Below, piece after piece: positions 1-64,000 of a stretch of 64,000 bases of DNA. The stretch is from Plasmodium relictum. Its lineage: Eukaryota; Apicomplexa; Aconoidasida; Haemosporida; Plasmodiidae. Every line of letters begins with the position of its first letter. Positions within the stretch are counted from its first letter, which is position 1. Location of the stretch: assembly GCF_900005765.1 (NCBI RefSeq), contig NC_041685.1:62001-126000 (forward strand), given 5' to 3'. The position numbers were made by a program, and so were the translations under genes. The notes under the pieces were generated by a model that worked only from the letters and a program-made list of their open reading frames with translations, was not told where the DNA came from and made no database searches.

Positions 1-1658
1 CTTCACCATTAACAAAAGAAATCTTTTCTCTAAATACCAAAAAAAATTCGGATGATGAAAAATTAATTCAAACAAATAATGATTATAATATTAGTATAAA
101 TAAAAATAAAAGCATATTTGCAAATGAAGAAAAAAAGAAAGAACAAAAATCTGCAGATGAAGATAAGAACAAAGAAACCAATACATTGAAATCTTCATTA
201 TTTAGTTTTGATACTTCTAATTTTTTAAATAATGAACAAAGATTAAACATAGCAAAAGAAAAAGACGAACCAAAGAAGTCTGGAAATGAGGATATAAAAG
301 AAAATAGATCTAAAAATTTAGAAACTTATGATAAAAATGCACTAAAAATAGGTGATGGAAATAATATGTGGAGTTTGCCATTCACAAATAAAATAGATTC
401 CAAAGGAAAAAATGAAAGTTTAATAAAAAAAAATGATAATCAATGTAATATGTTATCAAATGATTTAAATTTATATAAAGATAATTTTTTTAATAGCAAC
501 GCAAAAAAAGAAAATGAACATGATAATGAATTTATTAAAAAAGATCATGAAGCTGAAGAAACAAATAAAGATACAAAAGTAAAAAATGTAAACGTTTCTG
601 ATAATTTTATAATTAATAAAACTTTTCAAACAGATTTTAATAAAAATAATTTAATTTCAAAAAAAGAAGAAAAAAATAACTTATTTTTATCACCTAATAA
701 TAACATAACTTTTTATAATAATACCTTCAATAACAAAAATGAAATACAAAAAACTGAAGATCAAGATGAAGTAAACAATGTAAGCAACATGTTAAATTTT
801 GTCTCATTAGAAAATAGGAAAAAAAATGTATATATAAATAATAAACAAGAATATGATGAAAAAAATAAAGCAAAAGATGATTTTTTATCAGATGCAAACT
901 TAAATAAGGATGAAAATTTAGATCATCCACTTTTATTTAATATTCAACTAAAAGAAACCAAAGGAACTCTCAGAAACAATGATAATACAAAGGACATGAA
1001 TTTTAAGGATTTTCAATATCTTTCCGAGAAAAGTGTAAAAAAGGAAAATGACCAAAAACAATTAGAAAAGGATAGGAAAATTGTAGAAGACAATATAAAA
1101 GAAAATGAAACTTTTTTTAAAAAAAACCTCGACCAAGAAATGATTCTTGATGTTATTGATAATTTATCTTCTTTTGTAAAAAATAAAATTAATTTCATGA
1201 ATTATTGTTCTAATGAAATATTAGATATATATAACAAAGTAGCTCATTATGAAAAAATGTATTCATTAATATCAGATGATCAAGTAAAAATAGAGAAAAA
1301 ACAAGAATTACTAGAAAAAAGATTGAGAATTATACAAAGCGAACAAAGTGATATATTATCTTTGTTAAACGAAATGGATAATGAAACATCATTAAGTTTT
1401 TTAAAAGTTTTTAATGGAAAAAATATTAATAAAGATGATATTATAAATAATAAAAATTTACATTTAGATATTGATCATTTTGAAAAGTTAGCAGAAAAAA
1501 TGGATAATTTAGAGGAAATAATTGATTCCCTACAAAACACTGAAAAAGATGATATTTTAAATGAATTTGTTGCTAAAAGTTTTTTGAATGAATTAAATTG
1601 TGAAAAAATTGAAAAACAATTAAATCATGTGTCTAATGAATTGAAAAGTATAAAATAG
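1..1658 (+). CDS. Nup62/Nsp1-like nucleoporin, C-terminal part (5' truncated by window)
   Basis: The frame is open from base 3 to the TAG at 1656-1658, and no ATG is needed at the left edge, so the gene begins outside the window. The first two thirds are hydrophilic and Lys/Asn/Asp/Glu-rich. The last ~170 residues are helical coiled coil. They resemble the Nup62/Nsp1 C-terminal domain: a run like LEKRLRIIQSEQSDIL matches the family's LDQ-L--I-SQQ-ELE region, and EKLAEKMDNLEEIIDSL matches its next helix. That domain normally pairs with Nup54/Nup58 in the central channel of the nuclear pore. Family assignment is by eye. Only scattered LFSF/SIF-like motifs are visible, so classical FG repeats are lacking in the visible part and may lie upstream. 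A generic coiled-coil protein is the alternative. Confidence 0.65.
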   Translation, partial: SPLTKEIFSLNTKKNSDDEKLIQTNNDYNISINKNKSIFANEEKKKEQKSADEDKNKETNTLKSSLFSFDTSNFLNNEQRLNIAKEKDEPKKSGNEDIKENRSKNLETYDKNALKIGDGNNMWSLPFTNKIDSKGKNESLIKKNDNQCNMLSNDLNLYKDNFFNSNAKKENEHDNEFIKKDHEAEETNKDTKVKNVNVSDNFIINKTFQTDFNKNNLISKKEEKNNLFLSPNNNITFYNNTFNNKNEIQKTEDQDEVNNVSNMLNFVSLENRKKNVYINNKQEYDEKNKAKDDFLSDANLNKDENLDHPLLFNIQLKETKGTLRNNDNTKDMNFKDFQYLSEKSVKKENDQKQLEKDRKIVEDNIKENETFFKKNLDQEMILDVIDNLSSFVKNKINFMNYCSNEILDIYNKVAHYEKMYSLISDDQVKIEKKQELLEKRLRIIQSEQSDILSLLNEMDNETSLSFLKVFNGKNINKDDIINNKNLHLDIDHFEKLAEKMDNLEEIIDSLQNTEKDDILNEFVAKSFLNELNCEKIEKQLNHVSNELKSIK

Positions 1659-2956
1659 TGAAAAAAAAAAAAAAAAAAAGATTTAGATTTTGAAATTTAT
1701 TTACATCTAAATATTTTATACTTTTTATTTTTTAAATATCCATGCATATATATATATGTCTACTTTTTAATTCCATAATAACAATGGATACATTAATTTT
1801 TATTTTTTTAAATATATCTTTTTTTTCATTATATATGTAGTTATATTAGCATAAAGGATGACTACATTTTTTTTTTTTTTTTCACTCTTTTTTTTTGTTT
1901 TATATATAATTGAGCATATATAAAAACTCTCTTGTTTTTTATCATTAGTGAATTTTAAAAAAATATCAAAGTCAATACAATCAAATAAGCATAAATGAAA
2001 AAAATCAGATATATATATATATATATTCCTTACAAATCAAATGATAAAAAAATAAGCATAATGCCAGAAAATATTATAATATTGTTGAAATAGATAAAAA
2101 GAATGTGCTAATCTATAATACTGTTATTTTTGCTTTCTTGAATTATTTTTATTTCTATTTAAGAAAAAAATAAAAAATAAAGTTATCTTTTGTATTTTTT
2201 TGTATACATTCAAAGAATTTAAATATATTAGAACTTATATATACAAAATTTTAATTATCACATGTATATATGTTATTATTTTTTCAACTAAAGAAAAACT
2301 TCAAAAGAAGAATTATTCTTTAATTTATTCTTACATAATTGTGTTTGAATAAATGGGTTAGATTTGCAAAAATAAAAAATCGGAGAAAAAAAGTATATAA
2401 CATATGAATTGTATTGAACATATTTCAACGTAAAATTGATCATTAAAAGATTTAAAATAAAATAAAAGAATAAAATAATAAATAAAATTAGAGAAATCAT
2501 TTTTTTTCAATTTTTTTTTTTTTTTTTTTTTTTTGTGGAGCGTGTGTGTGTGCATGTGTAACTAAAATGTTAAGAAAAACAGAAAATTAAAATAATTAAA
2601 AAGTAACAATATGCATTAGAAACTAAGTGATGTTAATTTTTTCTAATATTTACTAATAATTTCTTTCTTTAAAAAATCAAAAAAAAATTTTTTGGAATAT
2701 TGCACATTTTGTTTCTTTCTCATTCTTTCTATTGTTTAATCTAACACTAGACATTTTTCCTTTTTAAAATTCTTTTATATTTTTTTGATGTTTATAATTT
2801 TTAGTTAATGATTTATAATAGTATTCACCTTTTAAAATAATGAAAATAATTATCAAAACATTATTTGAGATATAACTAATTATTATAATATTATTTAACT
2901 TTTTTAATCAATAATTTATTTTAACAAATTTTAAGCATATTTCAACACTTATTAAA
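1659..2956. other. Intergenic region between the nucleoporin and the HOOK-like gene
   Basis: About 1.3 kb of A/T-rich DNA holding the 3' flank of the nucleoporin and the upstream region of the next + strand gene. It contains poly-T runs and a short GT-rich stretch near 2534-2552 with a TGTGCATG core. The short minus-strand frames here are low-complexity and I do not consider them genes. Confidence 0.7.
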
Positions 2957-5900
2957 ATGAAAGAAACTGTTGAGAAAAGCATAGATTGTATAAAAGAATT
3001 TATCCAAACATTCTGTTTTGCAAAAAATGTGGAAATAACCATTGATCAATCAAATTTAAAAGAAACTAATAAAAAATATAAGGAAAATAACTTAAATATA
3101 ATTAATTTATATTCATCTTATTCTATATGGTTATGTATGAATGAAATATATCCGTCGTGGTTTGATATATCCATTCACCCTGCACAATTTGATACTGAAT
3201 TAGTAAATTTTTATTTTTTTTAAAATAAATAAAAAATAATTCTATATTATGATAAAATTTAATGTTAATAATAAAAATAATAATAATGATAATAACAACA
3301 GAAACTCTAAAAGAACATTAAAATTTTTTTCATTGAAAGAGATATATGTTTTAATGATTCTGAAATTATATTCAATGTACAATTATTACACATTTTTTTA
3401 ATTTCATTTCTTTCTTTATTATTTTACTATATCTTTTTTTTTTTTTTAATAAAGGATTCTTATGAGTGTTTGCTGAAATACATAAATGAATATCACGAAA
3501 ACAAATATGAAAAGATAATAAAAAAAATAATGGGCAATTTATCAAACTTGACAACTCATGAAGTATAAATAAATACAAACGTTAAATGAAAAGAAACACT
3601 TATATTTACATTTATATTCTCATAAATATACTGATTTTATATAAATAATTTAAAAAATATATATATTTAAACTTAATAGTTTATAGATATATACAGCTTA
3701 GTCATACTAGCCGCTCTTGTTTCAGATGACAAACAAAAACATATAAATAACATTTTATCTGTTAGCCATGAAACACAAAAATATATACATCATATTGTGG
3801 AACTTTTAGATAAAGAAGTAATTTATACTTTTTTTTTTTTTTTTTTTTTTTTTTGTAAAAAGAACATATACACATAAATATATCTCCACTTTATGTTTAT
3901 TTTAGGAAAATTTAAACGAGGAAAATTTATCTAGCCCATATAATTCTAAAGGTAAATAAAGGAAAAAAAACATGATAATATTTTAATTTTTGAAAAGATA
4001 ATAAAACAAGAATAATAAATAATTATAATGTCAAGAAAAAATCTATAACAATATTATTGTTGCTTAATCTATAATTTATAATAGAAATAATAATAATACA
4101 TAATGAAACTTATAAAATTAATCTTTTTTTTTTCTTTTTTAAAAAATTCATTTGTTGAAATATCTAACTGTTATTTATTATGATCCCGTAGATAACAAAG
4201 TAAGATGATCATTAAAATTTTATACTTTTTTTTAAAATATATGGGAAAACGATAAAAATTATTGTTTTATTACTTACAGGAAGAGCATGAAAATATGAAA
4301 AATGAAATAAAACAACTAAAAGAAAAAGTAAAATTTCTTGAAATGGAAAATGAAAATATAAACCATTCTTTAATAGAAAAAGATAACACAATTAAAGATA
4401 ACAAAGAGAAAATGAATAATTTACAAAAGCAAATTAATGCGGCTAATGAAAAATCCAAAATGCAGTATATTACACAAATAGAGGAACAAGAAAAAAAAAT
4501 TAACGAACTACAAAGTAATTTAGAAAAAGAAATTAAGGAAAAATTACACTTAGAGAATGATTTAAATAATAGAATAAAAGAATTAGAGGATGAACAAAAT
4601 ATACTAAAACAAGAAAATTCGAATATTGATAACTTACAAAATAAAATAAATAAATATAAAGAAAAATTAGAAAATTTGATGACTGTTCAAAATATAAATA
4701 AAGAATTAGAAGATAGACTTAAAGTAATATTTTTAATGTTTAAAAAAAATATATAGATATTCATATATATAGTAATGTCTTTTTTCTTTCTAAGATATTA
4801 ATAAATATTTTTACTTTTTTTTATTATTTTTAGAACAATACACAAAAAATGGTTGATATGGAAAATGAAATGGAAAAATTAAAACTAGAGTCAAATAATA
4901 TAAAAATATATAAAGATAAATGTGCTGGTACGTTTATTTTTAAATTACTTTTTTTTGTTTTAATATAAATATATCTACAATATATGTATATATATACTTA
5001 TTTATAGATTTGGATGCAAATTTAATAAATTTAAGGAAAGAAAATGAAAAATTGAAACAAGACATATCAGAAAAAAATAAAACCTTAGAAAAATTAAAAA
5101 GAGACTTGTAATTAAAAAAGAAGAAAAGATAGAAAAATTAATAAGTTGTAAAATCAATAGCAATTACTCATTATTTTATTATTTTTTTTTCTTATTAGAG
5201 ATGCAAAAACACAGTCATATGATATGTTGAAGAAAGAAAAAAATTTTGATAACTTTAATATGTTAAATATACTTATTTATATAGATTACACTGAATCATG
5301 TTCATTTGTACTAATTTATATATTTAAATAATTTTTTATTATTATTTTATTTTTATGTTCCATTTTAGAGGGCTATGTAATGTAGATCAAGCTGAAGAAT
5401 TAATAAGAATCAAAAAAGAAAATGAAAATTTAAAAAAGCAATTAGGATTAGATGCAAATAAGGAACTAAATAAATTAAGCAAAGTAAAATTTAAATATTT
5501 TTTATTTTTTATATAGACACGATATACTAATTTAATTTTTTTTTTTTTTATTTGTTGGGGTTCAGCTTGAAAATGAAATTGATGACTTAAAAAGAATAAA
5601 TAAAAAATTAGAACTTAAAATATCAGAAAATATAGATAACGAAAGTATAAATAATGATCCATCTTTACAAGAAAAATATGAGGTACTAAATTTAAATATA
5701 ATTTCCTTTTTAAAGATCATCCTATTTTATTATATTTTTAATTTTCTAGAAATCCCTAGAAGAAATAGAAGATAAGCAAAAAGAAATTAAAGAGCTGACT
5801 GAGGTATATATATATATGTTTTTTCTATTATTTAATTTATATTTTATGGAATTTTTTTTTTTATTTTAAGGCTAACCAAAAGATAATGATGCAGATGGCT

Positions 5901-6661
5901 AATATACAAGGAAGTTCAGATTCTACTTTAAAAGTATTTTTTTTTTTTTATTATTTATCACATTATTTATAAAACTAATTATTATGTGGAAATTTTAATA
6001 TAGGAAAAAATAATTAAATTAGAAGCTGAGATACTAATGGAAAAGAAAAATTGTAAAGAAACTGAAGAAACAACAAAAAATAAATTAAGCAAAGAATTTA
6101 ATGCTGTAGGGAAAAAAATAAAAAAATAAAAAGAACTATGTTGCTTCATAGGAAAATGTTTACAGAAAATTTAAATTAAATTATTGCATACTACATTATA
6201 TAATTTTTATTATTATTATTATAATTTTTTTATTTAATTTTTTTTTATTTAGGTATTACAAATTTTAAAAGAGCAACTACAAATTAGAGAGAAGGAAACG
6301 GAATATTATAAGAATGCACTGTAACTATTAAATAAATAAAATTTATGTACATATTTTGTTCAAAAAATTACCTTTTCATTTTTTTTTTTTTTTAGAAAAA
6401 CACAAATAGACATTACAAAAGACGAACAAAAATTATTAAGTGGAATTATTCACAGTTTAGGTCTAAAATATAAACAATTGCAAACTTATAATCTTTGCTT
6501 AAGAAATGAAATTACTGGAATAAAATTAAGGTTTATTTTATTTTTTTGGTTTTTAATAAAATGCTATAAAAATAAAAATATTATAAAAATAAATTTTCAC
6601 TTCATTTTTTTTTTCTTTTTAATACAGAACCCAAACATACCAAGAAGCTGAGAAAAAATAA
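2957..6661 (+). CDS. HOOK-domain coiled-coil protein (17 exons)
   Basis: Exons by splice signals and frame: 2957-3202, 3455-3562, 3680-3817, 3906-3951, 4192-4199, 4280-4723, 4834-4927, 5008-5107, 5199-5261, 5369-5483, 5566-5682, 5750-5803, 5871-5933, 6004-6105, 6253-6320, 6396-6530 and 6628-6661, giving 644 residues. All phases match and the frame closes at TAA. Residues ~10-164 look like the globular HOOK domain. They contain a Trp/Pro-rich segment (EIYPSWFDI) and a helix pair in exon 3 (FIDIYSLVILAALVSDDKQ, then HINNILSVSHETQKYI). These align by eye with the conserved 'cluster, then IM-L-ES-Q' helices of Hook and CCDC88 proteins. The rest is long coiled coil. Hook proteins are dynein/kinesin cargo adaptors, and a HOOK-FTS-HIP complex in Toxoplasma acts in microneme trafficking. 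The same role here is inference. Confidence 0.7.
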
Positions 6662-11953
<5,292 letters not shown>

Positions 11954-12554
11954 AATTCTTTGTTATTTTTAAGAAGAAATTATAAAAATTGAAACAAATA
12001 ATATTAAGAAGTATATATATGTGTATATATATACATATATTTAAAAATATTATATATATTAATATAATAATAAAAAAAAAAAATTTAATGTAAAAATTAA
12101 TTTAAAAAAAAAATATTTAAAAAAAAAAAAAAAACACAATAATTATAACACGAGACATAATATATTATTATATATTATAAATTATATCAATATAAATAAT
12201 GGTATGTATCATAATTATTTATTTTCATATATATATTTCTTTTTTTTTTTTTTTTTTGTAATGCACGAATTTTCAATTAAAAATTAGATATAAACAAAAA
12301 AAAAAAAATTTTAAATCCTTAAAAGTATTTATATTTATTATGTTTTTATTAGAATATTAATTCATATATATATTTACATATATATGTATATGCATACCTT
12401 ATTACCATTTTATAAAGATACATCTACGAATACTTACATATATATACTTTTTCTTTTTTATTATTTATATTTTAGTAATTGTTAAAGATTTTATGTTTTC
12501 AGCATATATTTCTGTTGAAATATGTAAAGGAATTTTTTATTTTGTCAATGATTA

Positions 12555-12610
<56 letters not shown>

Positions 12611-13286
12611 ATAATTTTACAGAAGATAAAAATTAACAAAATTTAATAAAAATTTAAAATAATCACATTTTACCATATTTTTAAAATGATACTATACAAT
12701 ATAAAAAAATTTCTCCTATCAAAAATTTATGCAACCATATATTTTAGGTGGTAATTTTATACATTTATATTTTTTTCTTTTTTTTTAATGTACTTTTTTT
12801 TTTTTTTACAACATTGCAAAATCTTCAAATAAAATTGTGTAGTTACACACGTACTTATATGAATTATATCACTATCCTAGTACTATATACATAATAACGC
12901 TCTAGGTATTCTTTCTTTAAAAAGTTATTAAAAGAATAATATTGTAACAAAAAAAATGGAATATCTTCATTTTAAAATTAAACGAATTTTTTTTTTTTTT
13001 TCTTTATCATATTATTCTATTACACATGTAAACTTTTAGCGAGTTCTAAGACGTTGAAAAAAGTAATAATATAAATCAACGATGTATGCTTCTCCAATTT
13101 TTTTATATTTATATTATGTTTATTTTATTCTTTTGTTTTTCTTTTAATTTTTTTTTTTTTTTTGATTTTGTTTTTTCTTTTACTTTTTTTTTTGTTTTTG
13201 TTTTTGTTTTTTTACTCTTTGCTTTTGTTTTTGCTCTATTTTTGTCTAATTGCAACTAAATAAAAAAAAAAAAAAGCATATGCAAA
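11954..13286. other. Intergenic region, alpha-tubulin 1 to CCp4
   Basis: About 1.3 kb containing the tubulin 3' flank and the CCp4 upstream region. It holds a TA microsatellite at 12559-12607. A T-rich tract at ~13140-13235, with TTTTTG repeats, lies just upstream of the CCp4 start. No other gene is visible. Confidence 0.7.
12559..12607. repeat. (TA)n microsatellite
   Basis: An uninterrupted run of TA dinucleotides between alpha-tubulin 1 and CCp4, likely length-polymorphic. Confidence 0.95.
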
Positions 13287-16200
13287 ATGAATAATTTTTT
13301 TTTTTCAATAGTATCTATATTATTTTTGTTATACTTATGTAAAGGAAATTTCAATGATTATTCATCTAATAAAATATTTTTAAAATATAAAAGTAAGTAT
13401 TGTCTATATCCTGAAAATGTTATTGAAAATAACAAATTTGAAATAGGTTCGGATGAATGTGATAAAATAGCGCATGAAAATGAGGTAAATTAAGAAAGAA
13501 ATATAATAATTCAAAAATTTTTCGCACTAATATGAAATAGTAAAATATAAAATTTTCTGCTTTAAGTGTAATAACTATAAAATTGATTATGCGCTCTTTG
13601 CAAAATTTTACATAATATTCAAATTAAATTTATACTTCTAAATTTTATACATAAAATAATTGAAAACATAAAAAGAGAAAACATTACAAATGTGCAATTT
13701 ACACCTTATGAATAATTATATCATTGCTTTAATATGTTTTATTTACCTACTGTTATATGCATTTTCTTTTATTTTATAATTAAAAAAATACATATCAAAA
13801 TAATTGTAAAAACTAGGATACTTTAAAATTGGATTGCAAAATATATTACAATTCTTAAAATAGAAAATATTATTTTTAGTGTTGTATTCTAAGAAAAATT
13901 CTCTTTTTTTTATATGAGATATATGTAGATATACTTAATGTTATATATAATTTTTTTTCATACATTCTTTTTGTCATTTTTTTTTTTGTATATAAAATGC
14001 ATACGAATATATATATTCTTATTCCTCACATTTTTTTTTCGTTTTATTTTTTAAGAGCAAAATGGTTTGGTTATCTTTTAATAATGGAAGATTAAAAACA
14101 CAAAATGGAATGTGCTTAAAAACTTATAAAAACTTTTTAATAATTTCTATATGTGCCCCTGATCAAAATGAAAAGTCTGAAATGTGGAAAATTGACGAAG
14201 AAAAACATTTAAAAAATGAAAACAATAATTGCGCACAAATGGCTGGGGGGAAATTGTTTTCTTTTACATGCAATAAATTATCTACTAAAGAATTTGAAAT
14301 GAAAGCCTATACTATAGAAGAAATGAATTTAATGAAAACAAGATATTCTCAAAAGAAATTAGAGAATGTGAATGCAAAATATTTAGAAAATTTGCACAAT
14401 AAATCTAGTATTTTAATAAGTAGTTATAATGAATTAGAAAAAGAGATAGAAATAATCTTAAAAGTAGAGGAAGAAATGAAAAAAGAAAAGGAAAAGGTGA
14501 GTAATTTAATGAATGATATAAAATTATTAATAAATACATCTTCCTCATTAAATGATTATGGTACAGGTGCTTTAATGAAAGTATATGATAGTATTGATAT
14601 AAAAAAGAAAAAAAGTTTATTAAGAGTTCCTTTAGAAAAGTTAGAAATAAATGAAGAAACATTGAATGAATTAGGTGTAGAAAGTGGAGAGATAAAAATT
14701 ATAATTCAAAGTTTCCTTAACATACCAGATGATAATTATTATACTTTTACTACAAGAAATTTAAAGGGAAACTTAATTATAAAATTAGATAATGAAGAAA
14801 TTATTTCTAATATTGACACACAAATCGATACAAGTATAACGAGTACATTTGTTTATTTACCCAAAAATAAATTGGTACCATTATATATTGAAATATCATC
14901 AAAAGAAGAAAAACCTTCATTTACTTTATTTTGGAGTAGTAAACTTTTTCCTGAAGAAGTAATATCCTCTTTATATTTGTATACAACAATATATGAAAAA
15001 GTTTGTTATACACAAATTCAAAAAAAAATAGATTGCTTATCAACTTTTGAAAATATTACTAAAAAAAATCAGGAATTCCAATTTTTATGTCCTTCTGAAT
15101 GCTTGGCAAAAGAAAATTACACTGTATTTAAAAAAAATAACTCTTGTTATGATATGAAATCTAGTATGTGTGCATCAGCAATAGAATCTAATTTTCTTCT
15201 CATTGATAGTGGAGGCATTATAAAGGTAATGGTAAAAAGTGTTAAAAATAATGAAGGAAATTACAAAGAATGTGGCATAATATTACCAACGAATATGAAT
15301 GATAATACCTTTAAAGGAATAACTGATATTAAATTAGTTGATACAGATGATTTTTTTATTAATTATGAAAGCAACAAGGAATTGTACCAAGGATATAGAG
15401 GAATAGTCACTGACGATAAACATGCATTATTAACAAAAACAGATTTATCTAAAAGATATATTTCTGATATAGATATAAATTGTAACAATAATTTAAAAGA
15501 AAATTATGAATTTAGTGCGGGATCCTTTATAGTAACAAGAATAAAATCATCCAATTCAATGAGTAATGAAAAATCTATTGTTATAGATGCTTTTGCACTC
15601 TTTGATAAGTACAAAAACGAAAATATTTCTATTAATTTATCTGAATGGACAAGAAAAACTTGTAATAATATTCAATTATATATTAAATATGGAAAACCAA
15701 ATGAAGTTATGGAATATCCATCTATGCTATTAACATGTGATGATACATTTGAAAGCATCCATTTTGATAATGTAGAGGTAATAAATGCACGATGTTTGCC
15801 GTTTTGTCTTAATGATAACGCAGTATTTGGTTCTTATATATATGCTCCAAATTCATCAATATGTAAATCTGCTATTCACTCTGGCATCATAACAAATAAT
15901 GGTGGCTTAATTGCGATAAGAAAACTAAGAAATATTACACAGTCATTCAATAATACAGCTACCATAACAAGAAATGGTGTAAAATCAATTATAACTGATA
16001 ACAAAAATAAAGATTCTTACTATATATCAAAACCAAATGGAGTTATTTGTAATTTTCCAAGAACTTATAATGTAAACAAATCACTAAACTTAGAAGATGA
16101 TTTTTTTTCCTTCATTCAAATAAATTCAAATTTATTTGAAAATCCTCCTGTTGTTTTAGTACCCGAAAAACATGCTGTTTTACAAAACCAATTATATAAT

Positions 16201-17925
16201 ATGCATAATGTATATAACACAAAAAGTTATAAAGAAAATTTTTTTTCAGTTGAAAAAAAAGGAGAACAATTAAAGGAAATCATTCCTGATAGTTTTAAAG
16301 ATGAAAACTTATTAGAAGAATTTGATAGATTTCAGCAATCTTACAAGGAGAAAAAGGATCATTTCCAAAAATTAACAAGAAAAACTCAAGGCATTTTTTC
16401 GGATTTATTTACCAAAAAAAGTTCTATAAATAATTTAAATAAAAAATTATCATATATTCGAATAGAACAAAATAATAATGACTCTTTTTTGAAGGTAAAT
16501 GAATCTGCTGTCTTGTCTTTAATTAAGCAATTCGATATCATTACAAAAAAAAAACAATATATTATACAAAGATTAGAAAAATCGTTATTCAACATTAAAC
16601 CAATTACTGTTGAAACATTTCAAGAAAGTTACAATTCAATAAACATAAATGATAATTATATAATTATAGACAGTAATAAAAGTATCAACGGATCGTCTAA
16701 TTGGAAGATAGAAAAATATACAAATGGAAATCTTTTTTCTTCTATAACTAATGATAGTTTCATAAAATCAAATGAAGATTTATATGGTTCTTATTTACTT
16801 TATAGATACACAAAGTTATACAAAGGATTCATTTCGGTAGATGCAAAGATTCCTTATGAAGGAAATGTAGGAATAATATTTAAATATAAAGATTATAATA
16901 ATTATAATAATTTTATAATAAATAGGAAAGAGTTTTATTTTGTTGAAGTGATCGACGGGAAACAAAGCAAAAAAATTAATGAAAAAAAAATAGATGATTC
17001 ATATCAATTGGGTATGTGGACTAAAATATATATTGATTTTGGATATAAATATATTAGGTCGTATTTAAATGGAAAATACGTTAATGGTTATGAAACGAAA
17101 AATGATACAAGTGGACTACTAGGTTTTGGGGTAAATAATTGTAAAGATAAAATATTTATTGATAAAATCATAATAGGTTCCTTGTATCAAGCTAAATATT
17201 ATAAAAATAATATTTTCAATAAAATTATAGGTAAATACAATCAAGAAAAAATATTAGAAAACGAAAATAAAACATCAAAAAAAGTTAAAAATAATATTGA
17301 ACAAAATGAAAAAAAATGCAAAAAATATGAAGAAAAATTTAATGTTCCATTGGACAATAATTGGGTTATCCCTTTCAACTCTTACTGGAAAATTCAAAAT
17401 AACTTTAATTTTAACTATATTTTAAATAATAATAATAATAATAATAATGAAGACAATTACTTATATTCTATACAAAAAAATGAAGGAGATTTAGTTATTC
17501 CATCAATTGTACTTCTTAAAAAACAAAATATATGTGATGAAATGAAATCCTATACATTTCAATCATCCATTAATTTAAAGAAATTATCAAAAGCAGGAAT
17601 AATCTTTAGGGTTTTATCAGCTGATGATTTTTTATCTGTTATATTAGATATTTCAGATTTGTTAGGAGAATTATATTTGATGAAAATCACCAAAGGAATT
17701 CCATATCAATTAGTAGCATCAACACATATACCAGTTAAATATAATTCTTGGTATAATTTAAAAATTGGTTACAATGGATCAAATGTAAATATTACTCTCA
17801 ACGATGAAATGATATTGAACGCAAAATTTAATGAACATTTTGATGATTTAGGAGATGTCGGATTAATAGTTTTAAGAGGTGAATCAAAATTTAAAAATGT
17901 CCTATTTACACCTAATACTTTATAA
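13287..17925 (+). CDS. CCp4: LCCL domain-containing protein CCp4 (LAP family)
   Basis: Two exons, 13287-13484 and 14056-17925, joined in phase 0, giving 1355 residues. Exon 1 encodes a signal peptide (hydrophobic residues 4-17, then CKG), so the protein is secreted. After a lectin-like N-terminal part and a coiled coil (~155-220) comes a PA14-like beta-sandwich at ~232-361, ending in a Leu-Phe-Trp-Ser motif. Two LCCL domains follow, at ~380-465 and ~600-690; each has the characteristic Cys pattern (CPSECL...SMCASAI and RCLPFC...SICKSAI) and then a Gly-Gly-Leu/Ile. A second coiled coil follows, then two ConA/LamG-like sandwiches at ~940-1110 and ~1160-1350. CCp/LAP proteins form a complex in female gametocytes and are needed for oocyst and sporozoite development. 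An eight-Asn tract lies near 17430-17450. The position next to alpha-tubulin 1 matches P. falciparum as I recall it. Confidence 0.93.
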
Positions 17926-19053
17926 AGAATAATGTAGGCATCTCAAATAAATAAAAAAAATTAAACAATTTTATATAATATTTTTTAAAAAAAATACATA
18001 TTAACCTTACTACCATAGGTAAAATTTACTAAATAAAATAAAATTAATATAAAAGAACTGAAAAAAAGAATAAATTTATAAGTCTCCCATACTTATATGA
18101 ACTTTTTTACTTAGAAATTTCCATATTAATTTAAAACTATAGACAGAATTATTTGAATTTTCAAAAATAATCATGGAATGAAATATATTATATCTTTTTT
18201 TTGTTATTGTTTTCTTTTCTTTTTAATTTTTAAGGTAATTGTTTCCATATATTTTTTAAATAAGAAAAAAGAAGAAAAAAAAAAAATTATATATTATAAA
18301 TTGTTTCTATATTTTAAATATCTCAATGTAATTTTAATATGAATCTTTGAGATTTTATCCGTTTAGTCTTTTATTATAACTAAAAAATTTTATCTATCTA
18401 TTTTATTTAAATATTTTTATTTTTTTTTTTTTAGCTTTTAAATTTAACGTTATTATTCTTCTTAAGAATACAAAAATACACTATAACAAATTTATGTTTT
18501 TAATAAATCTTAAATGTCGAAAAGAAAATTAGAGGTTAAAATACCCCTTATATAACCAATAAATTTTTTAAAAAAATTTTGAATAAACTATTATTTTATA
18601 AAAAATCTTTTATAATCATTTTTTTTATGATATAAATGACCTATTTTTTTTTTTTTAAAATAATTATTATATGAAAAAAAAAATTAAATTTTTTAAAATA
18701 TTTTTATATAAAGAAAAATAGTATTGTTTATGGGACATATATTTTATTACTTTTTTTTTTTTTTTTTTGCAGTCACCTATTAATACATGTAAATATATTT
18801 TTTTTTTTTTTTATATAAAATTTTTTTTGTAAATTTAAAAATAAAAATAATAAATAAAAAATAATATAAAAAAAATAGATCCAGTTATCTATTAAATTAT
18901 TTAAAAAGGTTATATAGAAAATATAAAATATATATTAAAAAAGTAAAATAAAAATAACATAAAACATAATTATATATATATATACATATATATTAAACTT
19001 AATTTAAAAAATTTGTTATTCTTTATAATATTTATTCAAGTACGTTAACAAAA
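17926..19053. other. Intergenic region, CCp4 to L32
   Basis: About 1.1 kb of A/T-rich DNA: the CCp4 3' flank and the L32 promoter/5' UTR. Poly-T tracts at 18751-18769 and 18799-18812 could be nucleosome-excluding promoter tracts. No gene is seen. Confidence 0.65.
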
Positions 19054-19166
19054 ATGGCAGTAAAAAAAGTAGGAAAAATTATAAAAAAGAGAACCAAAAA
19101 ATTTACTCGTTTTCAATCAAATAGATTCTTGCGCGTTAAGGTAAACATAATGATATTGAAGAAATA

Positions 19167-19220
<54 letters not shown>

Positions 19221-19720
19221 ATTAAAATAATTATAAAAAAATTAAAAGTGTAAAAATTTGTATCAACTATATAAAATTCAACTTACAAAAAATAAGAAAA
19301 ATGGAAAACATTTTTTAAATATTTACAAAAATAAATTTATGTTTGACTTTAAATATATTTATATATTTATACATATATATTTATGTATATTTATTTTTTT
19401 TATGATTACAGCCAGCATGGAGAAAACCAAGAGGTATTGATTGTCGTGTAAGAAGAAGATATAAAGGAACAAACTTAATGCCAAGTATTGGTTATGGTAG
19501 TAATAAAAAAACAAGATTTTTATTACCAAATAATAAATATAAATATATAGTAAGAAATGTTAAGGAATTAGAACCATTAATTATGAACAATTCAAAATAT
19601 TGCGTACAAATTGCTCATAATGTTTCAAGTAAAAAAAGAAAAGAAATAATTGAAAGAGCAAAGCAAATTAATGTTTCAGTTATTAATGCAAAAGCAAGAT
19701 TACAGAAAACAGAAGAATAA
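19054..19720 (+). CDS. RPL32: 60S ribosomal protein L32 (eL32)
   Basis: Two exons, 19054-19140 and 19412-19720, joined in phase 0, giving 131 residues, the normal eL32 length. Family hallmarks are [14 protein letters not shown] near the start, [12 protein letters not shown] at the exon junction, and [14 protein letters not shown]. The intron begins right after the Lys codon before [10 protein letters not shown]. The protein belongs to the large cytosolic ribosomal subunit. The intron contains a TA microsatellite at 19170-19217. Confidence 0.97.
19170..19217. repeat. (TA)n microsatellite in the L32 intron
   Basis: A pure TA run of about 24 units inside the intron of the L32 gene. Confidence 0.95.
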
Positions 19721-20426
19721 AGTATGCTGTGTATATACGGATATTTATTTTATTCACTTTTATCTATTTTTTTTTTATTTTTTTTTATTTATTTATTTAT
19801 TTATTTTTTTTTTAATTTTATCATAAAACCTATTTAAAACAGAAGAATTAAAAAACAAAAACATTATCGGATTTTTAACAATAAGATGTCCTTATTTGCG
19901 TAACTTTCTTTTAATTACAATATACTGAAATACTATATATAATTTTTTTTTTTTAAATATCGGATTCTATGAGAATATTGTTTTCAATACTATATTCTAA
20001 AATATTAATTAAAAAAAAGAAAAAGAAATTCCATAAATATTACATGAATATTAATGCTCTATAAATTTTATAGTTTGAAAATATTTATAAATTAATGAGT
20101 ATGATTAAAATAAATGTAAAACAAATAACAAAAATCAACAAAAATTTAAATAAGTATGTACTTTAAAAAGAAAAAAATATACTAAATTAAAATATATATT
20201 TTTTCTATAACATTTTAACAAGAATACTTAATTAAAATAAAATGTATATTATATAATAAATATATATATACATAATATTAAATGAAAGTCTATGAAATTT
20301 CAATAATTATTTTAGTTTATTTTTGTTATTTTATTGCACTTTTTTTAATTTTACACGCTTCCTATTTTTCTTATTTAATTTTAAATTTATATTACTTTTT
20401 CTATATTTCATTTGCTTTTTTGTTTT
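19721..20426. other. Convergent intergenic region, L32 / TBC GAP
   Basis: About 0.7 kb shared 3' flank between two genes pointing towards each other. It has poly-T and TTTA repeats just past the L32 stop. No gene or structured terminator is visible. Confidence 0.65.
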
Positions 20427-21461
20427 CTATTTTTTATCGTTTTCATTATTTTTCATAATTTCATTATCAGAATCATTATCGGAATCATTTTCTGAATCAT
20501 TTTCTGAATCATTTTCTGAATCATTTTCTTCATCTGAGAATATAATTTCATCATCTGTTAAAACTCGTTCCCTTTCAATTTGTTTTCTTCTCTCCTCTTC
20601 AATTCTCATTTGCTCAGAAGCTTCTTCTCTGAGTTTATCTAAATTAATATTAGTCATGTCAACTGTTAAAGCATTATATATTATATTTATAAAAAATTCC
20701 CCTATTTCTTGATTATCAGATTCTTTATAATCATTAGGAAATAGTTTTTGATCTAATCTCAATAAGGCAAGAATTCTTGAAACGTCTTCTGTACTCATAA
20801 GTTCGTGTTCTAACGCTCTGCATAAAGCAATACTATATTTAAATAGAAAGACTTCTCCTTCTTTTAATAAATGCTCAAAAAACAAAATAAGAGATTCAAA
20901 TGTTAGTACATGTACATTTAAACCAATAAACCATTTAGAAACAAATGCTTCTGGTGCTATTAAATTTTTAATGTGATCATATAAATTAGGATGAAAATGT
21001 TTTAAGATACTTAAAAAAACACGAGAATCTCTTACATATGCTTTAGGCATAGCTTTAAAATAACCAGACAAATAATACTTATGTAATCCTGCAATAATTT
21101 TTACAACTTCTTTTGGTTCTAAGAAAAGTAGCAAAAAAGAAGAAATAAATGATATTCCTTGATGATAATCTTTTGTAATTGGATATATAGATTGTAACAC
21201 TTTTATTAATAATTTTCTATTTTCTTCACTATTAAAAGTTCTTACTGCATCTAATTTAATTATTCTTAAAATTTCCTTATCATCGCAGTCTTCTTTTACT
21301 TCTACATCTATATCTTCTTTTATATAACTTGTCATTATTTCATAAAAATGTTCTACACGTTTACAAATATGTTCACTATTTTCTTTGTTGATATAATTTC
21401 CATTTCTGTTTAATATAGGTGCTTCCTTTTCTTCCTCCCAAAACTTTTTACTTACTATCAT
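20427..21461 (-). CDS. TBC-domain Rab GTPase-activating protein
   Basis: A single exon of 344 residues. The TBC domain occupies ~60-255. It carries both catalytic fingers: the arginine finger I68-x-x-D71-x-x-R74 (in IIKLDAVRTF) and the glutamine finger Y99-H-Q-G (YHQGISFI). The protein should therefore be an active GAP for a Rab protein in vesicle traffic. The C-terminal ~35 residues are an acidic Ser-Glu-Asn-Asp repeat. The coding region is compact for a TBC protein, with no extra domain. The Rab partner cannot be read from sequence. It is convergent with L32. Confidence 0.9.
   Translation of the reverse strand: MIVSKKFWEEEKEAPILNRNGNYINKENSEHICKRVEHFYEIMTSYIKEDIDVEVKEDCDDKEILRIIKLDAVRTFNSEENRKLLIKVLQSIYPITKDYHQGISFISSFLLLFLEPKEVVKIIAGLHKYYLSGYFKAMPKAYVRDSRVFLSILKHFHPNLYDHIKNLIAPEAFVSKWFIGLNVHVLTFESLILFFEHLLKEGEVFLFKYSIALCRALEHELMSTEDVSRILALLRLDQKLFPNDYKESDNQEIGEFFINIIYNALTVDMTNINLDKLREEASEQMRIEEERRKQIERERVLTDDEIIFSDEENDSENDSENDSENDSDNDSDNEIMKNNENDKK
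20464..20530. repeat. 12-bp tandem repeat encoding Asp-Ser-Glu-Asn units
   Basis: About five to six copies of a GAATCATTTTCT-like unit (plus-strand sense). They encode acidic S-E-N-D / S-D-N-D tetrapeptides at the C-terminus of the TBC protein. The copies near the protein's C-terminus are slightly diverged, whereas the central ones are identical. Confidence 0.9.
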
Positions 21462-22601
21462 TTTGCTATATATATCTATACTTATATACTTTCAAAAAAA
21501 AAAAACTTCTTTTTCTATTTACTAAATTTTATATTATAAAAAAATTTTTAATTTATTACTTTTTCCTTTTTTTTAAATATAGCACATATCTTAATTGTGC
21601 ACTTTTACGTATATATAATATTCGCTTTTTTATTTAACTATGATATTATTGGTATTATTTTCTTTTTTCATTTAAAATTAAAAAAAAATTTCCTATTTAT
21701 TTTAGCATATGCTTAATTAATATATAGTTTAGTTGATTAATTTTAAATATATACATATATATATTATTTTTCTTACACTTGTTAATTTATTTCAAATTTC
21801 ATAAAAGTAAATATTTTTGTTGCATATTTTTTTTTTTTATTTTTCTAATATTTCTTTTATTTTTTTAAATATTTAGGAATTTTACAGAAAATATTCATGG
21901 CTTAATATTTTTACTTTGAATATTTTTTAACAAGAGAAAATTATATTTACACACTTTTTTCTAAAAATAAAATCTCATGCTATTCATTTATTTCATAAAC
22001 ATTAGATAATTATAAAAAAAAATTTAAATCCCATACATTCGCTAATAAAAAATATATAGATAGATGCTAAAAGAAAAAGAGTATATTGTTAAAAATACAA
22101 TATCATGGTAAAAATAAATAATTTATAAGATTTTTCATTACATTCATAGAGAATAATATAAAGTATTATTTTAACTATAAATATTTCATTTCGTTTTTAG
22201 TAAAGTAAAATATTAATTTTAAAAAAACCTAAGTATAAATATTTTATTTTTTTTCAATGTAAAAGTACATTCCATTAATAAATATCTTTTTTTTCTTGTT
22301 AATAAATGAAATTTTTTCTTTCTTCACAGAAATTATAAATAACTCTATAAGAAAAATTTAGTAATTTTAATATTTTGTTTGAAAAAACTATAAAAACTTT
22401 TCATGTGATATTCGCTTTTGCTAAAAATACTTCTGTTAATACTTTTTAAATTATAATAAAAAGAATGTATGTTCAACTAAAACAAAATAAATAAATAAAT
22501 GTAATATTATTATTTTAATATTTTAACAAAAAAAAAAAAAAAAAAAAAATTAAACAAAATTTTTGTAAGTTTTTTTTATAGATAAAAAAAAAAATTCAAA
22601 A
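21462..22601. other. Intergenic region, AP-4 epsilon 3' side to TBC GAP 5' side
   Basis: About 1.1 kb between two minus-strand genes, serving as the GAP upstream region and the AP-4 3' flank. A 24-base poly-A run lies near 22529-22550. No further exon with codon structure is seen. Confidence 0.65.
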
Positions 22602-25600
22602 TTATGCGTGAAACAAATTTCTTAGATTATCAAGAACGTTGTCAATTACACTAAAAAAAAAAAATAAAAAAAAAATTAACAAAAATTAATATGTGTATCT
22701 TCATATTTTTATATTAAAAAATTTAATGTATTTATTGATATAATGAAGATATCCTAAACTTTCTTTTGCTGTTTCTTACTTGTTTTCAACGGATTTTACT
22801 AAAAAAATTAATTTATTATTATCTATTTTTATTTTTATTAAAACTTTATGTTTGTGATAAAAACATGATACAAATGCCTCCTTTTCAGAAACTTCTACTA
22901 TTTTAGCTTTTAAATTATCCTATAAATGGAAAAAATAAATAAAATAAAAATTAAAAAAGATAAAACTGAAAGAAATGAACTTAAACAGTAAATTCAAAGA
23001 AAATATATAATGATTTACCTCAACTGCTTTAATAGCCTGAAATATATTTAATTTAACGGTATTTAAAAAAATAGCTTTCTTTTGAATATTAATATAGTTC
23101 CACTGCTTTTTATCCTATAATAAATTAAAATAAAATAAAATAAAACAATATATATATAAAGGAGAGCATAATAAAATAATAATAATGCCAATAAAAATAA
23201 TAAGAATAAAAATATAATTCAATTAAAATGAAGACAATTAAAGGAAAGAGAATATGAATAAAAATAATAAATTTGTTTTTTATAAATAATTTAAAAAAAA
23301 AAAAATTCATTAATGTATAATATCATACAAAAAACAGTTAAAATAAAACTTTTTTTTAAATACTTAAACTTATTTAATATATTAACATTTTTATAAAAAG
23401 AAAATGTAATTATTGTTAATGTGCCATAACTGTTTTTTTTTTTTTTTTCCCCCCCCTTTTTTTTTTAAATAAAAAAATTTTAGAATAATAATAAGTTATA
23501 TATTACCTCTTCTATATTTGCTTTACTTCCTTGTATTTGATCGATATTTTCAGATGACTCATTTAAATCTAACATATCAAAAGACATGGTTTTTCTTTTA
23601 ATTTCGCTTGGTTTACTTGAACTAATTAAATTATTATTCATTAAGCCAGAAGAGTTTTTCACTTTTTCATTTTGATGTACAGTGTCATCTTTACTTTGAA
23701 TTTTTTCTAAATATTTTTCAGTAAAATATGTTTTCTTTACAATACCCTGATTATTATATTTACCATTAAAATAATTTCTATTTGATAATACAGCTACTCC
23801 TTTTTTATCTGAAAAATTGGAAACATAATTATTTCTTAAGTTACTTTCTGATGAATTATTCGATATTAAACCATTAAATAAAGCAGCCGCCATTTTTTCC
23901 TTTTCTGTTAATTCATGATTTTGTACTACATTATTTGCATTCTTTTTTTTCAACCTAAATGGATTTCTACGCTTATTATATATATTGTTGTTATGATTAT
24001 CATTATGATATTCATATTCTTTTAGATGGTTAATAATATTTTCATCAAATCTTTCATAATTTTTATCACTATAATCTTCTATACTGTCCATTTTTTTTTC
24101 ATTTTCAATTTCAATTTCTTCCTTTGAATAATTGTCCCCATCTTCACCTTCTTCTTCTTTTTCTTCACCATAATCTTCTTCATTATAATTATTGTAATAA
24201 TTTTCTTCATCATCTTCAATATTAGTACTTTTTCGTATTTTCTTCTCTATCTCAATTTTTTCCAATTTAATTTTTGAGTCTATAATACCATTATATTCAT
24301 TATAATTATTTTCGTTCTTTTTTTTTTCTTCATCTCTCTCTGTTTTTTTTTTCCATTTTTTTGGTCCTACTACATTAAGTTTAAAAGGTTTTTCTTTTTC
24401 TTTTATATTTGAGAAATTATCGTTTGCAGAAATATTAACAGATGAATCATAATGATAACCTTTTTCATATGCAGAATTATTACAAGTATTTAAATTATCT
24501 AAATGAAAATTGTCATTAATTGGTACTTCGTATGGAGTAAAATTTAGTTCAGGAATAGTATTTTTTGATGTCTCAAATTGACTTTCATTTTTTCTTAAAT
24601 CTTTTGTTATGTATGTTTTTCCTCCATTTTTCAAATGTTTCTCTATAAATGGATTTAAAAAGGATAAATTTTCATCAATAACTATATTTTGCTTACTTTT
24701 TACAGAAAATAAATTTTTCATTAAAGTAGGATTATTTAAAATTAAATCAAATTCATAACATCTTTGTTGCATATCAGTTTGTTGACTGTTTTTGTATTTC
24801 TCAATTAATTTGTTTGCTACTACGTGGTCAGTTATATTATTACAGCAACATAATTTAAAAATAGCTGTTATTATGCATGATTTTACTCTATCTGTATTGT
24901 TAAAATTTTTTTCTAAACATTCACATAATAAATCAATAATATCTTCTGCAGTATAATTTTCTAAATCGCATAAATAACTATATTCACCTAATATCCAGCA
25001 AATAATTTGCATTAAAATAAATGGAATATTTTCATTATTTTCTAATAACCTTATGTATGTATTAACAGCATATTTCCTTAAATTATCTATATCATCATTA
25101 ATTTTTTTTTTTTCTTTCAATTCTTTTTTATGTAAATCGTTATTACTTTTTTCATATTCATAACTATTATTGTTATTTTCTATATTCTTATTATTTTCAC
25201 TCTTTATATAATTTCTCTCATTATTAATTTCATTATCCTCATTATTTATAACATCATCCTTTATATCATTTATATTATCTCTTTTAATAGAATTAATATC
25301 ATTAATATCATAATTTATATTATTTAATTCCCCATTTGAATTATTATTATTCATATCATATAAACCCTTTTCTGTATTAAGAATATCTTTATTTTCTATA
25401 TCTTCAATATTCAAATTTTCAATATTCACATTGTTAGAATTATTATTTTCGTTATTTATTTCATTTCTAATAATCTCGTCACCTGAATCTGAATCTAAAC
25501 AAATAGAACTGTCTTTTAATAATTTAATAAGAGAATAGGAGTAATTTTCATCTAATAATTCACCTACTGATAAAAACACGGAGTTAATTTTATTTAAAAA

Positions 25601-26723
25601 CCAAACATCATCAGGTGTATATCTTTCAATTAGTTGAATAATTTTACAAGCTAAATCATGTTTAAAATGAATATCTAGAGAATTATTCATATAAAATAAT
25701 AATTTATCAACTATAACTTGAACATTCAATGGATTTGTCATTTGATATAGAAGATCTAATGTTTTCATTTTAAGTGTTTCATCTTTATCTTCTAAGCAGT
25801 CTACTACAGCCAATTGATGTTCACTTGCATACATAGGATTAATTTTCACTATTAAAGCTAACCCTGTTACCCCTACATATTTAAGATTATGATTATCTGA
25901 TGAGATAAATCTAGAAATAGATAAAGATGCCAATTCTAATAAATGATGAGATGGATATATTGTTGTAATAGTTTTAACACATTCATAAATAATAGCATAT
26001 CCAACATTGATACCAAAATCAGCCCTATGCATTGTTTTCTGCAATACTTCATACATCTGCTCAGATAATTTTTTATTTGAAAATCCTAAAATTCGAAAAA
26101 TAGATAAAATTTTTATTTGTATCCAAGGTGCTGGTATTCTGTGATAATCATAATCCCTTGGCAATTTATTTTCAGTAATTTGTTTTAGTATAGAAACTAA
26201 ATATGGTACTAATTTAATACAGTAAGTCATATCACTTTTAGCTATGCAATGAATTAAATTTAATGAAGCTCCCATAACTGAAGGATCTACATCACATAAT
26301 AATTTTTTTAAATAATTGTCTATCTCTTTAATTAATGAAGGGTCTATTAAATACATTTTATGCAATAACATGCATACTTTTTTTCTTATTAATTCATTTT
26401 TATGATTTAACAAATTTGTAATAATTGGAAATATAGCTGGTATCATTTCATTATTTAATAATTTACATACACAGTTTAAAGCTGCCCATATTTCTAAATG
26501 GTTATCACTTTTTAAATCTTTTTGAATTGTATTAATTAATAACAACATTAATTCATGATCCTTGTTCAAAAATAAATTACAAGCTAAATAACCAGTTCTT
26601 TTACATAAAATATTTTTTTCATGAGCTAACTTAACTGCATGAATATAAGCAAATGAAGCATCGTGGCCTAGCATTTCAATATAAATAGCTCTAATTAAAT
26701 ATTCTTTTATTTGTTTCTTTAAA

Positions 26724-26755
<32 letters not shown>

Positions 26756-27238
26756 ATATAAATAAATAAAAGTATAAATATATTATAACTAAATTTTACA
26801 TTCAAAACATAATAATTAAAATTTATAATCAAACATTAGATCACTGAGCCATTACAACAAATAGAAAAAATCAAAAATTATAAGGTATGTAATACAATAA
26901 AAATTCTTTAACATATATGTACTTAAATAAGCATATAAAATTTTAAAACATGTTTTTTTCTTTTATAAACATACAACCGATGAATTAGGCTCAGAAAATC
27001 TTGATTTTAATAAAATAATTTCATTGCAAATAATCCTATCTTCCTCCTTTAAAAAAAAAAAAGAATAACAAAATAAATAAAAATTATTTGGAATAAAAAA
27101 AAAAAAAATAATAATAAAAATAAATGAAAACACATTTATATTAAAAAAATTATTTACTTGTTTAGAACGAGTTTCTCCTATAGATTTAGCCAAATCGAAA
27201 AATTCTTTTGATAAGTATGATCCAGTTAATCCAAGCAT
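22602..27238 (-). CDS. AP4E: AP-4 complex subunit epsilon
   Basis: Six exons in transcript order: 27158-27238, 26975-27046, 23507-26716, 23019-23114, 22780-22919 and 22602-22650, giving 1215 residues. The N-terminal adaptin trunk is well conserved: MLGLTGSYLSKEFFDLAKSI, then KEYLIRAIYIEMLGHDASF-YIHAVKL and KRTGYLACNLFLN, with HEAT-like helices up to ~725. An Asn/Asp/Glu-rich insert of ~130 residues (~467-595) interrupts the trunk. A long acidic, low-complexity hinge and a short C-terminal appendage follow. The initial MLG-LTGSY plus the gap-free GETRSK-EEDRII segment fit epsilon rather than gamma or alpha adaptins. AP-4 sorts cargo at the trans-Golgi. The last 49-base exon was placed from a GTAAG donor and a poly-T/TAG acceptor and is less certain. 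Confidence 0.88.
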
Positions 27239-29319
27239 CTTATATTCATTTATTTTATTTTATCTTTTCTTTTTTTTTTTTTTTTTTTGCTTCCCCCTTC
27301 TTTTTAAATATTACTTCTGACTTCTTATCTTATTTCTCTTATAACGCAGTATCAAGTTAATTTCCAATTTCACTTTTTTAAAAAGAAAACAAAGAAATAA
27401 CCATTCAAATAGGTTAACATTTAAAATGTAAAATATTAAAAATTAGAAGAAAAATCAAATAAAATTACATTTTATTTATAATTAAAAGTCCTATGTTAAA
27501 TAAAAGGATTAATTATATTATTAATCAAATTTTTTTAAGTGTAAAGAAAAAAAATATATATATTTATGTATATATATGACTTGAATATGTATTTGTTTAA
27601 AATTAATTAAAAAAAATAAATTTTAAATTTCAAAAGTAGAAAAACCATATATTATCAAAAATTTCACAAATTTATAAAAAAAAAAATTTTAAATCTTAAA
27701 ATAATAAATTTAATATGTAAAATTATATATACTTAAAAAAATATGTGTTTTTATAAACAATATGCTTTTCTTTATCAAAAATTTTCAAAGAAAAAAAAAT
27801 AAAAAAATACATCTGTAAATTTTTAGTTATATCAAAAAAAGAAAAAACAGAAAAAAAATTTTAAAAACTTTTTTTCTGACTTTTTAATTATATTTTTAGT
27901 TATATGAAAATTATTAAAAAATATATATTTTTTCTTGAATTTATATTTTAATAATAATTTTCTTTTTTTTTCATTATTTTCATAAATAGATAATAAATAA
28001 ACACGAAGAAAAAATATGAAAAAAAAAAATAGAAAACAAAAGAGAAAAAAAATTTTAAATTATTATTTATATTTTAACGAGATAAATTTTAATCATAGTT
28101 TACAACTTAAAAACTACAAAAAGTGATTCACTTATTACATCTATTGAATTATATATTTTTTTTTTTTATATAAAAATATACGATACGTTAATTATGTAGG
28201 TATTTAAAAGCATAATTTAGGAACTATTAATAAATTTAAAATTTAGACAACTTAAAAAATTTTTTTTTTAATTTTTTATGTCATTTAATAGTATCAGATA
28301 TTTTTTATAGATACTTATAAACAAAAAGAAACGTAATGGAAAATGTATATTTCTTCTATAATGTTCTGATATATGATGTAGGAAATTTAAAAAAATAAAA
28401 AATAAAAACAATAAACTAGTATTTTTTTTTTTTTTTTTATTAGTGTCTTCTTTTTAATAGAAACATCTAAATAAGAAAAATGCTTACTATTCAAGGAGAA
28501 TCATAAAGTATAAAATAAATTTTAAAAATAAGACTAATATAAAAACATTTAATAATGGTTTATTTAGATTATTTACTGAAATATAAAAAATAAATTCCTA
28601 TCATTGGAAATTATAAAACGTTATATGAATTTTGCTATAGTTAAAATTTCTTTACAATTTTTTTTTATTTTTTAACATATATATACATGTATTATGCTTT
28701 TTAAGTATTATTAGTAAATGTCGATATTTTTAGTTATTATCGCAAAGTTTTATCGTAAAATATTAATTAAAAGAATAGCAATTTATCATTATGAATGCAA
28801 TAAGGTGTTTCTGCAAATTTTTGTTAAAGTTCTCTCACTAAAAATTGTTAATTTTATATGCAATAATCTCATCATGTTACTTTAAAAATTTCTAATATAT
28901 TTAAGAAATTTAATTAAAGAGAAAAATCATTTTTTTTTTTTTTAAATTGTTTCTATTCATTTACTTTTTTTTCTAAAAGTCAGTTGTGTTTTGTATTTTT
29001 TTTTTTTTTCTAAAGTGATGTAGGTACATAATTTTTTCCTTTTTTATTATTACTTTTGTAACATTGTAAATTAAGAGAAAAATAAAAAATTATGACATAT
29101 CTATATATACTATTATAAATATAATTATTATTTGTCAGTTTTAGTCTCATGATTTAATCTATATAATATACTTAACAAAATACAAACATATTTTTTTTTT
29201 TTTTTCTTTACCTTTTTCTTCAATTCTTCTTTTCTTCTTTTCCGTTTTTATTTTATTTATTTTTTTTTTTTTTGTCTATTTTTTTTTTTTTTCTTCATAT
29301 ATACATTTTTTTAGTCAAA
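27239..29319. promoter_or_regulatory. Divergent upstream region, AP-4 epsilon / PH-domain protein
   Basis: About 2.1 kb between two genes transcribed away from each other, so it must hold both promoters. It contains poly-T blocks (27271-27288, 28424-28439, 28991-29010) and no recognisable gene. No specific transcription-factor site stands out. Confidence 0.55.
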
Positions 29320-30250
29320 ATGAATTCAATAAAATTGTTTTTTTTTATTTGTTTAGTGAAAGTTTGCTTAAGCAAATGCAATTCAATATTTTTTAATAAA
29401 AATGTTGATAAATGGACAAAAGAACTTTTAAAAATGCCTAAAAGTGAATATAATAATTTAAATGAGTTAAATGAACTTAATGATAGACAATTTTGTGGAA
29501 AATCACTTAAACATTTAGCAGGGTTAATTTTAGATAAATCAGATAAAGAAGCAAAGTTAATTATTGAAGGATCCATAATATCTAATAAACTAATATTAAA
29601 AATGGGAGATATAAAAGAAAAGGAGATTAATATTAATGATATAATTTTACCAATAGAAACTTTATCAAATAAATGTATTAACATACGACACATGAAGGAG
29701 TTTGATTCTATAATTTTATGTTTAGGTAATAAAGTTATCAGAAATTTTTGGATAAATTCAATAACCGATGCTGTTTTATGTAAAATGACAAAAAATAATG
29801 GAAAACTACCTGAATTTAATTATGAGGAAAAAAAGGAAAATAACAATAACGAAAATGATGAAGAAGAGGAAAACGAAGAAGATAATAAAGGTGAAAATAG
29901 AAACGAAAAAGATGAAAAAAAAAAAAAATACATTAACGAAGAATTTGATGAAGAAGAAGAAAATGAAGAAAAAGGATTAAAATTAAGAATAGCTAAAAGT
30001 AAATTTGGATATCCACAAGTAAAAATTAATGGAAAAAATGTAGAAGATATTAAAAAAGAAGAATTATCAAAAAAATTATCAAAGTATGTCAAAAAACAGA
30101 AAATAAAAGTTTTTATTTAAATATATATATATAAATACTCTATGTAAATAATTATTTTTTTTTAGGTCTCAAAATGAATTAAACAATTTACAGAATGAAG
30201 AATATGAAGAAAGTCCTAATAATGACACAGATATAGACAATACAGAATAA
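29320..30250 (+). CDS. PH domain-containing protein with signal peptide
   Basis: Two exons, 29320-30083 and 30166-30250, joined in phase 2, giving 282 residues. I start at the ATG at 29320, which is the first Met in frame and opens a hydrophobic stretch (LFFFICLVKVCL) typical of a signal peptide. Residues ~60-155 form a pleckstrin-homology fold: a beta strand with LKHLAGLIL, and the hallmark C-terminal helix with Trp (NFWINSITDAVL). A highly acidic Glu/Asn/Lys stretch (~165-225) follows, and then a second conserved block (LRIAKSKFGYPQVKING) that repeats the pattern of a small beta domain. PH domains usually bind phosphoinositides in the cytosol, so the apparent signal sequence is odd. The gene is convergent with the giant membrane-protein gene. 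Confidence 0.8.
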
Positions 30251-30678
30251 AATTATAATAGTAAATTTTTTTTTTATGTGAAATTACATATGCAATCCTA
30301 GAAATTTAATGGCACCATGAAAATTAAAATACCTTTGAACTTCTATAAAAAAAAAAATAAATAATTAATTCCTCATTTTTATTTTAAACTTATGTACGTG
30401 GATTTTTTTTTTTATATAGAGGATTACGTAATTTTATGTTTTATATAATTTCAAATGAGTTTTTGTATGTTTAATTTATATATATATCTATTGGTAATAT
30501 TATTTTGTAATTTTTTTTTTTTTATTTTTAAAATAGAAAATTTTTTAATATCGTAAATATAACACCTTCGTGTAAACATATCTTTGTCTTTTGTAGATAC
30601 TTTTAAATGTTTGTATATATTCATGTCCCTTTTTTTTCTTTTTTTTTTTTTTTTTTTTTTTTTATACATATATATTCT
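30251..30678. other. Convergent intergenic region, PH protein / giant membrane protein
   Basis: Only 0.4 kb separates the two stop codons. It contains poly-T tracts at 30513-30523 and 30631-30662 and is probably shared 3' UTR. No gene is seen. Confidence 0.65.
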
Positions 30679-33600
30679 CTATAATTTAAGAGTATAATAA
30701 AATTCTCTAATTTGCTCATCACTAAAATATTCAAAAATAATTCTAATAAATTTATAATGACCAAAAGGGGAAATATATTCATTATTAGTAGATAAGCAAT
30801 TTCCAATACATGCTATGGGACTAAGACATGCAGGTGACACTCCCACTTTTATTGAGTTTACATAAAAAGTTTGTTCATTGTTAATACATCTTGTTGCGAT
30901 AAAAATATTTTCCTTTATACAATTTTTAAAATTATATCCACAACTATGAAATTTCGGATAATGATCCTTATAATTTTTTTTATAATTTTTTTCGTCTTTT
31001 AAAAAATTTTCATAGGAAATATTTTTTACACTGGAACTTTCTTTTGAATAAAATCCTTCACTTTCATCTTCACTTAAGCTTTTTTCATTTTCACTTGAAA
31101 ATTCTTTTTCATATAAAATGTTATTTTCTAAATTTGTTAAAACTCCTAAAGATAAGTCATAATTATTTATAGCAATATGAGAGTTCCCATTTACTCCCCC
31201 TATTAAACAACGATTAGTTAATTCATTTATAAAAGATAATTTAATTACTGCTAATATAACCCAACTTTCAGGTAGCATTATATAATTGTGTAAATATATA
31301 TTCAAATTATTATACTGTTCTTTTATGCTATTAAAATAGTACATTTTTCTATTTTTCATAGATATAAGGGATAAAGAATAGTAAAAATTCTTACTTTCCT
31401 CAATAGGATAAATGTATACGTTATAATTTTTTGTCACATCAAAATGAACATATTGTATTTTATCAGAATAATTAGATATAGTTGTATCACTCAATGAAGC
31501 TATACTATTATATTCTGGTTGGTCTATTAAATCTTGAAATAAAGAAGAGAAATAAAAATAATAATAATTAAAATTATAATTTGGAGAATTATTATATTCA
31601 TATAATATTTCATTCATTGATAAAGGCTTATATACTACTTTTAAAAAACAAACACAAGGAAAAGGATTAATAAATAAGCTACTATTAAAAATATATTTTA
31701 TATTGTCAAAAGAACAGAACTTATGACATCCCTTAAAATTTCCATTTATAAAATAAAATTGTCCTTTTAATGTTCCAACAACATTTAAATAATACCATCC
31801 CTTTTTCAAATTTTTAATACTATATCCTGAAGAATGATAAAAAGTTTGTCCTTTTTTTTTATAATTTTCTATACATCCGATAATTAAATCATCACTAAAT
31901 ATGCAAGCATGAATATCATTTTCACCACTAATCAAAGATGAAAAAGATATATTTTTGTGTATAGGAAAAAATACCCAAGCACATATAGTATATCCACATG
32001 GATTGGTTAACTCATTATATATTGATAATGTAGGAAATAAAACTAAATTATAAAATTTAGATAAATCACATCCAAAAGCCAAATTATCTGAAAAAACATT
32101 AACACCATAAATTTTAGGCAAATCTTCTTTTTTAATTATTTTTTTAAAATAAATATTATATCCATACTCTTCTTCGTTATCAATTTCAATAATCTTTGAA
32201 TATTCATTTTTATTTTTAGTTGAATTTATATTTTCTTTCTTATTTTCTTCTAAATATTTATTTATTTCAGTAAATCTATTATCATTCTTTTTATTATTAT
32301 TAAATATCTTATTAGGTGAATCATTCCTGTTTTTATATTTGGTAAAAAATTTTAACTGATAAATTTTCAATTTATAATTTGAATCATTTATAAATGGTAT
32401 AACTTTAGTTTTATGTTTTTGAGATTGTACAAAATACATTAAAAAGGCATCTTCTATATATTTATTTTTAATGTCTATTCCTTCTATAATATCATTTTTG
32501 TTTTCCATATTTATATTATCTCCTATCATTTCTTTGCATTTTATCTTTTTGATCAATTTATATCTTCTTTTTATTTCATCTTTATTTAAGAATTCAAAAA
32601 TTTTAAAAGATGAAAAAATTCCTATATTATTATTACCAAAACAAGAATTCCCAAGTATGTTTATCTCAAATTCTTCATCTAGATTTAAAATTTCATGAGA
32701 AATTGTGCTTAAATATTTTCCATTAATATAATAAACTAAACCATTGGATGATTTAGTTAAATTTAACAAATTCCATTTATTTTTTTTTACTATTTTATTA
32801 ATTTTTTCCCATTTTTTTGTTTTTATACTTTCTATATAAAGACTACAGTCCTTTTTTAGCTCTGTTTTCCTTTCTAGATTATATTTAGTATAATAAGTGC
32901 TCAATTTACTCCATTCATTTATGTGTATTTTTATATTCTCAATTTTATCTTTCTTTCTATATATAACAAACAAGGAATTTCCTTTTTTATCACAAAATAT
33001 AAAATTTTTCTTTTTTTTATTGCTACTTCTAGAATTAAAATATATCCATAATTCTATAGTACATTTATCAGGTAATATTACTGATGGATTTATTATGATT
33101 AATGAGTTTTTATTATATAAGTTCATTCCTTTTAAATCCCCAGTAATACCTATATTGCATTTATAACAGTTATGTATAAATACACAAAGTTCATCATTTA
33201 TATTTTGATAATTCATGTAATTATACATATTTTTATTTAGAATTTCCAGATATTTTATGCTTAATAAATCTTCTATATTATCTTTGTTGTTTTTTTTTTT
33301 TTTTCTTCTTTCTTCTTTTTTTTTTTGAGCTAGGTTTAGCAAATTATTTAAAAAAATCCCTTTTATATAAATATATGCACCATAGTTATCTATTTGAAAA
33401 TAATTTATTTTCTCTTCATAATTTTTCATAATATAATTATCTATATATGATTCTCCCAAATTTTCATTTAAAAGAGCAAAGTTTCTTTTTTTCTCTTCTA
33501 TTAATTCTATTTCATCTATATCTAAATATTCACAGTTTTCAATAAAAACTGGCAAAGCGTTGCTAAACACTTTGAAAAACTCTTCCTTCTTTTTTTTATT

Positions 33601-36600
33601 TTCATTTTTTTTTTTTTCTTCTATCTTTCTTACATCATATATTTCTGAAAACTCAATTAATTTATTAATATTTAAATCATCTTCTTCTTTAATTAAATTT
33701 ATGAAATAATTTTTTGAGTCACTATCTAACTTATCATATTCATTGTAAAAATCTACATCTAGCACATTTTTGCTTAAAAAATCATGTATTTTTAAAATTT
33801 TATCATTATCACCTATTTTTTCATCCTTAAAATAGTTTTTATCTATTTTTAATTTGTATTCAGATTCTTTATTGTCTTCTAAGAATTTAAAATATCTTTT
33901 CATATACAAATTATTATTTAAAGAATAATCCCATAAGTTTATTAAATTAGAACATAAATATTTTTCGCATGTGCATTTAAAATAAATATCGAAGTAAATT
34001 TCACTTACATCTAATAATAGGCAATGAAGATAAATTCTACACAATTCTACTGTATATATATAACTAATATCAAACAAATTTCCTTTATTATCTTTTTTTT
34101 CCTTATTATTTAAAAATATTTCACATTCATTATTATAAGTTTTATTATTTTTAAATATTTGAAAATCCATATTGCATTGTTTGTTACTTGAAAAAATCAT
34201 TGAATCATTATTTTGATCCTCTTTTTTTAGTTTGTTAAAATTATTATTTAAATATTTTTTAAAAAAATATAAATCTTTACAATTTTTCTTATTTCCATTA
34301 AATTGCTTAATTTCTATATTATTTTCATCATTTATTAACATTCTTTTGCTCAAATGAATATCAGAATTATTTACGTCACTTATACGAGTAGTATTAAGAT
34401 TACTTAAATCAATTTCCTTAAAATTATTTAAATTACAATATTTATTTTGTTCGTCTATTAAAGGATTCATATTACACCATTTTTTATTCGTATATTCTGA
34501 ACTAATATTATTATTATGTTTATATAAGAAATAATTCTCTATATTTAAATTTTTATCATTATTATTGGCGTATAATTGTTTATTATGTGGAAAAGTTCTG
34601 TTCATATTATTTATATTTAAATTATAGTCTATATATCCGATAGTGTTACTATTAAACGATGTATTGTTAAAATTTATATTTTTAAATTCTGCATTTTTGT
34701 ATTTATCACTCTTATTTGAATTTTCGTTTAAAGAAGGAAAAATGTTTAAATATGTTTCCTTTGTATTATTAAAGTATATACATTTTCTTAAAACATTTGA
34801 AACATATAACAAAATCTTTGATAAATTATAGTTAATATCAGTTAAATTACAGTAATTTAAAATACTGAATCCCCATGCATAAGTGATAAGAGATACATAA
34901 TCCTCGTATATTTTCTTCCTTAACGTATTAAAAAATTTTTCTTTATATTTAAGAAAATTTTTTAAAACTAATGATATATTTTTTATAAGAGCAAAATGAT
35001 TTTTCTTTAACTTTTTTAAACAATTTTCCAAAGTTAATTTATGAAAATTTTTTTCTAATGTTAAATTAATTATAATAGACAAACATTTTTCTGGTTCTTC
35101 TGATAAATCAATAACATTGTATAAAAAAAATACCCATAACTTTGATATTTTTAATAATTTATATCTTTTAATATTATTCTTTTTCTTTTCTACATTTCCT
35201 TTATCAACTAGGCTATAATTCATTAATTTGGAATGATAATTTTGATAAATTTTACTATTTTTCAGAATATTGTTTATCGACTTTATACTTTTCTTTTCTT
35301 TTTTTAATACTATTTGCTCTTCCATTTCATTATTTTTTAACTTTAGTTCTTGCAATTTCTTAGAAGTTTTCTTTTTGAAGACTACTCTTTTTTTCTTTGA
35401 TGTATCCCACTTAATCCATTTTGTCTTTTTTATGCAATCTCTTAATTTATCTATGTTCTTTATCATAAAAATTTTAATATTTTCTTTAAAATAATTTATA
35501 AATAGCAAAAAAATTACAAAATAAATAAAAAAATTAAAAATTATTGAAATAATTGTTATAATGCTAAGAAAATTATATAGATGTACATAACTTAAGAATG
35601 TATAATAAGATAATAATATAGTAATATATGCTAACATAGAAAAATAAAATATGAACTTATCAATTTTTTTTTTTTTTATTAATTTAGTTGCAACTTTTAT
35701 TAATACATTTAAAAGTTTATTATTTTCATTATTATAATCCCCATTATCATTATTTTTTTTTCTATTCTTATATTTCTGATAATTTTCATCATTAATATTA
35801 TCATTGCTATCTTTATGATCTACCACATTTTTATATCTATAATTTTCTTTTGAAATAAATACATTTTCCTTTTGTTCGTTAAGATTAATATTTATTATAT
35901 TTTCATTTAATGATTTGATATTACTTTCTTTGTTTTCAATGCTACTTTTATTTTTTATATAATTTGTATTTTGTTTATACATAGTAATAGAACCTGCATG
36001 ATATAGAATATTATCATCTGCTTGCTCATTTTTTTTTCTTTCTTCTTTTTCATTGAATTCATATACATATAAATACATAATTAAGATATAAAGAAAAAGT
36101 GAAAGAATAATAATTGTTAATTGAAATATATGAATATTAGGATTATATAAGGTATTTTTATAGTTATAAGTTAAAGATGTGTTTGTTGTATTTAAAAAAC
36201 TTCTATAAAATAAGACTAAAAATAACAATAATAAAAAATTATCTATAGGATTGAATGCTTCTATCTTGGAATTTATTACTATTATATCATCTAAAATGTA
36301 CATATTTTTTTTCATATATTTCTTAATTAATGGCAAAAAATAATTTGAAAATTTTATAAATGTGTTATATATGATTATTATGAGGATCTTAAAATAATAT
36401 TTATTTCTCATTTCATAACATTCTAATGAATCATCAATTATTATAAAACTTTCTTGTCTATGTTTATCATAATTACAGAAAAAAAAGAAAATGCATAATC
36501 TTATTATCTCAAAATATAGTAAATCATGATATAATATAAAAAATAAAATAAAATATTTTAGCATATATTTGGTACAAAATGTATCATTTATCATATCATT

Positions 36601-39600
36601 TTTAATTATATTACTATCCATTAAATTGTTTTCTTTAGAATATATTACTGTATTTTCTAGAATATTCCTATTTTCAAGAAAAGGAAAAAATATGTTGTTT
36701 TGTTGTTTATTTAAATTATCCATATTCCTATGATTATTTGTAACATTATTGTTATTATAAAAGATATAATTGTCGTGTACTTTGTGATTTACATATTTTT
36801 CATTTATTTTATTACTACTGTTATTTCCATTTTTTTTTATACTGTTTTTACTATAGATATTATTAATATTTTGATTATTTTTAGCTTTATATGTATTTTC
36901 AAAAATTATTTTCTCCTTATCTTTATTGAATGATTTGATCATATCATTCATTAAAGGCTTATTCTTAGAATATAAATAAAAATTAGCTTTTTTCTGTTGT
37001 TTCTTTTTATTAATTTCTTTTTTTTTTTCATTTTCATTTTTTTTGTTATTTATAAAATATTTTTTAGTGTTTAGTTTATAAGAACCATGCAAATAAGTTT
37101 TTATAAAATTTCTATGAGATTTGAGTATAATATATGTATCTTGATTTTTTTCAATGCACAACTTGTTTGTATTTTTTTTATAAGGTATTTCTAACTTATT
37201 TTTAAGCATTATTTTTCTTAGGAATTTTAAACTATTACTATTTATTTTAATAAATTTATGTTTATTTATTTTCCAAAATATCTTTTTTTTTTTTTTTATC
37301 AATTTTTTAAATTTTTCATGTTTTGTTAAAATTATTTTATTTACGTTATGTTTTTGAAAAACTTCATTAAATTCTGAATTATGCTTAATTAAAAAATGAT
37401 TCCTTAATTTGTCTTCGTTTTTCATATAATTCATGTCCAAGTTTTTTTCAATGTTTCCTGTTGATTTACTAAAACAAATTTTTTTCTTATTTTTTATTTT
37501 TATTTTTTTAATTAATTGATTTTCATCACTTTCTGCCAGATACTTCAAAGTTGATTGATAAAATTCACTATTCACAAATTTATTCTTTCTTAAATTTCCA
37601 TCATTTATTTCATTATCTACCCTTAAACAGGACACTTTTTTGTTATTTCCATAGGTTTCATTATTTATTTTTACTTTTTCTAAAAAGAAACAAAAAAAAA
37701 ATATTTAATATATATATATATATATATAAATAAGAAGTATATAATTTTTTGGAGATAAAAAAAAAAAAAATTATAAAAAAAAAAACGTTATTTTGAATTT
37801 TAAAACAATTAAGTATGAATGATTTTATTTGACTTTTTTTTTTTTTTTTAACTTCTCAAAACATAAATAACAACAGTGCACAATATTGAGAAAAAGGAAA
37901 ACAATACTGGTACAAATAATAAAAAATTAATTTTTTTTAGAATTCTATCACTGTTTGTTCCCTTCTAAAATAAAAAGAATAATATTTTTCGGGTGAACTA
38001 ATCTTATATCATCTTGTCAAAAACAATTTTGTTAATGTTTTTTTATTATACTCTAAAAATTTTTATTCTATTTTTTTTTTCATATTTTACAGTAAAAATG
38101 CAGTCTAAAATTTCATTTAAAGGTATTCCAATAGTAAAAAAATACAAGATATTGACAAAGGAATGATCATAATTTGAATTAACATATCTGATTTTATAAA
38201 GGTAAAAAGAATAAGTAATATAAGAAAAAATATAAATTGTATATAATAATTAAATTTTTTTAGTAAAAAAGTTTTATAACCTAAGAAGTGATATAAATTG
38301 TATATACGTGATAAAAATCTTTATTATATTTAATTCTCTTAAACTATTTACACATATAGCTGTTAAAATACTTATAAATAATGTAATCAGAAAAAAATAA
38401 AATATTACCAAATATGTCAAAAAATTACAAAAAGAGCAAGGATTTTTTAATGGGGCTATGAAGTGATATCTATAATTTTCTTCACACTATATTTTAAATT
38501 AAAAAAAAAGAAAATTTTTTAATTTTTTATATTTTTAATACATAAAATAGCTTAAAAATAATATAAGGTACAAAAATTCAATAAATTATTTTCTAATTTT
38601 CTATTATTTTGTTATCATTATTAATTAATTCTTATTTATTTTTCTATACAATTTTACACTGTATTAAATGATTTCCCTCTAAACAAGATTTATCTTCTCT
38701 GAAATTTAAGCACACATCTTTTTTGTAACATAAAACTTGATAGTAATATATTTCCTTATTTTTAACTTTTTCACATAATTCTTTATATCTTACACTTGTA
38801 TTTTTATGGCACATATTTTGAAATGACCATGTATTCCTATTTCCATAGCAAAATTCTAGTGCATTACATTTTACACATCTGTTATTTTTTATGTCTAATT
38901 TAAAACCTTAGAACAAAAAATAAAATTATTTATTTTTATTCTTTAATTTATATATTTTATTATTTCTTTTATTTTATTTTTATATTATTTTTTTTTTAAA
39001 AACCTTTATTACAAACACAGTCTAGAATAGATTTTGATTCTATTTCATTTGTATCTATACATATATATTTGTAAATAGTGTATGTGGATATTTATTAATT
39101 TCGTATTATTAACTATTTTCATTCTTTTTTTTTTTTTTTGTTAATATTTTTACTAGATCCATTAGGACAATTCTGACAAATAAGAGATCCCTCTTTGTCA
39201 GTATAAGTACCAAGAGGGCAAGGAAAGCATTGTTTGTTTACTCTTGAAAAATTATAAAAACCTATTTTACATTTCTCACATTTGTAGTCCTTTGTTTTAT
39301 TAGTTAAAAAAAAAAATATATGTATATATATAGCTTATAAATTATTTTTATTAGAAAAGTTGTATTATTATTTTTTTTTTTTTATACGTATGTAAGCATT
39401 TCCCCAGCGTTACACTTTAGAAAAAAAAAAAAAAATAGTTTAGAATTGCATTAATATATATTCTGTTATATGAAAAATATTTTTAACTATTCTTAAAGAA
39501 AATGCTTTTTTTTTTTTTTTTTTTAGCTTTTTTCATAATTTTACCATGATGTTCAATATTCTAAAATTTTTTTTCTCATATTTATTATTAAATAAAAGAT

Positions 39601-39673
39601 CTTGATCAATAATTCTTATTATTAAGAGATAGATTAATAACATAAAAAATAGCATTTTATTTGCGTGAAACAT
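30679..39673 (-). CDS. Giant polytopic membrane protein: GCC2/GCC3 ectodomain, ~10 TM segments, three LamG-like domains
   Basis: Nine exons in transcript order: 39545-39673, 39388-39414, 39154-39289, 39004-39054, 38650-38906, 38308-38486, 38091-38187, 37853-37964 and 30679-37679, giving 2662 residues. All phases match. Exon 1 has a hydrophobic signal-like segment (MLFFMLLIYLLIIRI). Exons 2-5 encode a Cys-rich GCC2/GCC3 (ephrin-receptor-like) module: CFPCPLGTYTDKEGSLICQ, then NCPNGS and CVCNKGF. Exons 6-8 each hold a hydrophobic segment. More membrane segments lie at residues ~696-1069 in the large exon. LamG/ConA-like sandwiches lie at ~1857-2019, ~2202-2369 and ~2459-2659, each with a Trp-containing CTIELWIYF- or YTICAWVFF-like strand. 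The splice at exons 8/9 uses a weak GTTAAA donor, so two separate genes remain possible. Function is unknown. The domains suggest a surface or secretory-organelle protein. Confidence 0.75.
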
Positions 39674-40534
39674 TATATATTATATTAAAAATTAATTTCT
39701 TATTTTTAATAAAATAATATATTTAAAAAAAAGTTCTTTTGTATTCCTTTTATAAATTGAGCATGTTTTTATATCTTAATAAAAAAAAAAAAAAATATAT
39801 AAATATAAATATATATATATATAAATATAATTAAATAAGAGCAAATATAACTAATGAAATGCATGCTATAATTTTTTTTTTTATCTAATCAAGATTAAAG
39901 CATTTTGAACAAATCAGAACAAATAATTGTTCTTTTGTATATACGACTATTTTATTGTATAAAAAAAAAAAAGGTAAATATATAACATTCTATTTAAATA
40001 AGTGTATAAAAAAAAAAAAAGAAAAAAATATTTTCTTTTTTAATTAAAAATACGAATTTATGTAGATTAAAATATATGTACATTGCTAAATTTTATTGGG
40101 CATATGGAAAATTAAATATATTTCACAATGTTCATTAAAAAAAAAAATTAAAACAAAAAAAAAAAAAAAAAAAAAGAAATAAAAAAATGTAAATATAAAA
40201 AAAAAAAAATTTTTAAATGGTATGAAAAAGAAAAAAAATTCCTAAAATGAAAAAAAAAATATATATGAAAATATAAAGTCTATAGTGTTAATATTCTTGT
40301 TATATTTTAAATTCTTGTTACTGTTGTATTTTCAATAAATTAATATTATGATTTTGTTTTAATATGTTACATTTTATTAAAGTAGTAATCATAATTATCA
40401 TTTTTATGTTTTATTATAATTTCCAATTTTATTTAATGTAATCGCATAAGTTATAACATATAACGTATACCTATATTATAGTACAATATAGTATTTATGT
40501 TAAGAATTTTATTTCCTTTTTTAATAAAAAATAA
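39674..40534. promoter_or_regulatory. Upstream region of the giant membrane-protein gene; SPC3 3' flank
   Basis: About 0.9 kb between two minus-strand genes. It contains several poly-A runs (40157-40175). A palindrome-like TGCATGC at 39860-39866, ~190 bases upstream of the giant gene's ATG, resembles the TGCATGCA-type motif bound by some ApiAP2 factors. No gene is seen. Confidence 0.5.
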
Positions 40535-41092
40535 TTATTTATCTGGATAATAAAATGGATAATTTGATGGCAAATTATCAAAATAATCTGATGGCAATTT
40601 ATAAGATATTTTATCCCCTTCAAAAGATCTTGTAAATCCAGCAATAGGCATATACTTATAACATACTTGTAAATGAATTAAATTATTTCTTAATCCATTG
40701 GAATAATCTTTTAGTGAATATTTAGTTAAAAAATTTTTATAATTTCTCTTTGCATATTTTTTCTTAGTTATTATATAATCCTGTATAATGACTTCATTTC
40801 TAACTTTTTTTGGGGTTTCATAAGTTACTAACACATAAACAAATAACTGTTTCAAATTCCAATTAAATGCTTTTCTCATATCAAATGATAAGTCTAACGA
40901 TAAAACTACTTCATCCCCCTTTATATATCTGTTATAAACAAATCTTTTTACATGATTTACTTTTATTTGAGTTTTTATTTCTTTCTCATCAAATAAATAA
41001 AATGATGTCCCATAATTAAAAAGGCATAAGATGAAAAAGCAAAAAGCCATAGAATAAAAAATAATATTTAATCTATTTAAAAAAGAATCCAT
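40535..41092 (-). CDS. SPC3: Signal peptidase complex subunit 3 (SPC22/23)
   Basis: A single exon of 185 residues, the usual length for the family. The N-terminal Asn-Arg-Leu-Asn-ile pattern leads into one membrane anchor (~10-30), followed by a lumenal domain, as in type II SPC22/23. Conserved family features include LSLDLSFDMRKAFNWNLKQLF and VYVLVTYET, and a C-terminal half ending in a Pro/Tyr-rich tail. The protein works in the ER, where the signal peptidase complex removes signal peptides from secreted proteins. Start is at the first ATG, just after an A-rich leader. Confidence 0.93.
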   Translation of the reverse strand: MDSFLNRLNIIFYSMAFCFFILCLFNYGTSFYLFDEKEIKTQIKVNHVKRFVYNRYIKGDEVVLSLDLSFDMRKAFNWNLKQLFVYVLVTYETPKKVRNEVIIQDYIITKKKYAKRNYKNFLTKYSLKDYSNGLRNNLIHLQVCYKYMPIAGFTRSFEGDKISYKLPSDYFDNLPSNYPFYYPDK

Positions 41093-42110
41093 TTTAAAAA
41101 AAAAAAAAAAAAGAGAAAAAGATATACTTACAAATATATTTTATTGAAATAAAAGAAATATAATAGTATTATTTCAAAATGTACTATAAAAAAATAGAAT
41201 ATAAAAAATGATATAAGCAAATATCATCTAAAATATATATATAATGAATGATAAAATATAAAAAAATTATATAAATATTGAAACAATGATATAAACAAAA
41301 TTTCTTTAATAATACAAAGAGCATTTCACATTTTAATACACATAATATATGTATTCTTATTTAAGAATAATAAGAAATTAAAATACATCTTTATATTTAC
41401 AATATAATATTTACATTATTTTTTATCAAAGAAAAGCACATGCATATAAATATATGTATATATATATATATTTTTGTTAATTTACATTGTATACATATAC
41501 AATTTTTCAATTTTTATCACTATATTAATATATAAACTTATTTTTTTTATATTAATATTATGATTTTTTTTCATATATGTATACATAAAACTTCATTTTT
41601 AATTTATTTATTTATTTTTACTAATTGTATGTAAAAAATTATCAAAAAAAATAGTACATATGCTTATTTTATCTTTTATATATAATAATTCCTTTTTACA
41701 TTTCACTTTTCTATAAAAATAATATTCTTTATATATATATATATGGTGTAAATTATGATTGTATATTAATTTTATAAATTAAAATATAATAAGAAAAAAA
41801 GAAATTATTCTAAATAAAAAAAAAAAAAAGAGAATCCTCCTTTTTAGAAATATCTTTTTAAATTATACTGCAAATATATGGATATATTTTTTTCTTTTAT
41901 TTTTTAAGGAATTTTAACCTTATATTTATATTTTATTTTTTTTACTATTAAGTCTTTTTATAATTTTCCTTTTTATATAAAATATATATATCAAGAGAAA
42001 TTTAATTTCCTTAAATAAATTAAATAAAATCATTATTACAATATTGAAGATAATATCATATTCCTAATTTTTTTTTTTTATAATTTCTTTATTCCTTTTT
42101 CGACTTAAAA
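41093..42110. promoter_or_regulatory. Divergent upstream region, SPC3 / prefoldin 4
   Basis: About 1.0 kb between divergently transcribed housekeeping genes; it must contain both promoters. Poly-A/T and TA tracts (41455-41474, 41736-41746) are visible, but no specific motif. Confidence 0.55.
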
Positions 42111-42592
42111 ATGTCAGATGCTAGAGAAACGATGTATGACTTAGGATTAGATATGACAGTAGATGATCAAAAAAAAATTGGTAAATTTACTAACTTACAT
42201 TATAAGCAATCCATTTATGAACAAAAGATAAAATTAATGAAAGAAAAGATAACAAATATTGATTCATCAATTGACGAAGTATCACTTCTGTTTGATTCTA
42301 AAGATGTTATGCTAAATATAGGTATATATACATATGACAATTTTTTTTTTTTTTTTATAAAATAACTCTGTAAAACGGAAAATAATTTTTTTTTAATTTT
42401 CTTCAATCGATAGGGGATTGTTTTTTTAGATTTGATACAGATCATGTAGAAGAAAGTTTATCAGAATTTAAAAATGAAGAAAAAAAGAATTTAAGTAAAT
42501 TAGAAGCTGAATATAAAACTACCTTAAATGAAAAACAACAATTAAAAACAGATTTATATGCTAAATTTGGTAATAGGATTGATCTTAACTAA
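42111..42592 (+). CDS. PFDN4: Prefoldin subunit 4
   Basis: Two exons, 42111-42321 and 42414-42592, joined in phase 1, giving 129 residues. It has the prefoldin beta-class layout: an N-terminal helix (QKKIGKFTNLHYKQSIYEQKI), a linker region with NIDSSIDEVSLLFD, a short beta hairpin across the splice (VMLNIG joined to DCFFRF) and a C-terminal coiled coil (EESLSEFKNEEKKNLSKLEA). Prefoldin is a hexameric chaperone that hands nascent actin and tubulin to the TRiC/CCT chaperonin. The hairpin sequence favours subunit 4 over subunits 1, 2 and 6. Confidence 0.88.
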
Positions 42593-44523
42593 AAATATTA
42601 AATATACTTGTATGCAAAATTTAGATAATTTGTATTAATATTTTTTATGGAATATAATTAAAGTAAACATTTTATTAAAAAATGAATATTTTCTTTTTAA
42701 ATTCTATTTTCATAAAGATTATTTTTAGTTCATATTTTTTTTTTAATTTTACACTAATTAAAAAGAAAATATATTTGTTTATAGTTTTTTTTTTAATAAA
42801 ATTATTTTTTATTTAGAAAAGGTACCTAATTTTTCTAAATAAAAATATATTTATAATTTATGTAATTGAATTTGTTTACTTTTTTTCTTTTTTTATTAAG
42901 AAAGTTTTGATATATATAATTATGTTAGCAAAATGATTATATTTTGTTAAATTTTTTACACAATGACATAATTACGTTGAATTCTATAAAATATGTCAAT
43001 AATACTAAGGTTAAAATTACAAAAAAAAAAAAAAAAACGTACATAAATGAAATAGTAATTTTAAAGTTCTTTTAAATGTAAAACAAAAACATATAAAAAA
43101 GTTGTTTATGATACTTAGTATTTGATTTTTTTGTAATAGAAAAAAAAAAAAAATTAAATTACACATATATAAAATGAAATATATATGTATAAACTTTCGT
43201 ATTCTTACATTTTTGCTATCAGTAAGACAAAATAATTATATAGAATAATTATTATCAATTTATTATTTTAGTGAATATTTAAAAATACTTTAAAGAAAAA
43301 GAAATTATTCTTTAAACATAATAAAACTGTTTTAGAAATTTTCAAAATTTTGTTACTATATCTTTTAACTATTTTTTAAGTTTTTTTAATATATTTATTA
43401 AAAAATTTTCAAATAAACATCAAAAAAATAATTTCTCTTTAAAGTGGAGAAACAAAAACAAAAAAATATATTGTAAAAAATATAAAATACTATAATTATC
43501 TAAGAGAAAAAAAAAAATTTACAATTGCAATATTAAAAAAAAGGAAAATTTTACACAATGTAAAAATTTAGTACCTCTATATGTGCATCTAATTAGAATT
43601 ATTAAAATGAAAATAAAAAAATAATTCAGCAAAATGTAGAGAAAAAATGAAAAAAATCGGAGATTTTGTTACAATAAGATACATTCGTGATGTGAGATTA
43701 TAAATTATTAATTATTAATTTTTGGATTTATAAATGGATTAATGTGAAATTAGAAATATTTCTCATTAATTTACTGCATATAATTTAATTTCATATATTA
43801 ATAAAAAAAAAAAATTTTACTTTTATAAAAAAAAAATCTTAACAAATCACAAAAAAAAAATTTTTTTTTTAAAATATTATATTAAATTTTTTTTTTTTTT
43901 TAAATAATTTTTATGATAAAAATTTTTTAAATAAAGATAAAATTGTAAATACATATTTAAGAAATATATTTGAAAGAAAAAAAAAAAAGGCAAAAAAAGT
44001 CTTAAAAAATTTATCTTTTTTTTTTTAATTTTTGATAATTATATATTAAAATCAATATTTTGTTTTTACTTCATTTTACAACTATTTTTAAGAAATCTTT
44101 TTAAAAATTTGACTTTTTTGTTTCTTTTTTCTAACTTATTTTTATTTAAAATGGAATTTTTTTTTTTTTTTTTACAAAAAAGAAATAATACATAATATCC
44201 TATATTAATTAAACAAAGTAATATTCTTCATTGCATATACATAGTAGTATTTATATATATTAAAATTAAAAAAAATAAAGAAAAAAAAACAATATAGGAT
44301 AAAAGGGAAATTTTTAATATATATATATATGTTTTTGGAATATTAAATTTTTCAATTTTTGTAGAAATGTGTATTTTATATTTCCTTTTTTTTATTTATA
44401 TGGAATGTAGCATAAATTACTTATGTAAATTTTTTTCTTTTTTCTTCTTTATCCTTTTTTTATTGTATTTATAATTTTCCTTCATTTTATAAATTAAATT
44501 TGGTGTTTTTTTTATTTTAAATA
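42593..44523. other. Intergenic region, prefoldin 4 to ubiquitin-specific protease
   Basis: About 1.9 kb, mainly the upstream region of the protease gene. It is homopolymer-rich, with poly-A runs at 43020-43037 and 43140-43153. Nothing in it looks like coding sequence or a structured RNA. Confidence 0.6.
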
Positions 44524-46953
44524 ATGATAAAAGATAATAAGTTAATGATTGATAACATTAATTATAAAGTTATTAATAAAGATGAAATAGATAATGAATT
44601 AAATAAAATTTGTGAATTAAAAGATTATGTAAATAAAAATGAATGTGTGAATAATGGGTTATCAGAAAAATTAAATGAATTAAGTGATTTTAGAAATAAA
44701 AATAAGTTGAACAATTTTTCATTAAGTAATATTATACCAAATAATGATAATTTAAATAAGAAATGGATACATTATTCAAAAAGAAATGATTCAAATAGTG
44801 ATATAGATGAAAATAAAATAATAAATACTACTCTCAAAGCAGATATAAATAATAATGTAATGAGTAATATGATTAAAAATAGTTGTAATGATAATATTCA
44901 GTTAAATGTAAGTAGAATAATTGATGAACACAATATAAAAGAAAGTAATTTTACTGAAGTCTCAAATAAAAGTAAATTAAATATCGCCAATAGCACTATT
45001 TATAACAATTTAAATAAAAATAATAATGATGATATATATAATAATGATAATAATAAATACAGTAAAAATTATAAAAATGTAGATTTGAATTCATATTTGC
45101 ATAATGGAAATGCTATTTTAGAAAAATCTATATTTATAAATACATGCGAAAAAAATAAAAGTTCTTTATTTGATAGATATAATTTTCATAATGATAGAAA
45201 AATAAAATTAGGAAGTAATAGTACTAATGAAAATATATATCCTAATATAAAAGAAAATTCAGAAAAATACAATTCGAGTATGTACAACAGCAAAACATAT
45301 GCAGTTAAAAAACAGAACATTGTCGAAAACTTTAAAAATTTCACTAATGATGCTATTATCAATGTATTGAATAGTAATATGAAGAATGAAGATTACTCAG
45401 AATTTTTTTATATAAATAATGATAAAAAGAATGAACAAAAAAAAAAAAATAAATTGGATAAAGAAAATGAACAAAAAAAACAATTACAAGTAGACAAAGG
45501 AAATGAACAAAAAAAAAAAATTAAATTAAATAAAGATATTGCAAATATGTATACTATCTGTGATCCTGCACCAATAAAGGATTTAAATGAAACAAGTGTA
45601 CTTAGAAAAGAAGAATCAAAAGAAGAGGAAATTTTACAATTATTTAAAAAGAATTTAGATAAAAATGAGTTTAATAGTATTAATAAAAATCTATTATTTC
45701 TTAAAAAAATGCAAAAATATTTTTATAGAAAATATATTAACATCAAATTTTCAAATGATACAAATAATTATTACTATTTTATACATTTAGAATGGTTTAA
45801 TAAATTTAAAAATTTTCTTTTCAACGATTCTGACATTTTTCCTGGTTACATAACCAATTACAAATTATATGATTTCAATGAAAAGGAACTTATAAATGAA
45901 ACTTGCATAAATAAGGAAAATTTGAAAAAAAATTTAAAAGAGGGGAAGGACTATATATGTACTAATAAGTATATGTGGAGGTTTTTGCATTTTTTATATA
46001 GAGGAGGCCCATGTATTAAAAGAGGTAGAAATAATATTTATGATAATTTTGTATCTATCTCAAATAATGATACAATGAATAAGAATATTATTTATTTAAT
46101 TGAACCAAAATATGTAGAGAATTTATTTGCATTATTTAATTATTCAAACGAAAAGGTTAATTGTAGTATTACAAATGATAATGTACAGAAAAATGATGAT
46201 TTAATTTCTGATATTTCTAGTAGTACAAATATAGATAAATTCTTAGAAGATATAAACGAAAAAAAAAAGAAAAAAGAAGAGAAAAGCAAATTACAACAGA
46301 AAAAATTCGCGCATAGTTATTATGAATTTTTAGATTTTTACAATTTAAAGGAAAAAGAAAAAAAAAATTATTTTTATATTGAATACGATAATTCAAATAA
46401 AAAAATTATGAAAAAATTAATGAAGATAAAAAATAAAAAATGTGATGATTCATTTCATTTTTATTCAGATGAAGGTAGCGCATCAAGTGAAAAAAGTTTT
46501 ATTAATAATATAACTAATAGAAATAATGAATATGAACATGATATAAATAAGGAAGAAATTCATATAAAAAAAGAAAAAATGAATAATAGTTATAATTTAA
46601 ATACAAGTTTAAGCATATCAGAGTATAAAACTAAGGAATATTTATATTATGAAAAATTAAAAACAGAGAACATAACAAAAAATCATTTTAATAATTATGA
46701 ATATTATGAAATAAACAACATACAAAATAATAATGGAAATAGGAAAAATAATTATAATAATGATGCTAATATGAGTTGTAATAATATTAATTTAAATAAA
46801 AATTGTATGAGTTATAATGCACCTAATAAATATTACATAAGCAATAATAACAATAATAATAATAATAATAATAATTATTATTATTATACCAATAATAAAA
46901 ACAATTATAACAATAATAATAATAACTATAAAAATAATAACTATAATAATAAC

Positions 46954-47024
<71 letters not shown>

Positions 47025-49737
47025 TAACAACAACAATAATAATAATAATAATAATNNNNNNNNNNNNNNNNNNNNNNNNNNNNNNNNNNNNNNNNNNNNN
47101 NNNNNNNNNNNNNNNNNNNNNNNNNNNNNNNNNNNNNNNNNNNNNNNNNNNNNNNNNNNNNNNNNNNNNNNNNNNNNNNNNNNNNNNNNNNNNNNNNNNN
47201 NNNNNNNNNNNNNNNNNNNNNNNNNNNNNNNNNNNNNNNNNNNNNNNNNNNNNNNNNNNNNNNNNNNNNNNNNNNNNNNNNNNNNNNNNNNNNNNNNNNN
47301 NNNNNNNNNNNNNNNNNNNNNNNNNNNNNNNNNNNNNNNNNNNNNNNNNNNNNNNATAATAGTAATAAGAATAATAATAATAGTAATAAGAATAATAATA
47401 ATAGTAATAAGAATAATAATAATAGTAATAAGAATAATAATAATATTGATAATATTAATATAGAGGAAAGTTATATGAATAATAATGATCATTATAATTG
47501 TTTTATTCATGATAATAATAAATGTAATAATGGCTTTAATACTTCTGAGAATCTAAATAATGATTATAATGTAAAACAAAATAATATGAGTAAAAGTAGT
47601 AATAAAAATATAAATTTAAATGAAAATAATATAAATGATTTTAATAAAATTAATATAAATTATTCAAAAAAGAAGAATTCTATTCATTGTTATTCATCAA
47701 ATGGTAATGATATTTATAAGTCTTGTGAGGAATATTGTGGTGATCAAGGTAAGGTTTCAAGTAATGGATATTTAACTACAACTGAAATTGAATCAAAAAG
47801 TACAACTGAGAACACAGCCAAAAGTTCTTTTGATGAAAAAAATGAAAATAAATCAAGGAATATAGATAAAAATAAAATTTATCATAATATAGAAGAAAAC
47901 ATAGAAAAAGAAAAGATAAAAAAAAATAAAAAAGAAATTGCTTACAATCAAATTAATAATAGGAATTTCATAAAAAATGGAGATTATGAAAATTTTGAGG
48001 TGTCAAGAAATAATAATTTTTCATTTACTAATAATATAATTATAAATAATAAAGATTATAAAGATGATGATCAAAGTAACGAAAAAGAAAGACAGAAAAT
48101 AAGAACTTCATTAAGTAATAAAAATCACGAAAAAGCGCTTGATGAAAACAAAAACAAACTGCTAGTAAATAAAGAAAAACAAAAAAAAAGTAGTAATTTA
48201 AAAAATCTATTAAATAAAGTGGACAGTAATAAAATGACGTCAGTAGTAAATAACAATTTCAACTCTAATAATTTAATTTTAAAAGATGAAAGTAGTAATT
48301 CAAGCAATAGTAGTAACATTAATAGTAGTAGAAGTAATAGTAGCAGCAGTAGTAATAGTAGTAATGATAGTGGTTCTAATCAAACAAATTCTGATTTTAG
48401 TCAGTGTAATAATAAAGAAAACATAAAAAATAAATCTCATAATAATTCTAAAAGAGAAAATGAATTACTTAATAATCTTAACTCTATTACAACAAAAGAA
48501 CACCCTGCTGGTATTATAAATTATTCTACTACATGTTATATTAATGTTGTAATGCAGTGTTTGTCAGTTTTTTTTAAGTTAATTTACACATTACATAATT
48601 ATGTAACAGCCAAGTATAAGAATGTGAATTTTTCAAGTGATGACACTGATCATATGAATTCGTCTTTTATAAATAAAAATTTTTTTACAAATAGTATTCC
48701 TTTTAATTTATTTGGAAATAATAATAAAAAAAAAGATGAACGTTTGTTGTTTACCTTTTCATATAAATTATTTCAACTAAGTAAAATGCATAGTAAAGGA
48801 AAAGTATTGTGTGTCAATAAATTGTTAAATTTATTAAATGATAAATATTCTTATTTATTTGAATATAATGAGCAACAAGATTGTCATGAGTTTCTTCTTT
48901 TAGTGTTCGATTTTATTCATAATATGATGAAAGTAATTGATGATACAGTAGATAATAATAATCAAATAGAATACTATTTAAAAAAAGAGCAGTCTATTAT
49001 ATATGATCTTTTTTTAGGTTTAATAGAAGAAAAAATTACATGTTCTCAATGTGAATATGTTAATTATATATATCAACCAGTTTATAATTTAAGTGTAAAT
49101 ATTTTTAAAAAAAATCCAGAAAATAACTTAAATGATAATTTAGTGGAATATTTTAAAAAAGAAGAAGTTAATTCAACATGCGAAAAATGCAAATGCAAAA
49201 AAATGTTTAAATTTTCATGTGTGTATAAGCAACCAAATATTCTTATTATCCATATGATTCGCTTATTAGAAGATGGATCTAAAATAGATAAAAATATCAA
49301 ATTTGATATAAATAATTTTTCAATTCAAAATATTCTAAAGAAAAAAAATAATCAATATATTGAAAATCCTAAAAAATATAATTTATGCGGTGTAATAGTA
49401 CATAGAGGACTAAATGCAAACTGCGGCCATTATATTTGCTATACTAAGAGAAAGCATACTAATGGAGTTTATATGGTAAATAAAACAACAACAAAAAAAA
49501 AAAAATATATTAATATTATTATTTATATATTCTATTTTATTTTTGATAATTTAATATATAATGACATTTTCAACCAATTTAATATATATTTAATCATTTA
49601 TTCTGTTTTTTTGTATCATTTTTGTTATTTTATTTTATTTTTAGTGGTACAAATTTGATGATAGTACAGTATCTGCTGTTGATGTTGAAGAAGTTGAATC
49701 ATCTAAAGCATATTGTCTTTTTTATCAAAGTCAATAA
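44524..49737 (+). CDS. Ubiquitin-specific protease (USP/UBP, peptidase C19), interrupted by an assembly gap
   Basis: Exon 1 runs from the ATG at 44524 to 49475 across a 300-N gap (47056-47355); exon 2 is 49645-49737. The two sides of the gap lie in different frames, which an arbitrary gap length explains, so I do not treat it as a mutation. The N-terminal ~1300 residues are Asn/Lys/Ser-rich and low-complexity. The catalytic domain starts near 48505. It has the Cys box (Asn-Tyr-Ser-Thr-Thr-Cys, Cys at 48534-48536), QQDCHEF near 48865-48885, CxxC zinc-ribbon pairs (CSQCEYVNY, CEKCKCKK) and the His box (GHYICY, His at 49428-49430). The WYKFDD-type Asp is encoded in exon 2. All catalytic residues are therefore intact. 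It should remove ubiquitin from target proteins, whose identity is unknown. Confidence 0.92.
46839..47441. repeat. Poly-Asn coding repeat flanking an assembly gap, with 21-bp tandem units
   Basis: AAT/AAC codon runs extend from about 46839 to the N gap at 47056. After the gap, 47358-47441 has four identical 21-base units encoding Asn-Ser-Asn-Lys-Asn-Asn-Asn. The array probably continues in the gap, which explains the assembly failure. The real repeat length is unknown. Confidence 0.9.
47056..47355. other. Assembly gap (300 N)
   Basis: Exactly 300 unresolved bases inside the poly-Asn region of the ubiquitin-specific protease gene. The round size suggests an estimated rather than measured gap. 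Confidence 0.99.
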
Positions 49738-50414
49738 TTCAATACTTTTTTTTTTAATATTCTTTTTTTATATCTATATATTTAAATTTTTCTTTTTTTT
49801 TTTTTTTAACTGATCTCATTTTATACTTATTTTTCCTCATTTTCTATTTTAAAATATTGATTTCATTATTTCCAATCATATATAATTTTTATATTATTTT
49901 TTTTTCATGATTTATTTGAACCTTGGATTTTCCTTCACTATTTTCTATTTTTCATAAATGGGAAATTACAAAAGAAATTTTAAATAAAAATTTTTTGCAA
50001 TAATAAAAAAAAAGGAAAGTTAAAATTCTATATTTAAAAAATTACGTGAATTTTTCTGAAAAAAACAATTTTTGGACTTTAAAAAAAAAAAAAAATATAT
50101 TCATTTAGGCATTTACATATAAGACATAATAAATCAAAGTAATATAAAAATTTTAACAAAAAAGTTATAAAAAAAAAATTCGTAAAAAATTTTCATAAAA
50201 AATTTTTAGGCATTTATATTTTTATTAAATATATTATGATAATATATATATATATATATATATAGTAATACAATTTTCAATAAAAAAATAATTTTGATAA
50301 ATAATCTTAACAAAGGAATAAACATTGATAAGATTTTGTAATTTTAGGGATGAAAAGAAAAAAAAAAAAATTGTATTTAATACAAATTCTCTGAAATTTT
50401 TTCTTTTTTTTTTT
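49738..50414. other. Convergent intergenic region, ubiquitin protease / HU
   Basis: About 0.7 kb, the shared 3' flank of two convergent genes. It has an (AT) run at 50245-50264 and poly-A/T tracts. No gene is seen. Confidence 0.65.
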
Positions 50415-51059
50415 TTAGTAAATCAACTTTTCATTTACATTTTCTTTAAAACTTTCATTAATATTTTCCTTATGAAAATTTTCTTCTTCTAATTCATTTT
50501 CATCATCATCTGATTTGTCTTTTTTTACTTTTACGTTTACTTTTATTAAGTCCTTAAATACTTTGGAGAATTTAAAATGAGGCATATGGCTACTTTCTAT
50601 ATGAATATCTTCTTTTGTTCTCATATTTTTAATACATCTTTTTTTTCTATAAACATTATAATACATACCAAATTTGTGAATATAAATTTTTTCATTATTT
50701 TCTAAATGTTTATAAATATTATCAAAAATTCCATTCATTATTTTTTCAACAGTTTTTTTGCTCTCTTTTGTTTCCATTGAAACTTCTTCTATTATTTGTT
50801 TCTTTGTAATTGCCTGATCATATCATATAAAAATTACAGTTATCTTATTAATATTCATATTTTATGTATTTTTTTTTTTTTTTCTTTTAACCTGTGATAT
50901 AGGAATTTTAGAGGAAGTCTGATATAATGCATTTTTGTTATATGGATTACTTACGCTAATTTTGCTGTTAATAATATTGTTCTTATGAACATTAATAAAA
51001 GCTCGACGTGAAATAACTATTTTAAATATGAAAAAGAAAAAATACAGTATAACGTACAT
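50415..51059 (-). CDS. HU: Bacterial-type HU DNA-binding protein, apicoplast-targeted
   Basis: Two exons, 50892-51059 and 50415-50813, joined in phase 0, giving 188 residues. Exon 1 is a complete bipartite leader: a hydrophobic signal peptide (~3-16), then a Lys/Asn-rich, basic transit-like stretch. Exon 2 starts directly with the HU fold (AITKKQIIEEVSMETKESKK), and the beta-arm region shows the conserved KFGMYYNVYRKKR turn and HMPHFKFSKVFKDLI. In Plasmodium HU compacts the apicoplast genome. An acidic C-terminal extension of ~35 residues (DDDENELEEENFHKENI-like) is absent from bacterial HU. The gene is divergent from RPA1 and convergent with the protease. Confidence 0.93.
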
Positions 51060-53780
51060 TTTAAAAAATATATATTTTAAAATATTGTATGTGAAAAATT
51101 AAAAAAATATATACATAAATATATATTATTATTATTATTCATTTCATTTACAAATTTTTATTTATGATCATTAAAAATATGAACCTTTTATATATAAATA
51201 ATATTTATTCTTTAAAATTACTTTTTTTTATATGTGTATTTTTATTTCAAAAAAAAAAAAATTAAATTAAAATAAAATAGTAAAATAAAATATTACTTTT
51301 AATCATCTGAAAATACAAAAAAAAAAAGGAAAAAATTTGTGGATCTTTTTAATATATCAATACAAATGTTCGAGAATATAAAAAAAAAAAAAAAATTCAA
51401 TTGAAAAATTCAAGATTTTTCAATTCTTTAATAATATTTTACAGAATAAAAAAAAAAAATAAATAAAATAAAAGCGAATCTTTTATTTTTTTAATTCTAG
51501 AAGCATGTCCAAAAAAATTGTATTTTATTATACCGCATTTGTTTTATTATACAACAAAATATACAATGGAAAATAATAATATTGATTTTGTATAAATTTT
51601 AACTTATTTTTGTATTTTCTTATCATTAGAAGAATTATATATAAAACGACAATTTTTTTTTTTCCCTTTTTTTCTAATCATTATTACAAAAGTTTTAGTA
51701 TTTCTAATTTTTTTCTATTATGATTTTATAATCTTAATTTAAAAAATAAAAAAAAAAACTAAAATATTATTTCTTTTTTTTTTTTTAAAGGTTAAAGTAT
51801 AAATTAATAATTTTTATATATTAATGCGTAAAAATTATCTTTTATTAAAATCCCATATAAATATCTATGTGTAATATGAGTTGTGTTGCTTATGAATTTT
51901 TTTTTTTCTTGCATCTAAAAAATAAGAGTATGACTATCTTGTAATAATATTCTTAAATAATTCTCACAATCATAGAAAATTTTAGATTATTTTTTGAAAT
52001 TTTTTTCAAAATAAGTGATTTTAATATATAATAAAATATCAGTGTATTATATATATATTATATATATATATTATTAAAATAAAAATTATTCTTTTTTTTA
52101 TTTTAAATAACTATATTGCTTCTTTTTTTGCCACTTCAGAACAAAAATTCCTAATTTCACATTAAGAAATATTTAAATATATATAAGTTTTTTTGGGTAT
52201 TTATTAAATTAAAATATAGTAAAGGAACAATAAAAACAAAAATTATTTTATTATTCTAATTTATGATGAAAGCAAAATACCTTATAAATAATATATTGTG
52301 ATAAATTTAACTAATTGTTATTATATTATGTATAAGGTTAAAAAAAATAAAGCAAATTTACTTTATATATTTTAAAATAGGAATTCCTTTAATTCCTATG
52401 AAAAATATTTCATCATCTTCTAAATATATGAACTTTTGTTGGAGTATACGTAATGATAAATAACAATGTAGAATTAATTAAATATTTTGTTGAATTTATA
52501 TACATTTTTCAAAGTTATAAAAAAAAAAGAAATGATTATAAAATTTTTTTTTTCTTTTCTCAATTTTTAAGAGAAATATTCATTATGTAAAAAAGAAGAA
52601 AAGTATATATTATTAATTAAATATTTTAAAAAAAATTGTTATATTGTATTATTTACCCTTCTTATTGTCTTTTTTAAAAATATTTTGTGTAATTTTCCAT
52701 ATTGCTTGTCTTTTTCAATTATGTATTATTTTTCATAATATTTTATATTATTATTATTATAATTATTACTTCTTTTTTTTATCCTTTTTTTCTTTTATTA
52801 ATTGTTACTTAAAATAGTATTTTTTTAAACTTTCTTTTTATCAAAAAATTCAATTCTATTTCAAATAGTAAATAAATAAATATATATATGTATAAATTAA
52901 GTTATAAATTTTTATTTATCATCCTTAAAACATTTAAAGATAAGCATGTTTTAATTTATCTCCACATAAATATAATATTCCCTTTTCATATATTAAAAAT
53001 ATTCATTATTTTTTAACATAACATCTTTTATTTTTTATCTGCTTTATTTTTTTTCCATTATTATTATTTTTTATTTATATATTTTTTACTATTGCCCAAA
53101 ACTACTATATAATGTTAGTTTTTTTTTTTTTTCTTAATGTACATTTTATTATTTTCTCTATTCTCTTTTTTTTAATTTAAATAATTTTTTTTTATAATTT
53201 ATATTATATAATAGTTTTGAAGTATATTAATTTAAAAAAATTTTTTGTCTATATATAATTCTTTATTTTAAAAAAAAAATAAAAAGTTAATAAAGAATTA
53301 ATGTATATATGTAATAATTATAATTAAAATATATAGATGTATTATTAGCTAAAAAAGGTGTAAAATAAATTTAAAAGAGAAAACTGATAAAAGGAAAATA
53401 AAAAATATATGAAAAATCACTAGTAGAGTTTTGATAAAAAATTTAAAAAAAAAACATAGAAAAATGAATAAGCATTAATAATTTAAATATTATAACTATT
53501 TCTTTTATGATTCATTTACGTAGATATTTTTTTAATTAAGCATTTATTTCTTTTATTTTTATTTTTATTATCTTACTTATTTCTTTTATTTTATTATTTT
53601 TATAATTTTTTTTTTCTTTATATATATAAGATACATTAATTTTATAAAATATAAATATTATAGTCATATGTAAATTTTAATATCATAAATTTTATTTCTG
53701 AATGCCAAATAAACTATTTTTTGTTTAAGTTTTTTCTTATTTTCAAGAAACATACCAGCTTGTTGATGAAACATTCAAAA
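51060..53780. promoter_or_regulatory. Long divergent upstream region, HU / RPA1
   Basis: About 2.7 kb between two divergent DNA-metabolism genes; both promoters lie here. It is almost pure A/T with poly-T blocks. Apparent low-complexity frames are not supported as genes. No RNA gene is recognisable. Confidence 0.55.
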
Positions 53781-53858
53781 TGAGTGAAAACGAGTAAGCT
53801 TGTGAAATAATAAAACTTTAAGATAATTAAATGAAAATTCTGTTATTTTATTGAATTA

Positions 53859-53895
<37 letters not shown>

Positions 53896-55527
53896 TTTTA
53901 AAATAATGATTATATTTCACGTATATTAAAGAAGAATTTTAATAGAAATTTTTGATATATATATATATATACATATGGATAGTTATTTCATTATTATAAT
54001 TTTCGAAGATCAACTTTTATTTTTTATTAGAACTTATAAATTAAAATTTTAACTTTTTCATTTTTTTTTTTTTTTTTTTTTGATAGCTTACTCTTTCGTA
54101 TTAGTCAAATAACGACATATGTGAGCAAATGGATAATAAAAGCAAAAGTTGTAAATAAAACAAAACTTTCAACTTTTAAAAATAATAATAGTTTTTTTAG
54201 CATAGATATAACAGACGTACACGGAGATTCTATTTCTTGTAAATTTTGGGGGAGCTCAGCAGATAAATGGTTTAACAATATAGAATTAAAAAAGGTATAT
54301 ATTTTTTCAAAGGGAAGAGTATCAATAGCCAATCCAAAATATAATACAGTAAAGCATAAATATGAATTAACTTTCAATGAAGATAGTGAAATTCATGAAG
54401 TAAAAGATGATGGAGAAATAAAAATACAAAAAAAAATATCGCTAGTTAATTTAAGAGATATAAAAATTGCAACTAAAGAAACCCCATTTACTGCTGATTT
54501 AATAGGAATAGTAAAGCATATTGGTACTATAAGTAATTTAAAAACAAAGCAAGGTAATGATATAACAAAACAAAATATAATTATCGTAGATGATACAAAA
54601 CATTCTTTCGAAATTTCTTTCTGGGATACTAATGTAAATTTAATTAAAGAAGAAATAAAAGAAAATGAAATATATATCTTTACTAATATTAGCATAAGAA
54701 ATTGGAATGATATGAAAAATGGTACTTTTGGAGTTACTAGTTCTATTGAAAAAATGGAAACTTTGAATGAAGACTTAAAGGGAAAATGTTCAAAAATCTT
54801 ACAATGGTATAATACTAGTGGTAAATATGAACAATTTACAAATATGAGAAATATTTTATCTAATGATGTTACTCAAATTCCAGATAAGTATTATTCTTTA
54901 AGTGATGTTAACGATGTATTAACTAAAATATCGGGTACTTATACCTTAGTAGGAAGAATTAAAAGAATCTATTGGAAAAGTAAAGAAAATGAACACAGAT
55001 TTTATTATCCTGCTTGCACTAAATGTAAGAAAAAATTGTTATCGAGCGGACAAGATAACAGTTTAGATAATAATTATAATGATGCTAACGAAGAAGAGAA
55101 TATTGTCTATTCATGTATGAATTGTGATGAAAATAACGTCAAACCATTTTATAATTATACTTTTAATTTTCTTTTCATGGATTTTTCTGGGTCTATTACT
55201 CTAAGGGCTTTTTCTGATGAAGGTTATAATTTGTTAGGAAAAAAAGCAGAAGAATTAAAAAACTTAGATGATGATACTTTAGATTATTTATTTAATTATG
55301 ATTTTTTATATAAAGAATATAAAGTTGTTGTTCGTGTTAATCAAAAAGTTTACAATGGTATAGAAAGAGTCAATTTTACAGCAATGAGAATATTTCCATT
55401 AAAACATTCTGATATTTCTTATTTGTTAAATGAAATTCAACTACTTCTTACAAATAATAATGCCACTCCTAAAAATAAAAGAGCTTTAAATGATGATACA
55501 AATGATACCAAAAAACAAAAAATATAA
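53781..55527 (+). CDS. RPA1: Replication protein A subunit 1, short form
   Basis: Two exons, 53781-53794 (14 bases) and 54087-55527, joined in phase 2, giving 484 residues. I chose the ATG at 53781 because it follows an A-rich leader, has a good GTAAG donor and restores the frame into the OB fold. The protein begins directly at DNA-binding domain A (ISQITTYVSKWIIKAKVVNK), followed by DBD-B (SLVNLRDIKIATKETPF, then FEISFWD). DBD-C carries a zinc ribbon (CTKCKKK, then SCMNCDE). The N-terminal protein-interaction domain (70N) of other eukaryotic RPA1 proteins is missing, matching the known short P. falciparum RPA1. It binds single-stranded DNA in replication and repair. Confidence 0.94.
53863..53892. 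repeat. (AT)n microsatellite in the RPA1 intron
   Basis: A pure AT run of about 15 units within the single intron of the RPA1 gene. Confidence 0.93.
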
Positions 55528-56023
55528 CAACTATTTTCATTTTTTATATAACATATGCATATATATATATATATAATATAATATAATATAATATAATTGT
55601 CAAGTGCCTCGTCTCATTTATGGTTTCTCTTTTTTTTTTTATTTACTCTTTTTTCAATTTTAATATAAAAATATCTTAAGTAATTGCAACATTTGAATTT
55701 TTTAAAAATATAATCTTATATAAAAAAGTACAAATTTTTCAAATTTTATTTTTTTTTATTTACTTTTAAATACTCCTTACTTTCCTTTTTAAACTTTTTT
55801 TTTTTTTTTTTGAAATATTATAAATAGAAAAAGGAAAAAGATAAATTTATATTTTAACTAAAAACGATAAGGATTAATAAATAAATTATATATGTAAAAT
55901 AAATTCAATAAATCAATAAATATTATATATAAGTAATTCAAAAAAAAAAAAAAAAAAAAGAAGAAAAAGAAACGTTATTTTCTTAAAAAGATACAAGTTT
56001 TGTCTTAATTACTTTGAATATGA
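55528..56023. other. Convergent intergenic region, RPA1 / copper ATPase
   Basis: About 0.5 kb of shared 3' flank. A TATAA pentamer repeat sits near 55574-55596, and a poly-A run of 19 near 55941-55959. No gene is seen. Confidence 0.65.
55574..55596. repeat. TATAA pentamer repeat
   Basis: Four to five tandem TATAA units following a TA run, in the 3' flank of RPA1. Confidence 0.8.
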
Positions 56024-59000
56024 TTAAACGTTCCTTAAAAACCTAAGAAAACAAAAAATATATTATGATTATTTATATATTTTTAATATAGAAAATATTA
56101 TATATATATATATATATATTTTTCTTACAATTTTAGAGATAAAGAAGATAAAATGACAATAACTGAACTACAAAACATTAAGAATGTAAAAAGAAATGGT
56201 GAAAAAATATAATTTAAGGAATAAAAAGCTCCACTTGCCAATAAAATAAAAAAGATGTTGACAAAGAAAGAAAACAGAAAATTAAATTTTATTACTAGCA
56301 ATGTTTTTCTACTTATTTCAAATAATTTCATTATAACACTTATATTATTATCAACAATACAACCATCCGCACTATCCATAACAACATTTGATCTAGTACT
56401 TAATGACAAACCTAAATCAGCACTTTTAAGTGCAAAACAATCATTTATTCCATCCCCAATCATACAAACTTTTCCTATTGAAACATTAAAAATATATATA
56501 TATATATATATAATTATTACATTGAACTCTTATGCAATAGAAAAAAATAAAAATTTAAAACATTACATAAAAAAAAAAAAAACTAATAATAAATAAAACA
56601 CATTAACCATAAAAATAGAAAAGACTGATGATTACATTAAATAAAAAAAAAAAAAAAAAAGGATTTTACAAAACATATATAAATATTTTAAATTACCATC
56701 ATTTAATGATCTTATTTTTTTTACAAAATGAACTTTTTCTAATGGTAAAGTGTTGGAAGAAATATTTTCTTTCGATATTCCCAAAATTTTTGAAATATAA
56801 AGAGCATTCATATAATTATCTCCTGTGCATACATATACTTTTTTCTTTTTTTTTTTTAAATATTTTATTAAGTCAAACACTTCTGGTTTTATACTATCAA
56901 CTAAGGTAAAGAAACCAATTATTATACCTTCTATACACATAAAAATAATATTATTTCCTTCATTTTTTTTACTATTAGAATAATTATATAAAAACTGATA
57001 CGTTTTGTGAACATTACAATCACAAGAGTATAAATATTTTTCCATATTTTTTACATTTAGTTTTTCTTGTTCCACTTCTGGTTTAGTGCAAAAAGTATTT
57101 TTATATTTTGTATAACAGTAAAATAATGTACCAATCGTTATTGATAAATCATTTATTACACAATTTATTCCCTGATTCCTTTCATTTATTAAATTATATA
57201 CTTGAAATTTTTCTTTTATATGAAAATTTTTATTTATAAATGTATTTATAGATTCAGCAAATAAATGATTACTATATTTTTCAATATTTAAACTCAAACT
57301 TAAAAATAAGTATAACCAATTATTAATTTTTTCCTTAAGATTATTTTTATCATCTAAGTGAATGTTATTTTTAAAATATTCATTTCCATTAGATATGTCG
57401 CTTTTTATGTTATGATCATTATTATTAGTGATATTTGTATCTCCATAACTTCTATTATTGTTAATTTTATTGTAGTTACATACATTTGTACAGTTATAAT
57501 AATTCCTTGTTTCACTATAATATGAGTCATCATTAGAATAACAATTCTCAGAATAATTTATAAAATTCTCCTTCAATGAGTTATCTAATATTTTTTTATA
57601 TTTTTTTTTTTTTGTTTTTTCAGTTATAAATGATGTTAAATTATTTAAAATAGATTTTTCTCCTTTAAAGTGATGAGTTTTTTGTTTACTCAGAGAGTAT
57701 TGATCTATTTTATTTCCTTTTTTCTTTTTTAATTCTTTTATTTCAATTTTAAAATATTCTTTTTTTGTAGTAAAAGAATAAAATGTAATATCTTTATTGA
57801 AACAACTAAAACTTTCTATAAAATTCAAAGTATTACTGTTTTCCTTCTCTCTTTTTTTTTCTTTTTTTTTCATTTCTTTGTTTTTGTAAAAACTATCAAA
57901 ATTCTTATTTATTACATAACTATCTTCCATTACAACACCATTAGAATAATCATCATGTGAAAAGCTACTCTGTTTTAATTTCTCAGAAGTAAAATTAAAA
58001 TCATAAAGATTATTGCTTCTTTTATCATATACATTATAATTATTATTATTACAATTATTCATAGTAACTGTGTTGTTGTAGATATTATTTTCATCCTGTT
58101 CACATATGTTATAAAAGTTATTTTCATCCCTTGAAATGTATGCTATATCATTAGGGCTTATATTATCAGTAAAATTGACTAAAATATTGTTATTAGTAAA
58201 ATTTTTTAATAATTGATCAATAAAAATATCTATATTATTAGAAATATATATTTTATTTACAACTGGCTTACCAACTGTTAAGGTGCCAGTTTTATCAAAA
58301 ATAAAATGGTTACATTGCAAAAATATTTCAAAAATATTTATATTTTTTATAATAATGCCAATATTACTACATATATAAGAACTGATAGCTATTGATAAGG
58401 GGCTAGCTAATCCGACTGCACAAGGGCATGCAACACATAAAATAGATAAAGAAAAATGAATAGAAAAAAGAACACAAGAAAAGAATTTGTTTAATTTAAA
58501 GTAATTCCCTTTTCCTATATCTACATAATTAAAAAAAGTTAAAAAAAACCATATAAAAAATACAATAAAGCATAATAGTATTATTGCTGGTATAAATATA
58601 CTAGCAACTTTATCTGCATATAATTGTAAATCAGTTTTCTTACAATTTATATCATCTAACAACTTCTTAACATATTCTATATAGTTTCCTTTTGATATAT
58701 CATCAATATATAAAATAATTATTCCCTCAACACATTTTGAACCAGCATATACTTTATCCCCTTTATATTTTTTAATTAATTTCTTTTCACCACTTATCAT
58801 ACTTTCATCAACACCTGAAATTTCATTATTAATTTTTATTCCATCAATTAACAAAGTCATTCCTTCATAAAATACTAAAACATCATTTTTTTGAATAAAT
58901 TGAATTGGATAGCTATTTATTATATAATCATTTAAATTTATGTTTTTATCCTCATAGAGTATCTTATTTATTTCTATATTTCTCTTTATATAATAACTAA

Positions 59001-62000
59001 AGAATAAATCTTTTTTACCTTCACTATTACAATCGTTACTTGAAATGATTAATTTATTGTTAGAAAAAGTATTTGTTATATCTTCTTTAAGAGAATTATT
59101 GTTATTACTACCACTATTATTATTATTAATAGCATTTTTAACACGATTATTACTATATGTTTCATTAACGTTATAAATATTATTATTATCATTATTAGAA
59201 ATATTATTCTTTCTAATTTCTAATGATGAACTGAAACACTTAGTTAGTTCCTTTTGGCTTTTTTTTTCTTCATCTTTATTCTTCTCCAAAATATATACAT
59301 GCTTTGTTTTGCTTTCATACAAATTTTCAATTTTCTTTTTTGTAAAACTAACTAGAAAATTCTCAATTTCAGAACCAAATTTCATTATACATATTAATAA
59401 TGCAGATGAATCAAAATATAATGGAATTCTATCTGCGTCAATTGAAAAAATTATACAAAACAATAACAGAAAAAGTGAATAGAAATAAGAAAAAGAGGAA
59501 CTTATAGAAATTAAAACATTCATATTAATTATTTTATTCTTTAAATTTTTATATCCATTTAAAACAAAATTGAAACCATAATAAATATAAACAATAGAAC
59601 TTAAAAGAAAAATTAATAATAATCTTATAGTCAAACTTGGTAATATCTTGGTATCTAATTTTATATTAAATGAATGAATAATTAAATTATGTAATGGACT
59701 GTACATAAAGATATTTAATATTTTTTTTAATTTGTTTCTTTTATTAGTGTTATTTTGTGTTTTCTCAAAATCACTATTATCCCTTTTTAGCTCTTTTTGA
59801 TTATGAGAATTTTCGGTCAAATATTTGTTTTTTTTTTTCTTATCCACTTCATTTATATTTTTATTTGTTTCAGGATTTTTGTGCTCCATATCTGAAACTA
59901 TAGTTTCATTAAAATATGAATTGCAATTTTTTAAATTATCTGTATTTTTATATTCTAGATTGTGTGAATCATCAAAATCCTTTTTAAAATTATCCGAATT
60001 TGTTATTTTTAAACTATCCGTATCATTAATTCCAGAATCATTTGAGCTATCGATCTTAATAAAACTTGTATCATCATCATTTTTAGGGTTTTTTGAATTA
60101 TTATTACCTTTTGTGAAATTATTTAAATTTTTTGTTTTAAAATTATTTGTATCATGAATTTCAGAATCATTAGGGATTATTACTTCACTAAAGCTTGTAT
60201 CAACATTTTTAGAATTATCTATATTATTAAATTTGGAAGTTTCATTATTATTCTTATAATTCAAAATACTTCCTTTTTTGCTATCATAAACATCATTTTT
60301 ATGTAAATCATGTTTCATATTACGAACATTATTAAAACTAGTAAAATTGTTTTTTATATTATAACCAGGAGTATGCGTTTTACCAATTTTATTTATAGGA
60401 TCATAATTTGTTTCATAATTAATTGATTCTTCATCTTTTTTATAAGTATAATAATCTTTACTTTTACTTTCGTTATTCAAATGATTATTACTTTTTGTTA
60501 TTGATTCATTAAAAACATTATTTTTCAAATTGTGAATCACATTGTTTTTAATTAAATTCATACTTAATGATTCATTGGAAGCGTAGTTATTAATATTTAT
60601 ATCAGAATAAAATTTATTCATAAATCCCATATTCATCTGATAATTGTTTAATATGATAATAATAATGCTCAAAAAAAAGCAACAAATTAATTCTATCAAT
60701 TTCCATCTATTATTTTTTTCATTGTTTTTCGTAGACTTAAAATACCTTTCTTTATCTTCATCATAATATGCATCAATATTCTTTTTTTTTTTTAGTTCTT
60801 CTAGTATATATCTTATTCCAATTATTTCAGGATTATATAAAATATAAATGTATTCTTTTTTTACATCATATTCTACATTTTTTATTCCTTTTAAATCTTT
60901 TAATAATTCATATGATTTTATTACATCATCTCTGTAAACATATAAAGTTATTTCAAAAAGACTACAATTATTATTATCATCTTTATATATATCCAATAAA
61001 TCATTATTAAAACCACTGTCCTTTATTTCTGTCATTATTTTATTCACATAATTTCTAATATTGCAACCATGTAATTTATTTTCAGACATATCAATTTTTA
61101 ATTTTATTTTATTTTCTGTAGCAAAACTGCTACCCTCTATAATAAAATTTTTATTTTTTAAAAAATTTATAATTTTGTTCCCACAATTATCACAAGTCAT
61201 ATTGTATATTTTTAATTCACATACATATATATTCATTCCATCTTTATAATTTTCGTAATCATAAAAAACATTGTTTCTCTTATTAGTTGATAATAAATTC
61301 CTTCTATCTATATTTATATAAACATTATTTTCATATATATTTTTTTCTTCCTTTTTTTTTTTAAAATGAGTTAATAAATTCATAATTTTATTATTTTTTT
61401 TTTTTACTTTTTTTTTTTCTTCATTAGTCACATTTTCATTATATCTTTGAAAAGGAATTTCAGAATAATTTATTGTATGATCATATGTATTTTTAATTAT
61501 TTTATCATCTCTATTTTTTTTACTATTACAACATTTTTCATTACTTTCTTTATTTTCATTTATTTTACAATTTAAATATCCATTTTTATTATGCTCATTT
61601 TTATTTTCCTTATTTTTATTATCCTCATTTTTATTATCCTCATTTTTATTATCCTCATTTTTATTATCCTCATTTTTATTATCCTTAGTTTCATCTAAAT
61701 TATAATTTGAACTAAAAATTAATTTCTCTTTTTTATATATGCTAACACCACTATCCCTAGTACAATCCTTCATACATGTATTATCAGAATTTGCACTAAT
61801 TTTATCATTTGATGCATTTACATTATTATTATTATCATTTTTTTCTTTATTATTCTTAACATTATTTAAGTTATTATTATTATTGATTTCACATATATTC
61901 ATTTTTGATTCTTCATATGTTATTTTTCTTTTTCTTTCATCATTTATATGTTCATTGATATCTTTATTATTTGAATAAAAACTCAAAGAAGTTAATTTTT

Positions 62001-62238
62001 CATTACTGGTAAATCTATTATTAATATACTCGTTTTCATCTTCTTCAAAATATCCATTAATATCAAGATCTTTTATTTTTTCTATTATTATATTTTTATC
62101 AATAACACAATCATCATAAGAAATAGAAGCAGAATTATGTATAAAAGTAATCTTATTTATCCCTTCTATATTTAGTTTTCGTATTTTATTCTTTATATTT
62201 TTGTTAATTCTGTTAATTAATAATTTGTTTTGAGCCAT
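56024..62238 (-). CDS. CuTP: Copper-transporting P1B-type ATPase
   Basis: Three exons in transcript order: 56697-62238, 56129-56474 and 56024-56042, giving 1968 residues. The motifs read in order: the N-terminal heavy-metal domain MTCDNC (C349, C352), MNVLISIS, an actuator-domain SGE (1149-1151), the membrane CPC copper site (C1271-P-C1273), the phosphorylation site DKTG (D1315) and GDGIND in exon 2. The final membrane pair ends in SSVIVILSSLS. The HP motif reads H1658-L1659, so the usual proline is changed. Long Asn/Lys-rich inserts make it roughly twice the usual family length. Two further heavy-metal-like folds (residues ~1-60 and ~420-490) lack CxxC. It exports copper into a secretory or digestive compartment. 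It is convergent with RPA1. Confidence 0.92.
61582..61684. repeat. 15-bp tandem repeat encoding Glu-Asp-Asn-Lys-Asn
   Basis: Four to five nearly perfect 15-base units at 61611-61684, plus two diverged copies to the left. They encode (EDNKN)n in the N-terminal hydrophilic insert of the copper ATPase. Confidence 0.92.
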
Positions 62239-63403
62239 TTTTCAAAACAAAGTATATAGCTTCTTTTATAAATAAATCAAATAGAAAAAAAAAAAGAATA
62301 TTTTAAAATGAATAAAAAAAAAGAAAAATTATAAATTAATAAATTTCTCTAATACCATTATAAAAATTAGTATGAATAATTTTTCAGAAATTATTTATAT
62401 GAGGTGACAAATTGTTTGAATACTCTATAATAAAAAATGAAAATGCTCATGGTATATTAAAAGAATATTTTAAAAATAGAAATACCATATAACTTTAAAA
62501 TATATATAAAGAGCTTCACAAAATATATATATTTATTCTTTTTTTTGTTTTATATATACATATATATATATATATAAAAGTAAATTAGAAATAATTTTAA
62601 AGAATTAGTCTATAATGATAAATAGAAAAGAAAAAAAATAAGTATATAATATATATATATATATGAAATTAAAAATTTTTTGTATTATAAAGAGCTAATG
62701 ATTATAGTAAAATTTTTTAAAAATTCATAAAAACATTATAAAGAAAAAAATATATATTAAATTAAAACCTTTTGATATTTTTTATAAGAACACACATTTA
62801 AAAAAAAAAAAATGTGAGAATAAAGAAAATTTTAATTTTTTGAATTAAAAAAAGTATGTATATAAATTATTTTAAATTGTATATGTTAAAATATTTTAGT
62901 TAATTTTATTTTTACTTTTATTTTTATTTCTTTTATTTTCTTTTCTTTTATTTTTTTTTTTATTTTTTAAATAACTAAAATTATAAATTAAAAAATTATT
63001 TTTTCATGTTTATTTCTATAAAAGTAAGTTAAAGATATTTTTTTAAATTAATAAGAAAATATATATGCAGAAAAAAAATTAAAAAAATTATTTTTATATT
63101 TCTAAAATTTATAAACTCATTTTTTATTTTTCATTTAAATGAATATATTATTTTTGCAATCAGTAATAAATGTAAAAATTGGGATTTTATAATTATAATG
63201 AAAACAATTATATATATATATATCATAAATATACAATTATTTCTATAGTTTCATATATAGTGTAATTCATTATTATGAAATTTACAAATTTTAAGAATTT
63301 TCTAAAATATATATAAATACAAGTTTAAAAAAGCTGAAAAAAAAAAGAAAAAGATATAAAAATAATATTTTAAGTAATAATTTGTTCTATTTTATTTTAT
63401 TTT
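62239..63403. other. Intergenic region between the copper ATPase start and the thioredoxin-fold gene end
   Basis: About 1.2 kb between two minus-strand genes: the upstream region of the copper ATPase and the 3' flank of the next gene. TA runs occur near 62561-62576 and 62650-62664. No gene is visible. Confidence 0.6.
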
Positions 63404-64000
63404 TTAAAAGGTATTCCAATTTTCCTTATGAATATTTTGATTATCTATGTCAATATATTTTGTATTTAAATAATTGCTTTGTTTTTCCAATGAATAAATA
63501 AACTTATTATTGTAAGAATGGAATATATCTATATTTTGTTGCACTTTATTTAAAAATTCAGTTAAATAATTTTCATCAACAAGATTTTCATAATTTATTT
63601 CAAATTTTTTTCTGAAAATATGATTTTTATATATTAAAATTATGCTTGGTACATAATTAACTTGACAGTTATAAGCACATTGTGGGCTTATATTAATATC
63701 AATAAAAAAAAAGTTTAAATTTTTATTTTTTTCAATCATACTTTTAAATTTTTCAAATAGAATGATGCTGATATTATTTTCATAACTTCCAAAATAAAGA
63801 ACCTGCAAATCATTAGATGTAATAATATTTTTTGAATACATTTCATTATCTATATTTTCTAAATTATTTTGTGTAGCATCATTTTGTTCTTTTATCTTTT
63901 TGCTTAAATGATCTTCTAATTTATTATTTCTTTCTTCTTTAATTTCATCATTTAATTTATTTGATATTTCTGAATAATCTTTGAAATACTCATTTTTTAT
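63404..64000 (-). CDS. Thioredoxin-fold protein lacking a CxxC active site (5' truncated by window)
   Basis: An open frame runs from the right edge to the TAA near 63404, so at least 198 residues are visible. The first in-window ATG (63841) is not needed and need not be the start, since codons upstream of it stay open. Upstream of that Met the chain is hydrophilic and Lys/Asn/Glu-rich. From ~YSKNIIT, it reads like a thioredoxin domain: a strand with VLYFGSYENNISIIL, a helix, a strand with LNFFFIDIN, then NYVPSIILIY with the cis-Pro position (VPS). It ends in a helix with YLTEFLNKVQ. The Cys pair of the active loop is absent from the expected place, so it is not a typical redox thioredoxin; a structural or chaperone role is conceivable. 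Low certainty on function. Confidence 0.6.
   Translation of the reverse strand: MKNEYFKDYSEISNKLNDEIKEERNNKLEDHLSKKIKEQNDATQNNLENIDNEMYSKNIITSNDLQVLYFGSYENNISIILFEKFKSMIEKNKNLNFFFIDINISPQCAYNCQVNYVPSIILIYKNHIFRKKFEINYENLVDENYLTEFLNKVQQNIDIFHSYNNKFIYSLEKQSNYLNTKYIDIDNQNIHKENWNTF

Follow-up and report, generated by a model that had tools for sequence, protein, structure and literature searches.

A nine-exon gene of Plasmodium relictum for a large membrane protein with a GCC2/GCC3 ectodomain and a candidate Laminin-G-like tail

The minus strand of this locus raises the question of whether a 7-kb open frame and a series of small exons upstream of it belong to one gene and, if so, what kind of protein that gene encodes. 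The window analysed is a stretch of 64,000 nucleotides from P. relictum. A sequence-only reading of it had joined eight small exons, with matching phases, to the 7-kb frame. Rebuilding this chain gave a 2671-aa protein from nine minus-strand exons (CDS 8016 nt, single terminal stop), with introns of 93-173 nt that are all GT-AG (8/8). The three junctions singled out for checking (37964/38091, 37853/37679 and 38650/38486) all fit the rebuilt model. The joined product is identical to a public P. relictum protein (100% identity over 100% of length), deposited as "conserved protein, unknown function". A structure of nine exons in one gene is thus close to certain.

The start codon and a hydrophobic signal-like sequence (residues 1-43) lie in exon 1 (39545..39673, minus strand, as are all the following), which is succeeded by a 27-nt micro-exon, exon 2 (39388..39414, residues 44-52). 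Exon 3 (39154..39289) holds the first part of a GCC2/GCC3 (Ephrin_rec_like, PF07699) module and exon 4 (39004..39054) its end. Exon 5 (38650..38906) is Cys-rich and includes part of a Cys module that is completed in exon 6 (38281..38486), where membrane segment 1 (residues 226-244) is also found. Segments 2 (residues 282-300) and 3 (residues 316-334) are encoded by exon 7 (38091..38187) and exon 8 (37853..37964), respectively. Exon 9 (30679..37679) supplies a linker, membrane segments 4-9, a long C-terminal tail and the stop. Read-through beyond exon 5 meets a TAG at 38646-38644, and beyond exon 8 a TAA at 37850-37848; both lie just inside introns, as had been proposed. A chance origin of the splice chain was rejected by dinucleotide shuffling of the 2018-nt stretch. 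Some splice chain arose in 313/1000 shuffles, of which none reached the model's 1039 coding nt (best 811), and none did so in a separate, smaller set of 60 (best 631). Applied to the real stretch, the same program finds a longest chain of 1078 nt, so that the nine-exon model is near-longest rather than longest.

The small exons had been described as hidden. This is not the case for P. relictum, because the exact full-length protein is already deposited and its exons are annotated in public databases. The accompanying warning of N-terminally truncated models is borne out in part of the family: the models of P. vinckei petteri and P. ovale wallikeri have their start within exon 3, and that of P. 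knowlesi is without exon 2. Seventeen haemosporidian proteins were found in the family. Coverage of more than half was found for the products of exons 2-8 in 13-16 of the other 16 orthologs. Their median identities are 0.47-0.89, compared to 0.46 for exon 9. The signal-like exon 1 is poorly conserved (median identity 0.26 in 14/16), and two orthologs (P0012 and P0017) have later N-termini. The exon 2 peptide motif is present in 14/17 public proteins and absent from three; a further three models have insertions beside it, so that 6/17 differ around the 27-nt exon. If these differences are model errors, they would mislead tagging and expression work. The models of P. relictum and the other species are not fully independent, since those deposited for P. 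relictum were, as described in the available text of PMC5880244, carried over from P. gallinaceum by projection and then curated manually. A search with residues 1150-2671, in which scoring was confined to the 7973 candidates with the most words in common, returned the same 17 proteins. No full-length homologue was found outside Haemosporida by this search, whose reach is limited to relatives with short exact words in common. An alignment search added two proteins, P0018 and P0019, both of which match the full profile in the GCC2/GCC3 region.

Hydropathy, Pfam and the orthologs together support the signal-like start, the Cys-rich module and the three membrane segments of exons 6-8 that had been read from the letters. 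PF07699 scored 35.6 bits on exon 3 in a six-frame search and 48 bits in the joined protein (cut-off 23.1). The best-matching stretch (residues 70-110) spans the junction between exons 3 and 4, which falls at residues 97/98. The module was found at E <= 1 in 17/17 haemosporidian proteins (15/17 by precomputed label), and there are two such stretches in the P. relictum protein. The GCC2/GCC3 likeness is not specific to the cysteine repeat modular proteins (CRMPs), as the Cys profile finds P0019 too, which has sushi, VWA and pentraxin domains. The UniRef name Ephrin receptor tyrosine kinase was rejected, as none of the seven Pfam families with matches at E <= 1 in the 17 orthologs is a kinase-domain family. 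At the level of the sequence, the gene structure, the GCC2/GCC3 module and several strongly hydrophobic segments are well established.

The closest known systems are PCRMP1-4 of Plasmodium and Toxoplasma CRMPa/CRMPb (PMC9815656), which share the GCC2/GCC3 Cys-rich ectodomain and probably also a Cys module just before segment 1 and a count of around nine segments; nine are given for both Plasmodium and Toxoplasma CRMPs in the sections available of PMC9670195 and PMC9815656. When the part from the ectodomain to the third membrane segment was compared by hhalign with CRMP-like proteins encoded in the same genome, probabilities of 95.1 (C2) and 97.4 (C7) were obtained, and another multi-membrane protein, on C10, gave 97.5. 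Against an alignment of four CRMPs the probability was 95.8, rising to 98.6 with C10 added (for the Cys and first membrane part, the hhalign filter used 13/17 rows). Single-sequence comparisons with the CRMPs on C12 and C11 were weak (18.8 and 1.4). The pre-membrane Cys module alone scored 34.0 against the four CRMPs, P0018 and C10; the best of 60 control shuffles that left the Cys columns in place reached 25.5, and with C10 left out the values were 28.6 and 23.1. There are also differences from the CRMPs. Only two GCC2/GCC3 stretches are present here, whereas the three CRMPs scanned (of four CRMP-like proteins, the one on C12 being left out of the Pfam scan) have five to seven. DUF7631 and DUF7630 were found in those three, DUF7630 being below cut-off in one, but neither is reported by Pfam for the 17 orthologs of this family. 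Moreover, the membrane core gave no hmmsearch match at domain E < 0.2 among five genome proteins, P0018 and P0019, and its two pieces gave hhalign probabilities of at most 4.6 in all 14 pairings. Shuffle controls were mixed: with hydropathy preserved, 0/40 reached the score when C10 was included and 3/40 did so without it. Finally, the CRMPs differ from this protein in its very long tail with Laminin-G-like domains. Babesia bovis BboGDP1-4, described as relatives of PCRMP1-4, are also large multi-membrane proteins with GCC2/GCC3 modules, but the domain table in the available text names no Laminin-G domain (PMC9843837).

Mean hydropathy of the 17 orthologs gives nine segments between residues 226 and 1066, of which segments 4-9 (35497..36543, minus strand, residues 718-1066) score 1.43-2.64; rows that had too few residues for a segment were dropped, here as in the hmmsearch of the core and the Cys-module shuffles. 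The single sequence gives eight segments in the same interval plus one at 2471, and one of segments 4-9, at 772, is missing at a threshold of at least 1.5. In the ortholog mean, the lowest-ranked of the nine scores 1.43, only a little above a tail stretch at 2466 (1.35). A count of about nine is therefore a soft one.

The tail probably carries three Laminin-G-like domains. The first (32515..33174, minus strand, residues ~1841-2060) is called Laminin-G-like only, because Laminin_G_3 scores 17.5 bits (E 0.0047), under the curated Pfam cut-off of 27.6; the same family appears in 7/17 orthologs at E <= 1 (best 8.7e-5). The second (31540..32127, minus strand, residues ~2190-2385) and third (30682..31452, minus strand, residues ~2415-2671) are not named by Pfam and align with each other by hhalign (139 columns, 24% identity, probability 87.7), and both may adopt the Laminin-G fold. 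No significant hhalign alignment was found between the first domain and either of them (probability 3.9 and 1.0, respectively), and a PDB sequence search with the tail alignment returned no matches at E <= 1. Structures were predicted from alignments of 6/17 proteins for the tail (P. relictum first) and 4/17 for the membrane core (P. vivax first), omitting two tail fragments and one core fragment. Neither was used as evidence, since both are poor (mean pLDDT 33.2 and 35.6). A Foldseek search of the PDB with the tail model gave 126 matches at E <= 0.001, of which the best 50 consist of clostridial neurotoxins along with binding domains and associated proteins of these toxins (TM-scores <=0.30, rmsd 10.5-16.4 A). 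Nothing was drawn from this likeness, as so poor a model would say only 'beta-sandwich'.

Taken together, these data tentatively point to a CRMP-like surface sensor encoded by one gene. The 2671-aa protein would enter the secretory pathway and expose its short Cys-rich GCC2/GCC3 ectodomain outside the membrane, which about nine segments would span. The tail, roughly 1600 residues with the three Laminin-G-like (ConA-like) domains, would lie on the opposite side. This side would be the cytosol if the ectodomain is outside and the crossings are odd in number; the C-terminus of TgCRMPa is reported as cytosolic in the part available of PMC9670195. As in the CRMPs, the ectodomain may sense a partner or ligand, with the tail relaying the signal or recruiting cytosolic partners. 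We infer the exact crossing number, the topology and this sensing role.

Laminin-G/ConA-like domains are usually extracellular. With an even number of crossings they would lie outside, and the protein would be an adhesin of the surface or vacuole that binds sugars or matrix and does not signal. This is rather unlikely. The segments were counted by hydropathy only, and the two ways of counting differ by one, but the 17-ortholog mean gives nine between residues 226 and 1066, and the stretches beyond are lower (1.04-1.35), most of them within the Laminin-G-like parts.

The syntenic P. falciparum gene is probably PF3D7_0904300. In the available part of a published variant table it is a single 8.4-kb entry (9:199051-207458) beside the 'PH domain-containing' PF3D7_0904200 (9:197867-198816), in agreement with the single gene expected from P. 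falciparum numbering. It likewise adjoins a PH-domain gene and is of unknown function. Its presumed product, P0015, matches the P. relictum protein over most of its length and is shorter (2442 aa in the Tanzania strain model versus 2671 aa). The old name of PF3D7_0904300 is, we assume, PFI0210c. For PFI0210c, a 2008 co-expression study (PMC2215772), as far as its available text goes, predicted a role late in the liver stage that may involve type II fatty acid synthesis. This counts against the CRMP-like reading, because it is not the role of a CRMP. Like the roughly nine membrane segments, it would suit a channel or transporter in a membrane of the late liver stage, the Cys-rich start serving as an accessory domain. 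This is distinctly unlikely, since the seven Pfam families with matches at E <= 1 in the 17 orthologs include no transporter family. The papers found, supplementary files aside, yielded no phenotype for the gene (rhoptry discharge, sporozoite transmission). The alternative of two genes, in which a small Cys-rich membrane protein would end near 38644 or 37848 and the 7-kb gene would have a start of its own, is suggested by the in-frame stops just beyond exons 5 and 8 but is scarcely credible given the identical full-length deposited protein, the long annotated orthologs in other species, the 8.4-kb P. falciparum counterpart and the 1000-shuffle control.

The more specific form of the CRMP-like reading, a haemosporidian-only, nine-segment sensor of the CRMP kind outside the four PCRMPs, acting in the liver stage and carrying a cytosolic Laminin-G-like output tail, is unlikely as a whole. 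With an ectodomain like that of the CRMPs, this conserved and uncharacterised membrane protein is a candidate for a similar sensing role in malaria parasites.

The nine minus-strand exons proposed by the sequence-only reading for window 30679-39673 were rebuilt into a single model, with eight of eight introns bounded by GT-AG, matching phases and a coding sequence of 8016 nt whose sole stop is terminal. The two apparent stops that this reading had assigned to introns fall in introns 5 and 8, just past the exon ends. The 2018-nt stretch was put through 1000 dinucleotide shuffles; 313 yielded some splice chain, yet none reached 1039 coding nt (best shuffle, 811), which rules out chance as the source of a chain this long. 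Moreover, a search of ~5.8 billion proteins returned a deposit from P. relictum that is 100% identical to the 2671-residue product along its full length; the product of the gene is therefore already known.

Exon identities were taken from an alignment of 16 other haemosporidian proteins, as medians over the 13-16 in which more than half of the exon in question is covered. These were 0.26, 0.89, 0.71 and 0.47 for exons 1-4, 0.57, 0.51, 0.71 and 0.49 for exons 5-8, and 0.46 for the 7-kb exon 9. The 27-nt exon 2 is free of insertion or loss in 11/17 proteins, has insertions beside it in three (P. fragile, P. coatneyi, P. chabaudi adami) and is absent from three (P. knowlesi, P. vinckei petteri, P. 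ovale wallikeri). The P. vinckei petteri and P. ovale wallikeri models begin inside exon 3, and are thus the kind of truncated, signal-less product that had been warned of. The ortholog models are not all mutually independent, since those of P. relictum are described in the available text of PMC5880244 as hand-refined projections from P. gallinaceum.

In line with the signal-like start, Cys-rich module and three membrane segments read from the DNA, exon 1 encodes a hydrophobic signal-like start, exons 2-6 a Cys-rich part (GCC2/GCC3 module PF07699, 48 bits) and exons 6, 7 and 8 one membrane segment apiece. PF07699 was found at E <= 1 in 17/17 orthologs (precomputed label, 15/17), and the nine-cysteine domain of family 3 GPCRs matched weakly in one of the 17 (Pfam, E 0.0066). 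UniRef names the product 'Tyrosine-protein kinase ephrin ...', the title of the Pfam family; Pfam reported no kinase domain in the 17 orthologs at E <= 1. Averaged over the orthologs, hydropathy places nine segments within residues 226-1066, each scoring >= 1.43 and six of them in exon 9, the next-ranked stretch lying in the tail (residue 2466, 1.35). The single sequence, however, gave eight in that range plus a tail segment at 2471, so that the number of segments, and hence the side of the tail, are both soft. A Laminin_G_3 match in tail domain 1 falls under the Pfam cut-off for this protein and was seen in 7/17 orthologs at E <= 1. Domain 1 aligned with neither domain 2 nor domain 3, which align mutually (139 columns, probability 87.7) and whose motifs we read as Laminin-G-like.

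Literature was searched by PF3D7_0904300, by PFI0210c, presumably its old name, and by what we take to be the P. berghei number of the gene. In the text available, the gene is named in a table of PMC10862847 and in PMC2215772, where a late liver-stage role is predicted for PFI0210c; the text found of the literature on cysteine repeat modular proteins (CRMPs), supplementary files excluded, does not mention it. The table lists PF3D7_0904200 as PH domain-containing (9:197867-198816) and PF3D7_0904300 as a conserved protein of unknown function (9:199051-207458). The sequence-only reading had named P. falciparum: the locus agrees with this table, but the species is P. relictum, as the deposited protein shows. 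The signal peptidase subunit that the reading calls SPC3 was confirmed upstream of the gene (Pfam SPC22). The gene that it calls a PH protein lies at window 29320-30117; Pfam found no family for it at E <= 0.01, although the table labels the neighbouring P. falciparum gene as PH domain-containing. Elsewhere, the LCCL-domain protein at window 14062-17925 has two LCCL stretches. A 300-N run at 47056-47355, inside the poly-Asn part of a long reading frame, is unread and probably marks an assembly gap, and synteny with the PMC10862847 table makes this frame ubiquitin-protease-like.

Across the genome (514 contigs, 22,602,028 bases; counts are lower bounds), at least 17 PF07699 matches were found, including that in the window, with at least five other places over the cut-off: contigs C12, C11, C2, C7 (393452-395047; the contig containing the window) and C10. 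By size and domains, the first four look like CRMP1-4, an assignment aided by a weak Kringle match on C7, under its cut-off. The C10 frame (745 aa, L013:4450-6684, minus strand) has eight hydrophobic segments, the first N-terminal; GCC2/GCC3 scored 27 bits (over the cut-off) in one scan and 20.9 bits (just under) in another. It is a further multi-membrane Cys-rich gene besides the four CRMP-like genes.

The ectodomain of the nine-exon protein aligns with several of these GCC2/GCC3 proteins, weakly with those of C12 and C11 taken singly, and its pre-membrane Cys module outscored 60/60 controls with Cys columns kept. Similarity in GCC2/GCC3 modules does not by itself establish kinship, because the same Cys profile matches P0019, a protein with sushi, VWA and pentraxin domains. 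The membrane core had no sequence match among CRMP-like proteins, and its shuffle controls were mixed (score reached in 0/40 and 3/40). Toxoplasma CRMPs are described, in the available text of PMC9670195 and PMC9815656, as GPCR-like with nine segments and as acting in rhoptry discharge, the C-terminus of TgCRMPa being cytosolic (PMC9670195). Given an ectodomain that aligns, a membrane core that does not match and a non-specific GCC2/GCC3 module, we do not claim CRMP membership, but the action of the nine-exon protein may be CRMP-like.
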